A stretch of DNA of 64,000 nucleotides from Aureimonas sp. AU20 (lineage in GTDB: Bacteria > Pseudomonadota > Alphaproteobacteria > Rhizobiales > Rhizobiaceae). Every line of letters begins with the position of its first letter. Position 1 is the stretch's first letter. Under the pieces are notes generated by a model, which saw only the letters and a program-made list of their open reading frames with translations, made no database searches and was not told where the DNA came from. The position numbers were made by a program, and so were the translations under genes. Where the stretch lies: positions 2,356,001 through 2,420,000 of the forward strand of contig NZ_CP006367.1 of assembly GCF_001442755.1 (NCBI RefSeq). Direction: 5' to 3'. Of this stretch, positions 1-64,000 are shown piece after piece.

Positions 1-159
1 GCTTGGCAGAACTGTGCCGAACTCCGCGAGGTGACGCCTCGGCCATCCGGCCTCGAAAATGGCCCTCAGAAAGCGATGGGGCGTTTCAACCTTCCTCCCC
101 TTGTGAAGAGGAAGAAATACGCTCCACGGCCCGCCACGGCGGCAGGAGCGGTGTCGTGA
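1..159 (+). CDS. C-terminal end of an unidentified element protein (partial)
   Basis: An open frame runs from the first base to a TGA at 157-159, giving the last 52 residues of a protein whose start lies left of the window. The tail is basic (VKRKKY, then proline/alanine-rich). It has the same orientation as the phage genes that follow, separated by a 195-base gap containing a hairpin. I do not recognise the family. Position upstream of a Nu1-like gene would suit a packaging or replication protein, but that is only context. Confidence 0.45.
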   Translation, partial: AWQNCAELREVTPRPSGLENGPQKAMGRFNLPPLVKRKKYAPRPATAAGAVS

Positions 160-191
160 CTGGCCGGGCTCGACCGGCCGGGCAGGCGCGG

Positions 192-213
192 GGTGTGGCG
201 GCAGCGCCACACC
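192..213 (+). terminator. Hairpin between the partial gene and the Nu1-like gene
   Basis: An 8-bp perfect inverted repeat (GGTGTGGC at 192-199, GCCACACC at 206-213) has a 6-base loop. It is nested in a second possible pairing between GCGGGGTG and CACCCCGC that reaches to about position 223. It is followed by a run of C rather than T, so it is not a classical intrinsic terminator. It may stabilise the 3' end of the upstream transcript. It is the only structure seen in the 160-354 gap. Confidence 0.35.
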
Positions 214-354
214 CGGCACCCCGCCCCCCCCTATGGGTCCTTTCCAGGGGACGCGCAGAAGCCGCGGGTGGCGCGCAGCGCAGTTTCTCGCAACTTTTTC
301 GATTTTCGTTTTCGCATGTCCACGTCCCCCAAATCTTCCTCAAGGTAGATCGAG

Positions 355-831
355 ATGAAGACCCCAGAATTTCCTGAAACCCTTTCCCGGCAGGGGCTGG
401 CGACGCTTCTGGGCCTGTCGCCGAGACACGTCGCTCGGCTCGCCAAGGAGGACATCCTCGTCCGCGACGGCGCCGGGAAATATCCGGTTGTCGGCAACGT
501 CGCCCGCTATGTCGGCCACGCGCTCTCGCTTGAAGCGCGCCGATCGTCCGAGACATCCGGCGACCGATTGAGGGAAGCGCGCCGGCTCGACTTGGAACGC
601 GCAATGGCCCGCGACGATCGTGCAATCATCGATCTCGACGAGGCGCAGGACAGCATCGCCTCCTTGGTCGCGATGTTCGCTGCCGCGCTGGACGCGCTGC
701 CCCGCCAAGCTGCCCCGGATGATCGGGGCTTGCAGACCCGCCTCACGGGCGTCTGCGACGGCATTCGCTCAGCCCTGAGCGCGAAGCTTGCCGATGAAGC
801 AGCGAAACTCAAGAACGGGAAGGAGGCCTGA
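355..831 (+). CDS. Nu1-like phage terminase small subunit / DNA-recognition protein
   Basis: 158 aa. Residues about 10-35 form a winged-helix type helix-turn-helix (LATLLGLSPRHVARLAKE), followed by a basic stretch and a long helical C-terminal half. This is the layout of Nu1-family small terminase proteins of phages, which recognise DNA for packaging and recruit the large subunit. The start has an AAGGTAG ribosome site. It ends two bases before the tape-measure gene, so the two are probably co-transcribed. The position is odd, because small terminase normally sits beside large terminase and portal, neither of which is here. The fold assignment is from motif reading; an alternative is a regulator with the same helix-turn-helix. 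Confidence 0.6.
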   Translation: MKTPEFPETLSRQGLATLLGLSPRHVARLAKEDILVRDGAGKYPVVGNVARYVGHALSLEARRSSETSGDRLREARRLDLERAMARDDRAIIDLDEAQDSIASLVAMFAAALDALPRQAAPDDRGLQTRLTGVCDGIRSALSAKLADEAAKLKNGKEA

Positions 832-833
832 CC

Positions 834-3623
834 ATGGCCCGAGGTGCCCAGACTACTCTCACTCTCCGGCTTATCGACGCGGTCAGCGCCCCGGCGCGCG
901 CCGCGCGCGCCGCGCTCGCCGGATTGAACGCGGGCATCGGTGCCCTTCAAGGCTCAGGCAATATTCTGGCAGCTGCCGGACGAAACGCGCAGCGCGATAT
1001 GGGCCGTGTCGCCGCCGCTGGAACGGCGGCCGGCGCTGGTCTGGCGGCCGGAGCCTTGGCGATCGTATCCACGGAGAAGGCGCTCAACGCCGCCGCCGCC
1101 GCCGGCAATCTTTCGATGAAGGATCGAGCCGACGTCTATGACAACGCCATCCGTTTGAACTACGACTACGGCGGCTCTGTTCGTGATGTCATCAATGCGA
1201 ACACCGAACTTCTTCGTTCTGGTCTGGATCTCCAGAACAGCAAGGCGGCATTGCCGGATTCGTTGAACTTGGCGCAAGCAACCGGCGAGAATTCGGTTGA
1301 TACGACGCGCGCGATCGTGACGAACCTGACGGCGCTGGGGCTCCAGTACGATCAAACGGCGGCGGCAGCGGATCGCTTCGTCCAGGCCTTGGACCGCACT
1401 GCTGGCGTGAACTTAATCGACTTCGAAACGTCGGGAAAATACTTCAACCCGGTCGCCGCAGCGACGGGGATGAGCGCCGACGAAACCATGGCGATGCAGA
1501 TCGAAATGGCGAAGCGTGGCATCTCCGGATCGTCGGCCGGCACGGGCCTGCGCGCCGGTCCTGCGTCTATCCTCGCGCCGACGAAGAAAGCGCTGGGCGC
1601 CTATGCTCGCCTGAAATTGGACCCACGTCAGTTTCAGGGCGATCGCAAAGGTGACGCAACTGCCGAGCAAATTCTCGGCGTGCTCGAAGCCCGCGGCGCC
1701 AACACCGAAGGCGTCGAAGCGGCTGTCGCGGCGATCGTCGCTGCCAAGGCGAAGGACTCCGACAAAGCGAATCGAATTGTTCGTGACCTCGGGGACCAGC
1801 TGGGCGCGGTTACCGCAGAAGACCGCGCCGAAATGGTTCAGGCGGTCATGGCCGGGCTCCAAGGTGGCGCGCGGCGAGCCGATGTTCCGGGCCTCGTCAA
1901 GGAGCTCCAGCGACGAGGCGCCGGCTTCGCCGACTTCGAAGCGATTTTCGGCAGGAACCACGCTTCAAAATTTTTGGGCTTCAACGCGGCCAGCTACGAT
2001 GAGGAGCTTGGTCTGATGCGGACGCAGGCCCCCGGGTCGACGGACCGCAAGTCCAAAATGATGATGCAGGGCTTGCCGGGCGATGTGAACAACGCCGAGG
2101 GCGCGCTCCAGGGCCTTATCGCAGCGCTGTCCAAGGCGGGCGGGCTCTCTGATCTTTCCAAGGGCTTTCGGGCCGCTGCGGAGGCGCTGACGACCCTGTC
2201 GGACCAGAATCCGGCGCTTCTCCGGTTCGGCACGCTGGCCGCTGCCGCCGTTGCGGCGCTCGCGCCGCTCGGCTTTATGGCTGGATCAGCCGGCGCCGCG
2301 ATCGGCCTGCTCATCAACCCGGTTTCGCTGGCCGGCGCGGCCATTGCCGGGCTCGTCGGGATGAACCTGAAGCCTGTTACGAATGGGCTTCGCACCTTCT
2401 CGAATGCGCTACGTCGCTCGATCGACCTAACCATCATTCGGGGCATGCAGGCCCAGGGCGAGGCGGCACGCGAATGGCTCAGCTCGTTCCGCGCCGGCCG
2501 GCTCGCATTCAACCGAGTCGGCGACGATCTCGGCCGGGCGCTCGGGCGCGGCGTCAACGCCGCCGCACGCGCGCTTCCGCAGCTGCGGGCCGCTGCCGGC
2601 GCGCTCGCTTCGTTGGGTCAGACCGCTCTGGCTGCTCTCGGCCCGCGCCTCACGCCAGCAATCTCGAGCCTCCGCGATCTCGCTGAAACCTTCGCCGCGC
2701 CAAAGATCGAGGCGGCGCTCCGGCTCGGCGAGGCGCTGAAGCAGTTCGGTGCAAACGCCAGTGCCGCGATCGGACCAGCGCTCGCCGCCGGGATCTCCAT
2801 CGTTTCAACCAGCTTCGGAACGCTGACCGCCGGCGCCGAGGCGGTGATCCGGACGCTAAATGCCGTGCAGACGGGCATGGTCGCCTTCGCCAGCGGCCTT
2901 CTCGAGGCGATCTCGCCGGACGCCCTGGCATCGGCGTCGCGCGGTTTATCGGCGCTGGCTGACGCGGCGAGCCGGCCCGTCGCCCTCCTGGGCGACGGCT
3001 TCCGCGCGATCTCCAACGCGGTCGCTGGATCGACGGACTCGCTTGCCGCTTTTGCATCGAGCGCCGGTGCCAGCGTGGGCGCCGGGATCAATGCTGCCGT
3101 CGCCGCCCTGGCGAATGGCCGCGCTGCGCTGGCCGCGACCTGGAGCGCCATCACCGGTCTCTTCGACGAGATGGGGCGCTTCGTGCCCGACTTCGGCCCC
3201 TTGGTCGGCGCGATCCAATCGGCGATCGGATCGATCGTCTCGGTCCTGGAGCGCGTCGGCAGCGCTGTATCGGCGGCGCGCTCGGCCATTTCCGGATTGG
3301 CCGGGGGCGGCGCACAGCAAGCGGCAACGGCCGGCGCTGCGATCGGCGGCATGGCGGCACCGATGCAGGGGCCGCCCATGCCACGACGGGCCGGCGGCGG
3401 TTCCGTTCGACGCGGCCCTGTCTTGGTCGGCGAGCGCGGCCCCGAGGTGCTGAATTTGGGCGGCAACGGCTACGTCACGCCGAACCATAAGCTCGGCGGC
3501 GGGGGCGACACGATCAGCATCCACGTCAACGGCGCGGGTGATCCCGAAGCCGTCGCTAACCGGGTCATGCAGAAGCTGAACCGGAAGGTGCAGCGGTCCA
3601 GGCAGATCGGTATGAACAGGTAG
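834..3623 (+). CDS. Phage tail tape-measure protein
   Basis: 929 aa, alanine/glycine-rich. The N-terminal third (about residues 80-430) resembles the PhageMin_Tail tape-measure domain. A hydrophobic stretch follows around residues 465-515, then long helical alanine-rich sequence. The C-terminus carries the characteristic GERGPEVL ... YVTPNH signature common to tape-measure proteins. In siphophages such proteins set tail length and help DNA entry. The ATG has GGAGG eight bases upstream and follows the Nu1-like gene by two bases. No other tail gene is visible nearby, which is unusual. Family assignment is good; whether the protein still works in a tail is unknown. Confidence 0.85.
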   Translation: MARGAQTTLTLRLIDAVSAPARAARAALAGLNAGIGALQGSGNILAAAGRNAQRDMGRVAAAGTAAGAGLAAGALAIVSTEKALNAAAAAGNLSMKDRADVYDNAIRLNYDYGGSVRDVINANTELLRSGLDLQNSKAALPDSLNLAQATGENSVDTTRAIVTNLTALGLQYDQTAAAADRFVQALDRTAGVNLIDFETSGKYFNPVAAATGMSADETMAMQIEMAKRGISGSSAGTGLRAGPASILAPTKKALGAYARLKLDPRQFQGDRKGDATAEQILGVLEARGANTEGVEAAVAAIVAAKAKDSDKANRIVRDLGDQLGAVTAEDRAEMVQAVMAGLQGGARRADVPGLVKELQRRGAGFADFEAIFGRNHASKFLGFNAASYDEELGLMRTQAPGSTDRKSKMMMQGLPGDVNNAEGALQGLIAALSKAGGLSDLSKGFRAAAEALTTLSDQNPALLRFGTLAAAAVAALAPLGFMAGSAGAAIGLLINPVSLAGAAIAGLVGMNLKPVTNGLRTFSNALRRSIDLTIIRGMQAQGEAAREWLSSFRAGRLAFNRVGDDLGRALGRGVNAAARALPQLRAAAGALASLGQTALAALGPRLTPAISSLRDLAETFAAPKIEAALRLGEALKQFGANASAAIGPALAAGISIVSTSFGTLTAGAEAVIRTLNAVQTGMVAFASGLLEAISPDALASASRGLSALADAASRPVALLGDGFRAISNAVAGSTDSLAAFASSAGASVGAGINAAVAALANGRAALAATWSAITGLFDEMGRFVPDFGPLVGAIQSAIGSIVSVLERVGSAVSAARSAISGLAGGGAQQAATAGAAIGGMAAPMQGPPMPRRAGGGSVRRGPVLVGERGPEVLNLGGNGYVTPNHKLGGGGDTISIHVNGAGDPEAVANRVMQKLNRKVQRSRQIGMNR

Positions 3624-3642
3624 GTGCGTAATGCGAATCGCG

Positions 3643-4056
3643 CTACCGCTCAAGTGTAGGCTTTTCTTCTTTAAAAGCCTTCCGTTTCAGTGGCTTGTCG
3701 AAATGCATGTAGTTCTTCATCTGCGTAAATGCGTAATTCAGGAGTTGATTGTTGATAGTCGCCTCCTCCTCGTTCAGGTAAACATCAACTAATGTTTGGG
3801 AGATTCTCTTATCAAACAAGAACGTTGATGCTCGAACGGCATTCAAAAGCTCTTCTTTGTCGGGCCGGGTATCCACTACGAACTGCGATGGGTAGTAGTA
3901 CTGTGTGATAGTCTGATAGATGGCAAATCTCTTATCAAAGAGATCCAAGGCGAGCTTTTCCCTAGCGGTTTGCCATTGTCTCCAGGCTATGTACGCCACC
4001 GACATGCCAACGATCAAGGTGGATATGGCCTGGGCCCATGGTGCTGTTATCGTCAT
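3643..4056 (-). CDS. Small single-pass membrane protein, probable phage cargo gene
   Basis: 137 aa with one N-terminal membrane segment (about residues 5-25, ending AYIAWRQW) and a charged, tyrosine-rich cytoplasmic part. It is the only gene on the minus strand in this part of the element. Its codons are much richer in A/T than its neighbours, the usual sign of a recently acquired 'moron'. It lies between the tape-measure gene and a plus-strand terminator at 4132-4160. I do not recognise the function. Lysogenic conversion, superinfection exclusion or defence are possibilities suggested only by its setting. Confidence 0.6.
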   Translation of the reverse strand: MTITAPWAQAISTLIVGMSVAYIAWRQWQTAREKLALDLFDKRFAIYQTITQYYYPSQFVVDTRPDKEELLNAVRASTFLFDKRISQTLVDVYLNEEEATINNQLLNYAFTQMKNYMHFDKPLKRKAFKEEKPTLER

Positions 4057-4131
4057 TTCGCCCCCTTTCTCCCGTGCAGATCTGCGAATGTACTACGAGG
4101 TCGCATCGGGGAAACGCTCGAAACTGAAGAT

Positions 4132-4160
4132 GGGGCGGCCTTCGGGCCGCCCCCTTTTTT
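4132..4160 (+). terminator. Intrinsic terminator with TTCG tetraloop
   Basis: A 9-bp perfect GC stem (GGGGCGGCC / GGCCGCCCC) closes a TTCG loop and is followed by six T residues at 4155-4160. It therefore works for plus-strand transcripts. The nearest plus-strand gene upstream is the tape-measure gene ending at 3623, with the minus-strand gene lying between. The cargo gene may have been inserted ahead of the original operon terminator. Confidence 0.85.
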
Positions 4161-4344
4161 CGTGTGTTCGCTAGCCTGTGGAAAAATAAAAAATTCGAGA
4201 GACAATGCAGTGACTTGCTTCGGAAATTCACCTTTAGAAGACGAATTGAGCTTTGCTTCGGAGGCTATTTGAGTCAAATTCGGCCGTCGGCGAGAAAACC
4301 CTAGATCGGGCTAAGCCGCTTCCCTTACAATTTGAGGTTTTGAG

Positions 4345-4800
4345 ATGTCCGAAGATTTTCGGACGTCCGTACTCGCGCGCGCATTGGAACGCGACGAGGC
4401 GGTCGTTCGTGCATTCGCGGGCGGCTTGCCCATGGAAAGTCGCGTCCGACATCGAGTCGAGCGGCGATTCACGCTCAAAGACGCTCTCTCCATCACCATT
4501 TGCGACGCGGTTGCTTCCCAGCTTCCGCGTCGTTTTTCGTTCGCCTTGGTCGCGCAGGCCGCCGACCATTTTGAGCGCATCGTCGCGAACGACGATTACT
4601 CTCCGTGGTCCGTCTCATGGCCCGATCCGACGTCCGTTACCGGCTTCTCGTTCGCTTTCTTCAGCGACCCAGAGGCGGCGCTGGCATGTGTGCTCGAGCA
4701 CGACCAGGCGAGCACGTTCTCGTGGGCGGATCTCGTCCGGGGCGCCCTCGGGCGCATCCTGGAGGCAAAGCGCGTCGCCAAGGAGAAAAACAATGGGTGA
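4345..4800 (+). CDS. Unknown element protein, 151 aa
   Basis: The ORF starts after a TTGAGG ribosome site 10-15 bases upstream. It is arginine-rich in the N-terminal half, with a possible helix-turn-helix around residues 40-70, then a tryptophan/phenylalanine-containing middle and a lysine-rich end. It overlaps the next gene by 8 bases, and that gene overlaps the capsid fusion by 4, so all three appear to form one translational unit after the 4132-4160 terminator. I do not recognise it. A regulator or a head-assembly accessory are both conceivable. Confidence 0.55.
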   Translation: MSEDFRTSVLARALERDEAVVRAFAGGLPMESRVRHRVERRFTLKDALSITICDAVASQLPRRFSFALVAQAADHFERIVANDDYSPWSVSWPDPTSVTGFSFAFFSDPEAALACVLEHDQASTFSWADLVRGALGRILEAKRVAKEKNNG

Positions 4801-5014
4801 CCGCACGGAAGAACGCGGCGTCACCGGACTGGCCGTAACACGCTCCGGACACTTCGCCATTGGCCTCGGTGAAAACACCGCTCTGCTGGCGCTAGAGCCG
4901 GCCGAAATGCGCGATTTGGCAACGCAGCTTTTGCTGGCCGCCGCGGATCTGGAAGCGACTGCCGCCGCCGCGACCGAGGCCGCAATCGCCAGGGCCCGTG
5001 GAGGTCTTCAATGA
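4793..5014 (+). CDS. Unknown small element protein, 73 aa
   Basis: The ATG lies inside the end of the previous gene (ATGGGTGA overlap) with AAGGAG about ten bases upstream. The stop overlaps the capsid-fusion start (ATGA). The first half looks like a small beta sheet (LAVTRSGHFAIGL); the second half is an alanine-rich helix. The tight coupling to the capsid gene suggests a structural or assembly role, but no family is recognised. Confidence 0.55.
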   Translation: MGDRTEERGVTGLAVTRSGHFAIGLGENTALLALEPAEMRDLATQLLLAAADLEATAAAATEAAIARARGGLQ

Positions 5015-6927
5015 CCGGCAACAAAGTTCGCATCCCTGACGTTCTGCGCAGCGACGTGCAGATTCGCGCCGACACGGTGGATGAAGAAGCGCGAACCGTC
5101 GAAATCGTGTGGGCCGCCGGCGCCCCCGTCCAGCGTTATGACTGGTGGGAGCGCGAGAACTACATAGAAGAGCTTTCGATGGACCCTGGCGCGATCCGCA
5201 TGGATCGCTTCGCCGCCGGCATGTCGCTTCTCGACAGCCACAATCCCTACTCCATGGACGATCGCCTCGGCGTCGTTCTCCCGGGCTCTGTCCGGGTCGA
5301 GAACGGCCTCGGCATTGCCACGGTCCAGTTCTCGCGAAAGCCGCGCGCCGAAGAGCTATTCCAGGACGTCATCGACGGCATGCCGTTCCCGGTCAGCGTG
5401 GGATATCGAACCCACTCCTACGAGCGAACCGAGGCGAGCGACACTTCGATCGCCCGTCTCACTGCAATCGATTGGGAGCCGATGGAATTGTCGGCCGTCC
5501 CGATCCCCGCCGACCCGGCCGCCCACTCGCGCGGAGAAGCCCCCGGTCAAGTCCAGAAATTTCACGACGTGGCCGTGATGAGCCGCTCATCTTTGAAGGA
5601 GGGGCGAATGCCTTCCCAGAACAACCGCGCTCCCGAGCGTGATAATTCCCTTGGCTTGCCGCTCTCGACGCGACAGGCCGAGATGACCCGCATCTTCCCG
5701 AAGGAGGACGCCGTCCGTGCGTTCGTCGCCGGCCGCGAAGACATCGACTCCGAAGCATTCGTTGCTGAAACGCGCGGAATGAACGAGCTTCAGATTCGCG
5801 CCGCGCTTCTCGACCATATTGTCGAGCGCCAGGAGCGGACGCCAACTTTCCCGCACGCTCCGGCTCGTGCTGGCGCGGCCGATCGGCGTTCTGAGATCGA
5901 GGTGCGGGGCGAGGCGATCTACGCCCGGGCCAACCCAGCGCATCGCCTGTCCGAGCAGGGACGCCAGTTCGCCCACATGCGCTTTTCCGAGCATGCACGC
6001 GACTGCCTCCGGCATGCGGGGGAGAACGTCACGGGACTGTCCGATGCGCAGCTTGTGACGCGCGCCCTTCACGCCACTTCAGACTTTCCGCTAATCCTCG
6101 GGATCGCTGGCGAGCGCGCTCTCCGCGCTGGCTACGAGGTACAGGACAGTGAACTGCGCAAGACGGCGCGCCAGTCGACGCTTTCGGACTTCCGCACCCA
6201 CTACGCGGTGAACCTTTCGGCAGCGCCCAGCATCCTCAAGGTTAACGAGCACGGCGAATACAAGCGCGGCACGCTGCGCGAGAGCCAGGAGGGCTACGGC
6301 CTTTCCACCTACGGCCGCATCATCGGTCTGACTCGGCAGCTGCTCATCAACGACGACCTCGGTGCGTTCGCGCGGATCGCCCCCGCGATCGGCCGGAAGG
6401 CGCGAGATTTCGAGATTGCCAGTCTTGCGGCGATCATCGAGGCGAACCCAATCATGTCGGACGGTCTCTCGGTGTTCTCGGCCGAGCACGGCAATTTGGG
6501 CGCCGCCGCCAGTCTCTCGGTCGAAAGCCTCTCTGCGGCCCGGCTCGCGATGCGGAAGCAGACCGGCCTCGCGGGCGAGTCGATCGGCGTTCGGCCCAAG
6601 TATCTCGTCGTACCCAGCGAGCTCGAGACGATCGCGGAAAAGGTCCTCACGCAGATTGCGGCCACGAAAGTCAGCGACGTCAATCCTTTCGCCGCGAGAC
6701 TCGAATTGATCGTCGAGCATCGTTTGAGCGACCCAAGCGCGTGGTTCCTTGCCGCTGATCCGAACGAGGTCGACGGCCTGGAGTTTGCCCACCTAGCCGG
6801 TGAGGAAGGCGTCCACATGGAAACGAAGGCAGGCTGGGACGTCGATGGGATCGAGATAAAAGCCCGCCTCGACTTCGGAGCCGGCTGGATCGATCACCGC
6901 GGCTGGTACCGCAATCCTGGCCAGTAA
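5011..6927 (+). CDS. Prohead protease-major capsid protein fusion
   Basis: 638 aa. Residues about 1-175 read as a HK97-type prohead serine protease: a histidine in LLDSHN (His77) and the serine of FPVSVGY (Ser129) fit the catalytic pair. A charged linker follows at about 175-300, then a C-terminal capsid domain (about 330-638) with Mu gpT-like features. Protease-capsid fusions of this kind are a known phage class in which the protease frees itself during head maturation. A near-ideal internal ribosome site precedes an in-frame ATG at codon 200, so a capsid-only product is likely too. The start overlaps the preceding gene (ATGA). It is the strongest evidence that the element makes its own head. 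Confidence 0.85.
   Translation: MTGNKVRIPDVLRSDVQIRADTVDEEARTVEIVWAAGAPVQRYDWWERENYIEELSMDPGAIRMDRFAAGMSLLDSHNPYSMDDRLGVVLPGSVRVENGLGIATVQFSRKPRAEELFQDVIDGMPFPVSVGYRTHSYERTEASDTSIARLTAIDWEPMELSAVPIPADPAAHSRGEAPGQVQKFHDVAVMSRSSLKEGRMPSQNNRAPERDNSLGLPLSTRQAEMTRIFPKEDAVRAFVAGREDIDSEAFVAETRGMNELQIRAALLDHIVERQERTPTFPHAPARAGAADRRSEIEVRGEAIYARANPAHRLSEQGRQFAHMRFSEHARDCLRHAGENVTGLSDAQLVTRALHATSDFPLILGIAGERALRAGYEVQDSELRKTARQSTLSDFRTHYAVNLSAAPSILKVNEHGEYKRGTLRESQEGYGLSTYGRIIGLTRQLLINDDLGAFARIAPAIGRKARDFEIASLAAIIEANPIMSDGLSVFSAEHGNLGAAASLSVESLSAARLAMRKQTGLAGESIGVRPKYLVVPSELETIAEKVLTQIAATKVSDVNPFAARLELIVEHRLSDPSAWFLAADPNEVDGLEFAHLAGEEGVHMETKAGWDVDGIEIKARLDFGAGWIDHRGWYRNPGQ
5596..5610 (+). promoter_or_regulatory. 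Internal ribosome site and start codon inside the protease-capsid gene
   Basis: AAGGAGG at 5596-5602 lies five bases before an ATG at 5608, in frame with the fusion gene (codon 200). Initiation here would give a 439-aa product carrying the linker and capsid domain without the protease, similar in principle to nested scaffold/capsid genes of lambdoid phages. The match to the anti-Shine-Dalgarno is better than that of most starts in the window. Confidence 0.6.
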
Positions 6928-6937
6928 TTCACGAATA

Positions 6938-7011
6938 CCCGATGCGGAGTGGCATCGCGCATCGGGGGTAGGCCAGTCCTCGCTGGCCGGAAAGTCCACC
7001 TTGTGAGGTGG
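6938..7011 (+). other. Three consecutive hairpins after the capsid gene
   Basis: Three perfect inverted repeats follow one another: CCCGATGCG/CGCATCGGG (6938-6966), GGCCAG/CTGGCC (6971-6988) and CCACCT/AGGTGG with a TGTG loop (6996-7011). They lie between the capsid stop and the terminator at 7024-7056. They could protect the capsid mRNA 3' end or form a structured RNA. Confidence 0.6.
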
Positions 7012-7023
7012 TGGCAAAGAGGG

Positions 7024-7056
7024 GGGGCGCGGAGTCGTCACCGCGCCCCTTTTTTT
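7024..7056 (+). terminator. Intrinsic terminator after the capsid gene
   Basis: The stem GGGGCGCGG (7024-7032) pairs with CCGCGCCCC (7041-7049) around an 8-base loop and is followed by seven T residues (7050-7056). It ends the capsid transcript before the gene at 7113. Confidence 0.85.
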
Positions 7057-7112
7057 CGACCTTCGCGCTTCGCGCGGCTGAAGCGCGCGAGCCGCGAATG
7101 CCGGAGGAAACC

Positions 7113-7517
7113 ATGAATATCTTCGACGACCTTCTCGGCATGGCCGAGGAAACGCTTGATCTCGTGAACGGCGAACCCGTCGTCATTCATCCCCAGTACC
7201 GCGGCCCGAACGGTCGGGCCGTCCCTGATCCCGAGCGCCGGCCGGTCCACCTGTCCGGCATTTTTGAGATCCGGCCAGGGCCCGGGGACATTCAACTCGG
7301 CAACCGCAACAGCGCACGCGGCGGCAATGATCTGCGGCTCCTTCAGAATGGCGCAACGAACACCCTTTCGATCCGTGCAACCGACCTCGACGGCTTGGAA
7401 CTGCGCCAGGGCGACCGCATCGACCTTCCCGACAGGGGAACCGGCAGGCGCTTCGAGGTCGTCGCATGCCAGCCAGACGAGCACGGGCGGCTGAAATTGC
7501 AACTGGTGGAGAAATGA
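7113..7517 (+). CDS. Probable phage head-tail joining protein
   Basis: 134 aa. The start is set by GGAGG five bases before the ATG; longer upstream reading runs through the terminator. The protein opens with a short helix (MNIFDDLLGMAEE) and continues as beta strands, ending with a barrel-like FEVVACQPDEHGRLKLQL segment. Size, fold pattern and position just after the capsid fit gpFII-type head-tail attachment proteins, which cap the portal vertex. Sequence identity to any family was not tested, so the call rests on layout. Confidence 0.55.
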   Translation: MNIFDDLLGMAEETLDLVNGEPVVIHPQYRGPNGRAVPDPERRPVHLSGIFEIRPGPGDIQLGNRNSARGGNDLRLLQNGATNTLSIRATDLDGLELRQGDRIDLPDRGTGRRFEVVACQPDEHGRLKLQLVEK

Positions 7518-7518
7518 G

Positions 7519-7707
7519 ATGGGCGAGAAGCGTTCGACGATCTCGATCTCGCGCTACGCGAACCTGATCGCCGCGGCGAAAGCGGCAGGACTTCCGGTGG
7601 TCCGATCCGAGATCGACGCGGACGGCCGGATCGTTCTGGTCCATGCTGAACCATCTGATGCAACGAGGATGGCAGGCTCCAATTCCTTCGACAGGATACT
7701 GAGGTGA
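7519..7707 (+). CDS. Small protein translationally coupled to the integrase
   Basis: 62 aa. It starts one base after the head-tail gene with a GGAG site, and its stop overlaps the integrase GTG start (GTGA). The central AAAKAAGLPVVRSEID...GRIVLV pattern, a helix followed by a beta hairpin, is one I associate with small proteins next to integrases in alphaproteobacterial elements. A role as excisionase or other integrase helper is inferred from this coupling only. Confidence 0.5.
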   Translation: MGEKRSTISISRYANLIAAAKAAGLPVVRSEIDADGRIVLVHAEPSDATRMAGSNSFDRILR

Positions 7708-8786
7708 GAAAGCGGCCCAACCCTTACCCTGGCATCACGCCTGCACCCGATCGACACGGAAAGATGCGGTGGCGCTTCCGCATGAAGGGGCGGCCAGCGT
7801 GTTACATCAATCACGAATACGGATCGAAGGCGTTCGAAGCCGCCTACAAAGCGGCGGTCGAGTCCAGCTTCGACATCACGTCTCCGACGCTCGACGAGGG
7901 CAGGGGCACATTCGGCTGGCTGATCGAGGAATACGCGCGTCGGCCGGCGTGGTCCAAGCTCGCGAAGATCACCCGCACAAATCAATGGAACGATTTCCAG
8001 CGCTTCCGGCAGGAATATGGGACCGCCATGGTCCGCGATCTACGTTCCGACCATGTCGAGAAGATGCTCGCAAAAAAGGCTTCTACTCCCAGCGCGGCGA
8101 ACCACCTCTTGCGCACCGTCAAACTGCTCTGCCGCTTCGCCGTGAAGATCCGGCTGATCGAGGCCGACCCGACCGCCTCTGTGGAACGGTACGCCGAGAA
8201 CCCAGACGGCTTTCACACATGGACGACGCTCGAAATCGGCCAGTTCATCGAGTTCCACGGTGCAGCATCGAAGCCAGCTCTGGCCCTTGAACTGATGCTT
8301 TCGACCGGCGCGGCGCGTCAGGACGTCATCGCCTTGGGCTGGCAGAACATCCGCGCCGGGCGCATCGCCTACCGCCGTCACAAGACGGGCGGGGAGGTGG
8401 ATCTTAACCTCTCGCTCATGCCCGATCTTTCGACGCTCCTCGAAGATCTGCCGCGTGACCGGATGCTGTTCCTATCCTGGGGTGCCGGTCGCCCTTACAC
8501 AGCCGCCGGCTTCGGCAATCGCTTCCGAGAATGGTGCAGCAAGGCCGGACTTCCGCATTGCAGTGCGCATGGCCTGCGCAAGGCCGGCGCAACGCGGCTC
8601 GCCGAGGCTGGTGCGACCGAGTTCGAAATAATGAGCTTCCTCGGCCATCGCACAACAGACGAAGCCAGGACTTACGTGAAGCGCGCAAATCGTGCAAAAA
8701 TGGCCGACGCTGGGATGCGAAAGCTTCTCGGTGTGTCCAACCAAGTCGTCGGGTTGGACAAGCATCGATCCAAGCTACTGAAGTAG
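7704..8786 (+). CDS. Tyrosine-recombinase integrase
   Basis: 360 aa, GTG start overlapping the previous stop. An N-terminal arm and SAM-like core-binding domain occupy about residues 60-165, the catalytic domain about 175-340. The full active-site set is visible: Arg205, Lys227, His289-x-x-Arg292, His315 and nucleophile Tyr324. Such enzymes insert and excise elements at tRNA genes. The gene points at, and nearly touches, tRNA-Glu at 8805, the likely target. No terminator separates them, so integrase transcripts would run antisense to the tRNA. The protein looks intact. Confidence 0.93.
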   Translation: MRKRPNPYPGITPAPDRHGKMRWRFRMKGRPACYINHEYGSKAFEAAYKAAVESSFDITSPTLDEGRGTFGWLIEEYARRPAWSKLAKITRTNQWNDFQRFRQEYGTAMVRDLRSDHVEKMLAKKASTPSAANHLLRTVKLLCRFAVKIRLIEADPTASVERYAENPDGFHTWTTLEIGQFIEFHGAASKPALALELMLSTGAARQDVIALGWQNIRAGRIAYRRHKTGGEVDLNLSLMPDLSTLLEDLPRDRMLFLSWGAGRPYTAAGFGNRFREWCSKAGLPHCSAHGLRKAGATRLAEAGATEFEIMSFLGHRTTDEARTYVKRANRAKMADAGMRKLLGVSNQVVGLDKHRSKLLK

Positions 8787-8804
8787 AAGGAGAAAAAAAG
8801 ATGG

Positions 8805-8879
8805 TGGTACGCCCAAGGAGAATCGAACTCCTCTCTCCACCGTGAAAGGGTGGCGTCCTAACCGATAGACGATGGGCGC
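8805..8879 (-). tRNA. tRNA-Glu (anticodon TTC), integration target
   Basis: 75 bases including an encoded CCA. The acceptor stem GCGCCCA/TGGGCGT (first pair G-U), the anticodon loop CTTTCAC with TTC, and the GTTCGATT T-loop are all present. Its 3' end faces the integrase. A TATAGA element about 15 bases upstream of the 5' end is shared with the second copy and may be its promoter. Confidence 0.93.
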
Positions 8880-9019
8880 GGACAAGTGCGTCTATAAGAT
8901 GATTCGACCGGTCTGACAAGCCTTTGTCGCAGAACGCGAAGAGATCGCTTCAAGCGCGAAACGCATCGCTCCATAGACGATGCGATGGACAGGCTGACTC
9001 AGAAGAATAGAAGGGAAAG

Positions 9020-9094
9020 TGGTACGCCCAAGGAGAATCGAACTCCTCTCTCCACCGTGAAAGGGTGGCGTCCTAACCGATAGACGATGGGCGC
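9020..9094 (-). tRNA. tRNA-Glu (anticodon TTC), second copy
   Basis: Identical over all 75 bases to the copy at 8805-8879, with encoded CCA and the same TATAGA-like element just upstream. Probably an old tandem duplication providing extra tRNA-Glu. Confidence 0.93.
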
Positions 9095-9163
9095 GGACAA
9101 GCGGGTCTATAAAAGGACTTTTCGCGAGTCGCAAGCCCATTTCGGGCTTGGGGGAGATTTATG

Positions 9164-10240
9164 TCAGGTGGCGCGGCGCGAGCTGCGGCAGGGCCAGTTC
9201 CAGTCCCGACGCGGGCCAACATCGATGTGGATTGCAGCCGTGTGGCAGTAGGTTCCGACGCCGCCGCGCATCGGCAGAGCGCGCACGAAGCGCGCGACTT
9301 CCTGCCCATTGACGCCCGGCACGTGAAGGTCGGCCGCCTTGCACTGCATATGGAGGGATGCTTTCGCGCCGTTCACGCTGCGATTGTGCGAAGGAGAGCG
9401 ATAGCCGGAGGTGATGACCACCTTCTGATGGAAGCGCGCTTCCACCTGCGAGATGAGCGACATGAGGTTGGAGTCGAAGCAGTTGGTGACGACATCCTGC
9501 CGCTGGATCATCAGACCGCTCGGCGCGAGGCGGGCGATGCCGCTGAGCGAAGCCATCTGGTAGCTGTCGCCGAGATCGTCGATCAGTTCGGAATCGACGG
9601 AGGCGCGCTGCCCGATCTCGAAAAGCGATTTGGGATCGACGCCCGGCAGGCCGTTGTCGGCGGATTTGGGCTTCTCGTTGTCGGATTGGTGCACGATCAC
9701 GCGTCGGCTCTTGCCGGCTTCCGCGTTGCGCAGCGGCACCTTGGCTTCGGCCTGCGTATAAAGCGAGGCGTAGAGCGAGTGCTCGGCCTCGCGCCCGTCG
9801 CGTTGTGGCTGCGCGAAGGCGGTGACCGCCGGTCCCGACATCGGCGTCAGAAGACTGCGAGTCTTGCCCGGCTCGATCTCGCGGCTGGCAGCCGCAACCT
9901 GCATGTCCTTGGACGCTGGTTTGCTGGCCTCCGCGATCCGGCGGGCGGCGTCGCTGGAGGCGACGGCCTTGAGCGCTTCGCCCTTGGATGGTTCCGCAGC
10001 CTCGCTGCCATCCTTTGCGGCGGGGGGCCCAGCCTGCTCGGCGACCTTGCCGTCTGACGCGATCACCTCGGCGATCGACGGGCCGCCCTTCGCCTCGTTG
10101 GGTTTGGGCGGATTGGAGAACCCGAAGGCGGAGCTTTCGTCCACCGCCGAAACGCAGCCGGTCAGAAGCGTCGATGCGCTTGCCAGGCCCGCGACAACCC
10201 ATACGCAGCGTGCGCGCCGCCAATTACTCGTGGTCGTCAA
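9164..10240 (-). CDS. DUF882 / M15-like peptidase lipoprotein (YcbK family)
   Basis: 358 aa. A lipoprotein signal ends in the lipobox LLTGC (Cys29). Residues about 30-200 are low-complexity and probably disordered. The C-terminal 150 residues form the Peptidase_M15_3/DUF882 domain, with likely zinc ligands His297 (SLHMQ), Asp304 and His338 (IHIDVG). Relatives act on peptidoglycan peptides or anchor to the wall; the substrate here is unknown. It should sit in the envelope attached by lipid. It is read alone, 70 bases from the second tRNA-Glu. Confidence 0.85.
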   Translation of the reverse strand: MTTTSNWRRARCVWVVAGLASASTLLTGCVSAVDESSAFGFSNPPKPNEAKGGPSIAEVIASDGKVAEQAGPPAAKDGSEAAEPSKGEALKAVASSDAARRIAEASKPASKDMQVAAASREIEPGKTRSLLTPMSGPAVTAFAQPQRDGREAEHSLYASLYTQAEAKVPLRNAEAGKSRRVIVHQSDNEKPKSADNGLPGVDPKSLFEIGQRASVDSELIDDLGDSYQMASLSGIARLAPSGLMIQRQDVVTNCFDSNLMSLISQVEARFHQKVVITSGYRSPSHNRSVNGAKASLHMQCKAADLHVPGVNGQEVARFVRALPMRGGVGTYCHTAAIHIDVGPRRDWNWPCRSSRRAT

Positions 10241-10428
10241 TCGCTAGTCCACCCTCTGGAGCGCCGCACGGTCGACGCGTTAAAGTTCGGCATCGTTCCC
10301 TGGCGGGATCGATGCCGAAAAACCGTGCAGGCTTCTCAAGTTCCCACGCGAACGCCCTTTCGGGCGCACCCTCTCACATTACAAAATGTTTAACACTACG
10401 GCGCAAGTAGGGCTACTGGCCCAAAGCC

Positions 10429-10869
10429 CTACCAGGAGCCGGTGTTCTCCATGCTCGCCCAAGGTTCGGCAGGCGCCTTGCTCTCACCCTTCTGCAAAAG
10501 CTCGAAGGAGATATTGTCCGGCGACTTCACGAACGCCATGCGTCCATCGCGCGGCGGCCGGTTGATGGTAATGCCAGCGTCCATCAGGCGTTGGCAGGTC
10601 TGGTAGATGTCGTCCACCTCGTAGGCGAGATGCCCGAAGTTCCGCCCGCCGCCGTAGGTTTCCGGGTCCCAATTGTAGGTAAGCTCGAGAAGCGGCGCCG
10701 CGTTGGCGCGACCGGCCTCGACATCCTCAGAGGCGGCTAGAAAGATCAAAGTGAAGCGGCCTGTTTGGCTCTCGCTACGGCGGACCTCCGTCATGCCCAT
10801 GTGCTTGCAATAGAACTCGAGCGAGCGATCGATATCGCTGATGCGAACCATGGTGTGCAGATAGCGCAT
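10429..10869 (-). CDS. gloA: Lactoylglutathione lyase (glyoxalase I)
   Basis: 146 aa, the usual length for bacterial GlxI, which converts the methylglyoxal-glutathione hemithioacetal to lactoylglutathione. Metal ligands are clear: His5, Glu62 (LELTYN), His80 (FGHLAYEV) and Glu123 (ISFELLQ). The start chosen is the ATG at 10869, preceded by GGGGGAA and giving the conserved MRYLHTM opening; the longer upstream frame is not protein-like. The stop lies inside a GTAGGGCT/AGCCCTAC hairpin (10407-10432). Cytoplasmic. Confidence 0.93.
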   Translation of the reverse strand: MRYLHTMVRISDIDRSLEFYCKHMGMTEVRRSESQTGRFTLIFLAASEDVEAGRANAAPLLELTYNWDPETYGGGRNFGHLAYEVDDIYQTCQRLMDAGITINRPPRDGRMAFVKSPDNISFELLQKGESKAPAEPWASMENTGSW

Positions 10870-11192
10870 GAAATTCCCCCGAAGAAACGCTCGCGGGACG
10901 TAGCGCTTACGAGCGGTTTGGCCAGTGCTATGCGAAAAGGTTCCCAATTCTCTAAACATTGCCGCCCCTCGTTTTGATAGGGGTGACCGGATGCATTTGG
11001 ACCAGGGCGTGTCCAAAATCCATAAAATGCCGGCTTGAGGATTCCCAAAATCACCGCGCCATCTATTCTGATATTTAATGTGAGTTCGGACGACGGTTAG
11101 CCGCGAATCGATGTGAGGGCCGCCGGGCGCATATCGTTTGGACGGGGGTTTGGAATGCGCGTTGGGTATGGGCGAGCGAAGCGGCGGTGGGT
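10870..11192. other. Intergenic region between divergent gloA and the cold-shock gene
   Basis: No gene is seen in these 323 bases. They should hold both promoters. Just before the cold-shock gene, GTTGGGTATGGGCGAGCGA (from 11161) is echoed 25 bases later by GGTGGGTATGACCGAGCAA, an imperfect tandem duplication covering the start codon. Confidence 0.5.
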
Positions 11193-11774
11193 ATGACCGA
11201 GCAAGGTTCATCTCGCACAGCCGAACGCGATTTGCCGTTCGACGCCGCCTCTGACGGCCATCCCGTGATCGAGGGCCGCATCAAGTGGTTCGACGTCGCC
11301 AAGGGTTTCGGCTTCATCGTGCCGGACGACGGGTCGGACGACATTCTTCTCCACGTCACCTGCCTGCGGCGCGACGGCTATTCCACCGTTCTGGAAGGCG
11401 CGCGGGTCGTCTGCGAGGTGCAAAGGGGCGAACGGGGGCTGCAAGCCTCCCGCGTCCTCTCGATGGATTCCTCCACGGCGGTGCAACCCTTTTCGCAAAC
11501 CGGCCCGATGCGGACACATGTGCAGGTCGAGGCGACGGGCGACCGCGAGCAGGCCGTCGTCAAATGGTTCAATCGGACCAAAGGTTACGGCTTCATCTCG
11601 CGCGGCGAGGGAACCGAGGACATCTTCGTCCATATGGAGACGCTGCGCCGCTGTGGTATGACCGAGCTTCGGCCGGGGCAGCTGGTCATGGTCCGCTTCG
11701 GCATGGGGTCGAAGGGGCTGATGGCCGCCGAGATTTACCCGGTCGACGACGCTTCCATGAATGATGGTGACTGA
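11193..11774 (+). CDS. Double cold-shock-domain protein
   Basis: 193 aa with two CSD folds: about residues 25-90 ([18 protein letters not shown] ... DILLHV) and 120-190 ([18 protein letters not shown] ... DIFVHM). Each has the RNP1 (KGFGFI / KGYGFI) and RNP2-like (DILLHV / DIFVHM) motifs that bind single-stranded nucleic acid. Two-domain CSPs of this length are common in Hyphomicrobiales. The ATG is chosen; a GTG six bases earlier is possible. The stop overlaps the start of the next gene (TGATG), implying an operon. Confidence 0.92.
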
Positions 11775-12247
11775 TGGCTCGATCCTCCCTCAGACAAACC
11801 GGCGCGGTGCTAGGTTTCGCGGCTGTCGCCGTTGCCGGCGTCCTGGCCTGGACGACGCATTCCTCGGGCTCCACGGCAACGCTGGTAACGGGCAAGGGGC
11901 AGTTTCCCATCGAGATCGAGATCGCGGACACCCCGAGCACGCGCGAAACCGGCTTGATGAACCGCGAGACCCTTGCCGAGGATAGCGGAATGTTGTTCGA
12001 CTTCGGCGAGGCGCGGCCGGTCGATATGTGGATGAAGAACACGCTGATTCCGCTCGACATGCTGTTTCTCGACGAGACGGGCCGTATCGTTCGAATCGGA
12101 GCGAACGCGCAGCCTTTGTCGCTCGATCTGATCTCCTCTGGTGGCCCGGTGCGCTACGTTCTCGAGATCAACGGTGGGGCGGCCGCGCGCTACGGCGCGG
12201 CGCCGGGGGACCGATTGGAGCATTCGATCATCCCTCGCCGAAACTGA
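11774..12247 (+). CDS. DUF192 family exported protein
   Basis: 157 aa: an N-terminal membrane/signal segment (about 8-28), then a DUF192 domain. The hallmark residues are visible: GLMNRE, MLFDF, and MWMKNTLIPLDMLFLD. The family is widespread, has a small beta fold and no settled function. Translationally coupled to the cold-shock gene. Predicted periplasmic. Confidence 0.9.
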   Translation: MARSSLRQTGAVLGFAAVAVAGVLAWTTHSSGSTATLVTGKGQFPIEIEIADTPSTRETGLMNRETLAEDSGMLFDFGEARPVDMWMKNTLIPLDMLFLDETGRIVRIGANAQPLSLDLISSGGPVRYVLEINGGAAARYGAAPGDRLEHSIIPRRN

Positions 12248-12352
12248 TTGTTGAGGGCTTCGCCGGGAAAGCGCGCTCGCCGCGAAGGCTTCGCTTGACC
12301 CGAGGGGTGCGGCAGGGCATATGCCACCTTGTTCCAGTCGTTCGGGGCCGTT

Positions 12353-12429
<77 letters not shown>

Positions 12430-12472
12430 TGTCTCGAGGGACTGGTTGGCTTGATTGATTGGAGATCTCTGT

Positions 12473-12778
12473 ATGGTTGCCCGGATCTATCGTCCCGCCC
12501 GTACGGCGATGCAGTCCGGCAAGGCGAAGACCAAGGAGTGGCTGCTCCAGTACGAGCCTGCCGCGCCGAAAGTCGTTGAGCCTCTGATGGGCTACACGTC
12601 GTCGTCCGACATGCTGTCGCAGGTGCGGCTGTCCTTCGAAACGAAGGAACAGGCCATCGCCTATGCCGATCGTTACGCCATTCCCTACCGTGTCGAAGAA
12701 GAGCACGTGTCGGTTCGCCCGAAGGTCTCCTATTCCGACAATTTCCGCTACGACCGCATCGCGCCCTGGACGCATTGA
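12473..12778 (+). CDS. NDUFS4-like complex I accessory subunit
   Basis: 101 aa matching the 'ETC complex I subunit conserved region' family: a start with ARIYRPARTAMQSG, a middle EWLLQYEP, and an end with the RPKVSYSDNF signature. In mitochondria NDUFS4 stabilises the NADH-binding module of complex I; alphaproteobacteria carry the free-living homologue. The start is the ATG preceded by GGAG at 12461; an upstream TTG lacks support. It sits between two tRNA genes. Cytoplasmic face of the inner membrane is expected. Confidence 0.92.
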   Translation: MVARIYRPARTAMQSGKAKTKEWLLQYEPAAPKVVEPLMGYTSSSDMLSQVRLSFETKEQAIAYADRYAIPYRVEEEHVSVRPKVSYSDNFRYDRIAPWTH

Positions 12779-12814
12779 GCCACGCCAGCGCCGCAGGACC
12801 TGCGGCGCCCAACC

Positions 12815-12890
12815 GGCCCCGTAGCTCAGTGGATAGAGCACCGGCCTTCTAAGCCGATGGTCGCAGGTTCGAATCCTGCCGGGGTCGCCA
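12815..12890 (+). tRNA. tRNA-Arg (anticodon TCT)
   Basis: 76 bases with encoded CCA. The acceptor stem GGCCCCG/CGGGGTC, the anticodon loop CTTCTAA and the GTTCGAAT T-loop are intact. Confidence 0.95.
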
Positions 12891-13067
12891 CCTCATTTCC
12901 CGATTGATTGTTTCGCCACGTGGGGTCTCGCACGGGGCAAATTTTTGTTTGGCGGAAGCCAAGGGCGTTTGCCGGTGGCTTCCAAAGTGACTGGGGCGGT
13001 TCCGCTCGCACCTGAAACAACCGCGCAGAGGCGTCGGCGCTTCAGGTGACGGTGCGGGGGTGAGACG

Positions 13068-13220
13068 TTAGAACGTCTCTCCGAAACCTTCGCTCCAGGC
13101 GCGCCAATCTGCGCTTCCCGGACGGTAGGGGTTGTCCTTGCGGCTGCGACGGCGCGACCGGGCGTCTTCGCCCTCGCGCTTGACGATATCGTTGCGGGTC
13201 ATCAGCGAGTGTTGGGTCAT
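13068..13220 (-). CDS. Small RMF/CrpP-like protein, 50 aa
   Basis: A very short gene with an ideal GGAGGT ribosome site (13226-13231) five bases before the ATG. The protein is basic in the middle (RSRRRSRK) and ends with NPYRPGSADWRAWSEGF, which resembles the ribosome modulation factor/CrpP family pattern. RMF pairs 70S ribosomes into inactive dimers in stationary phase; whether this paralogue does so is inference. The stop codon lies in an 8-bp palindrome (GAGACGTT at 13062-13069, AACGTCTC at 13072-13079) that may form a transcript end. The only overlapping longer frame is a shadow. Confidence 0.7.
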   Translation of the reverse strand: MTQHSLMTRNDIVKREGEDARSRRRSRKDNPYRPGSADWRAWSEGFGETF

Positions 13221-13338
13221 CGTTCACCTCCTTTCATCGAAGGCGCGCGAGATAGAGCATGTATGTTGCAAGATCAAGGCAGGCTCCGATTTGCGTTGTC
13301 TGCGGATTTGAGCACACCTGCGCGGCGACGAACGGAGT

Positions 13339-13929
13339 ATGAGTGAGATGGCAGCGGATGGCGAAGCGCTTCACGATCTCGGACCCTCCGTTTGGCGCCG
13401 TTGGACGCGTGCCTTGACCGAAAAGGACGATCCGTTTCGCACGCTCGTGCTGGCGAGCGCCGGTCTGGAGGGCGGTGGATACGCGCGGATGGTCGTTCTG
13501 CGGGGCGTCGAGGCGAAGGAGAGGCAGCTCGAGTTCCACACGGATGTCCGCTCCCCGAAGGTCGAGCAACTGCAGGCCGACCCGCACGCCACGCTACTGG
13601 TCTGGGACCCGGCCGAGCGCCTTCAAGTGCGCGCCGAGGGACGGATCGTGTTGTTCGCCGAGGGCACGGACCTCGCGCGTGAACGGTTCGAAGCCTTGAG
13701 CGAGAGCGCGCGCAAAACCTATGGCACGCAGACGGCGGCGGGCCTGACATTGGACAGTCCTGACGCCTTGGGCGCGTCGCTTCCCGAAGATTTTGCCCGG
13801 CGGAGCTTCGTGGTGGCGCAGCTGACGGTCGAGCGGATCGACTGGCTCCGTCTTACCCCCGAGGGGCAGCGGCGCGCCGAGATCGTCTATCGACCGACGG
13901 GCGCGATCCAGCGTTGGATCGCGCCCTGA
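13339..13929 (+). CDS. Pyridoxamine 5'-phosphate oxidase-family flavoprotein
   Basis: 196 aa. A split-barrel FMN-binding protein: DPFRTLVLAS near the start, ARMVVLRG and EFHTDVRSPKVEQL in the barrel, and a C-terminal WLRLTPEGQRRAEIVY. This resembles the PPOX subfamily of pyridoxamine-phosphate-oxidase-like enzymes more than true PdxH, so the substrate is uncertain. The first ATG is one base from GGAG; the second, at 13348, is better spaced and may be the real start. It converges with metC with five bases between. Confidence 0.8.
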   Translation: MSEMAADGEALHDLGPSVWRRWTRALTEKDDPFRTLVLASAGLEGGGYARMVVLRGVEAKERQLEFHTDVRSPKVEQLQADPHATLLVWDPAERLQVRAEGRIVLFAEGTDLARERFEALSESARKTYGTQTAAGLTLDSPDALGASLPEDFARRSFVVAQLTVERIDWLRLTPEGQRRAEIVYRPTGAIQRWIAP

Positions 13930-13934
13930 CGACG

Positions 13935-15116
13935 TTAGACGAGAGCTCGGACCGCGGCAAAGCCGCGCGCCAGATCTTCTCTCAGGTCTTCGACATCCTC
14001 CAAGCCGATCTGCAGCCGGATCACCGGCCCCTCGCTTGGCCCCTTTGCGAAGAGCCGGTCGGAAAGATCGACGTGCAGTGCCAGACTCTCGAAACCGCCC
14101 CAGGAATAACCGAGGCCGAAAATGCGCAGAGCGTCGAGGAATGCCTCCGCCTCGCGTTGGCCGCCGCCGTTCAGAACGATCGAGAAGAGACCGCTGGCGC
14201 CCTTGAACTGCCGTCGCCAAAGATCGTGTCCGGGGAAGGAGGGCAGGGCGGGGTGAAGCACCCGGGCCACGTCGGCCCGCGCTTCCAGCCACTGGGCGAG
14301 ATCGAGCGCCGCGCGCTCGTGCGCGCGTAGGCGCACCTCCATCGTTCTGAGACCGCGAAGCGTGAGATAGGCGTCGTCCGGCGCGGCATTCACGCCAATC
14401 TGCATCTGCGCATCGCGTAGGCGCTTGTAGGTCGCGGCATTGGCCGAAACGCTGCCGAGCATCAGGTCGGAATGGCCGCCGGGATATTTGGTGAGCGCAT
14501 GAATCGACAGATCGACGCCGAAATCCAGCGGGCGCAGAAACAGCGGCGTCGCCCAGGTGTTGTCCATCATCGAAACCGCGCCGCCTTCACGCGCGATATC
14601 GGCCATCTCCCGAATGTCGATCATCTCGAACGTGTTCGATCCCGGCGCTTCCAGAAAGACGACGCGCGTGTTCTTGCGCATGAGATCGCGCAGACCGGCG
14701 CCGATCGCGGGGTCGAAATATTCGATCTCGACGCCCATGCGCCGAAGCATCGTGTCGCAGAAATGCCGCGTCGGACCATAGACGCTGTCGATCACCAAAC
14801 AGTGGTCGCCTTGCCCAAGGAAGGCGAGAAGCGGCACGCTGATCGCCGCGAGCCCCGACGGCACGAGAATCGTGCCGGCCGACCCTTCGAGATCGTCGAG
14901 CGCGGCTTCCAGCGCCTCCGTGGTCGGTGTGCCGCGCAGCCCATAAAGATAGGTGTGATCGCGCCGGCGCATCGTCGCCGCATCCGGGAACAGCACGGTT
15001 GAGGCCCGCACGACAGGCGGGTTCACAAAGCCATGGAAGACGTGTGGGTCGTAGCCGGCGTGAAGAAGACGGGTCGAGGTTCGGAACTGATGTTTGTCGT
15101 CCGTTTCACTGCTCAC
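13935..15116 (-). CDS. metC: Cystathionine beta-lyase-type PLP enzyme
   Basis: 393 aa, as expected for the Cys/Met metabolism gamma-family. The PLP lysine is Lys210 (SIHALTKYPGGHSD). The substrate loop (YLYGLRGTPT) and the cofactor-binding MDNTWATPL are present. The likely reaction is cystathionine to homocysteine, ammonia and pyruvate. A GTG start at 15116 gives the family length; about 117 upstream codons of open frame are noise. Divergent from aapJ. Distinction from related lyases is by overall resemblance only. Confidence 0.88.
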   Translation of the reverse strand: MSSETDDKHQFRTSTRLLHAGYDPHVFHGFVNPPVVRASTVLFPDAATMRRRDHTYLYGLRGTPTTEALEAALDDLEGSAGTILVPSGLAAISVPLLAFLGQGDHCLVIDSVYGPTRHFCDTMLRRMGVEIEYFDPAIGAGLRDLMRKNTRVVFLEAPGSNTFEMIDIREMADIAREGGAVSMMDNTWATPLFLRPLDFGVDLSIHALTKYPGGHSDLMLGSVSANAATYKRLRDAQMQIGVNAAPDDAYLTLRGLRTMEVRLRAHERAALDLAQWLEARADVARVLHPALPSFPGHDLWRRQFKGASGLFSIVLNGGGQREAEAFLDALRIFGLGYSWGGFESLALHVDLSDRLFAKGPSEGPVIRLQIGLEDVEDLREDLARGFAAVRALV

Positions 15117-15309
15117 GCGCGGGGCTTTCTGAAAACATTTTGAAGAGCGGATTTGGTCAAGCCGAACAAATCCTTGGGAAAAATTTTGCCACATGCTTGA
15201 CCTGCGCAGTTTTATGGCATGAACCTTTCGCTCGCAACTCGACTGAATTGCCCATGCTGCGCAGGCATGCGGCGAACGAACGTTCAACCCGCAATTCGAA
15301 GGTATTGGG

Positions 15310-16329
15310 ATGAAACTGAAGCTTCTGGCCGCCGCGCTCTGCCTCTCAGTCATGGGAGTGGCGACGACTGGCGCTTCCGCCGGAACCTTGGACGACACCA
15401 AGGCACGCGGAACCGTCCGTTGCGGCGTCAACACCGGGCTTCCCGGATTCGGATACCAGAACGACAAGGGCGAGTGGGCTGGCCTCGACGTCGATTATTG
15501 CAAGGCGATCGCCTCGGCCATTTTCGGTGATGCGACGAAGGTCGTCTATTCGCCGCTTTCAGCCGTGCAGCGTTTCCCGGCCCTTCAGAACAACGAGGTC
15601 GACGTTCTCGCCCGCAACACGACCTGGACGATGAGCCGCGACACGTCTCTCGGGCTCGCCTTTGCCGGCGTCAATTTCTACGACGGCCAGGGCTTCATGG
15701 TCCGCAAGTCGCTGGGCGTGAACTCCGCGCTCCAGCTTTCGGGCGCCACGGTCTGCGTGCAGAGCGGCACCACCACGGAGTTGAATCTGGCGGACTATTT
15801 CGCCGCAAACAACATGCAGTACAACCCGGTCGTCATCGAGGCGCAGTCCGACGTGAACTCGGCCTATGACAGCGGTCGCTGCGACGTGCTGACCACCGAC
15901 CAGTCCGGCCTCTACGCCTCGCGCCTCGAACTCGGCACGCCGGACGACCATCTGGTTCTGCCCGAGATCATCTCGAAGGAGCCGCTCGGCCCCGCCGTGC
16001 GCCAGGGCGACAGCCAGTGGTTCAACGTGGTGAAGTGGACGCATTTCGCGCTGCTGAACGCCGAAGAACTCGGCATCACCCAGGCCAATGTGGACGAGAT
16101 GAAGGCCTCGACCAACCCGGAGATCCGTCGTCTTCTCGGCGTCGAGGGCACGTTTGGTGCCGATGCCGGCCTGACCAACGACTTTGTCGTAAAGATCGTG
16201 AAGGCGGTCGGCAACTACGGCGAACTTTTCGAGCGCAATGTCGGCACCGGCTCGCCGCTCGGCATCGCGCGCGGCCAGAACGCGCTCTGGACCAAGGGCG
16301 GCCTGCAGTACGCGCCTCCGGTCCGCTAA
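15310..16329 (+). CDS. aapJ: General L-amino-acid ABC transporter, periplasmic binding protein
   Basis: 339 aa: a signal peptide ending near ASA (residues about 22-25), then a family-3 binding fold beginning TLDDTKARGTVRCGVNTGLPGF. AapJ binds a broad range of L-amino acids and is bigger than single-substrate relatives. AAGG lies nine bases before the ATG. First gene of aapJQMP; a strong hairpin follows it and should raise its level above the permeases. Divergent from metC. Confidence 0.95.
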   Translation: MKLKLLAAALCLSVMGVATTGASAGTLDDTKARGTVRCGVNTGLPGFGYQNDKGEWAGLDVDYCKAIASAIFGDATKVVYSPLSAVQRFPALQNNEVDVLARNTTWTMSRDTSLGLAFAGVNFYDGQGFMVRKSLGVNSALQLSGATVCVQSGTTTELNLADYFAANNMQYNPVVIEAQSDVNSAYDSGRCDVLTTDQSGLYASRLELGTPDDHLVLPEIISKEPLGPAVRQGDSQWFNVVKWTHFALLNAEELGITQANVDEMKASTNPEIRRLLGVEGTFGADAGLTNDFVVKIVKAVGNYGELFERNVGTGSPLGIARGQNALWTKGGLQYAPPVR

Positions 16330-16350
16330 GCCGCCGCTAAAGTCTCACGC

Positions 16351-16377
16351 CCTGCCGCCGGCTTGTCCGGCGGCAGG
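16351..16377 (+). terminator. Intercistronic hairpin between aapJ and aapQ
   Basis: An 11-bp perfect stem (CCTGCCGCCGG / CCGGCGGCAGG) with a five-base loop, followed by a short pyrimidine stretch without a T run. It fits a processing or partial-termination site that stabilises the binding-protein mRNA. Confidence 0.7.
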
Positions 16378-16403
16378 TTCTCCTTTCCCGTCGAAGGATG
16401 CTC

Positions 16404-17594
16404 ATGACAGCCGAAACCGGAACGATGCCAGCGGGTCGCGATCGCGACTCGGTCTTCACCAATCCCCTCGTGCGCAGCATCGTCATCCAGGTCGCGCTGG
16501 TTTTGGGCCTCGCCCTTTTCGTCTTGTGGATCGTCAGCAACACGGCCGAAAATCTTCGCAGCGCCAACATCGCCTCGGGCTTCGGCTTCCTGCAGACGCG
16601 CTCCGGCTTCGACATTTCCCAGGTGCCGATCGCCTATACGAACAACGCCACCTACGGCCGAGCCATTCTCGTCGGCCTGACGAACACGCTGATCGTCGCC
16701 GGCACGGGCATCGTCTTCGCCACTATTCTCGGCTTCGTGGTGGGCATTGGTCGTCTGTCGCACAATGCCTTGGTGCGCGGGATTGCAACGGTCTATGTCG
16801 AGACGTTCCGCAATATCCCGCCGCTGCTCGTCATCCTGTTCTGGTATTTCGGCGTCCTCTCGCTGCTGCCGCAGCCGCGTCAGGCGATCGAGCTTCCCTT
16901 CGACGCCTTCCTGTCGAATCGCGGCCTGCAGACGCCAAGCGTGCAGTTCGGCGCGGAAGCTTGGCTGACCTTCGCAGCCCTCGGCGTCGGCCTCGTCGCG
17001 ACGTTCGTTCTGTCCAGCGTGTTCAGCCGGCGCCAGAAGGCGACCGGACGTCGGCCGAGCCTGCTCTGGCCAGCGGTTGCTCTGATCGTCGGGCTTCCGA
17101 TCCTCACCTTCGCGGCGTCCGGCTTTCCCGCCGCCTTGGACATTCCGCAGCGCGGCACGTTCAACTTGAGCGGTGGCTTTCAGATCAAGCCGGAATTCCT
17201 GTCGATCTTTCTGGCGCTCTCGGTCTACACCGGCGCCTTCATTGCTGAGATCGTGCGCGCGGGCATCCTTTCCGTCTCCAAAGGCCAGACCGAGGCGGCC
17301 GCCGCGCTCGGGCTGCGGCGCGGGCTTTCGCTCCGTCTGGTGATCGTACCGCAGGCCTTCCGCGTCATCATTCCTCCGCTGACCTCTCAATATCTCAATC
17401 TGATCAAGAACTCGTCGCTGGGTCTTGCCATCGGGTATCCCGATCTCGTCGCCGTGGGCTCGACGGTTCTCAACCAGTCCGGCCAGTCGATCGAGGTCGT
17501 CGTCATCTGGATGAGCGTCTATCTCGGCATCAGCATCGCCATCTCGATCCTGATGAACCTGTTCAATCGACGCATGAAACTGGTCGAGCGCTGA
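16404..17594 (+). CDS. aapQ: General L-amino-acid ABC transporter permease AapQ
   Basis: About 396 aa, inner-membrane permease of the HisM type with the long central insertion typical of AapQ. The EAA loop near the C-terminal part reads [11 protein letters not shown] ... [13 protein letters not shown], the contact site for the ATPase AapP. A GAAGG site best fits the ATG at 16404; one at 16398 is also in frame. Second gene of the operon. Confidence 0.93.
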
Positions 17595-17604
17595 GGGTCG
17601 CATC

Positions 17605-19095
17605 ATGGAAGAACAAGTCGCTCGCTTCGTATCCAGCAGCCATCTTCAGCCGCTTCCGCCGCCGGAGGCCGTCGGCGGCCTTTCGGGCCGCCTGCGCCGC
17701 AGCTTCTTCGCGACTCCGCTGGACGCGGTGCTGACCACGATCTGCCTCCTGCTCGTGGCCTATGTGGCCTGGGGCATCTTCCAATGGGGCGTCGTCAACG
17801 CCGTCTTCACGGGAGCGGATCGCACGGCGTGCCTCGGCGAGGGCGTTGGCGCCTGCTGGGCCTTCATCGGCGCGCGGTTCCAGCAATTCATCTTCGGGCT
17901 CTATCCCGTGGAAGAGCGCTGGCGCGTGCTCCTGGTCTTCGCGCTTCTCATCGTGCTGGTGATCCCGCTCGCCATTCCGCGCGCGCCCTACAAGAGCCTG
18001 AACGCGATCCTTCTGTTCTTCGTCTTCCCGCTGACGACGGCGGTGCTTCTAACGGGCGGGCGCTTCGCCATGTCTGGCTCGTCGATCGCTCTGGTCTTCG
18101 CGCTCGCAGCTGCGGCCACGCTTTTCCTCTGCATCGGCATCAGCGCCCAGGCCACGTCGCATCCGATGATGAAGCTGGGCTGGGGGCTTGTGTTCATCGC
18201 CTTCGTTGCGGCCCTGGTCGCCCCTTATGTCAGTTCGGACCGCTTCACTTTTCTGACCTTCCGCTTCGACACGCTAGGCTTCATCGCTCTTCTGGCCGCC
18301 ATCGCGGCGATCGGACTGGCGCTCGCCACCGCGTTCGCCACGCTGGACGAGAAGGCGCCCGCGCTCGGCTTGATCTACCCGCCGCTTGCAGCCTTGTTCC
18401 TCGTCGCGATGCTGACCAGCGATTTCGGTTTCAGCTTCGTGCCGACCAATCTTTGGGGCGGCCTTCTCGTCACGCTGGTCGTGGCGCTGACTGGTATTGC
18501 GCTGTCCTTTCCGCTTGGCATTCTGCTGGCGCTCGGGCGCCAGTCGCGGATGCCGGCCGTGCGTCTCTTCTCGATCATTTTCATCGAGTTCTGGCGCGGC
18601 GTGCCGCTGATCACCGTGCTCTTCATGGCCACGTTCATGCTGCCACTCCTGTTGCCGAGCGGCGTGAGCCTTAATCAGCTTCTTCGCGTCCTTGTCGGCG
18701 TGTCGCTCTTCGCCGCCGCCTACATGGCGGAGGTGATTCGAGGTGGCCTTCAGGCCATCCCGAAGGGCCAGTACGAGGGCGCCGACGCTATGGCGCTGAC
18801 CTATTGGCAGAAGATGCGCATGATCATTCTGCCGCAGGCGCTGACGCTGGTGATCCCCGGTATCGTCAACACGTTCATCGGCCTGTTCAAGGACACCAGC
18901 CTCGTTTCCATCGTGGGTCTGGCCGACCTTCTGGGCGCGGTGCGTCGCGGTTTCAGCGATCCGACCTGGATCACGCCGACGACGCCGGCCACGGGCCTCG
19001 TCTTCGCCGCCTTCATGTTCTGGCTCTTCTGCTTTGGCATGTCGCGCTACTCCATCTTCATGGAGCGTCGTCTCTCGAGAGGGCACAAGCACTGA
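17605..19095 (+). CDS. aapM: General L-amino-acid ABC transporter permease AapM
   Basis: 496 aa, partner of AapQ. The N-terminal half has extra membrane segments (through about residue 260) typical of AapM. The C-terminal permease domain contains [14 protein letters not shown] and the EAA loop ([12 protein letters not shown] ... [12 protein letters not shown]). It follows aapQ by ten bases in the same operon. Inner membrane. Confidence 0.93.
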
Positions 19096-19171
19096 CGCGC
19101 CCGGTCGGCCTCGCCCATCGCCGGATCGGCCCAGACCGGTCCTCCTCGGATACAAAGTTTCGGACCCCAAC

Positions 19172-19954
19172 ATGACCGTATCGAACGCCCAAACCTCCGC
19201 TCTTCCCACGGGCCAGCTCGGCCCGGTCGCGATTGAGCTCGCCAACGTCAACAAGTGGTATGGCGAGTTCCACGTGCTGCGTGACGTGAACCTGCGCGTT
19301 CAGCGCGGCGAGCGCATCGTGGTGTGCGGCCCGTCGGGCTCCGGCAAGTCGACCATGATCCGCTGTATCAACCGGCTCGAGGAGCACCAGAAGGGCACGA
19401 TCGTCGTGGACGGCGTCGAGCTGACCAACGATCTGAAGAAGATCGACCTCGTGCGCCAGGAGGTCGGCATGGTGTTTCAGCACTTCAACCTCTTCCCGCA
19501 TCTCACAATTCTGGAAAACTGCACGCTCGCGCCGATCTGGGTGCGCAAGATGCCGAAGAAGAAGGCCGAAGAGATCGCCATGCATTACCTGACCCGGGTG
19601 CGCATTCCCGAGCAGGCGCATAAATATCCCGGTCAGCTCTCCGGCGGTCAGCAGCAGCGCGTAGCCATCGCCCGCGCCTTATGCATGCGGCCCAAGGTCA
19701 TGCTGTTCGACGAACCGACGTCGGCTCTCGATCCGGAAATGGTGAAGGAAGTTCTCGACACGATGGTCAGCCTTGCCGAAGAAGGCATGACCATGATCTG
19801 CGTGACCCACGAAATGGGCTTCGCGCGGCAGGTGGCGAACCGCGTCATCTTCATGGATGCCGGGCAGATCGTCGAGCAGAACGAACCCAACGCCTTCTTC
19901 TCGAACCCGCAGCACGAGCGCACCAAGCTGTTCCTCAGCCAGATCCTTCATTAA
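19172..19954 (+). CDS. aapP: General L-amino-acid ABC transporter ATP-binding protein
   Basis: 260 aa. Walker [11 protein letters not shown]-loop in [11 protein letters not shown], signature LSGGQQQR, Walker [15 protein letters not shown] and the switch histidine in VTHEMGFA are all present. It powers AapQM. The start is the ATG at 19172, 76 bases after aapM; the frame is open further upstream but overlaps aapM. Confidence 0.95.
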
Positions 19955-20091
19955 GCACGAACCTGAAGGCGCCCGGCTTACGCCGATCGCCTTTGCCGAA
20001 GCGGCCGCCGGCGAAATCGTCAGGCGGCTGCGTCAATGTGGAACAGGGGACTTAAATGTCGCATTTCCCTTGCACATAAGGGACGTGAGAC

Positions 20092-21252
20092 ATGGCAGAT
20101 GGCGAGTTGGCCTCGAAACGCGAACCGACCACGGTCGTCTCGCCCGATATCGGCTTGGTCAACAAGCAGACCATACAGGTCGGCCCTCGTTGGGCCGTCA
20201 TCGGGATTTTCCTGATCCTCCTGTTCGGTGCGCTCTACCTGTCGCGCGACTTCGTGCTGCCGGTCGTCTTCGCGCTGCTCTTCATGCTGGTGCTGAGCCC
20301 GATCGTTCGCGTCGCCAAGCGTCGATTGGGTCTTTGGGAGCCTTTCACCGCCGGCCTTCTCGTGTTCGGCACGTCGCTGCTGATCCTGGGCTCTTTCTAT
20401 GCCTTCAGTGGCCCGATCGCGCAGATCGCCGAGAACACTCCGCGCTATGTCGAGGCGGTGAACCGCGAAGTCTCCGTGCTGCGCGAGCGCTTCATGACGG
20501 TGCGCGAAGCCGGCCAGCAGGCAAAGGAGGCAACGGCCAATGGCGGTGGCGCGACGCCGCCCGAGGACGTGGTGATCAGCGGACCTTCCCTCTTGGGCAA
20601 CATGGCGGCCATCGTTCCGCGCATCGGCGCCAGCATCGGCTTCGCGCTGATCTTCCTATTCTTTCTTCTCTCCTCCGGCAGTCTCTTCTATCGAAAGACG
20701 ATCGAGACCTTTTCGAGCCTTTCCGACAAGAAGCGCGCGCTGTCGATCGCCTTCGAGATCGAGACGGAACTCTCGCGCTACCTCTTCGCGATCACGGCTA
20801 TCAATCTCTGCCTCGGCCTTGCCATCGGCTCGGCCATGGCTTTGGTCGGCCTGCCTATGCCGGCGGTCTTCGGTGCCCTGGCGTTCGTCCTGAACTTCAT
20901 CCCCTATCTCGGCGCCATCATCGGCATCGGCCTCGTGGGCATGGTGGGGCTGACGGAGTTCGGTACCTTCCCCGACGCGATTTTTCCGCCCTTGCTCTAT
21001 CTCGCGATCACCTCCATCGAGGGGCAGTTCATCACGCCGATCCTCGTCGGACGCCGGCTGCGCATGAACGCGGCGGCGGTGTTTCTATCGGTCGCCTTCT
21101 GGGGCTGGATTTGGGGCGTCACCGGCATGTTCCTGGCTGTGCCGCTGATGGTCTGCATCAAGATCATCGCCAGCTATTTCGACTCGCTGCATTCCTTCGT
21201 CGGCTTTCTGGCGGCCGACGAAGCCGACGAACCGGCATCCCCTCCGACCTGA
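20092..21252 (+). CDS. AI-2E (PerM/TqsA) family membrane transporter
   Basis: 386 aa with about seven or eight membrane segments, a soluble loop near residues 115-180, and the family pattern GLAIGSAMALVGLPMP ... FLNFIPYLGAIIG in the second half. The family includes the autoinducer-2 exporter TqsA and Na+/H+ antiporter-like proteins; the substrate cannot be told. A GGGACG site precedes the ATG. It ends at the bidirectional hairpin 21275-21304. Confidence 0.9.
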   Translation: MADGELASKREPTTVVSPDIGLVNKQTIQVGPRWAVIGIFLILLFGALYLSRDFVLPVVFALLFMLVLSPIVRVAKRRLGLWEPFTAGLLVFGTSLLILGSFYAFSGPIAQIAENTPRYVEAVNREVSVLRERFMTVREAGQQAKEATANGGGATPPEDVVISGPSLLGNMAAIVPRIGASIGFALIFLFFLLSSGSLFYRKTIETFSSLSDKKRALSIAFEIETELSRYLFAITAINLCLGLAIGSAMALVGLPMPAVFGALAFVLNFIPYLGAIIGIGLVGMVGLTEFGTFPDAIFPPLLYLAITSIEGQFITPILVGRRLRMNAAAVFLSVAFWGWIWGVTGMFLAVPLMVCIKIIASYFDSLHSFVGFLAADEADEPASPPT

Positions 21253-21274
21253 CTCATTCGGAGCCATCATGAGA

Positions 21275-21304
21275 AAGGGCCGGGCGCTTGCGCGTCCGGC
21301 CCTT
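21275..21304 (+). terminator. Terminator hairpin between convergent genes
   Basis: A 13-bp stem (AAGGGCCGGGCGC / GCGTCCGGCCCTT, one G-T pair) with a TTGC loop, followed by CTTCGTT. It lies between the AI-2E permease and the OmpA-family gene and could serve both strands. Confidence 0.75.
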
Positions 21305-21330
21305 CTTCGTTCCAAGCCAAAGGCATTGCG

Positions 21331-23346
21331 TTATCGGCTGGCGGAGGCCACCGGCTTCACCAGAGATGTGATGCGGCGCAGGGTGACGCGCCGATTCTCG
21401 CGATTGGGCTCTTGCGTCGCGACCTTCAAGTTCTCCTCGCCATAGCCTTGCGTGACGAGATTTTCCGCCGGGATGTCGAAATAGGAGGTCAGCGCGCCCG
21501 CGACGGATTCGGCCCGCCGGTCGGACAAAGCGAGATTAGCAACGTTGCTGCCGACCGCGTCCGTGTGCCCTTCCAGAAGGAAGACCTCGCCCGGATTCTC
21601 GTCGATCACCCGCTTCACCGCATCCGCCAGGGCCTGGAGATTGCGAACCTGCGTCTGGTCGATATCGGCGGAGCCGAAGGCGAAGTTGATCGTGTTCAGA
21701 TCGATCCGCCGAACCTTGTCGCGGATGCGCGTCGAGCGGCGCACCTCGTCCACGGAATAGATCCGCTCCACCGTTTCGACCGGCGGCGCGACGATGGTCT
21801 GGTAGTAGAGGTCTTCGTCCGGTCGAGAGACATCGACGATGTAGCGATCACGCGGGATGGTGAGCTCCAGCGGCGGGAGATCGGCTCCGGCGTCCTCGTA
21901 ATAATCCGGCCGGTTCGTATCCTCGGCATACGGGTCGTAGAACAGAACAACCTCGCGCCCGTCCGGCATGATCTTCGATCGCTGGATCACGTCGCCATAC
22001 TCGTTCTCGACCGTGACCACCTCGACACCATTCGGGCGGCGGATCGTCTGGCGCGTCAGTCCACGCGGCAACTGCTCGAAGCGAACGTCCTGCGAGCCTT
22101 CCGTCAGTCGCTGGTTGTCGTCCGAGCGGATGAAGTAGGCCGCAAGTCCGCCGGCCGCGGCTCCCGCGACGCCGGCACCGACGAGCGAGAGAATATCGCG
22201 ATTCCCCACACGCTGGACCACTTCCACATTGGGCGGCAGTGTGGGCGGCGGCGGAGCCTGAATCGCTTGACCCTCGACTTGGCGAACCGGAGGAACCTCG
22301 ACCGGCTGCGTCAGCTGCTGAACGCGCGCGTCGCTCTGTCCGACGCCGCCTTGCGGGACCGGTGCGGTCTGCACATCCGCTGGGACGGGGCGCGGCGGCT
22401 CGGCTGGAGGAGGCGGAGCGGAGGCCTGCGGCGAACTCGGCGGCGCGGCGCCTTCAGGAGGAGGCGCGGCGCCGGGCGGCTGTCCGGCAGGCGCACCTGG
22501 AGCGACAGGCGGTGTGGTTTCACCGGGGGCCGGAACAGGCGGTGCCGGCGGCGTGCCAGGTGCGACGGGCGCGGCGTTCGGCGCAACCAGCGGCGCAGTC
22601 GGGCTCGTCGGTGCGGTGGGTGCGGCTTCTGGCGTTGCGCGCGCCGCTGGATCCTCGGCAGGCCGGGCCGGCTCGCTGCCGGGCTGCGGAGGCGCAGGCG
22701 GAACCGGGGCGTTCGCGGGAGGGGCGGGCGGCGGCGCGGCAGGCGCGGCGTTCGGCTCCGGTGTCGCAGGAGCCTGCGGAGGCGGAGCATCAGGAGCGGC
22801 GGGTGGTGCAGCGCGCTGAGCCGGCTCTGCTGCAGGTGCGGGAGGCGTAGGTTCTGGCGCCGCGGGCGGTGAGGACCTCGGATTGGGCGCCGGCGCCGCG
22901 TCGTTCAGCGTTCCCTCGTCGGTCGGCAGCTTATTCCGATCGCCCTCCGGGGCGTTGACCGGAGCACCCGTGTCCGGCGCAGCCGGTGCGGCGGGCGACG
23001 AGGGGCCACCCGGCTGAGGCGCGTTCGGTGCCGAGGGAGCAGGGGGTTCGTCGGCGGGCGAGGGCGCTGGTTCCTCCGCTGGGGCTGGTGCGGGCTCGGC
23101 CGGCGGCGGACGCACAGGCTCGGGCTCCGGTTGCGGTGCCGGCGCTTCGGGGGCTGGCGCATCGGGAGCCGGAGGGGCGGTCTCGGAAGGAGATTGGTCG
23201 GCGGGTGCTGGGATTTCCGGCGGTGCGCCATCGACAGGAGGCGGCGGCGGTTGTTGGGCCAGCGCGGCCAAGGGGCCGGTCAGGGCAGTGGAGGCGGCGA
23301 GCGCCGTGATGGCCAGAAGTCGCCCGGCGCGTACGAAGTTCGGCAT
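21331..23346 (-). CDS. OmpA-family protein with long proline/alanine-rich region
   Basis: 671 aa from the ATG at 23346 (AAAGGT upstream); the longer open frame to 23682 is not protein-like. There is a signal peptide at 1-30, then about 300 residues made almost only of Pro, Ala, Glu and Ser. A short glycine-rich hydrophobic segment follows (GAGVAGAAAGGLAAYF), then a middle domain and a C-terminal OmpA domain with the peptidoglycan-binding signature (EGHTDAVGSN, LSDRRAESV, GYGEEN, NRRVTL). It should bind peptidoglycan, with the proline-rich part spanning the periplasm. Confidence 0.88.
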   Translation of the reverse strand: MPNFVRAGRLLAITALAASTALTGPLAALAQQPPPPPVDGAPPEIPAPADQSPSETAPPAPDAPAPEAPAPQPEPEPVRPPPAEPAPAPAEEPAPSPADEPPAPSAPNAPQPGGPSSPAAPAAPDTGAPVNAPEGDRNKLPTDEGTLNDAAPAPNPRSSPPAAPEPTPPAPAAEPAQRAAPPAAPDAPPPQAPATPEPNAAPAAPPPAPPANAPVPPAPPQPGSEPARPAEDPAARATPEAAPTAPTSPTAPLVAPNAAPVAPGTPPAPPVPAPGETTPPVAPGAPAGQPPGAAPPPEGAAPPSSPQASAPPPPAEPPRPVPADVQTAPVPQGGVGQSDARVQQLTQPVEVPPVRQVEGQAIQAPPPPTLPPNVEVVQRVGNRDILSLVGAGVAGAAAGGLAAYFIRSDDNQRLTEGSQDVRFEQLPRGLTRQTIRRPNGVEVVTVENEYGDVIQRSKIMPDGREVVLFYDPYAEDTNRPDYYEDAGADLPPLELTIPRDRYIVDVSRPDEDLYYQTIVAPPVETVERIYSVDEVRRSTRIRDKVRRIDLNTINFAFGSADIDQTQVRNLQALADAVKRVIDENPGEVFLLEGHTDAVGSNVANLALSDRRAESVAGALTSYFDIPAENLVTQGYGEENLKVATQEPNRENRRVTLRRITSLVKPVASASR

Positions 23347-23573
23347 GTCATACCTTTCCATCTGTCCCTTGCAGACCGTGGCGGTCGGCAGCCTCCGAGA
23401 GGAAACGCACCGAGCCGCATCGCCATTTGATGGGCGAGACACAGAGGAAAGCAGGTAGGTCGGAGCGGGATGAAGGGAATGCTCGGGTCTGGCCGGGGCC
23501 GCGACCTCGCGCTTGCGTGATCGCCGAAGCGTCGCCGTCGCGACAGAGGCCGGCTTCTCTGCGAGACCGGCCA

Positions 23574-24713
23574 TTAAGCCAGCGGCGCCGCGCGCCAGTC
23601 GTAGAGCCATGCCAAATCTCCGCGCATGGCTCGCTCGGACCGCAGCGCCATCGCGGCGTTGCGCGCAAGGCTCGCGGGCCAACCCAGGTGATAGACGAAG
23701 CGGTGGAAGCGCACCCGCTTCAACACGCGCTCGATGCGCGGCCGCCGTGCGTCGAGATAGGCGCCGATCGCCCGGTCCATGTCGGCTTGCGTCGCCAGCG
23801 AAGCGGCGAGCACCCAGGCGTCTTCCAGCGCCATCGCCGCGCCCTGGGCGGCGAAGGGGAACATGGCATGCGCGGCATCCCCGACGAGGACGACGCGGCC
23901 GAAGGCGCGCATGCGTTCGTCGGGGTTCACCGTCAGCAGCGGCCAGCGACCGAGATAGGTGCCATGGCGGATGAAGCCGGCAAGGCGCGGGTTCCAGCCG
24001 TCACCCGAGGGCGCCTGTTTGCCGCCTTGCCGCTCCACCAGAACCAGATTGCGCTCGCCCGAGCGGCGCATGGGATAGGAAACAGCGTGCGAGCGGGGCG
24101 AAAGCCAAGCCTCGATCTCATCCCCCGGCGCATCGTTGAGAGAGAAACGGTGTGCGACAAGGCCGCCGTCGGTCGGCGGGGGGCAGGACAGAAGTCCGGC
24201 GGTCGCGGAATGGACGCCGTCGGCCCCCACCAGAAGCAAGGTATCGATGGTCTCGCTTGAACCAGCCGAACGCGCGAAGCTCGCCCGCACGCCGCTCGGT
24301 CTGGTTTCGACCGCCTTCAAGCTCCGGCCGAGGCGTAGCTCAATACGGGGATCGACCTGAACCGCTTCCAGAAGAACGGATTGAAGATCGGCGCGATGCA
24401 CAGCGAGATAGCCATCCGCCCCGGATTCGACGGGAACACGCGCGAGCAGACGATCCGACGCGCCGTCCCTCAGCGCGACAGTGCGCGCAGCGAAGGCGTT
24501 CTCGCGAAGCGAGGCGAGAACGCCCAAGCGATCGAGAACGCTCAGCGCATTGGCGGAAAGCTGCAGGCCAGCGCCGACCGGGTCCAGTCGATCCGACCGC
24601 TCGCAGACCACCGAACGAAACCCGGCCTTGGAGAATGCGAGAGCAGAGGCGAGGCCGGCTATGCCGGCACCCACGATCAGAAGCGGCCGGTCGTCCCGGT
24701 CCGGTGTGTTCAC
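23574..24713 (-). CDS. FAD-dependent aromatic monooxygenase
   Basis: 379 aa, flavoprotein of the PHBH/salicylate hydroxylase class. N-terminal dinucleotide fold GAGIAGLASALAF, middle VGADGVHS (DG motif), and GDAAHAMFPFAAQGAAMALED near the C-terminus contacting FAD. It would hydroxylate an aromatic or quinone-like substrate using NAD(P)H and oxygen; the substrate is not determined. Ten bases upstream on the same strand lies the CHCC zinc-finger gene. Confidence 0.88.
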   Translation of the reverse strand: MNTPDRDDRPLLIVGAGIAGLASALAFSKAGFRSVVCERSDRLDPVGAGLQLSANALSVLDRLGVLASLRENAFAARTVALRDGASDRLLARVPVESGADGYLAVHRADLQSVLLEAVQVDPRIELRLGRSLKAVETRPSGVRASFARSAGSSETIDTLLLVGADGVHSATAGLLSCPPPTDGGLVAHRFSLNDAPGDEIEAWLSPRSHAVSYPMRRSGERNLVLVERQGGKQAPSGDGWNPRLAGFIRHGTYLGRWPLLTVNPDERMRAFGRVVLVGDAAHAMFPFAAQGAAMALEDAWVLAASLATQADMDRAIGAYLDARRPRIERVLKRVRFHRFVYHLGWPASLARNAAMALRSERAMRGDLAWLYDWRAAPLA

Positions 24714-24723
24714 TGGAAAGCCG

Positions 24724-24969
24724 TCAAGCGGCCTTGTCGTGATAGGCGCAACCGACGGGCAGCGTTTCGTCGCGCTTCAGGGCCGGATTGTAGCGATAAA
24801 GCGTCGAGCAGTACGGGCAGACCTTCTCCCCCTCATCGCCCATGTCGAGATAGACATGCGGGTGGTCGAAAGGCGCATCGGCGCCGACGCACATGAATTC
24901 CGCGACGCCGATCTCGATCACGTCATACCCGCCGCTGTTCTGGAAATGGGGCGTGCCATAACCGGCCAT
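24724..24969 (-). CDS. NDUFS6-like CHCC zinc-finger protein
   Basis: 81 aa. The zinc site reads Cys27, a histidine of the FDHPHVYLDMG segment, then Cys51 and Cys54 in VCPYCSTLY, matching the zf-CHCC family. The mitochondrial homologue NDUFS6 is a zinc-binding accessory subunit of complex I, and alphaproteobacteria keep a short form. The start is the ATG at 24969; the 132-codon upstream extension overlaps the promoter region of the divergent hydrolase. Probably co-transcribed with the monooxygenase. Confidence 0.9.
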   Translation of the reverse strand: MAGYGTPHFQNSGGYDVIEIGVAEFMCVGADAPFDHPHVYLDMGDEGEKVCPYCSTLYRYNPALKRDETLPVGCAYHDKAA

Positions 24970-25098
24970 GAAGCTCTCCGTTCGACCCTCGTCTGATTTG
25001 GCGCGGACTTTAATCGCCTTTGCCGAAAAAGAACAGGGTGGTCGCGCGGCTCGGATCGCGATAATCCCGCTCGCGCCGAACACGACAAGAGGGCTGAG

Positions 25099-25872
25099 AT
25101 GGCTGAGTTCGAGAATGGTGGCTATCGCCTTCATTTCATCGACGAGGGAGACCGGGATGCCCCAGCGATTTTCCTCGTGCACGGCTTTGCCTCCAGTCTT
25201 CGCGTGAACTGGGTGGACCCGGGTTGGGTCAAGGCACTGACCGACGCGGGATACCGGGCAGTGGCCTTCGACCATCGCGGTCACGGGCAGAGCGACAAGC
25301 CGCGCGAGGGTTCGGCTTATACGCCGGAAGCCCTGGCGAGCGACGTGTTGGCGCTGGCCGACCATCTGAAGATTCCGACGGCCGCTCTCTTCGGCTATTC
25401 CATGGGCGCTCGCGTTTCGGCCTTCGCCGGACTTCGCTATCCCGACCGATTTCCGCTCCTTGTTTTCGGCGGGCTTGGATCAGGTCTGGTGGACGGCGTG
25501 GGCGACTGGGACCCGATCGCCGAAGCGCTGCTCGCTCCCTCGCTCGACGACGTGTCGCACGAGCGCGGCCGGATGTTCCGCGCCTTCGCCGACCGAACCC
25601 GTAGCGACCGGCTGGCGCTCGCCGCCTGCATCGAGACGTCCCGCAAGGAACTGACGGCCGACGAGGTACGGCAACTTCGACAGCCGGTGCTGATCGGGGT
25701 CGGGACGAAGGACGACATCGCCGGTTCGCCCGAGGCCCTGGCGGCGCTTCTTCCGGAGGGCGTGGCCTTCGACATTCCCGGCCGCGACCATATGCTGGCG
25801 GTGGGGGACCGCTTGTTCAAGGCAAAGGTTCTGGAATTTCTGGATGTCCACCGGGCGCTGATCGCGCGCTGA
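25099..25872 (+). CDS. Alpha/beta-fold hydrolase
   Basis: 257 aa. The oxyanion-hole region reads FLVHGFASS. The nucleophile serine is in GYSMGA (about residue 100), the acid near GTKDD, and the histidine in GRDHMLAV. Soluble esterase or related enzyme; the substrate is not known. Divergent from the zinc-finger gene. Confidence 0.88.
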   Translation: MAEFENGGYRLHFIDEGDRDAPAIFLVHGFASSLRVNWVDPGWVKALTDAGYRAVAFDHRGHGQSDKPREGSAYTPEALASDVLALADHLKIPTAALFGYSMGARVSAFAGLRYPDRFPLLVFGGLGSGLVDGVGDWDPIAEALLAPSLDDVSHERGRMFRAFADRTRSDRLALAACIETSRKELTADEVRQLRQPVLIGVGTKDDIAGSPEALAALLPEGVAFDIPGRDHMLAVGDRLFKAKVLEFLDVHRALIAR

Positions 25873-26021
25873 AGGGCGCGCGTTGGAACCTGCGCCGATT
25901 TAGGTTAAGCCCAAGCGCTGGCAACGGCGCGGCGCCGACTTACCTTCGAAGCAGATTGGCCTTCGAAGCAGGCCGGTCGGCTCATATGCCGCGACGAACA
26001 CGAGACGAAAGCGACAGGACG

Positions 26022-26843
26022 ATGACTGTGATTCCCGCTAGCTTTGCGGATCGTCTTCACTCGGTCGATCCGATCTGGGCTCGCATGCGAGAGGAAGCGC
26101 ATCGCGCAGCCGAGCGCGAGCCGGCGCTCAGCGGTTTCCTTTACGCGGCGGTCCTGAACCAGCGCTCGCTGGAGACCGCCGTCGCCCACCGCGTCGCGCA
26201 GCGGCTCGACCATCCCAACGTGCCGGCCTCCCATATCGAGCAGGGCTTCGCCGATATGGCAGTGGCCAGTTCCGATTGGGCCGGCCAGGTGCGCACGGAC
26301 CTGCAAGCCGTGTTCGACCGCGACCCCGCCTGCGAGCGCTATATCGAGCCGCTTCTGTTCTTCAAAGGCTTTCAGGCGATCCAGACGCATCGTCTCGCGC
26401 ACTGGCTTTGGAATGCGGGCCGGGCGGATTTCGCGCTTTACCTTCAGTCTCAATCTTCCTCGGTCTTTCAGACCGATATCCACCCGGCCGCGCGCATGGG
26501 CAAGGGCATCTTCCTCGACCACGCGACCGGCCTCGTGGTCGGAATGACTGCGGCGGTCGGCGACAATGTCTCAATCCTTCAGGACGTCACTCTCGGCGGG
26601 ACGGGCAAGGAGTTCGGCGACCGCCATCCCAAGATCGGCTCCGGCGTGCTGATCGGGGCGGGCGCGAAAATCCTCGGCAACATCCATGTCGGCGCCTGCT
26701 CGAAGATCGCGTCGGGCTCGGTCGTTCTCAAGGACGTACCGCCCAATTCCACGGTCGCCGGCATTCCCGCCAAGATCGTCGGCACCTCGGGCTGCGCGGA
26801 GCCTGCCAGCGCCATGGATCAGAGTTTCAGCCGCGGGGATTGA
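26022..26843 (+). CDS. cysE: Serine O-acetyltransferase
   Basis: 273 aa, normal for CysE, which acetylates serine with acetyl-CoA as the first step of cysteine synthesis. N-terminal helical domain about 1-150; the left-handed beta-helix has catalytic elements FLDHATGLVVG, LGGTGK and RHPKIGSGVLIGAGAKILGN. The ATG at 26022 gives the usual MTVI-like start; an in-frame start 66 bases earlier is less likely. Cysteine feedback control is known for the family. Confidence 0.93.
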   Translation: MTVIPASFADRLHSVDPIWARMREEAHRAAEREPALSGFLYAAVLNQRSLETAVAHRVAQRLDHPNVPASHIEQGFADMAVASSDWAGQVRTDLQAVFDRDPACERYIEPLLFFKGFQAIQTHRLAHWLWNAGRADFALYLQSQSSSVFQTDIHPAARMGKGIFLDHATGLVVGMTAAVGDNVSILQDVTLGGTGKEFGDRHPKIGSGVLIGAGAKILGNIHVGACSKIASGSVVLKDVPPNSTVAGIPAKIVGTSGCAEPASAMDQSFSRGD

Positions 26844-26941
26844 TCTCTCGATCCACGCGAGTCCCGCAACGGCCGCATGGCCCACACCAGCCAGGCTCGG
26901 CCGATCCCGCCGCCGGCCAAGCTTCTCAAGGAGCCCTCGAC

Positions 26942-27151
26942 TTGAAACCAGACGAAATCCGCAAACTCGAAGCCTTCTTCAAGCGCACCTTCAAAGGCGT
27001 CGACTTGAAGGTACGCCCGATGCCGAAGCGGAACGACACGGCCGAAGTCTATCTCGACGACGAGTTCGTGGGGACGCTCGGCAAGGACACGGACGAGGGT
27101 GAACTGTCCTATCACTTCACGATGACGATCCTCGACATCGACCTCGACTAA
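26942..27151 (+). CDS. DUF3126 family protein
   Basis: 69 aa with a TTG start preceded by AAGGAG; there is no ATG near the conserved beginning (KPDEIRKLEAFFK). Small conserved alphaproteobacterial protein of unknown role. About 100 bases after cysE, possibly in the same transcript, which then ends at the terminator 27158-27187. Confidence 0.85.
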   Translation: MKPDEIRKLEAFFKRTFKGVDLKVRPMPKRNDTAEVYLDDEFVGTLGKDTDEGELSYHFTMTILDIDLD

Positions 27152-27157
27152 ACGACC

Positions 27158-27187
27158 AAAGGCCGGCTTCGAAGCCGGCCTTTGTTT
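27158..27187 (+). terminator. Intrinsic terminator after DUF3126
   Basis: A 13-bp palindromic stem (AAAGGCCGGCTTC / GAAGCCGGCCTTT) followed by GTTTT. It lies between convergent genes and may act in both directions. Confidence 0.85.
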
Positions 27188-27203
27188 TCGGACCTCCGAA
27201 CTT

Positions 27204-27800
27204 CTAGCGCACGCTGCCGACCAGCATGTCGCGGCCGTCGTCGATCGAAACCCACTTGGACGAGTCCTGCTCGGCCTGGCGCTTGAGATACTGGTAGGGC
27301 GTCAGCGTCCAGTCGAGGACACGCTGGTCGAGATTGTCGAGCACCATGTCGCCGCGATCCGTGCGCAGCGTCAGCACGGCATGGCCTTCGCCATTACGCT
27401 GGCGCACCACCGTCATCAGCAGCGCCGACCGTGGAAAGCCCTCTCGCTCCAGCATGTACTGCTTCAAGAGCGCAAAGTCCTCGCAATCGCCTTCCGTGGT
27501 CGGATAGGCCCAGCGTTCCGGCACCCCGTAGATTTCCTGATCCGTGCGAGCGGTGATGCCGTTGTTCACCGCCGCGTTGATTTCGACGATCGTCGCCCAG
27601 GCCCGGTCCGTCAGGCGGATCGGCCGGACGTCGGCGTTGCGGCCGCACTCGGCCGGGTAGGTCTTGCAGAAGTCGAAATGGCCGACCGGCTGAGACGTCG
27701 CACCACGCGTCACCATAGCGGCTTCTGCGGAAGGCAGGGATGCGAACATCGCTGCGACCACGAGCGGCAGGGCGAGAAGACGACGAAACGAGGTGAACAC
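27204..27800 (-). CDS. Transglutaminase-like cysteine peptidase (BTLCP)
   Basis: 198 aa, signal peptide to about residue 27 (SAEAA). Catalytic triad visible: Cys106 (GDCEDFA), His140 (GEGHAVLTL), Asp155 (LDNLD). The family is periplasmic, common in Hyphomicrobiales, and resembles LapG-type proteases; the target is unknown. Read toward the DUF3126 terminator. Confidence 0.9.
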   Translation of the reverse strand: MFTSFRRLLALPLVVAAMFASLPSAEAAMVTRGATSQPVGHFDFCKTYPAECGRNADVRPIRLTDRAWATIVEINAAVNNGITARTDQEIYGVPERWAYPTTEGDCEDFALLKQYMLEREGFPRSALLMTVVRQRNGEGHAVLTLRTDRGDMVLDNLDQRVLDWTLTPYQYLKRQAEQDSSKWVSIDDGRDMLVGSVR

Positions 27801-28294
27801 GGCGGACCTCCCAAGAACTTGGGACGACCATCGCAGTTCGGATTGACGGAATACGAAAGTGGAATCTGCGAATTTTACTCGTTCGAGCGGCCGGAAAGTA
27901 AGAATTCAGCCAATTCGAAAAATAGAGAACGGTATTAAATTTTTCTTGGCTGCATTCAACCTTCGCTAGGGATAAAGCCTTGCGGTCACGAAGGTGAAGA
28001 CGAGCTCGTAGTCATCCGTCGCCCCGCTGGGGCTTCGCCCGTCCGGCGTTAACGATTGATCGGGTTGCGCGTTAACACCTCTGAACGGGTGGGCGCTGCG
28101 CATGGCACGCGGGCTAACCGGTGCGCGCGAGCCGTCCGCATCGGGTCAGGCTTCTGGGCTTAAGAAACGGCCGAACAGCGCCACGTCCCTTTTTCCAGTT
28201 TTCCACAAGCGAATGCGATTTTGGACCATCGACGGGTATTCGTGATCCGAAAAGCGGACCCGACGAGCCGGTCCAGGCCGTCGAACGCCGGGCG
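27801..28294. other. 494-base gap without a convincing gene
   Basis: It holds an AT-rich patch (about 27870-27960), several GTTAAC sites, and a 45-codon minus-strand frame (27966-28103, ATG to TAG) with no clear ribosome site. It may contain the BTLCP promoter and an undetected regulatory RNA. No tRNA, repeat or terminator is seen. Confidence 0.4.
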
Positions 28295-28900
28295 TCAGCG
28301 GAAGGATTCGTTGAGCGTTTCCGCCGTCTGGAGCGTCGAGAACTCGATGGCCAAACCGTCTTCGAGCTGACGGACGACGCGCCCCTGCATCGTGCCGAGC
28401 GTCACCTTCGAGCCGTTGGCCGGGCGAACCGCGCAGGCGATGGCAGCGCCGGACAGCGACAAGTCGATGATGCGCACCTGATACCGGCGCCCGTCTTCCA
28501 GCACCATCTCGATGATGGGGTTGCGCGGCTGGATGCGCTCGTGACGACGATCTTCCGGCAGCGAGAGTTCATGGCGGTTGGCGAGCCAGGTCAGCTGCGC
28601 CGCGAGCTTCTCGCGCTTGCGATCGGTCGCCTGGATCTGCAACGCGAAGCCGCCCGCAAACGCCCTCACGACCGATCCCTCGATGCGGCCGATATGGTCG
28701 GCATAAAGAATGATCCGCTCGTTCGAGCGCGGCTCGACGGCCGAGATCACCGCGATGCCGCCCGGACTCACATTGTCGATGCGGCAGGGATACTCTTCGT
28801 GACTCTCCCGCATGAAGCGGCCGAGGAGATCGACCTTCACCCGCTTGAAGTGGCGACGGTCTTCCGAAACGAGCGGGATCGCGGGCAGGGGGCTCAGCAT
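28295..28900 (-). CDS. Tandem PilZ-domain protein
   Basis: 201 aa with two PilZ-like modules. The first has RRHFKR (15-20) and NVSPGG (43-48). The second has RRHER (118-122) and DLSLSG (146-151). These are the RxxxR and D/NxSxxG motifs that bind cyclic-di-GMP. No membrane segment or other output domain. A plausible c-di-GMP receptor for motility or polysaccharide control; its partner is unknown. Confidence 0.88.
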   Translation of the reverse strand: MLSPLPAIPLVSEDRRHFKRVKVDLLGRFMRESHEEYPCRIDNVSPGGIAVISAVEPRSNERIILYADHIGRIEGSVVRAFAGGFALQIQATDRKREKLAAQLTWLANRHELSLPEDRRHERIQPRNPIIEMVLEDGRRYQVRIIDLSLSGAAIACAVRPANGSKVTLGTMQGRVVRQLEDGLAIEFSTLQTAETLNESFR

Positions 28901-29138
28901 GGGTGATCGAGGCCATTGTATCAGCGTGGTGAAGGAAGCCTAACCAGAAAGCGTTAAGAGCCCGTTCGACCCGGCGCCGATATCGCTCGGTCTGGTCCAC
29001 GCTCCTTGGCCTGCCGCAATCGGAAAGCCGCTCACGCAATGGAATTCCGGCATGGCGCGTTGGCCGTGCCTTGCAGCCCCGGGCATTTGCCTTCATCCGG
29101 GCGCGCGTTAGAACAAGCGCCGATAGAAGGAGTGTCGC

Positions 29139-29891
29139 GTGTCTCTCGATCCAGCCTCGATGCACGGCGACAGCCGCCCGCCACGCCCCGTTGCGCCCAT
29201 CAACGTTCCGGCGGTGGTGCTGGCTCTGATCGCGATCTTCGGCGCGACACATTGGCTGCGCACCAGCGTCCTCTCGCAGGACGAGGACGTTTGGACCCTT
29301 CTGAACTTCGCACTCATCCCCGGCTGCTATCGCGATCTCGATCCCGTGTGCCAGTTGCGCGAGGCGTGGGCGGGCTGGGTCTCGCCGGTCGGCCACGCTT
29401 TCCTGCATGGGGACTGGACGCATTTCGCCACCAACGCCGTCTGGCTGCTGGCCTTCGGCACGCCTGTTGCGCGGCGGCTGGGCGGGCTGCGCTTTCTCGG
29501 CTTTTCCGCAGTGGGCGCGCTAGCGGGGGCCGGATTTTTCTACCTTCTCAACCCGACACTGGTTCAGCCGATGATCGGAGCATCCGGGGTCGTGTCCGCC
29601 CTGATGGGCGGCGCGGCGCGTTTCGCCTTGGGCGCTATGGGCCGGCTGACATCGGGCGAGGTCGCACATGCGCCCTTGATGAGCATCGGCGCCAGCCTGT
29701 CGGACCGGACGATCCTGTTCTTCATCCTCATCTTCTTCGGCACCAACCTGCTGCTTGGTTCGGGCGGCGCGGCGATCTTCGGCGAAGGGGGGGGCATCGC
29801 CTGGGAAGCGCATGTCGGCGGCTTCCTGTTCGGCTTCCTGTGTTTCGCCTTCTTCGATCCGCGCCGGCAAAAGCCGATCGAGGCCATCTGA
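29139..29891 (+). CDS. Rhomboid-family intramembrane serine protease
   Basis: 250 aa, six or so membrane segments. Hallmarks: His95-x3-Asn99 (HFATN), nucleophile Ser149 in GASG, and His225 in AHVGG. A GTG start with GAAGGAG upstream. Rhomboids cleave membrane proteins within or next to their membrane span. It is followed by the CBS protein 75 bases on. Confidence 0.93.
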   Translation: MSLDPASMHGDSRPPRPVAPINVPAVVLALIAIFGATHWLRTSVLSQDEDVWTLLNFALIPGCYRDLDPVCQLREAWAGWVSPVGHAFLHGDWTHFATNAVWLLAFGTPVARRLGGLRFLGFSAVGALAGAGFFYLLNPTLVQPMIGASGVVSALMGGAARFALGAMGRLTSGEVAHAPLMSIGASLSDRTILFFILIFFGTNLLLGSGGAAIFGEGGGIAWEAHVGGFLFGFLCFAFFDPRRQKPIEAI

Positions 29892-29966
29892 GGGTTCCGT
29901 CGCGGTAGAGCTTGCGCGCCACCGATTCTGCCTCCACGATGCGTCGTCTAAGGAAGGGAGGTCCTG

Positions 29967-30401
29967 ATGACGGTGCAACTCATTCTCGAGAGCAAGGGGC
30001 GGGACGTCGCGACGGTCGATCCCGCGCAGTCCGTGGCGGATGTGATCGAGGCGCTTCACACGCGCCGGATCGGCGCGCTTCTGGCGCTCGACGCGGACAA
30101 TCGGCTGCTGGGGATTGTGTCGGAGCGCGATGTGGTTCGCCTCCTGGCGGAGCAGGGCGCGAACGCGCTGGCGCGCAGCGTCGGCGACGTGATGACCCGG
30201 AGCCTCGTGACGATAGCCGAAGAGGCGACGATCGACGAGGCGATGGGCCTGATGACGCAAGGCCGCTTCCGCCATCTGCCCGTGGTGCGGGATGGGCGCT
30301 GCGTCGGCATCGTGTCGATCGGCGATATCGTGAAGCGTCGAATTCAGGACGCCGAGCGCGAGGCCGAAGACCTCAAGACCTACATCCACGCCGGGGGTTA
30401 G
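29967..30401 (+). CDS. CBS-pair protein
   Basis: 144 aa consisting almost only of two CBS motifs (about 8-65 and 75-130; VSERDVVRLL and VSIGDIVKRR are typical). Such proteins bind adenine nucleotides and sense energy state. A strong GGGAGGT ribosome site. Converges on the patatin gene with six bases between. Confidence 0.92.
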   Translation: MTVQLILESKGRDVATVDPAQSVADVIEALHTRRIGALLALDADNRLLGIVSERDVVRLLAEQGANALARSVGDVMTRSLVTIAEEATIDEAMGLMTQGRFRHLPVVRDGRCVGIVSIGDIVKRRIQDAEREAEDLKTYIHAGG

Positions 30402-30407
30402 AGCGAC

Positions 30408-31397
30408 CTACCGATTCGGCAGGGAGTGGCAGAGCCGTTCGATCTCGGCCATTCCCCGCATCGTCTCCTCGTAACCGAAGGCGATGCATTCGCGGGCGCG
30501 GAAGAATTCCGACAGGCCGATCTCGCGAACGCGCGGGTGCACGGTGTAGTCCGGCGGATCGCCGGCCAGCCGCGAGCGGGAGATCCGGTCCTGGATGATG
30601 TTGAACGCATCCACCACCGAGCGGCCGATGCCGATCCTGTCCGGCTGTCGAGGCGGCTTGGGGTCAGTGCCGAGCAGCGGATCGTTGCGATTGGCCTCGT
30701 TCGTCCGGTCGGGCGCGGTGGTTTCGGCGGTCATGCGCAGCACGGCGGCGCGGCCGAACAGGTCGTAGTGAAGGTTCACCGCCACCACCAGGGGCTCCTC
30801 CAGCGCACGACAGACCGAGACCGGCACAGGATTGACCAGCGCGCCGTCGAGAAGTCGGCGCCCGTTGCATTCGACCGAGGGGAAAACGCCGGGCAGAGCG
30901 TAGGACGCGCGCATCGCCAGAACCAGCGAACCCGAATCCAGCCAGACCTCATGACCACTGCGGGCCTCGGTCGCGACGCAAACCAGCGGCCGGCTGAGAT
31001 CCTCGATCCTCATATCGGAGAGCTCGGCTGCGAGGCGGCGATGCAGCCGTGCGCCGCCGATCAAGCCGCCCCCGCCCCATCGAATATCGAAGAAGCGCAT
31101 CATGCCGCGCCGCGTGAGCGACAGGGCGAACTGCTCCAACTCGTCCAGTCGGCCCGCAAGGTAGCAGCCGCCCACGAGAGCGCCGATCGACGTGCCCGCG
31201 ATCATGGTGATGGGAATGTCGGCCTCAGTCAGCGCGCGGATGACGCCGATATGCGCCCAACCGCGCGCCGCGCCGCCGCCAAGCGCCAGGGCGACCCCGC
31301 GCTTGACCGAGGGCGTCGGCTTTTCTTCGCGATGGTTCACCTCGTCTCGGCCGGAGCCGGACGAATGAGAATTTCGCCTGAAAACCAGATCGAGCAT
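30408..31397 (-). CDS. Patatin-like phospholipase (RssA/NTE type)
   Basis: 329 aa. The oxyanion loop LGGGAARGWAH, nucleophile Ser70 in GTSIG and Asp184 in DGALVNP form the Ser-Asp dyad. No signal peptide is seen. It probably hydrolyses phospholipid or lysophospholipid at the membrane. Downstream of folE-hisI on the same strand with a 90-base gap. Confidence 0.92.
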   Translation of the reverse strand: MLDLVFRRNSHSSGSGRDEVNHREEKPTPSVKRGVALALGGGAARGWAHIGVIRALTEADIPITMIAGTSIGALVGGCYLAGRLDELEQFALSLTRRGMMRFFDIRWGGGGLIGGARLHRRLAAELSDMRIEDLSRPLVCVATEARSGHEVWLDSGSLVLAMRASYALPGVFPSVECNGRRLLDGALVNPVPVSVCRALEEPLVVAVNLHYDLFGRAAVLRMTAETTAPDRTNEANRNDPLLGTDPKPPRQPDRIGIGRSVVDAFNIIQDRISRSRLAGDPPDYTVHPRVREIGLSEFFRARECIAFGYEETMRGMAEIERLCHSLPNR

Positions 31398-31487
31398 CCA
31401 CCGGCTCTCCCATCGTCGTTCGGCTTAGATCGAGAGCTTACCCGACGACCGCTTTCCGGTTTCCTCACCGGCGCGGTTAACACATGG

Positions 31488-31925
31488 TCAACTATGCTGC
31501 GATGCAGCGCGCCGTTCGACCTCTATCAAAGCAGGATGACCGTTTGAAGGATCGATCCGACGATAGAAGCAGGTGGTCCGGCCCGTGTGGCAGGTGTCCT
31601 CGGGCTTGGCGACATCGACCTTCAACCAGATGGCGTCCTGGTCGCAGTCGACCCGCGCCTCACGCACGGTCTGAAGGGCGCCGGAGGTTTCGCCCTTCTT
31701 CCAAAGGCTCTGGCGAGAGCGGCTGTAATAATGCGCGATCCCGGTTTTAAGCGTCAGCTCGAGCGCCTCGGCGTTCATATGAGCCACCATCAGCAATTCG
31801 CCCGAGGCAGCGTCGGTCACGACGGCGGTGACAAGCCCGGCCGCGTCGAAGCGCGGCGCGAGAACGCTGCCTTCCTCCAGCTCCGTCTTGCTCGCGGCTG
31901 TTGCGAAGGGAGCGGCCGACGTCAC
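31488..31925 (-). CDS. hisI: Phosphoribosyl-AMP cyclohydrolase
   Basis: 145 aa, single-function HisI of the histidine pathway. Metal sites [11 protein letters not shown] and the zinc cysteines in [12 protein letters not shown] are intact. The GTG start overlaps the folE stop by four bases (GTGA), so translation is coupled. The much longer open frame in this region is a shadow over folE. Confidence 0.93.
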
Positions 31926-32548
31926 TTCACGCCAACCATGGCGAGAAACCGCGCCTGCTCGCTCTTGTCCTCGCGGAACGCGCCGTAGAATGAGGTGGTG
32001 AGCGTCGTGGAGCCCTTGGTGCGGATGCCACGCATCGACATGCACATATGCTCGGCCTCCAGCATGACCGCCACGCCGCGCGCGTTTAGGGCGCCGTCGA
32101 TGACGCCGGCGATCTGCTCGGTCAGCGCTTCCTGCGTCTGCAGGCGCCGGGCATAGACGTCGATGATGCGCGGGATCTTGGACAGGCCGACCACGCGGCC
32201 GCCGCTCGGCAGGTAGGCGACATGCGCCTTGCCGATGATCGGCACCATGTGGTGCTCGCAATGGGAGGTAAAGTCGATGTTCTTCAGGAGCACCATGTCG
32301 TCATAGCCCGCAACCTCCTCGAAGGTGCGGTTCAGAATGGCGGCCGGTTCCTGATTGTAGCCCGAGAAGAGTTCCTCATAGGCCTTGACCACCCGGCGGG
32401 GCGTGTCGATCAGCCCCTCGCGCGACGGGTCTTCGCCGATCCAGCGCAGGAGCGTCTCGACGGCGGCCTCGGCCTCTTCCCGCGACGGGCGCTTGGTCTC
32501 GTCCGGCTGCATGGTCTGACTGGTCTTTCTGACGCTCGCGTCCATCAT
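31922..32548 (-). CDS. folE: GTP cyclohydrolase I
   Basis: 208 aa, first enzyme of folate/tetrahydropterin synthesis: GTP to dihydroneopterin triphosphate. Zinc and active-site residues are seen in [21 protein letters not shown] and [13 protein letters not shown]. It has a short N-terminal extension. Operon with hisI. Its upstream region is shared with the divergent IscU-like gene. Confidence 0.95.
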
Positions 32549-32625
32549 CTCATCCCGAACTCAAGATCCCGGGCGCGGCTTCGCCTCGCTGCGAAACCAC
32601 CATGACCCAAGCCGACGTCGAACCG

Positions 32626-32647
32626 CTTGATGTTGCAAAGCATCAAG
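32626..32647. promoter_or_regulatory. Inverted repeat between folE and the IscU-like gene
   Basis: CTTGATG (32626-32632) and CATCAAG (32641-32647) flank a spacer that includes the palindrome TTGCAA; a second TTGCAA lies about 35 bases further on. Position between divergent genes suits an operator. The regulator is unknown. Confidence 0.35.
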
Positions 32648-32773
32648 GGCGTCAAGCAAAGACATACCTTGCAACCCGGCGCGGCTTCCGATCGCCCTTT
32701 CGCGCTCCTATATGTCGATTGTCCGGCGCGGTTGAAAGTGCCTTGGCCGGAACGGTGCTTCCACGGGGCGGCG

Positions 32774-33235
32774 ATGATCGACGATCTCTACAATGAGCGA
32801 ATCCTCGAATTCGCCGGCAATATCTCGCATCTAGGGCGGCTGGACGCGCCGGACGGGACGGCGACGGCCCATTCCAAGCTCTGCGGCTCCACCGTCACCG
32901 TGGACCTAAAGCTCACGAACGGTCTCGTCTCGGACTTCGCGCACGAGGTTCGCGCCTGCGCCCTCGGCCAAGCCTCGTCCTCCATGATGGCCCGGCACAT
33001 CGTCGGCGCGAGCGCGGAGGAGTTGCGCGCGCTACGCCAGACCGTGACGCGTATGTTGAAGGAGGGTGGCGCGCCGCCCGAAGGGCGCTTTGCCGACATG
33101 CGCTATCTCGAACCCGTTCGCGAGCACAAAGCCCGCCATGCCTCGACGCTCCTGACCTTCGACGCGGTGGAGGCCGCGTTGGAGAAGGCCGAAGCGGGCG
33201 GGGACAAGACCAACAAGGCGAGCGCCGCCGCGTGA
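32774..33235 (+). CDS. IscU/NifU-like iron-sulfur cluster scaffold
   Basis: 153 aa. The conserved cysteines are in HSKLCGST and ACALGQASSS; the third expected cysteine near the C-terminus is not visible, as often in this alphaproteobacterial subgroup. The start is the ATG at 32774 (MIDDLYNERILEFA); upstream open frame is unlikely. Stop overlaps yidD (GTGA). A true scaffold role is plausible but unproven. Confidence 0.8.
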   Translation: MIDDLYNERILEFAGNISHLGRLDAPDGTATAHSKLCGSTVTVDLKLTNGLVSDFAHEVRACALGQASSSMMARHIVGASAEELRALRQTVTRMLKEGGAPPEGRFADMRYLEPVREHKARHASTLLTFDAVEAALEKAEAGGDKTNKASAAA

Positions 33236-33492
33236 GCGCAGCCGGGCGCAACTATGCCGGCCCCTGGCGCCGGACGCCGGGCCGCCTGTTCGGCACCGGC
33301 TTCATCCGGCTTTATCAGATCGTCTTCTCGCCGCTGGTGGGCGGTCATTGCCGCCATATCCCGACCTGTTCGGAATATGGCTTCGAGGCCATCGCCCGGC
33401 ACGGGCTCTGGCGCGGCGGCTGGCTGACGACGCGCCGCGTCGCGCGTTGCGGCCCGTTCGGCTGCGCCGGGCACGACCCCGTTCCCGACTGA
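33232..33492 (+). CDS. yidD: Membrane protein insertion efficiency factor YidD
   Basis: 86 aa. The core RLYQIVFSPLVGGHCRHIPTCSEYGFEAI is diagnostic (Cys-rich, SPL and PTCSEY), followed by RVARCGPFGCAGHDPVP. Helps YidC-dependent insertion of membrane proteins. A GTG start coupled to the previous gene. Confidence 0.95.
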   Translation: MSAAGRNYAGPWRRTPGRLFGTGFIRLYQIVFSPLVGGHCRHIPTCSEYGFEAIARHGLWRGGWLTTRRVARCGPFGCAGHDPVPD

Positions 33493-33666
33493 ACGCCGCG
33501 CGGCACCGCCAGACAAAGCTCGGCGCAAGCTGGAGATAAGGCTTGGCGCTTGCGCGCCTGCCGCCCCACGCCTAGAAGCCGGGGCCTTGCAGCCCGTATC
33601 GAGGCTGCGTCCATCGATCGAAAAGCTTTCCCGCATGGTAGGCGGGGGTGAGCGGAAAGGACAGAC

Positions 33667-35640
33667 ATGATCGACGTCACGTTTCCCGACGGTTCCGTGC
33701 GGACCTACGAGCCCGAGACGACTGGCGCGGTTATCGCCGCCGGCATCTCGAAGTCGCTCGCCAAGAAGGCCATCGCCTACGCGCTCGACGGCGAACTGCG
33801 CGACTTGTCCGAGCCGGTTGGCCGGGCCGGGCGCCTCGAAATCGTCACCCGCGAGGACGATCGCGCGCTGGAGCTGATCCGCCACGACGCGGCCCATGTC
33901 ATGGCCGAGGCGGTGCAGGAGCTTTGGCCGGGAACACAGGTCACGATCGGTCCGGTGATCGAGAACGGCTTCTACTACGACTTCGCCAAGGAGACGCCCT
34001 TCACGCCCGACGACCTGCCGGTCATCGAAAAGAAGATGCTGGAGATTATTCGGCGCAACGCGCCGTTCACGCGCGAGGTCTGGTCGCGCGACGAGGCGCG
34101 CCGCGTGTTCGGCGAGAAGGGCGAGACCTACAAGGTACAGCTGGTGGACGCGATCCCCGAGGGCCAGGATCTCAAGATCTATCGCCAGGGCGAGTGGTTC
34201 GATCTCTGCCGTGGCCCGCACATGGCCTCGACCGGCCAAATCGGCGAGGCCTTCAAGCTGATGAAAGTGGCTGGCGCCTATTGGCGGGGCGATTCCAACA
34301 ATCCGATGCTGACGCGCATCTACGGCACGGCTTGGCGCACGGCGGACGAGCTGAAATCCTACCTCACGATGCTTGAGGAGGCGGAGAAGCGCGACCATCG
34401 CCGGCTCGGCCGCGAGATGGACCTGTTCCACTTTCAGGAGGAAGGGCCGGGTGTCGTCTTCTGGCACCCGAAGGGCTGGTCGCTGTTTCAGGACCTCGTC
34501 GCCTATATGCGCCGCCGCCTGCGCGGCGACTATGCCGAGGTGAACGCGCCGCAGGTGCTCGACAAGTCGCTTTGGGAGACGTCGGGCCACTGGGGCTGGT
34601 ATCGTGAGAACATGTTCCAGGTTCAGTCGGCGGGCGACGAGGCGGAGGACAAGCGCGTCTTTGCCCTCAAGCCCATGAACTGCCCAGGACATGTCATGAT
34701 CTTCAAGCATGGCTTGAAGTCCTACCGCGAACTGCCGATCCGCTATGCCGAATTCGGCACAGTTCATCGCTACGAGCCGTCCGGCGCCATGCACGGGTTG
34801 ATGCGCGTTCGTGGCTTCACGCAGGACGACGCGCATATCTTCTGCACCGACGAGCAGATGGAAGCGGAGTGCCTGAAGATCAACGACTTGATCCTCTCGG
34901 TCTATCGCGACTTCGGTTTTGAGGAGATCATGGTCAAGCTCTCGACGCGCCCCGAGAAGCGCGTCGGCACGGACGAGATGTGGGACCGCGCCGAGACCGT
35001 GATGCGCGACGTACTGAATACGATCGAATCGCAGTCCGGCGGCCGGATCAAAACGGGCATCAACGAAGGCGAGGGCGCGTTTTACGGGCCGAAGTTCGAG
35101 TACACGTTGAAGGACGCGATCGGCCGCGAATGGCAGTGCGGCACGACGCAGGTGGATTTCAACCTGCCCGAACGCTTCGGCGCCTTCTACATCGACTCCA
35201 ACTCCGACAAGCGCCCGCCGGTCATGATCCATCGCGCCATATGCGGCTCGATGGAGCGGTTCCTCGGCATCTTGATCGAGAATTTTGCCGGCCATTTCCC
35301 GCTTTGGATGGCGCCGACGCAGGTCGTGGTCGCGACGATCACCTCCGAGGCGGACGAGTATGCGAGCGAGGTCGTGCGCGATCTGCGGGCCGCGGGCCTG
35401 CGGGTGGAGAGCGATCTTCGCAACGAGAAGATCAACTACAAGGTCCGCGAGCACTCGCTGGCCAAGGTCCCGGTCATTCTCGTCTGCGGAAAGCGCGAGG
35501 CGGAGGAGCGGTCGGTGAACCTGCGCCGTCTCGGCTCGCGCGATCAGGAGGCAATGAGCTTCGACGCCGCCAAGGCGCTGCTTCTGGACGAGGCCGTAGC
35601 TCCCGATCTCAAGCCGACGGCCGCCGCGCAGGCAGCCTGA
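33667..35640 (+). CDS. thrS: Threonyl-tRNA synthetase
   Basis: 657 aa, full length. N-terminal TGS domain, editing domain with [10 protein letters not shown], class II motifs (motif 2 around [22 protein letters not shown], motif 3 [11 protein letters not shown]) and a C-terminal anticodon-binding domain. An AAGGACAG site precedes the ATG. Ends at a classical terminator. Confidence 0.97.
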
Positions 35641-35646
35641 CAAACG

Positions 35647-35675
35647 AAGGGCGGCCCGCAGGCGCCGCCCTTTTT
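35647..35675 (+). terminator. Intrinsic terminator of thrS
   Basis: AAGGGCGGC pairs with GCCGCCCTT across an eight-base loop, ending in five T residues. It sits between convergent genes. Confidence 0.88.
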
Positions 35676-35684
35676 CGTCGCGCG

Positions 35685-36797
35685 TCAGTCGCCCGTGCCG
35701 ACATCCGGACTATTGGGATCGACCAGATCGCTGGTCAGCACTTCCACATCGGCATCCTCGCCGCTGACGACGCGGAACTGGCGCTGGAAGATGCGCTCCT
35801 TGTTCCGAGCCACGATCACGTAGTCGCCCTCCGCAAGGACCATGGAGGGAAACGCGCCGACGCTTTCCTGAATCAGGTCGCCCTGCGTCGAGGTGATCGA
35901 CCAGGCCGTGTCGGCCAGCGCCTCGCCGCCATGCTCGCGCACCAGCTTCATCGTCAGCTGCGCGCCGCGTTGCTTCATCACCGCGTCCGTGATGCGACCG
36001 GACTCGACGCGCACCTCGGCTCGCGCCACGGCGTTCACGTCTCCATAACGAGAGACGACGTGGTAATTGCCGGAGTTCAGCCGGACCACGACACCGGGCG
36101 GCACGTCGGAGGCCACGAGCCGGCGATCACGCTCCTCGGTCGCCTCGCTGAAAATATCGAAGTGAACGCGCTCCTTCGGTAGGCTGGCCGTGTCGGACGC
36201 CTTGGCGACGAGCCGCAGGCCGCCCGCGTCGATCGCCACGGTCTCGTGGGTCTCGCGCCCATTGAAGTCGATCCGCTTCGTCATGCCCGCGCGGCCATAG
36301 CCGACATGCAGGAGATAGGCCCCTGGCGGCACGTCGAACACAGCCTCGCCGCCCTTAGCCACCGCGATCACCGGCAGCTTTCCATCGCCGCCGGGCGCCG
36401 GCGCGAAGAGGCGCCAGACGAGGTCGGACGGGATGGCTGGCCCGTCTTTGCCGAGGGTCGCGCGCAGCGTCAGCGCGTTGGGCGGGCGTGCGATGTCGAG
36501 ATGAGGCTGGGGCTGCGGCGCGAAAGCGGGAATGGCGGGCAGCTTCAGGTCCGGGCCCTGGATCTTGGGCACGGGCTCGGGAAGGGCGATCGGATCCAGG
36601 CGCTTCAGCCCGCGCGCGGAGGGAATGCCGAGATCGACTGCGGCTGGATCCTGCGGAATTGCGGACGGCGAGGCATAGGCGCCGGGTGCCTCCAGCGCGT
36701 CATGCCCGCCGCCGGGAGGGGGGGACTGCTGGGCGGAAGCGGGAATCGCGATCAAAGACAGGAGGCAGGTCGAGACGATCCCCACGATCGGGCGCAT
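35685..36797 (-). CDS. Secreted protein of unknown function
   Basis: 370 aa from the ATG at 36797 (GGGGAG upstream). A signal peptide ends at ASA (about residue 22); a proline-rich stretch runs to about 95; then come repeated beta-rich units that look similar to each other, for example PPGAYLLHVGYG, NSGNYHVVSRYG and AEGDYVIVARNK. These resemble carboxypeptidase-regulatory-like or carbohydrate-binding beta-sandwich modules. Periplasmic location is expected. No family is recognised with confidence. Confidence 0.75.
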   Translation of the reverse strand: MRPIVGIVSTCLLSLIAIPASAQQSPPPGGGHDALEAPGAYASPSAIPQDPAAVDLGIPSARGLKRLDPIALPEPVPKIQGPDLKLPAIPAFAPQPQPHLDIARPPNALTLRATLGKDGPAIPSDLVWRLFAPAPGGDGKLPVIAVAKGGEAVFDVPPGAYLLHVGYGRAGMTKRIDFNGRETHETVAIDAGGLRLVAKASDTASLPKERVHFDIFSEATEERDRRLVASDVPPGVVVRLNSGNYHVVSRYGDVNAVARAEVRVESGRITDAVMKQRGAQLTMKLVREHGGEALADTAWSITSTQGDLIQESVGAFPSMVLAEGDYVIVARNKERIFQRQFRVVSGEDADVEVLTSDLVDPNSPDVGTGD

Positions 36798-36960
36798 GGT
36801 CCATCTCCCCTTTTTGCATTTCAGAAGTGCCGTCTTGAACGGCAAGGCATAGACCATTTCAAGGCCAATTGGCGACAGCGCATGGTTCGATCCGCAATCC
36901 GGTTTGCAAACGGCGGGAATTTTCTTAGCTCTCATGCGGCAACCACGAGGACCCGAATCC

Positions 36961-37545
36961 GTGATCGACGCGAAGACCCTGCTTGCGACCCGCCGCTCCG
37001 TTCCCATTCCCGCGCTTGTCGCGCCGGCACCGGAAGGCGCCGAACTCACCGAGATGTTAACGGAGGCGACCCGCGTTCCCGACCACGGCAAGCTGGCGCC
37101 CTGGCGGTTCATCCTGTTTCGCGGCGAGGCGGCGCTGGCGATCGGCGCCCGGCTTGCCGATCTCGCGGAGCGGCGCGAGGGACAGGCTCTGAGCGAAGGA
37201 CGCCGGACCTACGAGGAAGCGCGCTTCACCCGCGCACCGCTGGTGGTCGGTGTCGTCTCGACCGCAAAGCCGCATTTCAAGATTCCCGAATGGGAGCAGG
37301 TGCTGTCGGCGGGCGCGGCCACGATGAACCTCATTCACGCCGCCCATGCGCGCGGCTATGGCGCGAACTGGATCACCGAATGGGTGGCCTATGACGAGGA
37401 GGCCAAGGCTCTGATGGGCATCGCTCCCGACGAAAAGGTCGTCGGCTTCGTCTACATCGGCACGCCGGCCGAACGGCCGAGCGACCGGCCACGGCCGGAG
37501 CTTTCCGCTGTGGTTTCGGAGGCGGCGGTTCCGACTGGCGCGTGA
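36961..37545 (+). CDS. Nitroreductase-family flavoprotein
   Basis: 194 aa from a GTG with GAGG nine bases before; an ATG at 36934 is an alternative. FMN contacts fit TRRSVP and RVPDHGKLAPWRF at the N-terminal part; ARGYGANWITEW is typical of the YdjA/small nitroreductase group. Coupled to the next gene (GTGATG), also a flavin-using protein. Confidence 0.87.
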   Translation: MIDAKTLLATRRSVPIPALVAPAPEGAELTEMLTEATRVPDHGKLAPWRFILFRGEAALAIGARLADLAERREGQALSEGRRTYEEARFTRAPLVVGVVSTAKPHFKIPEWEQVLSAGAATMNLIHAAHARGYGANWITEWVAYDEEAKALMGIAPDEKVVGFVYIGTPAERPSDRPRPELSAVVSEAAVPTGA

Positions 37546-38177
37546 TGTTCTACGAGACAGCGGCGAACCGGCACGGCCTGCCCCACGATCCGTTCAAGGC
37601 CATCGTCGCGCCGCGACCGATCGGCTGGATCTCGACCCGGTCGAAGGAGGGCGCGGTGAATCTCGCACCCTACAGTTTCTTCAACGCGATCGCGGACGAT
37701 CCCAAGCTCGTCATGTTCTGCTCGTCCGGCATGAAGGACTCGGCAAGCTTCGCCATCGAAAGCGGCGAGTTCGTCGTGAACCTCGCCACGTTCGATTTGG
37801 CGGAAGCGCTCAATCGCTCCTCCGCACCGGCCCCGCGCGGCGTCAGCGAGTTTGCCATCGCCGGGCTCACCGAAGCGCCATGCCGCCTCGTCGCCGCTCC
37901 GCGCGTGGCGGAGTCGCCGGCCGCACTGGAATGCAAGGTCACCCAGTCCTTCCGACCCATGGGGATCGACGGCCCGTCGCCTTCGGCCGTCATGGTGATC
38001 GGGCAGGTGGTGGGCATCCATATCGACGAGCGCATCCTACGCGACGGGATGATCGCGATGGATCTGGCGCAGCCGCTGACGCGCCTCGGTTATCTCGACT
38101 ATGCCGTGACACGCGAGGTCTTTTCGATGAACCGGCCCAAACGTCCCGACGCCAGCGACCTCGACCCCCAAGCTTAG
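37545..38177 (+). CDS. Flavin reductase-like FMN-binding protein
   Basis: 210 aa. The split-barrel flavin reductase domain opens with IVAPRPIGWISTRSKEG and continues NLAPYSFFNAIADDPKL, the signature of the family. Probably reduces or binds FMN. An ATG at 37545 overlaps the upstream stop; a GTG three bases earlier is equally in frame. Confidence 0.9.
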   Translation: MFYETAANRHGLPHDPFKAIVAPRPIGWISTRSKEGAVNLAPYSFFNAIADDPKLVMFCSSGMKDSASFAIESGEFVVNLATFDLAEALNRSSAPAPRGVSEFAIAGLTEAPCRLVAAPRVAESPAALECKVTQSFRPMGIDGPSPSAVMVIGQVVGIHIDERILRDGMIAMDLAQPLTRLGYLDYAVTREVFSMNRPKRPDASDLDPQA

Positions 38178-38264
38178 CAAGGGGTTCTTAAACGTGGTAA
38201 ACGCTTCTTAAAGGATTGGCGGGCAGGAATAGGGCACATGCCCTTACGTTCGAGGCCGATTCCC

Positions 38265-39401
38265 ATGCTCGCTCATCACTTCGTCAAATGGTGTGAGACC
38301 GCCAACACGGTGGAGCGTTGCGCGGGTGTGGCTATGCTGGCCGAAGCGGTGATCCACCGCAAGTTTCTGCCGAAGGAAACGCGCGAGGCGGAAGCGGCGC
38401 TTCTCTATGCGCTGGAGGACGTTTCGCCCCTCGTCCGACGCACGATCGCCAATCTCGTCGCTTCGTCGGATCGCGTGTCGCGCCAGCTCGTCTTGGGGCT
38501 CGCGCGGGATGTGAACGAGATCGCACTGCTCGTCGTCTCGCGCTCGCCGCTCCTGACCGGGTCGGATCTTACAGAGCTTGCAATGGACGCGAGCGGCCCT
38601 GTTCGCGCCGCCATCGCGCGGCGGCCCCACCTGCCGTCTGACGCCTGCCATGCCATCGCCGCGCTGGAGGACCCGGATGCGGCCTTGGCGCTGGCCGGCA
38701 ACAGACACGCCGAGATGACTGTCGAGACGCTTCGTCAGCTTGCAACGACGTTCGGCGGCGATGGGCGGGTGCGCGGGGCGCTTCTGGAACGCGACGACCT
38801 GCCGTCCGACATGCGCCATCGCCTCGTCCACGCCGTCGCCGAGCAATTGGGCCGCTCGCCCTTCCTCGCCGCCGTGCTGGGGGAGACCCGGAGCGAGCGC
38901 CTGCGCGAAGAGTTGCAGGAGCGCGCCTTGACCGCGATCGTCGACAAAGTGTCGGCCGAGGGGCTCGAGGCCTTCGTAGAGCATCTGCGCTCCGACGGCG
39001 CCCTAAACACAGCCTTGCTGCTTAAAGCGGTCTGCGCCGGGCGGATCGATCTCTTCTCCGCCGCCCTGGCGCGGCTGACCGGCTATCCCGAGCCGCGCGT
39101 GCGCGCCATCATCGCAGAGGCGCGCCAGCCCTCCTTCGCCGCGCTGGCCGCCAAGGCCGGACTGCCGCCCGTCGTCGTGCCGCTGCTCCTGGCCGCGACA
39201 CGCGTCTGGAAGGATGCCTCGATGATCGACGATCTCGACTCGGCCGACGTCACGGCTTCTGTGATGCAAAGGCTGCTCGGCCATCAACGCCGGGAGGCAA
39301 CTGCCGACCAGAAGGACCTCACCGAACTTCTGGAGCGCCTGTCGAAGGACGCGCAGCGCACCACGGCTCGTCAGCGTATGCAGCGCTATCTCGCCGCCTG
39401 A
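38265..39401 (+). CDS. DUF2336 protein
   Basis: 378 aa (387 if the ATG at 38238 is used). All-helical, with repeated short helical units reminiscent of HEAT repeats, e.g. SPLVRRTIANLVASS and SGPVRAAIARR. Alphaproteobacterial family of unknown biochemical role. No membrane segment. It ends 18 bases from the convergent nadK. Confidence 0.85.
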   Translation: MLAHHFVKWCETANTVERCAGVAMLAEAVIHRKFLPKETREAEAALLYALEDVSPLVRRTIANLVASSDRVSRQLVLGLARDVNEIALLVVSRSPLLTGSDLTELAMDASGPVRAAIARRPHLPSDACHAIAALEDPDAALALAGNRHAEMTVETLRQLATTFGGDGRVRGALLERDDLPSDMRHRLVHAVAEQLGRSPFLAAVLGETRSERLREELQERALTAIVDKVSAEGLEAFVEHLRSDGALNTALLLKAVCAGRIDLFSAALARLTGYPEPRVRAIIAEARQPSFAALAAKAGLPPVVVPLLLAATRVWKDASMIDDLDSADVTASVMQRLLGHQRREATADQKDLTELLERLSKDAQRTTARQRMQRYLAA

Positions 39402-39419
39402 CGGCGGTCCTGTCGCCCC

Positions 39420-40205
39420 TCAGTAGCGGAACTGTTCGGCCAGGATTCGCTCGTCCCAGGAATGTTCGGGGTCGAACAGGATCAGGCTGCCGAGATCTCG
39501 CACCTCGCGAATCTCGATATGACGCACGGACTTGACCTCGCGATGGTCGGCCACGGCGTTGACCGGCCGCTTCTCCGCTTCCAAGACCTCAATATCGACC
39601 ACCTGCCGGTTGGCGAGCAGCGCGCCGCGCCAGCGACGGGGGCGAAAGGCGCTGACCGGAGTCAGCGCCAGCAGCGGTGCTTCGATCGGGATGATCGGCC
39701 CTTGCGCCGAGAGATTGTAAGCCGTCGATCCCGTTGGCGTTGCCACGAGCACCCCGTCGCAGACCAGTTCCTCCAGCCGCGTTCGGCCATCGATCGAAAT
39801 CTTGAGCCGCGCCGCCTGATAGGACTGGCGGAACAGGGCGACTTCGTTGATGGCCAGCGCCGTGTGGCGCATGCCGACATCGTCGATGGCGGTCATCTGG
39901 AGCGGTCGAATTTCGCTCTGAACAGCCTTGTCCAGCCGCTCCGACAGATCGTCCTCGCGGAAATCGTTCATCAGGAACCCAACGGTTCCCTTGTTCATCC
40001 CGTAGATCGGTTTGCCCGTGTCCATGAAGCGATGGAGGATGTGGAGCATGAAGCCATCGCCGCCGAGCGCGACCACGATGTCGGCGTCTTCGGGATCGAC
40101 CGTTTCATAAAGGGATCGCAGCCGGGCGAGCGCCTCCTGCGCCTCCGGGCTCTCGCTCGCGACGAGGGCGATCGGTCGGATCGTTTGTCGCATGACCATC
40201 CACAT
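39420..40205 (-). CDS. nadK: NAD kinase
   Basis: 261 aa, short form usual in this group. The GGDG motif ([11 protein letters not shown]), [12 protein letters not shown] and [17 protein letters not shown] are complete. Phosphorylates NAD to NADP. Three ATGs lie within 12 bases at the start (40205, 40199, 40193), and the real one is not certain. Confidence 0.95.
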
Positions 40206-40391
40206 TCGAGGGTTTGAGCGGCCGACCCGTCCGCATGTCGGAGCGAACCTAAATCCTCTCCCCGCAGACGCAAGCCATGACCTCGCCTTTCTTTGGGCAA
40301 AAGCCGGGGCGCCGGAGGGACCGTCGCGCCGATATTACGTTGAGTTCGGCGGTGCTATCTCTCGGTCACCTGCTTCTTCGAGGTCGTTTCC

Positions 40392-41573
40392 ATGGCACGA
40401 TTCGCAATTTCCGGCCCAGACATCTTCGACGGCGTGAGAACGCGCCGAAACGCGGCGCTGATCGTCAAGGACGGGCGGGTCGAGGGAATCGCCGAGAGCG
40501 TGGACCTCGACCCCGATCTGCCGGTGGAGCGGCTGGACGGTGGAACGCTGGCGCCGGGCTTCGTGGATATTCAGGTCAATGGCGGCGGCGGCGTTCTGCT
40601 GAACGACCGGCCCGATGTGGAGGGCGTTCGGGCGATCTGCGAGGCTCACTTGGGTTTCGGCACCACGTCGCTTCTGCCGACCGTGATCACGGATCGAGAG
40701 GAGGTGACCTTCGCCGCCATCGACGGCGTGCGCACGGCTCTGGCTCGCCATGTGCCGGGTTGCGGCGGCATCCATGTCGAGGGGCCGTTCATCGCGCTGA
40801 AGCGCAAGGGCGCCCACGACCCGGCCTGCGTCCGCGCCATGACCGACGAGGACGTGGCGAAGCTCTGCGCGGTGGACGTGCGCCCTTTCCTCATCACGGT
40901 CGCGACCGAGTCCGTGACTCCCGAGCAGATCGCCACGCTGTCTCGCGCCGGCATTCACGTCTCGATCGGTCATTGCGACGGTAGCTATGACGATGTGATG
41001 GCCGCCATCGCGGCCGGGGCGAGCTGCGTCACGCATCTCTTCAACGCCATGAGCCAGCTCGGCCACCGTACGCCGGGCGTCGCCGGGGCGGCGCTCGATT
41101 CGCCGGATGTCTGGGCCAGCATCATCGCGGACGGGCACCATGTTCACCCGGCCATGGTCGAACTCGCCCTGCGCGCCAAGAAGGGCGAGAACCGGATGAT
41201 CGCCATTTCGGACGCGATGCCGACCGTCGGTAGCGAGGGGCAGGTCTTCGAGCTCGGCGGGCGCCGGGCGACGCGCAACGGCGGGAAGCTGACACTGGAC
41301 GACGGAACGCTGGCGGGCTGCGACATCTCCATGCTCGATGCCGTCACCTATCTCGTCCGCACCATCGGCCTTTCGCTGGAAGAAGCCTTGCGCATGGCGA
41401 CGGCCAATCCTGCTCGCCTCCTGCGGCGCGAGGTGGATCGCGGCTTTCTGAAAGCCGGATCGCCCGCCGATCTCGTCTGGCTGCGCGACGATCTTTCGCT
41501 CGGTCGCCTCTGGTTGCACGGCCGCGAAAGGCGAAACGAGAAGACCACGCGGCCCGCCCCGGCCCATCGCTGA
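40392..41573 (+). CDS. nagA: N-acetylglucosamine-6-phosphate deacetylase
   Basis: 393 aa. Metal and catalytic residues seen: Glu in HVEGPF, His in IGHCDGS, His in THLFNAMS, Asp in ISDAMPT. Produces glucosamine-6-phosphate, the substrate/product pool shared with GlmS further along the window. GAGG precedes the ATG. No other nag gene nearby. Confidence 0.95.
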   Translation: MARFAISGPDIFDGVRTRRNAALIVKDGRVEGIAESVDLDPDLPVERLDGGTLAPGFVDIQVNGGGGVLLNDRPDVEGVRAICEAHLGFGTTSLLPTVITDREEVTFAAIDGVRTALARHVPGCGGIHVEGPFIALKRKGAHDPACVRAMTDEDVAKLCAVDVRPFLITVATESVTPEQIATLSRAGIHVSIGHCDGSYDDVMAAIAAGASCVTHLFNAMSQLGHRTPGVAGAALDSPDVWASIIADGHHVHPAMVELALRAKKGENRMIAISDAMPTVGSEGQVFELGGRRATRNGGKLTLDDGTLAGCDISMLDAVTYLVRTIGLSLEEALRMATANPARLLRREVDRGFLKAGSPADLVWLRDDLSLGRLWLHGRERRNEKTTRPAPAHR

Positions 41574-41597
41574 CGCGAGGCCGATCCGGCAGCACGC

Positions 41598-42824
41598 TCA
41601 ACGCAGCGCCAGGATTTCCTCCGCCGCGCGCAGCCCTGTTTCCCAGGCGCCGTGCGCGGTCGAGAAGGCGTGCGTATGCGTCGCCTCTCCAGCCCAGGTG
41701 ACGCGATCGTCCACCTGTTGCGCCAGGACCTGACGCGCCTCGGCATGGCCGGGGAGGGCATGGGAGTAGGAGCCGAGCGCGAACGGGTCCTGTCCCCAGG
41801 CCGTTTCGCATTCCGGTTCGATGGACCGTATGAGTTCGGCGCCGAACAGACCGCGCAGCTCTTCGAGAGCGAAGGCCGTCATGGCGCCCGGTCCCTCCGC
41901 CTCCAAAGCGGCGGCATGGCGTCCGCCGAAAAAACCTTCGATCAGCGGCTGGCCGAACGGGCGAATTTGGTAGCTGCCTGTCGCGGCCGTATCGATCCGG
42001 CCGAAGAGATGCCCCTCCACCGAAAAACGCTCGGGCTCCCGCAAGCGAAAGAAGACCTTGTTCGCCAACCCTAAGGGCAAGCCATTGGCGGCCTCGATCT
42101 TCGCGTCGAAGCGGGATGGCAGGATCAACCTTCCGCTGGCGAGCACGGTCGTGGGTACGCTCAGCACAACATGGCGCGCTTCGAGATCGCCAGCTGGGCT
42201 TTGCAGGAGCGATCCGTTCGGCCGATCTTCGATTGCCTCGACACGCACGCCGAGGCGACAGGTGACCGAACCCGCCATGGCGGAGAGGGCGGCGCCATAG
42301 CCCCGGCGTACGCGCCAGTTCACCCCGGTGTCGACGTAGCGGGCATAATCGAGAACCGAGACGCGATCGTATTCCGTCCCGTTGTAGTAGCTGCTGACCG
42401 CGTCGATCAGGGCGTTCCAGCGGCCGTTCGGTTCGAAATAACGGGAGGCCGCGTCGTCCCGGCCCTGGTCGGCCGCTTCCGCCAGCCGCTCCTCGAACGC
42501 GTCGAAAGCCTCCGCGAATTCGCGCTGCTGCTCCGGCGAAAAACCGCGATTGCCGTCCTGCTCATCCCATTTCGGCTTCGTGCGGTCGATCTCGATCCCG
42601 AGGGACTCGAAGAGGGGCACAAGCGGATTGACGTCGCCGGAATGGAGCCACTCGCAGCCGAGGTCGATCGGATCGCCCTCGCGGGTCGTGACCGTATGGG
42701 CGCGGCCGCCCAGCCGATCCCGAGCATCGATCAAAACGACGGAACGGCCGGTGGAGGCCAGGCGCCACGCGGCGCCAAGGCCCGCCGCGCCCGCACCGAC
42801 GATGGCAACATCGCAGGATATCAT
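41598..42824 (-). CDS. Flavin-dependent amine oxidase
   Basis: 408 aa. The N-terminal FAD fold is VGAGAAGLGAAWRLASTG, followed by DARDRLGGRAHT. The C-terminal FAD contact is WAGEATHTHAFSTAHGAWETGLRAAEEI. Monoamine/polyamine oxidase family; substrate unknown. No signal peptide. Converges with nagA. Confidence 0.9.
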   Translation of the reverse strand: MISCDVAIVGAGAAGLGAAWRLASTGRSVVLIDARDRLGGRAHTVTTREGDPIDLGCEWLHSGDVNPLVPLFESLGIEIDRTKPKWDEQDGNRGFSPEQQREFAEAFDAFEERLAEAADQGRDDAASRYFEPNGRWNALIDAVSSYYNGTEYDRVSVLDYARYVDTGVNWRVRRGYGAALSAMAGSVTCRLGVRVEAIEDRPNGSLLQSPAGDLEARHVVLSVPTTVLASGRLILPSRFDAKIEAANGLPLGLANKVFFRLREPERFSVEGHLFGRIDTAATGSYQIRPFGQPLIEGFFGGRHAAALEAEGPGAMTAFALEELRGLFGAELIRSIEPECETAWGQDPFALGSYSHALPGHAEARQVLAQQVDDRVTWAGEATHTHAFSTAHGAWETGLRAAEEILALR

Positions 42825-43500
42825 GGGATCAATCGAAAGCTGGGTTGAGGAAGGCCGGGCGCAGTTCGACGCAAGTATCGCCTGCCAATGCCGTCAAGAG
42901 ATGGCTTCCGGTTCGGCGCGGCGAGAGGCGAGTGGGACGCCGAAAGCCGCCCGAACCGGATGCTTGGAACGTGTATAGGTCGGGAAGATTGCAACACGAT
43001 GAAGGTTCGTCATCAAATTGTCGGCCTCTCGATAGATCGGCGATTTAGTTCCCCAACGTGAGCCGTCAATTCCAGCACCGCGACAAAAGATCGGTGGTGA
43101 TGGTTTCAGCCTATTGTCCAGCGGCTGCGATAAACTTCGATCGGCATCTCCTGCATCTCCTGCATCTCCTCAGGGTGAAGCACACACAAGGCCTTTCGGA
43201 TAGGCGTCAACGATCCCGAACAACCCGTGCAGGACGCGATCGACCGGGTTACGGAAGGCCTCGTCACCGATCGGCACGACCTGAAGCGAAGGTCCCCTTG
43301 CGTCTCGCTCATGCGTGCTCCTGCCCAACCGCGAGACGAAGAGAAGCTAGAGCCATGTTGTCGGATGGCCGATGTCGAGTATCGTCGGCAGACGCAAAAC
43401 CCGCGCGAATGGCCTAGAATGGGCTTCAGGCACCGGTTGATTCGTCCGGCGCATCGTCCACCTGCCTGTCCGAACGATCCGCAGATAAGGTCCGGCTACC
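42825..43500. other. 676-base gap without a clear gene
   Basis: No full gene is seen. It holds a 9-bp tandem repeat (43145-43171) and a minus-strand coding-like fragment at 43170-43328 (52 codons from TTG, high GC at third positions, containing VVPIGDEAFRNPVDRVLHGL). The nadE promoter and its AAGG ribosome site are at the right end. It may be the remains of a lost gene. Confidence 0.45.
43145..43171. repeat. 9-bp tandem repeat, three units
   Basis: CATCTCCTG occurs twice, followed by CATCTCCTC, head to tail. No gene context supports coding. Possible slippage site. Confidence 0.8.
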
Positions 43501-45573
<2,073 letters not shown>

Positions 45574-45619
45574 GGCGAAGCTTCGAGGTCGAACGGACTT
45601 CGTGATACTGGCTGGATGA

Positions 45620-46732
45620 TCAGGCTGCCTTCACGCGGTCTCGTCCCGCGAGCTTGGCTTCGTAGAGGGCCGCATCGGCCTGTTCGAGGGCACGGGACAG
45701 GCTGGTCCGCGTGTCGGACAAGGCCACACCGACGCTGGCGGTGACGGGGATCGATTGGCCGTTCCACGAAATGGGCCGGCTACCGATCGCAAAGCGCAGG
45801 CGCTCGGCAAGGATCATGGCCGCGTTCCGGTCTTTCGCGGCGTAGAGGAGAACGAACTCCTCGCCTCCGAACCGTGCGAGATGGCCGTCCGCCGGCAGGA
45901 TGGCCTTGGCTCGCCTTGCAAATTCCCGCAGCACCTCGTCGCCGGCCACGTGGCCGAAGCGATCGTTCACCGACTTGAAGTGATCGAGATCGGCGAAGAT
46001 GACGCAGGCCGGCCCGGAGTGGCGGCGAACCGCCTCCGCTAAGCCCTCCCGATTGAGAAGCTGCGTCAGCGGATCGGTGCGCGCCTGTCTCGCTACGGCG
46101 GAGTAGGCCTTCTCGGCTTCCAGCGCGAGAATCGATGTCGTCAGTAGGATCGACACCACATGATCGACCACGAAAATGATCACGATCGACATTGCGACAT
46201 GCGAGGGCTGCAACGGCAGCAGGGGCAGGCAGATCGCTACCGGAATGGAAGCCAGCGCGAGCCCGGCTAGGAGCCGGATCGGGGAGCGGGAAGGGTTGCG
46301 CGCCAGCACGTAATGGGCCGCCGCGCCTTCGTGCAGCGCATAGGCGAGGGTGCTGGCCGCGTTGATCGCCGAGGGGCTGAATCCACTTGCGGCGCATACG
46401 ATATGCGCGGCGGTCGGCAGCACGAACAGCGCCACCATGGGTCTGGTCACGGCCCGTTGGTTGTCGAACAGCCGAAAGCCGCTCCAGAATAGCGAGCCTC
46501 CGAGCGACCATCCCAGCGGCGACCACACGCTGCCGTAGTAGCCGAAATCCACGAACCAGACGGACATGAACGCGCAGGTGAAGAAGCTGGCGCCAAACAG
46601 GAGATGGTGAATTTTTTCGCGATGAAGCAGCCAACAGGCGGCGAATACAGAGCCGCAAGTCGCGAACACGACGAAATCCGTGAACTGCAACGTGGGGATC
46701 GAGAGATCCATCGCCATAGGCCCAATGCGCAT
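45620..46732 (-). CDS. Membrane-bound diguanylate cyclase
   Basis: 370 aa from ATG 46732 (other ATGs at 46717 and 46711). About six membrane segments fill residues 15-200 without a recognised sensor domain, then a GGDEF domain with GGEEF at 289-293, DPLTQLLNR and FADLDHFKSVND. The active site looks intact, so it should make cyclic-di-GMP. No RxxD inhibitory site is present at the expected distance before GGEEF. The long open frame further upstream covers tRNA-Lys and is not real. Confidence 0.9.
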   Translation of the reverse strand: MRIGPMAMDLSIPTLQFTDFVVFATCGSVFAACWLLHREKIHHLLFGASFFTCAFMSVWFVDFGYYGSVWSPLGWSLGGSLFWSGFRLFDNQRAVTRPMVALFVLPTAAHIVCAASGFSPSAINAASTLAYALHEGAAAHYVLARNPSRSPIRLLAGLALASIPVAICLPLLPLQPSHVAMSIVIIFVVDHVVSILLTTSILALEAEKAYSAVARQARTDPLTQLLNREGLAEAVRRHSGPACVIFADLDHFKSVNDRFGHVAGDEVLREFARRAKAILPADGHLARFGGEEFVLLYAAKDRNAAMILAERLRFAIGSRPISWNGQSIPVTASVGVALSDTRTSLSRALEQADAALYEAKLAGRDRVKAA

Positions 46733-46887
46733 GGACCAAGACTTACCGAACCGAAATCTAGGGTTCCCTACGAGCGCCCGCAAATTGCGCGGGATCGTTA
46801 TCCCGGAGTAAATCGCGTTGAGCGACGAATGATCGCGGCTACGAGTTTTACCGCCAGGCTGGTGGGCATTCCAAAAAAATGGGAAAA

Positions 46888-46963
46888 TGGTGAGCGCGGT
46901 GGGACTCGAACCCACGACCACATGATTAAAAGTCACGTGCTCTACCAACTGAGCTACGCGCTC
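46888..46963 (-). tRNA. tRNA-Lys (anticodon TTT)
   Basis: 76 bases with encoded CCA. Acceptor stem GAGCGCG/CGCGCTC, anticodon loop CTTTTAA, T-loop GTTCGAGT. Confidence 0.95.
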
Positions 46964-47108
46964 GAACCTACATGAACTCATGTACGGAATGCGCGGACCA
47001 TAGAAAGGTCGCCGGTGCCGGTCAACAGCTTTTGCGATGTCATCCACACGGTTTGAACCCGATCGGCCTTCGTCGTAAGACCCCTCCAATAGGCCCTTTC
47101 GAAGGGCG

Positions 47109-47870
47109 ATGTGGGTGAGGGCGGCTGTCTTGATTTCGGACCTTTCGTATCCGACGGCGATTTTGGCCGGAGCGCTGTCTTTCCTGTCGCCCTGCGTGCT
47201 GCCGCTGGTGCCGCCCTATCTCTGCTACATGGCCGGTGTCTCCGCCGAGGACCTGCGACGAGGCGGGTCGATGGCCGTGCCCGGCTATAGGCGGCTCGTT
47301 CTCACCGCCCTCGTCTTCGTGCTGGGATTTTCTACGGTCTTCGTTTTTCTCGGCGCGGGAGCGAGCACGCTCGGGCAGCTTCTTCGCCGCAACACGGATT
47401 GGCTCGGCCTTCTCGCGGGCATCGCGATCATTCTGATGGGACTGAAATTCCTTGGTGTTCTGCGGCTGAACTTCCTGTCGCGGGAAGCGCGCTTCCAGCC
47501 GGAGGCACCGCGTCGCTCGCTTGGCGGCGCCTATCTCATGGGCCTTGCCTTCGCCTTCGGTTGGACGCCCTGCATCGGCCCGGTGCTGGGGCTGATTCTC
47601 GGCCTTGCCGGCGCACGCCAGTCCGTGAGCGAAGGCATGGTGATGCTGAGCCTTTATTCGGCCGGCCTCGGCATTCCCTTCGTCCTCGCCGCCGCATTTT
47701 CCGCCAGCTTCCTGCGCGCCATGGGTCGCATTCGTTCGCATTTCGGCGCGGTCGAAAAGGCGATGGGTGTCATGCTGGTGGCGACGGGCGTTCTGTTCCT
47801 GACGGGCGGCATGCAGGCCATGTCCTTCTGGCTCCTGGAAACCTTCCCGGCCCTTCAAAAGATCGGCTGA
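47109..47870 (+). CDS. ccdA: Cytochrome c biogenesis / thiol-disulfide carrier CcdA
   Basis: 253 aa, about six membrane segments. The two redox cysteines are in [14 protein letters not shown] and [12 protein letters not shown]. Passes reducing power from cytoplasmic thioredoxin to periplasmic cytochrome c maturation proteins. GAAGGG precedes the ATG. Confidence 0.93.
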
Positions 47871-47925
47871 TCTCCCTATCGCCATGCGCACCAAACGACG
47901 CTTCTTTGTTTCGAGGACTCCTCCC

Positions 47926-49278
47926 ATGAGCCGCACCTGCCTTTCCATCGTCCTTGCCGCAGGCGAGGGAACGCGCATGAAATCGACGCGCGCCAAGGTG
48001 CTGCACGAGGTCGCCCATCGCCCGCTCGTGCTGCACGCTGTGGATGCCGCGATGCGCGCCGGATCGAGCGAAATAGTTGTGGTCGTCGGCCGCGATGCCG
48101 AAAGCGTCGTGCGCCTGGTCTCGGGCTTCGAACCGCCCTTGCGCCATTTCGCGCAGGCGGAACGTCTCGGCACGGCGCATGCGGTGCTCGCGGCGCGCGG
48201 CGCTCTGGCCGATCGCTTTGACGACGTGCTCGTGCTGTTCGGCGACACGCCGCTCGTGCGGCCCGAAACGCTGCTTGCGGCGCGGGCCGAGATCGCGGCG
48301 GGTGCTGCAGTGTGCGTCGTCGGGTTCCGCAGCCGCAAGCCGACCGGCTATGGCCGCCTGATCCGCGAGGGTGATGAACTCGTCGCCATTCGCGAGGAAA
48401 AGGACGCCTCGCCCGAAGAGCGGCTAATCGATCTCTGTAATGGCGGGGTCATGGCGATCGACGGTGGCCGCGCGCTCGACCTTCTCGAACGCATCGGCAA
48501 CAGCAATGCCAAGGGCGAATATTATCTCACCGACATCGTCTCCGTGGCGCGAAGCGAGGGCTTGTCCGTGCGGCTCGTCACGGCCGAGGAGGAGGACGTG
48601 CTCGGGGTCAACACCCGGCTGGAACTCGCCCGGGTCGAAGCGATCTGGCAGGAGCGCCGCCGCGAGGAGGCGATGCTCTCTGGCGTGACCTTGATTGCGC
48701 CGGAGACGGTCTTCTTCGCGGCCGACACGGTGGTCGAGCCCGATGTCGCGATCGAGCCGAACGTCGTTTTCGGTCCGGGCGTTCACATTCGCAGCGGCGC
48801 GGTTCTTCGCGCCTTCAGCCATATTGAGGGCGCGTCCGTGGGTGCGAAGGCGAGCGTCGGCCCCTTCGCTCGGCTGCGGCCGGGCACGGACCTGCGGGAC
48901 GGGGCGAAGGTCGGCAACTTCGTGGAGATCAAGAGCACTACGGTCGGCCAAGACGCGAAGGTCAGCCATCTCACCTATCTCGGCGACGCCAGCGTGGGCG
49001 CGGAAGCCAATATCGGCGCCGGCACGATCACCTGCAATTACGACGGGTTCAACAAGTACCGCACGGTGATCGGCGCCGGTGCCTTCATCGGGTCGAACTC
49101 CGCTCTGGTCGCGCCGCTGTTGATCGGCGACGGGGCGTATGTCGCCTCGGGCAGCGTCGTGACGGAAGATGTGCCGGCCGATGCGCTGGCCTTTGGCCGG
49201 GCGCGACAGGTGGTAAAAGAGGGGCGCGGGCGCGAGATCAACGCGCGCAACGCCGCGCGCAAGGCGAGCCAAAGCTGA
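47926..49278 (+). CDS. glmU: Bifunctional UDP-N-acetylglucosamine pyrophosphorylase / GlcN-1-P acetyltransferase
   Basis: 450 aa. The N-terminal nucleotidyltransferase starts [14 protein letters not shown]; the C-terminal left-handed beta-helix acetyltransferase contains [10 protein letters not shown] and [11 protein letters not shown]. The ATG at 47926 gives the standard start; one 42 bases earlier is in frame but adds a basic extension. Followed by glmS, which supplies the pathway two steps before. Confidence 0.96.
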
Positions 49279-49403
49279 CGCGCGGCCGCGATCTCTAAAA
49301 ACCAGCAATGAAAATTGAGCGACGGTTTTGCGCCGTCGCGCTATCAGCAGACGGCGCGAAGCACCGGACCGGCCGGGGCTTTCCCGAAAGGATCGGTTCG
49401 CTC

Positions 49404-51230
49404 ATGTGTGGCATCATCGGAATCATCAGCCAAGCCCCCGTCGCCTCGCGGCTCGTGGACTCGCTGAAGCGCCTGGAATACCGGGGCTATGATTCCGCCG
49501 GCATCGCGACGCTGGAAGACGGCGCGCTGGCACGACGCCGTGCGGCGGGGAAGCTGCGCAATCTGGAAGCCGTGCTCACTGAGCAGCCGCTCCAGGGGAC
49601 GATCGGCATCGGACACACGCGCTGGGCCACCCATGGCGTGCCGAACGAGGCGAACGCCCATCCGCATTCGACCCAGCGGCTGTCCGTCGTTCACAACGGC
49701 ATCATCGAGAATTTCCGCGAGTTGAAGACCGAACTCGCCGCCGACGGATACGCGTTCGAGAGCGAGACGGATTCGGAGGTCGTCGCGGTCTATGTAACGC
49801 GGCAGATCGACCGGGGCATGGGCCCGCAGGAGGCCGTCGCCTCCACTCTGAAGGTTCTCGAAGGCGCCTTCTCGCTCGCCTTCCTGTTCGACGGCGACAC
49901 CAAGCTTCTGATCGGCGCGCGGCGCGGCAGCCCGCTGGCGATCGGCGAGGGTGAGGGCGAGATGTTCCTCGGCTCGGACGCCATCGCGCTGTCGCCCTTC
50001 ACCGATTCCGTGCGCTATCTCGAGGATGGCGACTGGGCTGTCCTGTCGCATCGGGGCGCCGAGATTTTCGACGAGCACGACCAGCCGGTGGACCGACCGG
50101 TTCGGCGTTCCGTCGGCGAGGCCTTCTATGTCGACAAGGGCAATCATCGTCATTTCATGCAGAAGGAAATGTACGAGCAGCCAGAGGTGCTCTCCCATAC
50201 GCTGGGGGCCTTCGTGGACATGACGAGCGGGCGCACGCGCCTGCCGCAGGGCCAGGCGTTCGACTTCTCCAAGGTTCGTCGCATCGCCATGTCGGCCTGC
50301 GGCACGGGCTATTACGCCGCTTTGGTCGGCCGCTATTTCTTCGAGCGCTTTGCCGGTATCGCCTGCGATCTCGATGTCGCCTCCGAGTTTCGCTATCGCG
50401 AAAGTCCGCTTGGCGATGTGGACCTTGCGCTCTTCGTCTCTCAGTCCGGCGAAACGGCCGATACGCTGGCCTCGCTGCGCTACGCCAAGGAGTCTGGGCT
50501 CAAGACTGCGGTGGTCGTCAACGTGCAGGAATCCACCATGGCGCGGGAGGCGGATCTGGTCTTCCCGACGCTGGCCGGGCCGGAGATCGGCGTCGCCTCC
50601 ACCAAGGCCTTCACCTGCCAGCTGATGGCCCTGGCCGCGCTGGCGGTGCATGCCGGCGTCGAGCGCGGCGTGATCTCGGGCGATGGCGAGCTGGAGCTGA
50701 CGCGGGCGCTCGCCGAGGCGCCGCGCCTCGTCAACGCCGCGCTGCATCTGGAGGATCAGGTCGAGAGCCTGTCGCGCGAGATGGCAACGCATCGCCATGC
50801 GCTGTTCCTTGGGCGCGGCTTTTCCTTTCCGCTGGCGCTGGAGGGCGCGCTGAAGCTGAAGGAAATCAGCTACATCCACGCCGAGGGGTATGCCGCCGGC
50901 GAACTGAAGCACGGGCCGATCGCGCTGATCGACGAGACCATGCCGGTCGTGGTCGTAGCGCCGCATGACCGGGTGTTCGAGAAGACCGTGTCCAACATGC
51001 AGGAGGTCGCCGCGCGCGGCGGGCGGATCATCCTCCTGACCGACGAGGCGGGCGCCGCGTCCGGCGCGGTGCAGACGGTGAACACGCTGGTCCTGCCCAA
51101 CATGCCGGAAATCCTGACGCCGATCGTCTTCGCGATCCCGCTCCAGCTCCTGGCCTATCACACGGCCGTGCAGATGGGCACGGATGTCGATCAGCCGCGC
51201 AATCTGGCAAAATCCGTCACCGTCGAATAG
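49404..51230 (+). CDS. glmS: Glutamine-fructose-6-phosphate aminotransferase
   Basis: 608 aa, standard length. Catalytic Cys2 in MCGIIGI; then HTRWATHGVPNEANAHPH; two SIS domains with SACGTGYYA and SQSGETADTL; C-terminal KSVTVE. The start is fixed because Cys2 must follow Met. Forms glucosamine-6-phosphate. Converges with recG. Confidence 0.97.
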   Translation: MCGIIGIISQAPVASRLVDSLKRLEYRGYDSAGIATLEDGALARRRAAGKLRNLEAVLTEQPLQGTIGIGHTRWATHGVPNEANAHPHSTQRLSVVHNGIIENFRELKTELAADGYAFESETDSEVVAVYVTRQIDRGMGPQEAVASTLKVLEGAFSLAFLFDGDTKLLIGARRGSPLAIGEGEGEMFLGSDAIALSPFTDSVRYLEDGDWAVLSHRGAEIFDEHDQPVDRPVRRSVGEAFYVDKGNHRHFMQKEMYEQPEVLSHTLGAFVDMTSGRTRLPQGQAFDFSKVRRIAMSACGTGYYAALVGRYFFERFAGIACDLDVASEFRYRESPLGDVDLALFVSQSGETADTLASLRYAKESGLKTAVVVNVQESTMAREADLVFPTLAGPEIGVASTKAFTCQLMALAALAVHAGVERGVISGDGELELTRALAEAPRLVNAALHLEDQVESLSREMATHRHALFLGRGFSFPLALEGALKLKEISYIHAEGYAAGELKHGPIALIDETMPVVVVAPHDRVFEKTVSNMQEVAARGGRIILLTDEAGAASGAVQTVNTLVLPNMPEILTPIVFAIPLQLLAYHTAVQMGTDVDQPRNLAKSVTVE

Positions 51231-51245
51231 CGCGCCGACCAGCGC

Positions 51246-53354
51246 TCAGCCGGCGCGCAGAAGCTTGATCGCGTCGTCCTTGCCGAAGAGGTAGAGAAGG
51301 GCGCGAACGGCCTCGCCCCGCTTCGAGCCGAGTTCGGGGTCGGTCGCGATCAGCAGCCGCGCGTCGTCGCGCGCGGATTCCATGAGATCGGCATGGGCTT
51401 CGAGATCGGCGATGCGGAAACTTTGCATTCCGGATTGCCGCGTGCCCAGCAGATCGCCTTCGCCGCGCAGCTTCAGGTCTTCCTCGGCGATACGGAATCC
51501 GTCCTCCGTTTCGCGCATCACGGCAAGCCGCGCCTTGGCGGCTTCGCCCAGCGGCGCGCGATAGAGAAGGACGCAGGAGGACGGCTTGTCGCCTCGCCCG
51601 ACTCGACCGCGCAACTGGTGCAATTGCGACAGGCCGAAGCGCTCGGCATGTTCGATCACGATGATCGAGGCATCGGGCACGTCGACGCCGACCTCGATCA
51701 CCGTCGTCGCCACCACGATGCGCGTGCGGCCCGACTTGAAGTCGGCCATGGCGGCGTCCTTCTCGGCGCCGGTCATCCGGCCATGCACGAGCCCGACCTG
51801 ATTGCCGAAGAACTGGCGGAGCACCTCGGCGCGCTCCTCGGCCGCCGTCAGATCGCTCGTCTCGGTTTCCTCCACCAGCGGGCAGACCCAATAAAGCTTC
51901 TCGCCTTCTTCGATGGCGCGCCCGGCGCGGGCGACGACCTCTTCCAGCCGATCGAACGACACGGCGACGGTGGTGATCGGCTTGCGGCCCGCCGGCTTGC
52001 CGTGGAGACGCGACACGTCCATGTCACCGAAGGCCGCGAGCACCAGCGTGCGCGGAATGGGCGTCGCCGTCATTACCAGAAGATCGGGCGCGCTGCCCTT
52101 GCGGGTGAGACGAAGCCGCTGCTCCACGCCGAATCGATGCTGCTCGTCTACCACGACGAGGCCGAGATTGTGATAGGCGACATCGTCCTGGAACAGGGCA
52201 TGCGTGCCCACAATGATGTCGATCTCGCCCGACGCGATCGCGGCGAGCTTGCCCTCGCGCGTCTTCCCCGTGTCTCGTCCGGTCAGAAGCGCGATCGAAA
52301 GCCCCGCCGCGTCGCAGTAGCGCGAAAGGCCAGCGAAGTGCTGACGGGCGAGGATTTCAGTGGGTGCCAGCAGCACGGACTGGGCGCCCGATTCCTTGGC
52401 CGCCGACATGGCGAGCAGGGCGACCACGGTCTTGCCGGCGCCGACATCGCCCTGCAGCAGCCGGACCATACGCTCCGGCCGCGCCATGTCGGCGAAGATT
52501 TCTGAAAGCGACTCATTCTGCCCGGGCGTAAGCTTGAAGGGGAGCGAGCTTTCGGCCCGGGCGCGGATGGCGCCATCCGTGCCGAGGCTGCGCCCGGCTT
52601 CCTGCTTCATGCGCCGGCGCGAGAGGGCGAGCGCCAATTGGCTCGCCAGAAATTCGTCATAGGCGAGGCGACGGAAGGCGGGGTTGGCGAGGTCGAGATC
52701 CTTGGGGTCTTGGAGCTTGTGCAGGCTTTCCAACGCCGCGCGAAAGGGCGGGAAGCCTTCGCGCTTGAGGATGCTCGGCTCGATCCATTCGGCGAGTTCC
52801 GGCAGTTTTTCCAGCGCGTTGGCAACGCCGCGCCGCAGAACCTTGGGCGAAAGGCCCGCTGTCATGGGGTAGACCGGCTCGACCAGCGGCAGGCTTTCGG
52901 CATCCTCGGCGCTGCCGACGAAATCGGGATGCACCATCGAGGCGCGGCCGTTGAAACGATCCACCTTGCCGGAGACGAGCAGCGTTTCGCCCAGCGGAAA
53001 CAGCTTTTCCAGCCATTGCGACTGGGCGCGGAAATAAACCAGCGCGATCTCGCCCGAGGCGTCGTGCGCGATGACGCGCGTCGGCTGATTGCGGGCCTCG
53101 CGGGATGGGAACTGATAGTGGTCGATGCACACTTCCAGCGTGACGATCACGCCGTCGGGCGCCGAGGCGATCTGCTCGCGGCGACGCCGGTCGATTGCGC
53201 CACTCGGCAGATGGAACAGGAGATCGCGCACCTTGGCGACGCCGCCGGCGCCCGGCGGCGCGACGAGCCCGCCGATCAGGACGGAGACCTTCGGCCCGAC
53301 GCCGGTCAGCGTCGAGACGGAGGCGAAGAGCGGGTCGAGAATCGAGGCGCGCAT
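51246..53354 (-). CDS. recG: ATP-dependent DNA helicase RecG
   Basis: 702 aa. The N-terminal wedge domain has the TGVGPK motif, then helicase motifs GDVGAGKT, DEQHRFGVEQR (DExH type), TATPIPRT and QLRGRVGRGD. Remodels stalled forks and branched DNA. Start chosen at 53354 by family length; the 96 codons upstream are not protein-like. Divergent from sdhE-mfd. Confidence 0.96.
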   Translation of the reverse strand: MRASILDPLFASVSTLTGVGPKVSVLIGGLVAPPGAGGVAKVRDLLFHLPSGAIDRRRREQIASAPDGVIVTLEVCIDHYQFPSREARNQPTRVIAHDASGEIALVYFRAQSQWLEKLFPLGETLLVSGKVDRFNGRASMVHPDFVGSAEDAESLPLVEPVYPMTAGLSPKVLRRGVANALEKLPELAEWIEPSILKREGFPPFRAALESLHKLQDPKDLDLANPAFRRLAYDEFLASQLALALSRRRMKQEAGRSLGTDGAIRARAESSLPFKLTPGQNESLSEIFADMARPERMVRLLQGDVGAGKTVVALLAMSAAKESGAQSVLLAPTEILARQHFAGLSRYCDAAGLSIALLTGRDTGKTREGKLAAIASGEIDIIVGTHALFQDDVAYHNLGLVVVDEQHRFGVEQRLRLTRKGSAPDLLVMTATPIPRTLVLAAFGDMDVSRLHGKPAGRKPITTVAVSFDRLEEVVARAGRAIEEGEKLYWVCPLVEETETSDLTAAEERAEVLRQFFGNQVGLVHGRMTGAEKDAAMADFKSGRTRIVVATTVIEVGVDVPDASIIVIEHAERFGLSQLHQLRGRVGRGDKPSSCVLLYRAPLGEAAKARLAVMRETEDGFRIAEEDLKLRGEGDLLGTRQSGMQSFRIADLEAHADLMESARDDARLLIATDPELGSKRGEAVRALLYLFGKDDAIKLLRAG

Positions 53355-53510
53355 GGAAGCGGTGTTTATCGTCTGTTCTCGTTTTTGGATAGGCTGACAG
53401 GCCGGGACGCGGCAACTATATAGGGACCGTGACCGAACCGGACCTTGCCCCCGAGCGGGGAAGCGATCTGGCGAAACCTGTTTGAGACCTGAAACAATCG
53501 GACGATCGCG

Positions 53511-53807
53511 ATGACCGGAACCACACGCTCCTCCAGCGATCTCGACCCGCGTCGGCGCAAGGCCCTGTTCCGGTCCTGGCATCGGGGGACGCGCGAGATG
53601 GATCTGGTTCTCGGCCGCTTCGCCGACGCCGAGATCGGCCATCTCAACGACGAGGATCTCGGCGTCTACGAGCTTCTGATGGAGGCGCCCGACCGCGACC
53701 TCTTCTCCTGGCTGACGGGCACCGAGGAAACTCCGGCAAACTACGACACTCCGGTCTTCCAGCGCATCCGTACCTTCTACGCCCTGAACCAGGTGGTGGC
53801 TTCGTGA
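53511..53807 (+). CDS. sdhE: FAD assembly factor SdhE
   Basis: 98 aa. The RGxxE motif is RGTRE (25-29) followed by MDLVLGRF. Helps attach FAD to succinate dehydrogenase. Its stop overlaps the mfd start (GTGA). The recG-sdhE-mfd arrangement is one I associate with Hyphomicrobiales. Confidence 0.95.
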   Translation: MTGTTRSSSDLDPRRRKALFRSWHRGTREMDLVLGRFADAEIGHLNDEDLGVYELLMEAPDRDLFSWLTGTEETPANYDTPVFQRIRTFYALNQVVAS

Positions 53808-56800
53808 GCAGTCCCGCCGTCGTCAAGAAGGCGCTGGAGAAGGGCGTCGGCCTGCGCATCGGCAATGTGCTGGATGGCTACGAGCCGTTCCTGCTTGCCG
53901 AGATCGCGCGGGCTCGCGGCAAGAACAAGCCGGTCGTCTTCGTCATGCGCGATGGCAACCGCATGGGCGAGATCGAGGACGCGCTGCGCTTTATCGCGCC
54001 GGACCTGCCGGTTCTCTCGCTTCCGGCCTGGGACTGCCTTCCTTATGACCGCGTCGGCCCATCGTCGGAAGCGGCGGCGCGCCGCCTTTCGGCCCTCTCG
54101 GCCATCGCCTCGCTTCAGCGCGATCCCCATCGCGCTCTGATCCTGACCAGTGCAAATGCGCTCCTGCAGAAGATGCCGCCGCGCAAGGTGCTGGAGGAGG
54201 AGACGATCTCCGCCCGCGCGAGCGGGCGCATCGCCATGGAGCAGATCGTCCAGGTGCTCGGACGCGGCGGCTTCGAGCGGGTGACGACGGTGCGCGAGCG
54301 CGGCGAGTTCGCGGTGCGCGGCGGCATTCTGGACCTTTTCGCGCCGAGCGACGAGGAGCCGGTTCGGCTCGACTTCTTCGGCGACACGCTGGAATCCATT
54401 CGCTCCTTCGACCCCGCGACGCAGCGTACCACAGGACAGCGCAAGAGCTTCGAACTCGCGCCCGTCTCGGAAGTATCGCTGAAGGACGAGACGATCTCGC
54501 GCTTCCGCTCCAACTACGTGAAGCGCTTCGGCGCCCCGGCGCGCAACGACGCGCTCTACACCTCGATCAGCGAGGGCAAGCGCTTCTCCGGCATGGAGCA
54601 CTGGCTGCCGCTCTTCTACGAGAGCGTCGAGACGCTGTTCGACTATATCGACGGCTTTCCGCTGGTGCTGGACCATCTCGTGTCCGAGGCGGTGGGCGAG
54701 CGACGCAAGCTCGTGCAGGACTATTACGAGGCGCGCCGACGCGGCGTCGCCGAGAACAGCGCCGAGTCCGTTCCCTACAACCCGCTCGGGCCTCAGGAAC
54801 TTTATCTCACCGAGGACGAGCTGAGCGGCGGCCTCGCCAGAGCCGACCCGGTGCGCCTGTCTTCCTATGCCGTAACCGATGCCGGCTTCCAGATCGACAC
54901 GGTCAATCTCGATGTGCAGCGCGGGCGCGACTTCGCGGCCGAGCGGCAGGCGGGCGACGTCAACGTCTTCACCGCCGCCGTGGATCACATCTCGCGCCTG
55001 CGGGCGGACGGCAAGCAGGTAATCCTGGCAGCTTGGTCGGAAGGCTCGCGCGAGCGCCTGACGCAGGTGGTCGAGGAGCATGGGCTCGGCAACATCAAGC
55101 CGGTCGACACGCTGAAACAGGCGCTCGAAGCCGGGCGCCACATGGTGGCGACGGCGATCCTGGGCGTCGAGGCCGGCTTCGAGACCGACCGTTTCGTCGT
55201 CGTCGGCGAGCAGGACATTCTGGGCGATCGTCTCGTCCGGCGGGGCCGTCGCAAGAAGCGCGGCTCGGACTATATCTCCGAGGTCACGGGCCTCAACGAA
55301 GGCGACATCGTCGTCCATGTCGATCACGGCATCGGCCGCTTCGTCGGCCTGCGCACGATCGAGGCGATGGGCGCGCCGCACGACTGCCTAGAGCTGCGCT
55401 ACGCCAACGACGACCGGCTCTTTCTGCCGGTCGAAAACATCGAGCTCCTGTCGCGCTATGGCGGCGAGGGGATGGATGCGACGCTGGACAAGCTCGGCGG
55501 CGGCGCCTGGCAGGCGCGCAAGGCCAAGCTCAAGAAGCGGCTTCTCGACATGGCGGGCGGCCTCATCCGCATCGCCGCCGAACGCGAGATGCGCGGCGCG
55601 CCGAGACTGCTGCCGCCCGAAGGACTATGGGCCGAATTCCAGGCGCGCTTCCCCTATGAGGAAACCGAGGACCAGCTTAACGCGATCGAGGCGGTGGCCG
55701 ACGATCTTGCGCAAGGGCGCCCGATGGACCGGCTCGTCTGCGGCGATGTCGGCTTCGGCAAGACCGAGGTCGCCCTTCGCGGGGCGTTCCTTGCGGCGAT
55801 GAACGGGCTGCAGGTCGCGGTGGTCGTGCCGACGACCCTTCTGGCGCGCCAGCATTTCAAGACCTTCTCCGAGCGCTTCCGGGGCCTGCCGCTCAACGTC
55901 GCGCAGGCATCGCGGCTGGTGACCACCAAGGAGCTGAACGAGGTCAAGAAGGGCGTCACGGCCGGCACGGTCGACATCGTCGTCGGCACCCATGCGCTTC
56001 TGGGCAAGGGCATCACCTTCAAGAACCTCGGCCTTCTCATCATCGACGAGGAGCAGCATTTCGGTGTCAAGCACAAGGAGCGGCTGAAAGAGCTGAAGTC
56101 GGACATCCACGTCCTGACGCTTTCGGCGACCCCAATCCCCCGCACCCTGCAATTGGCGCTGACAGGCGTGCGGGAGCTTTCGCTCATCACCACGCCGCCG
56201 GTGGACCGTATGGCGGTGCGCACCTTCGTCACGCCCTTCGATCCGCTCGTGGTGCGCGAGACGCTGCTGCGCGAGCGCTATCGCGGCGGCCAGAGCTTCT
56301 ATGTCGCGCCTCGCCTCGCCGATCTTGCCGGCATCAAGGAGTTCCTGGACGAGCAGGTGCCGGAATTGAAGGTCGCGGTTGCGCATGGCCAGATGCCGGC
56401 GGGCGAACTCGACGACATCATGAACGCCTTCTACGAGGGTCGCTACGACGTCCTCCTGTCCACGACGATCGTGGAGTCGGGCCTCGACATTCCCTCGGCC
56501 AACACGATGATCGTGCACCGGGCGGACATGTTCGGCCTCGCGCAGCTCTACCAGCTGCGCGGCCGCGTCGGGCGCTCCAAGCAGCGCGCCTATGCGCTCC
56601 TGACCATTCCCGCCAACAAGACGCCGACGGCCGGTGCCGACCGCCGCCTTAAGGTGCTGCAGTCGCTGGACAAGCTCGGGGCCGGCTTCCAGCTCGCCAG
56701 CCACGATCTCGACCAGCGCGGCGCTGGCAATCTGCTCGGCGACGAGCAGAGTGGACATATCAAGGAGGTCGGCTTCGAGCTCTACCAGCAAATGCTGGAA

Positions 56801-57316
56801 GAGGCCGTGGCCGAGATGAAGGGCGTCGAGGTCGAGACCGACGGCACCTGGTCGCCACAGATCTCGCTCGGCACGGCCGTGATGATCCCGGAAAGCTATG
56901 TGCCGGACCTGCAGCTTCGCATGACGCTCTATCGGCGCCTCGCCGAGCTGGAGGACGCGCGAGAGATCGACGCCTTCGGCGCGGAACTGATCGATCGGTT
57001 CGGCAAGCTGCCGGTGGAAGTCGAGCATCTCCTGAAGGTCGTGTTCATCAAGGCGCTCTGCCGCAAGGCCAATATCGAGAAGCTCGATGCGGGGCCGAAG
57101 GGCCTCGTCATCCAGTTCCGCGACAAGACCTTCGCCAATCCCGCCGCTCTGGTGCGATATATCGGCGAGCAGGGGCCGGCGGCGAAGATCCGGCCGGACC
57201 AGTCCATCGTGCTCGCTCGCGTCTGGGAAAAGCCGGAACAGCGCCTCAACGGCGCCGCCGGCATCGCGACGCAGCTTGCCCGCTTCGTGGACGAGGGGCA
57301 GAAGAAGGCGGCTTGA
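53804..57316 (+). CDS. mfd: Transcription-repair coupling factor Mfd
   Basis: 1170 aa. The UvrB-homology region is N-terminal, with WDCLPYD; the RNA polymerase-interaction domain (GDIVVHVDHGIGRF) lies near residue 500. Translocase motifs GDVGFGKTEVA, DEEQHFG, SATPIPRTL, QLRGRVGRS, then a C-terminal TRCF domain. Removes stalled polymerase and recruits UvrA. A GTG start coupled to sdhE. Confidence 0.97.
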   Translation: MSSPAVVKKALEKGVGLRIGNVLDGYEPFLLAEIARARGKNKPVVFVMRDGNRMGEIEDALRFIAPDLPVLSLPAWDCLPYDRVGPSSEAAARRLSALSAIASLQRDPHRALILTSANALLQKMPPRKVLEEETISARASGRIAMEQIVQVLGRGGFERVTTVRERGEFAVRGGILDLFAPSDEEPVRLDFFGDTLESIRSFDPATQRTTGQRKSFELAPVSEVSLKDETISRFRSNYVKRFGAPARNDALYTSISEGKRFSGMEHWLPLFYESVETLFDYIDGFPLVLDHLVSEAVGERRKLVQDYYEARRRGVAENSAESVPYNPLGPQELYLTEDELSGGLARADPVRLSSYAVTDAGFQIDTVNLDVQRGRDFAAERQAGDVNVFTAAVDHISRLRADGKQVILAAWSEGSRERLTQVVEEHGLGNIKPVDTLKQALEAGRHMVATAILGVEAGFETDRFVVVGEQDILGDRLVRRGRRKKRGSDYISEVTGLNEGDIVVHVDHGIGRFVGLRTIEAMGAPHDCLELRYANDDRLFLPVENIELLSRYGGEGMDATLDKLGGGAWQARKAKLKKRLLDMAGGLIRIAAEREMRGAPRLLPPEGLWAEFQARFPYEETEDQLNAIEAVADDLAQGRPMDRLVCGDVGFGKTEVALRGAFLAAMNGLQVAVVVPTTLLARQHFKTFSERFRGLPLNVAQASRLVTTKELNEVKKGVTAGTVDIVVGTHALLGKGITFKNLGLLIIDEEQHFGVKHKERLKELKSDIHVLTLSATPIPRTLQLALTGVRELSLITTPPVDRMAVRTFVTPFDPLVVRETLLRERYRGGQSFYVAPRLADLAGIKEFLDEQVPELKVAVAHGQMPAGELDDIMNAFYEGRYDVLLSTTIVESGLDIPSANTMIVHRADMFGLAQLYQLRGRVGRSKQRAYALLTIPANKTPTAGADRRLKVLQSLDKLGAGFQLASHDLDQRGAGNLLGDEQSGHIKEVGFELYQQMLEEAVAEMKGVEVETDGTWSPQISLGTAVMIPESYVPDLQLRMTLYRRLAELEDAREIDAFGAELIDRFGKLPVEVEHLLKVVFIKALCRKANIEKLDAGPKGLVIQFRDKTFANPAALVRYIGEQGPAAKIRPDQSIVLARVWEKPEQRLNGAAGIATQLARFVDEGQKKAA

Positions 57317-57326
57317 GCCGCCTTCT
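57303..57326. terminator. Hairpin between mfd and the convergent solute-binding gene
   Basis: A 10-bp perfect stem (AGAAGGCGGC / GCCGCCTTCT) whose TTGA loop holds the mfd stop codon. No T run on the plus strand. It may act for both directions. Confidence 0.55.
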
Positions 57327-57331
57327 CCATC

Positions 57332-59194
57332 TCACTCGCTTTTGGGGTCGCGCCAAAAGGCCGGCAGATAGAAGCCGGTCAGCGGCGTCACCTCGGGGTG
57401 CTGGATGAAACGCCAGCGCGCCAGCCATTGCTCGCCGATGAAATAGAGCGGCACGACATAGTGGCCGCTGATGAGAAGGCGGTCATAGGCTCGCACGGCC
57501 GAGACGAAATCCTCGCGAGAGCGCGCCGTCACCATGGCCTGGATCATGGCATCGACGGCCGGGCTGGCGACGCCAGCATAGTTGAACGAGCCCGGCCGGT
57601 CGCGCGCTGCCGATCCCCAGCGGTTCACCTGCTCGGCGCCCGGCGACAGCGTGCCGGAAAAGGCCGAGACGATGACGTCGTAGTCGAAGCTCTGCTTGCG
57701 CTTCTGATACTGCGCGTCGTCCACCTGCCGCACATCGGCCTGAACGCCGATCCGCCCCAGCGTGCGGGAATAGGCGAGGGCGATCTTCTGCTGGTCGCTG
57801 TACTGCACCAGGATCTCGAAGCGCAGAGGCGCGCCTTCGGGGCCGACCATCTGGCCGTTCTCGAACCGGTAGCCGTCGGCCTGAAGCAGATCGACGGCCT
57901 CTCGCAACAGCCCGCGGTCGCTTCCCGAGCCGTCGCTGACGGGCTGACGGTCCTCGCCCTTCAGCGCCTTCGGAGTCACGTCAGCCTGATAGGGGGCGAG
58001 CAGCTTCAGCTCGGTCTCGTCCGCAAGGTGTCCGATGCTCGACAGGTCGGAATTGTCGAAGAAGCTGTTGAGGCGCTTGTAGGACCCATAGAAGAGATTG
58101 GCGTTTACCCATTCGAAGTCGAACAGCAGCGACAGCGCCTCCCGGACCTTGGGGTCCGTGAAGGGCGCGCGGCGCGTGTTGAAGAAGAAGGCGTTCAGAT
58201 TGGCCGGGCGCCCCGTCTCAAACACTTCCTTGATGACGCGCCCATCCCGCACGGCCGGAAAGTCGTAAGCCGTCTGCCAGTGGCGCGGATTGGGCTGCTG
58301 ATAGACGTAGACGTAGGACAGACCCTTCTTGAAGGCCTCGAACTGGGCATTCTGGTCGCGGTAATATTCGACCGTGATCTCGTCGTAATTGTCCAGCCCG
58401 CGCTTGGTCGGCAGGTCCTTGGCCCAATAGTCGGGATTGCGGCGATAGGTGATGCGCTGTCCGGGTTCGACTCGATCGACGAGATAGGGGCCGGAGCCGA
58501 CAAGAGGCTTCAGCGTCGTCTGGGCGATCGTGTCGGCATTGAAATCGCCGGCGGGCAGGACGGGGAGACCGGCGAGAAGCAGTGGCAACTCGCGATCGGC
58601 CTTCTCGTTAAAGGTGAAGCGGACGCCGTGCTCGCCGCGCTTCTCGACCGAGGCCACCTTGGCGAGCCAGGCGGAATATTGCGGGCGAACTGAGCCTTGC
58701 GTACGCAGAAGCTCGACCGTCGCCAGCACATCCTCAGGCCGGATCGGGCGGCCGTCGGAAAAGCGGGCGGCGGGGTCGAGCTGGAACTCGACGAAGGTTC
58801 GGTCCGGGTCCGTCTCGACGCTCTTGGCGATCAGCCCGTAAAAGGTAAACGGCTCGTCGGCCGAGCGCTGCATCAGGGGCTCGAAGACGAGATTGCCGAA
58901 TTCCGGGTCGGCGAAGATGCCGCGAGCTGTGGTCAGCGCGCCGCGCACGCTGACGGGGTTGAGATTGTCGAAATCGCCGAACACGCCATAAACCATGCGC
59001 CCGCCCTTGGGGGCCTCAGGGTCGGCATACGGGAAATGGTCGAACCCTGCGGGCAGCTTCGGCTCGCCCTGCATGGCGATCCCATGCATCGACTCCGCCA
59101 GCGCCGACGCGTTTCCCGAGGCCAGAGTCGCCAGCGAGACCAGGGCCGGAAGAGCGAGGCGGCGCAAGATTCGAGCAAGGCTTCGGGTCGGCAT
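57332..59194 (-). CDS. Extracellular solute-binding protein, YejA-like (family 5)
   Basis: 620 aa. A signal peptide with a basic start and ALA cleavage near 35; then MHGIAMQGEPKLPAGFDHFPYADPEAPKGG, characteristic of the YejA/oligopeptide group. Binding protein of a peptide ABC importer, in the periplasm. No permease or ATPase genes flank it, so its partner transporter is elsewhere or to be shared. Converges with mfd. Confidence 0.92.
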   Translation of the reverse strand: MPTRSLARILRRLALPALVSLATLASGNASALAESMHGIAMQGEPKLPAGFDHFPYADPEAPKGGRMVYGVFGDFDNLNPVSVRGALTTARGIFADPEFGNLVFEPLMQRSADEPFTFYGLIAKSVETDPDRTFVEFQLDPAARFSDGRPIRPEDVLATVELLRTQGSVRPQYSAWLAKVASVEKRGEHGVRFTFNEKADRELPLLLAGLPVLPAGDFNADTIAQTTLKPLVGSGPYLVDRVEPGQRITYRRNPDYWAKDLPTKRGLDNYDEITVEYYRDQNAQFEAFKKGLSYVYVYQQPNPRHWQTAYDFPAVRDGRVIKEVFETGRPANLNAFFFNTRRAPFTDPKVREALSLLFDFEWVNANLFYGSYKRLNSFFDNSDLSSIGHLADETELKLLAPYQADVTPKALKGEDRQPVSDGSGSDRGLLREAVDLLQADGYRFENGQMVGPEGAPLRFEILVQYSDQQKIALAYSRTLGRIGVQADVRQVDDAQYQKRKQSFDYDVIVSAFSGTLSPGAEQVNRWGSAARDRPGSFNYAGVASPAVDAMIQAMVTARSREDFVSAVRAYDRLLISGHYVVPLYFIGEQWLARWRFIQHPEVTPLTGFYLPAFWRDPKSE

Positions 59195-59382
59195 TCGGCT
59201 GGAAACTCCGTGGCATTTCGCGGCGGAAACTATCGGTTTTGCAGCGCCTTGCCTACACCTCGCAGCCCCGCCGCCAGCTTTGGGCAGGTCTTCAAACGGC
59301 CTCATTTGCAGAAGACCGCAGAGGCGTCTATTGCAGTCCGCGACCCGGATCGAGGCTCACGCCAAAGAAGGAAGAACAGACG

Positions 59383-60006
59383 GTGAGAACCCATACCAAG
59401 AACATTCAGCAGGCGTTGGCGTTGGCTGGTCTGGCCGCAGTCGCCGGACTGGCTCTGCCGGTCGCGAGCGCATCCGCGCAGCAAGTCCCGGCGGAGTGGT
59501 TCAAGGTCTGCTCGCCGCAGGGCGAAAACAACATCTGCAACACCCAGTACACGATGATCGCCGACACGCGGCAGCTCATCACCGCCGTGAACCTCATCAA
59601 CGTGACCGGCAAGGTGAACCAGAAGGTCCTGCAGGCCGTCGTCCCGACCGGCCGCGTGGTCCCGGCCGGCGTGCAGATGCAGATCGACGAGAACAAGCCG
59701 CAGACCCTGAACTACTCCGTCTGCTTCCCCGACCGCTGCATCGCCGAGGCCGAGCTTTCCGACGCGCTCGTCGCGTCGATGAAGAAGGGCAAAGTCCTGA
59801 AGGTCACGTCCGTGAACTTCCAGCGTCAGCCGAACCCGATCTCCGTCTCGCTCTCGGGCTTCACGCAGGCTTATGACGGCCCGGCCCGCGCCCAGCCCGA
59901 ACTCGCCCAGCGCCAGCAGGAACTCGACAAGGCCCTGCAGGGTCAGGCCGAGGCTCGCCGCCAGCGCTTCGAGGACGCGCAGAACAAGGCCAAGGCCACG
60001 CAGTAA
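59383..60006 (+). CDS. Invasion-associated locus B (IalB) family protein
   Basis: 207 aa from a GTG with GAAGGAAG ten bases upstream. Signal peptide to about residue 35 (ASA). Cysteines in KVCSPQGENNICNTQY and YSVCFPDRC are positioned as in IalB. Then a C-terminal Gln/Ala-rich helix (residues about 165-207). Named for Bartonella invasion, but the family is common in free-living relatives. Periplasmic. Confidence 0.9.
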   Translation: MRTHTKNIQQALALAGLAAVAGLALPVASASAQQVPAEWFKVCSPQGENNICNTQYTMIADTRQLITAVNLINVTGKVNQKVLQAVVPTGRVVPAGVQMQIDENKPQTLNYSVCFPDRCIAEAELSDALVASMKKGKVLKVTSVNFQRQPNPISVSLSGFTQAYDGPARAQPELAQRQQELDKALQGQAEARRQRFEDAQNKAKATQ

Positions 60007-60031
60007 AGTGGCCCCAGCCTTTTCAAATGCC

Positions 60032-60058
60032 AACGGCGGCCTGAAGGGCCGCCGTTTT
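60032..60058 (+). terminator. Intrinsic terminator after the IalB-family gene
   Basis: AACGGCGGCC pairs with GGCCGCCGTT around a five-base loop, ending in four T residues. Confidence 0.82.
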
Positions 60059-60092
60059 GCTGTCTAGATTGGAATGGATGCGGTGAGACCGC

Positions 60093-60431
60093 TCAGTTCC
60101 GATGCTGGCCTTTCAGGCGATAGACGCCATCGAAGGGCCCGTCGAACATCTCGCCAACCTGCGGGTGGCGCACGGCCTGACCGGATTCGTCGGGCACGAG
60201 GTTTTGCTCGGAGACATAGGCGACATACTCGCTCTCCGCATTCTCGGCGAAGAGGTGATAGAACGGCTGGTCCTTACGCGGTCGGACCTCTGCCGGAATG
60301 GACTGATACCATTCCTCGGTGTTGTCGAACTCGGGATCGACATCGTAGATCACGCCCCGGAACGGAAAAATCCGGTGCCGAACGATCTGTCCGATAAAGA
60401 AGCGGGCGGTCTGCGTTGAACTGACGGTCAT
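60093..60431 (-). CDS. hspQ: HspQ-like heat shock / hemimethylated-DNA-binding protein
   Basis: 112 aa from the ATG at 60431. Core pattern FFIGQIVRHRIFPFRGVIYDVDPEF and DQPFYHLFAE ... YVSEQNL matches the YccV/HspQ family, which in E. coli binds hemimethylated DNA and affects Lon-dependent proteolysis. Read just downstream of the UbiH-like gene on the same strand, with 66 bases between. Confidence 0.93.
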   Translation of the reverse strand: MTVSSTQTARFFIGQIVRHRIFPFRGVIYDVDPEFDNTEEWYQSIPAEVRPRKDQPFYHLFAENAESEYVAYVSEQNLVPDESGQAVRHPQVGEMFDGPFDGVYRLKGQHRN

Positions 60432-60497
60432 CGATCGCGGTCTAACTCCGGCCCTCGCGCTTCGCAAGCGGCGAGCCATTTCACCCAAAATCAAAGC

Positions 60498-61715
60498 TTA
60501 AATCGAGGCACGCCGGGGGCCGCGTGGTCCGAAAGGCAGGCGCACGCGCATCGAGGAGCCAGGTTCGACGCCCTCGCGCATCAGGCTGCGACGCAGAACC
60601 GGGAGGTGCGACAGTAGCCCGACGCCCAGCGTGCGAAGGACCTGCACGGGAAGGAGGCCCGACAGGAGCGAGCGGTTCAGGAGATCGACGGCCGCGGTTC
60701 GCGTCGCCACATCGGCCCCGCGCGCCTTCTCGTAGGCCGCGATCATGGCAACACCGCCGAGATCGTCGCGGTGCCGCCCGGCCACCTCGACCAACTCTGC
60801 CACGTCCCGCAGACCGAGATTGAGCCCCTGCGCTCCGATGGGCGGGAAGACGTGGGCAGCCTCGCCGACCAGAACGCTGCGCTCGGCCCCGAACCGTGTC
60901 GCCGTCGCGCCGGATAGGGGAAAGCTCTGAACGTCCTCTTCCACCTCAACCGCGCCGAGAATGGAATGCATCCTTTCCTCGACCATGCGCGAGAGCGCCT
61001 CCGGCCGCGCCGCCAGGATCAGTTCGGCGGTTTCCGGCCGTTCGACCCAGACGAGGGACGAACGCCGACCGGGCAGGGGAACCTGCGTAAAGGGGCCGGT
61101 GCGCGTGTGGAACTCGGTCGAGACACCATCATGATCACGCTGGTGGCGGAAGTTCAGAACGATGGCGCTCTGCGGGTAGGACCAGCTGCGCATGGCGATG
61201 CCCGCCGCTTCCCGCACGCGGGACTTTCGTCCATCGGCCCCGACCGCGAGGCTCGCGCGGATAACCTCTCCCGACGCGAGCGTCAGCACTGCATGGTCTT
61301 CCCCTGTCTCGATCGAGGCGAGCGGCGAAGGCAGAATCGTCAGCCGATCGGCCAGTCGATCCGCCGCCTCGCGCAGGATCGACATGAGATCGGCGTTCAG
61401 GATGTTGATGCCGAATGCGTCGCGATCGATCTCGCTGGCATGGAACTCGACATTCGGCGCGCGAAAAAGCCGCATCGTGTCGTCCACGATCCGCATGACG
61501 CGCAGCGGCTCGCCGGCCTTTTCGATCTCGTCCAGAAGACCGCAACCGGCCAGGAAATCGAGCGAGGACCCGATCAGCGCGGTGGAACGCTTGTCGACCG
61601 GGGCCGGGGGGGCGATCAGAACCGTGTCGAAACCAGCCTTCGCCAGACCGATGGCGGCACTGGTTCCGGCCAGCCCGCCGCCGATCACGGCGACCTCACG
61701 TCGGATTGTGGGCAT
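60498..61715 (-). CDS. UbiH/UbiF-like FAD monooxygenase
   Basis: 405 aa from ATG 61715 (GAGGAA upstream). N-terminal FAD fold VIGGGLAGTSAAIGLA; middle GADGRKSRVRE (DG motif); GEAAHVFPPIGAQGLNLGLRDVAEL is typical of ubiquinone hydroxylases. Likely hydroxylates the ubiquinone ring; which position cannot be told. In UbiH-type proteins the usual residue in this motif is GDAAH; here it is GEAAH. Confidence 0.9.
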   Translation of the reverse strand: MPTIRREVAVIGGGLAGTSAAIGLAKAGFDTVLIAPPAPVDKRSTALIGSSLDFLAGCGLLDEIEKAGEPLRVMRIVDDTMRLFRAPNVEFHASEIDRDAFGINILNADLMSILREAADRLADRLTILPSPLASIETGEDHAVLTLASGEVIRASLAVGADGRKSRVREAAGIAMRSWSYPQSAIVLNFRHQRDHDGVSTEFHTRTGPFTQVPLPGRRSSLVWVERPETAELILAARPEALSRMVEERMHSILGAVEVEEDVQSFPLSGATATRFGAERSVLVGEAAHVFPPIGAQGLNLGLRDVAELVEVAGRHRDDLGGVAMIAAYEKARGADVATRTAAVDLLNRSLLSGLLPVQVLRTLGVGLLSHLPVLRRSLMREGVEPGSSMRVRLPFGPRGPRRASI

Positions 61716-61810
61716 CGATTCCTCGTCTTTCCGATGGTCTCGCACGCAAAGCACTGTATCTCTTTTCAGTGTTTAAACGAGATACGGCCTCGCGGACGGA
61801 TGACAATCCT

Positions 61811-62602
61811 ATGTCGCGTGCGTTAGGCAGCGGAAATGAAATTCGAGGCTTGGCGAACGACGTGACATCGAGTTTTCGGCAATGGCGCGCGTTTTCCGTT
61901 CATCTCCTGACGGCGAGCGGCGCATTCTGGGCGTTTCTCTCCATCATCGCGGCGGCGGAGCAGAACTGGGTCCACATGTTCGCCTGGCTGGGGCTTGCCC
62001 TGTTCGTCGACGGGATCGACGGGCCGATCGCAAGACGCGTCGATATCAAGCAGGTGCTGCCGAACTGGTCGGGCGACATGCTCGACGCGATCATCGACTA
62101 TTCCACCTATGTGCTGATTCCAGCCTTCGGCCTTTATCAGTCCGGCATTATCGGCCGGCCCTGGTCCTTCGTGGCGGCCGCGCTGATCGTGGTGACGAGC
62201 GCGGTCTACTACGCCGACATGCGCATGAAGACGAAGGACAACCACTTCCGTGGCTTTCCCGTCACTTGGAACATGGTGGTCTTCACCTTCTTCGTGGTGC
62301 AGCCGGACGATTGGACGGCCTTCGCCTTCGTCTTGTTCTGTTCGATCGCGACCTTTCTTCCGATCAAGTTTCTCCATCCCGTTCGGGTCGTGCGCTTCCG
62401 CAGCTTCAACCTCGCGGTCTTCGCAGTCTGGTCGGTGCTCGGCCTCGTCGCGATCGGCTATGCGTTCGAATCCCCGTTCTGGGTGCGCAGTGGCGTCCTC
62501 GTGACCGGCCTCTACCTTTTCTCCGTCGGCGGCGTCCTTCAGATCGTCGACAAGCTGACGGGGAGGCGGGAGACGCCTGCCGAAGGAAAGGACGTGCCAT
62601 GA
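61811..62602 (+). CDS. pcs: Phosphatidylcholine synthase
   Basis: 263 aa, about eight membrane segments. The CDP-alcohol phosphotransferase motif is seen as DGPIAR followed by GDMLDAIID (DGx2AR ... Gx3Dx3D). Pcs makes phosphatidylcholine from CDP-diacylglycerol and choline, a trait of rhizobia and relatives. Its stop overlaps qor (ATGA). Divergent from the UbiH-like gene. Confidence 0.94.
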   Translation: MSRALGSGNEIRGLANDVTSSFRQWRAFSVHLLTASGAFWAFLSIIAAAEQNWVHMFAWLGLALFVDGIDGPIARRVDIKQVLPNWSGDMLDAIIDYSTYVLIPAFGLYQSGIIGRPWSFVAAALIVVTSAVYYADMRMKTKDNHFRGFPVTWNMVVFTFFVVQPDDWTAFAFVLFCSIATFLPIKFLHPVRVVRFRSFNLAVFAVWSVLGLVAIGYAFESPFWVRSGVLVTGLYLFSVGGVLQIVDKLTGRRETPAEGKDVP

Positions 62603-63573
62603 CCCATGCGATCGTCGTCGACCGGATCGGTGGTCCAGACGTTCTCCAGTGGCGCCCCGTGGAGCGGCGCGCGCTCGAGCCCGGTGAAATTCGCGTTCGG
62701 CAGGAAGCGATCGGCCTGAACTTCATCGACGTTTACTTCCGAAACGGCACCTACAAGGCGCCGCAGATGCCCTTTGTGCCCGGCAAGGAAGGCGCGGGCG
62801 TCGTGATCGAACTGGGGCCTGAGGTCGCCGACCTTCGGTTGGGCGACAGGGTGACATATTGCGGCGTCGACGGCGCCTATGCCGAAGAAATTATCCTGCC
62901 CAGCGCCCAGGCGCTGGCGCTGCCGGACGAGATTGATTGCCGGACGGCCGCGGCCATGATGCTGAAGGGCATGACGGCGGAGTATCTGCTTCGCCGCACC
63001 TTCGAGGTCGGCCCCGGCCATACCGTTCTCATCCACGCGGCAGCCGGTGGCGTCGGCCTCATCGCTGGCCAGTGGGCCAAGCATCTCGGCGCCCGTGTCA
63101 TCGGCACGGCTGGATCGCCGGAGAAATGCGCCCTGGCGCTGGACCATGGCTACGATCATGTCATCGACTACCGCAAAGAAGATTTCGTCGCCGTTGTGAG
63201 CGAGCTCACGGGCGGCGCCAAGTGCGACGTGGTCTACGACTCGGTCGGGAAGGACACTTTCCCGAGCAGTCTCGACTGCCTGAAGCGTCGCGGACTGTTC
63301 GTGAGCTTCGGCCAGTCTTCGGGCAAGATCGAAGGCTTCGACATCGGAATCCTGAACCAGAAGGGTTCGCTCTACCTGACGAGGCCGAACCTCAACGGAT
63401 ATACCGCGACACGGGCGGAGTTGCAGGCGAGCGCGCAAGCGCTGTTCGAAGTCGTGCGCAGCGGCGCGGTGAAGATCCGCATCAATCAGACCTTCCCACT
63501 GGCCGAGGCCGCCAAGGCGCACGAGACGCTCGAAGCGCGCGGAACGACCGGGGCATCCATTCTGACCGTTTAG
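62599..63573 (+). CDS. NADPH:quinone oxidoreductase (zeta-crystallin type)
   Basis: 324 aa. Medium-chain dehydrogenase without structural zinc; NFIDVYFRNGTYK at the start, then the NADPH site AAAGGVGLIAGQWAKHLGA. Reduces quinones one electron at a time in known members. Translationally coupled to pcs. Confidence 0.92.
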   Translation: MTHAIVVDRIGGPDVLQWRPVERRALEPGEIRVRQEAIGLNFIDVYFRNGTYKAPQMPFVPGKEGAGVVIELGPEVADLRLGDRVTYCGVDGAYAEEIILPSAQALALPDEIDCRTAAAMMLKGMTAEYLLRRTFEVGPGHTVLIHAAAGGVGLIAGQWAKHLGARVIGTAGSPEKCALALDHGYDHVIDYRKEDFVAVVSELTGGAKCDVVYDSVGKDTFPSSLDCLKRRGLFVSFGQSSGKIEGFDIGILNQKGSLYLTRPNLNGYTATRAELQASAQALFEVVRSGAVKIRINQTFPLAEAAKAHETLEARGTTGASILTV

Positions 63574-63601
63574 ACGGCGGACCAGAGAGAAGCCGAGCCT
63601 C

Positions 63602-64000
63602 GTGCACCAATCCAAGCCAGACGCGGCGGGACAGTCGGTTCTCCCGACCTCGCAAGACCCGCGCTTCCGCAACAGAAACCTGCAATGGATGCGCGCGATC
63701 GCCGCGCTCTTCGTGCTGCTCTACCACGCCAGTGTCTATCTCGATCAGATCACCGGCGAGAGCGCGTTCCTCCGCGTGTTCGACGGTCGCTTCGGCCTGA
63801 TCGGGGTCGCGATTTTCTTTGCGATCTCCGGTTATCTGATGGCCGAGATCCTGCCGAAGGTCGATCCCTGGCGCTTTCTCCTGCATCGGGTCGTGCGGAT
63901 CTACCCGATCTTCCTGATCGTCCTCCTGTCGTTGCTGCTGGTGCGGCGCCGGCTCGACGAAGTGGACCTTTGGGCCGTAACGCTCGTGCCAGTGGGCGAG
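63602..64000 (+). CDS. Acyltransferase 3 family membrane protein (N-terminal part)
   Basis: The first 133 residues run off the window. A GTG start follows qor by 28 bases. The family opening NLQWMRAIAALFVLLYHASVYL with catalytic-type His, then FFAISGYLM and FLLHRVVRIYPIF, fits OafA/YrhL-like O-acyltransferases that modify surface sugars. Substrate unknown. Confidence 0.85.
   Translation, partial: MHQSKPDAAGQSVLPTSQDPRFRNRNLQWMRAIAALFVLLYHASVYLDQITGESAFLRVFDGRFGLIGVAIFFAISGYLMAEILPKVDPWRFLLHRVVRIYPIFLIVLLSLLLVRRRLDEVDLWAVTLVPVGE

Follow-up and report, generated by a model that had tools for sequence, protein, structure and literature searches.

The window, a stretch of 64,000 nucleotides from Aureimonas sp. 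AU20 (G000:C1:2356001-2420000), holds at its left edge the larger part of an integrated element (Table 1). Position 1 is the edge of the window and not the start of the element; the left flank was fetched, and in the resulting locus L003 a position equals the window position plus 8000. The element measures 11,185 bp in total and extends 2,382 bp beyond the left edge of the window. It is enclosed by two copies of an 18-bp att core that reproduces the 3′ end of tRNA-Glu. The left copy is located at L003:5619-5636, beyond the left neighbour gene (598 aa), which we take to be recJ-like and which serves solely as an anchor; the partner copy at L003:16804-16821 fixes the right end exactly. Ten loci, out of 20 other genomes of the genus with a recJ match, were compared. 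Nine show the empty site, with recJ, about 40 to 600 bp and then one to three tRNA-Glu genes with no insert; the tenth (in G159) has no tRNA-Glu at that place. The GC content of the element is 0.636, against 0.661 in the left flank and 0.648 in the right flank. The element is bounded on both sides and cleanly inserted at tRNA-Glu.

Table 1. Features of the element inside the window (window coordinates)
Feature	Position	Strand	Basis
Early gene D, 3′ part (113 aa; start 182 bp left of the window edge)	1..159	+	Gene call; Pfam DUF6074 weak, E 0.003, below cut-off
Terminase small subunit, Nu1-like, 158 aa	355..831	+	phrog_57 E 8e-11; 30% to TerS of the G059 prophage
Tail tape-measure protein, 929 aa	834..3623	+	PF10145 E 4e-23; PHROG tape-measure families; both ends match the 803-aa G059 prophage protein
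137-aa ORF in a low-GC stretch, possible cargo	3643..4056	-	ORF
MerR-like winged-helix protein, 151 aa (orf151), directly 5′ of the capsid operon	4345..4800	+	Counterpart profile
73-aa protein, no assigned role	4793..5014	+	Gene call; proteins of 66-86 aa in the same place in several relatives
Prohead protease - major capsid protein fusion, 638 aa	5011..6927	+	phrog_4523 E 2e-199; PF25209 E 2e-50
Head-tail attachment / head-closure protein, lambda gpFII type	about 7098..7517	+	PF05354 E 8e-8; phrog_82 E 1e-4
62-aa protein	7519..7707	+	Gene call; no family match
Tyrosine integrase, 360 aa	7704..8786	+	PF00589 E 9e-15; phrog_1 E 3e-32
attR core, 18 bp, within the tRNA-Glu 3′ end	8804..8821		attL copy 2,382 bp left of position 1
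Target tRNA-Glu, left whole by the attR sequence	8805..8879	-	ARAGORN

From left to right, five early genes are followed by the small terminase, the tape measure, a reverse 137-aa ORF, the 151-aa winged-helix protein and a 73-aa gene, then by the capsid-protease fusion, the head-tail attachment protein, a 62-aa gene and the integrase. A first-pass annotation of the sequence had named a head-forming gene, a probable connector, a Nu1-like protein, a tape measure and an integrase; all are present as open, uninterrupted frames with family matches. The capsid gene, described there as lying beside the integrase, is in fact fused to a protease. The start of the head-tail protein is taken from the gene call, with a longer frame opening at 7008. 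The stretch that holds the reverse ORF (3624-4344) has a GC content of 0.48, compared with 0.67 for the tape-measure gene and 0.64 for the capsid gene; the ORF has no match in PHROG, Pfam (over the cut-off) or PADLOC. PADLOC returned at most weak winged-helix look-alikes as defence genes in the element. A profile built from 14 counterparts of orf151 matches PDB 2jml (E 1.4e-4), and a similar small winged-helix protein sits ahead of the capsid gene in several relatives; in the protein search orf151 retrieved, apart from its own sequence, a single homologue (61%). Assignment of orf151 as a second small terminase was rejected, as the profile search favours MerR-type regulators and gives the lambda Nu1 domain just E 0.28; nothing speaks for a scaffold. 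The place of the 62-aa protein would suit an excisionase.

Between position 1 and attL there are only five predicted early genes (65, 120, 393, 126, and 113 aa), so that a full phage to the left of the window is rejected. This is the stretch, up to the tRNA-Glu fragment, that the first-pass annotation had proposed to check, and the absence of a phage module there favours a satellite. The 393-aa protein matches winged-helix families below the cut-off (HTH_29, E 1.6e-5) and, weakly, O-like initiators (E 0.0026). Within its gene, TACTGCGACA occurs five times in 103 bp. With at most one mismatch this iteron has seven matches in 18.5 kb, compared with a mean of 0.41 in shuffled sequence, and none of 200 shuffles reaches seven; the stretch folds as DNA with a z of -7.2. 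Among the early regions of nine relatives, 22-nt repeats lie inside the initiator gene in three (L047, L036, and L091), within a 329-aa ORF of unassigned family in L035 and between genes in L058, and are absent or weak in the other four. In phage lambda the origin lies inside the initiator gene O. The 393-aa protein, for which the family matches are weak, is likely to be the replication initiator, and its gene is likely to contain the origin as in lambda O.

Searches of the proteins of the element in Pfam and PHROGs gave no match to a large terminase, a portal, a tail tube, a lysis protein or an HNH family, and tblastn with terminase and portal queries from two reference phages gave no hit in the element. 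The absence of large terminase, portal and lysis genes stated by the first-pass annotation is thus borne out, whereas its absence of replication genes is contradicted by the winged-helix protein and the iterons left of position 1. No gpW-type connector was found, the PF05354 protein being the sole head-tail connector recognised, and no decoration protein was found in the element. Pfam and PHROGs recognised neither a tail assembly chaperone nor a baseplate hub, and a RepA_N initiator has no match in the element at E 0.1.

The four virion and packaging genes each have a homologue in a single complete-looking prophage, that of G059 (L070 and L295). The identities are 30% for the small terminase, 54% and 39% for two parts of the capsid protein, and 38% for the head-tail protein. 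The tape measure aligns at 31% over residues 6-511 and at 38% over residues 861-928; the match at the end scores 58.9 bits, against no more than 21.2 in 50 shuffles. The protein of the element is longer (929 aa compared with 803 aa in the prophage), and the extra length is located in the middle. The ends of a tape measure contact the neck and the tip of the tail. Conserved ends and a variable middle would be expected if the tape measure must still fit the neck and tip of a helper. As judged from these alignments, the lineage of the G059 prophage is the likely source of the virion and packaging genes. In a phage collection 104 records match the tape measure, with no match covering more than 80% of its length, and a search of 5.8 billion proteins, in which 8000 candidates were scored, gave six relatives at E 1e-30, five of them on contigs of 7.6-18.5 kb. 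A GERGPE-like motif occurs in 5 of the 19 satellite tape measures and in 1 of the 13 others, compared with 2 of 614 other long proteins; with just 5 of 19 satellite proteins carrying it, the motif was dropped as a hallmark of satellite tape measures.

A helper within the same genome was rejected. G000 has no GpA-type large terminase, a protein present in 7 of 15 genomes that host such elements. A second tape-measure locus in G000 belongs to a prophage-like region with an HK97-type capsid, a portal and a protease; its tape measure is unrelated, with a single weak match of 38 residues to that of the window, and no terminase was recognised among ten proteins scanned there.

The capsid protein was searched against 199 genomes of the family, 32 of which matched. 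All 35 other places were fetched with their flanks and a scan of the named genomes added 23 further loci, giving 58 loci besides that of the window. Among these and the locus of the window, 22 capsid loci have no detected large terminase or portal, a count that leaves out two duplicates (L060, the same as L039, and L072, the same as L048) and the capsid fragment L092. A tape-measure protein is encoded in 18 of the 22 (clusters c7 and c13, with representatives checked with PHROG); the remaining four are L035 and L075, which are cut by contig ends, L046, with a 206-aa fragment, and L080, with none. Direct repeats bracket integrase and capsid in 14 of the 22, the window element included. The repeat touches a tRNA gene in 13 of these (L086 has a 15-bp repeat and no tRNA), and it is the tRNA position that carries the weight, because repeats of 14-16 bp, the length seen in several of the elements, also arise by chance in these loci. 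The bounded elements span 9.0-12.0 kb apart from L091 (16.4 kb). Twelve of the 14 have a full tape measure, one a fragment (L046) and one none (L080); a head-tail protein of the same kind is found in seven and a small terminase in six. Besides capsid, tape measure and integrase, their ORFs above 340 aa are primases, initiators, a topoisomerase, a glycosyltransferase and a tail protein, with one unexplained ORF (418 aa, matchless) in L091 and none in the other 13. A gene in the chaperone position ahead of the tape measure (c48) occurs in L086 only. The recurrence that the first-pass annotation had suggested looking for is therefore found: capsid and tape measure, att-bounded and with no large terminase or portal detected, stand together in other genomes. 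The gene order, rightly called odd for a tailed phage, is found again in related satellites.

A later search with the tape measure, which matched 10 out of 394 genomes of the family at E 1e-12, added L301 in G689, which is outside the counts of 22 and 14; it has a 48-bp att repeat at tRNA-Arg, a small terminase, a tape measure, a winged-helix protein and a capsid. The nearest relative is L035, also from Aureimonas, with a capsid identity of 54-56% and no detectable tape measure. Its contig ends inside the element, and a search of its genome, run without a positive control, gave no tape-measure match. The layout was not seen in any of 80 IMG/VR loci kept from 123 relatives; four of the 80 have no terminase and portal labels and look like cut phage contigs, and no direct terminal repeat of at least 16 bases, as a packaged form might show, was present among those listed. 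In an order-level search 72 of 397 genomes matched and 40 loci were read, none of which combines a tape measure with the absence of terminase and portal. Six of the 40 have neither of the latter two genes (two are on short contigs and one is a capsid fragment only), and none of the six has a tape-measure label. In the open-access literature we found no description of an element of this kind in Rhizobiaceae-like bacteria.

Classical PICIs and SaPIs reshape the capsid of their helper. They have no capsid gene of their own, whereas the window element encodes a complete capsid-protease protein. Shared with them, as they are described in PMC10690885, are the integrase, rep/ori and a TerS that would redirect the TerL of the helper, the initiator assignment in the window element being weak. 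The capsid-forming PICIs (cfPICIs), in the accounts of PMC10690885 and PMC11389934, are likewise integrated and have their own integrase, small terminase, capsid, protease and head-tail protein, and size and tRNA sites are alike; the window element differs in having a tape measure and in lacking large terminase, portal, gpW-type connector, decoration protein and HNH. The Vibrio PLEs also encode a tape measure (PMC12987554). According to that report, PLE11 particles hold the PLE tape measure in place of that of the phage and their tails are about 10 nm shorter, as predicted, and deletion of the gene lowers transfer by 96-99.9% in three PLEs (PMC12987554, Nature 2026). The PLE protein is shown there in chimeric tails. 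PLEs are described there as using the helper capsid and as having a tail chaperone, a baseplate hub and a myophage helper; the window element encodes its own capsid and small terminase, and its tape measure is siphophage-type. The discussion and a figure legend of the same paper mention predicted tape measures in unrelated satellites, sampled cfPICIs included. The 224 putative E. coli satellites reported in 2023 (PMC10448857) share capsid and tape measure with no large terminase, and an integrase at tRNA genes. By their description they are set apart from the window element, as they have RepA_N, decoration and baseplate hub proteins and lack any terminase, protease or head-tail adapters; the window element has a small terminase, a protease domain and a head-tail protein. 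A satellite with its own tape measure is therefore already known (PLEs, putative E. coli satellites, and some capsid-forming PICIs), and the undescribed class proposed by the first-pass annotation is new only in part, going by what PMC12987554 and PMC10448857 describe.

On the sequence data we regard the element as quite probably an integrated, helper-dependent phage satellite, which would make its own shell and tape measure and depend on a helper for the portal, the packaging motor and the greater part of the tail. The att ends, the nine empty loci of ten, the reduced gene set, its recurrence in relatives, and the purifying selection and several capsid-tree origins given below all point to this reading, as do the four genes with homologues in one prophage, the iterons and the chimeric tails of the PLEs. 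A siphophage helper would induce the element, which would excise and replicate from the iterons. The small terminase would steer the large terminase of the helper to the DNA of the element, and the capsid protein would form a shell, probably a small one, around the portal of the helper. The head-tail protein and tape measure would then enter a tail with tube and tip supplied by the helper, so that both head and tail of the particle would be chimeric. Tail length may be set by the tape measure, or the protein may protect the satellite from interference directed at tape measures, as in the Vibrio PLEs. This chimeric-particle mechanism in full is likely, and the satellite nature in general is likelier still. 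The reading is weakened by several observations: no helper is known, the tape measure is undetected in L035, absent from L080 and a fragment in L046, the layout is missing from the 80 IMG/VR and 40 order-level loci, and the initiator matches are weak. It is also unusual for a capsid gene to come with no portal gene of the same element, which counts against the reading as well.

The element could instead be a cfPICI that has secondarily lost terminase and portal, functions in the manner of the other cfPICIs and carries the tape measure as accessory cargo, which we consider rather unlikely. Sister elements with terminase, portal, capsid and integrase do exist at tRNA genes (L037, L038, L074, and L088, 11-13 kb), a small gene (c20) is common to L086/L087 and L037/L038, and two cfPICI-like elements with terminase and portal (L145 and L157) have a tape measure too. 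Against this, two defining genes are missing, and the set recurs in separate capsid clades and not as scattered losses in one cfPICI clade. On a capsid tree of 54 rows, partly resolved, the no-terminase label (which includes L035, L046, and L080) needs 10 changes, at least seven of them forced by well-supported branches, compared with a mean of 17 for shuffled labels; this suggests that the architecture came about on several occasions, either by arising anew or through swapping.

A decayed prophage, in which terminase, portal, tail and lysis genes have been deleted and the remainder has not yet rotted, would explain why the virion and packaging genes all have homologues in complete-looking prophages, and would fit a nearest relative with no detectable tape measure and the lack of a known helper. 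It is made improbable by att copies at both ends, by uninterrupted frames and by the recurrence of this reduced gene set in 13 other bounded elements, which are of similar size and belong to several capsid lineages. L063 and L089 are two elements in one genome, 87.5% identical and beside different tRNA genes, and their dN/dS is 0.080 for the tape measure (471 codons, partial), 0.126 for the capsid and 0.062 for the winged-helix protein. As these values are well below 1, decay is disfavoured, and of the two possibilities that the first-pass annotation had left side by side the satellite is retained; the elements are maintained and not decaying, a conclusion that rests on this one close pair. 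Between L003 and L035, where synonymous sites are near saturation, dN/dS is 0.27 for the capsid, 0.25 for the small terminase, 0.19 for the head-tail protein and 0.67 for the winged-helix protein. It is just as improbable that the tape measure is a decoy against helper tail assembly and not structural in satellite particles: interference of this type exists (Rta of PLE11 targets the ICP1 tape measure, PMC12987554) and the window protein is longer than that of the related prophage, but both of its ends are conserved and PLE tape measures are reported to become part of PLE virions (PMC12987554).

Returning to the satellite reading, we put forward a broader proposal tentatively, as one we would not quite call probable: that these elements form a satellite family with several origins in one bacterial family, in which capsid and tape-measure genes travel paired with no portal or packaging motor. 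The shell would assemble around a portal of foreign origin, a foreign tail tube would enclose the tape measure, and the particle would be chimeric on both sides of the neck. In that case portal and shell would be partners that can be separated across phage lineages, as would tape measure and tube, and control of tail length by satellites would be general. Capsid-forming satellites are thought to bring the whole head and to steal tails only; the elements described here have a shell without the portal that usually starts shells, and one tail protein without the tube. If they move, the pairing of shell with portal and of tape measure with tube must tolerate mixing between phage lineages. Natural pairs such as the tape measures of 929 and 803 residues suit testing whether satellites alter tail length. 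The recurrence on several capsid lineages would extend the 2026 finding of chimeric tails, made in PLEs as satellites of a myophage, to satellites of the siphophage type in Rhizobiaceae-like bacteria.

An array of iterons with hairpins lies within the probable initiator gene of the tRNA-Glu element and is a candidate for its origin of replication. A gap with a GC content of 0.48 holds an ORF of 137 aa on the reverse strand, with a hydrophobic stretch at its start; this ORF is possibly cargo, for example an exclusion or defence gene. Among the compact elements without detected large terminase or portal, L086 keeps one further tail gene, in the chaperone position ahead of the tape measure, and L039, L062 and L091 each keep one downstream of it (phrog_52 tail protein). 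A region in L300 encodes an integrase, an O-like initiator, a small terminase and a tape measure, along with a head protease of a different kind. It may be a satellite whose head belongs to another type; no att repeats were detected there.

Coordinates of the features (negative window positions, left flank)
Feature	Position
Iteron array, hairpins	L003:6543-6645 (window -1457 to -1355)
Low-GC gap	window 3624-4344
Further tail gene	L086:3106-3468
Possible satellite	L300:6635-16466
Prophage-like region	G000:C1 about 2768-2785 kb (L276, L277)
cfPICI-like elements with a tape measure	L145:5054-7174; L157:12206-13579

The genome that holds the tRNA-Glu element carries a second, prophage-like head and tail region, which encodes a portal, a protease, an HK97-type capsid and a tape measure of 828 aa. 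An integrase adjoins the portal, and no terminase was found among the ten proteins scanned.

Compact elements resembling capsid-forming PICIs (cfPICIs) are located at tRNA genes in L037, L038, L074 and L088 (terminase-portal-capsid-gpW-decoration-integrase), and this make-up recurs at tRNA genes in several order-level loci, such as L147, L158, L165 and L168. Compact cfPICI-like elements at tRNA genes appear to be common in this order. Two cfPICI-like elements with terminase and portal, L145 and L157, also contain a tape measure.
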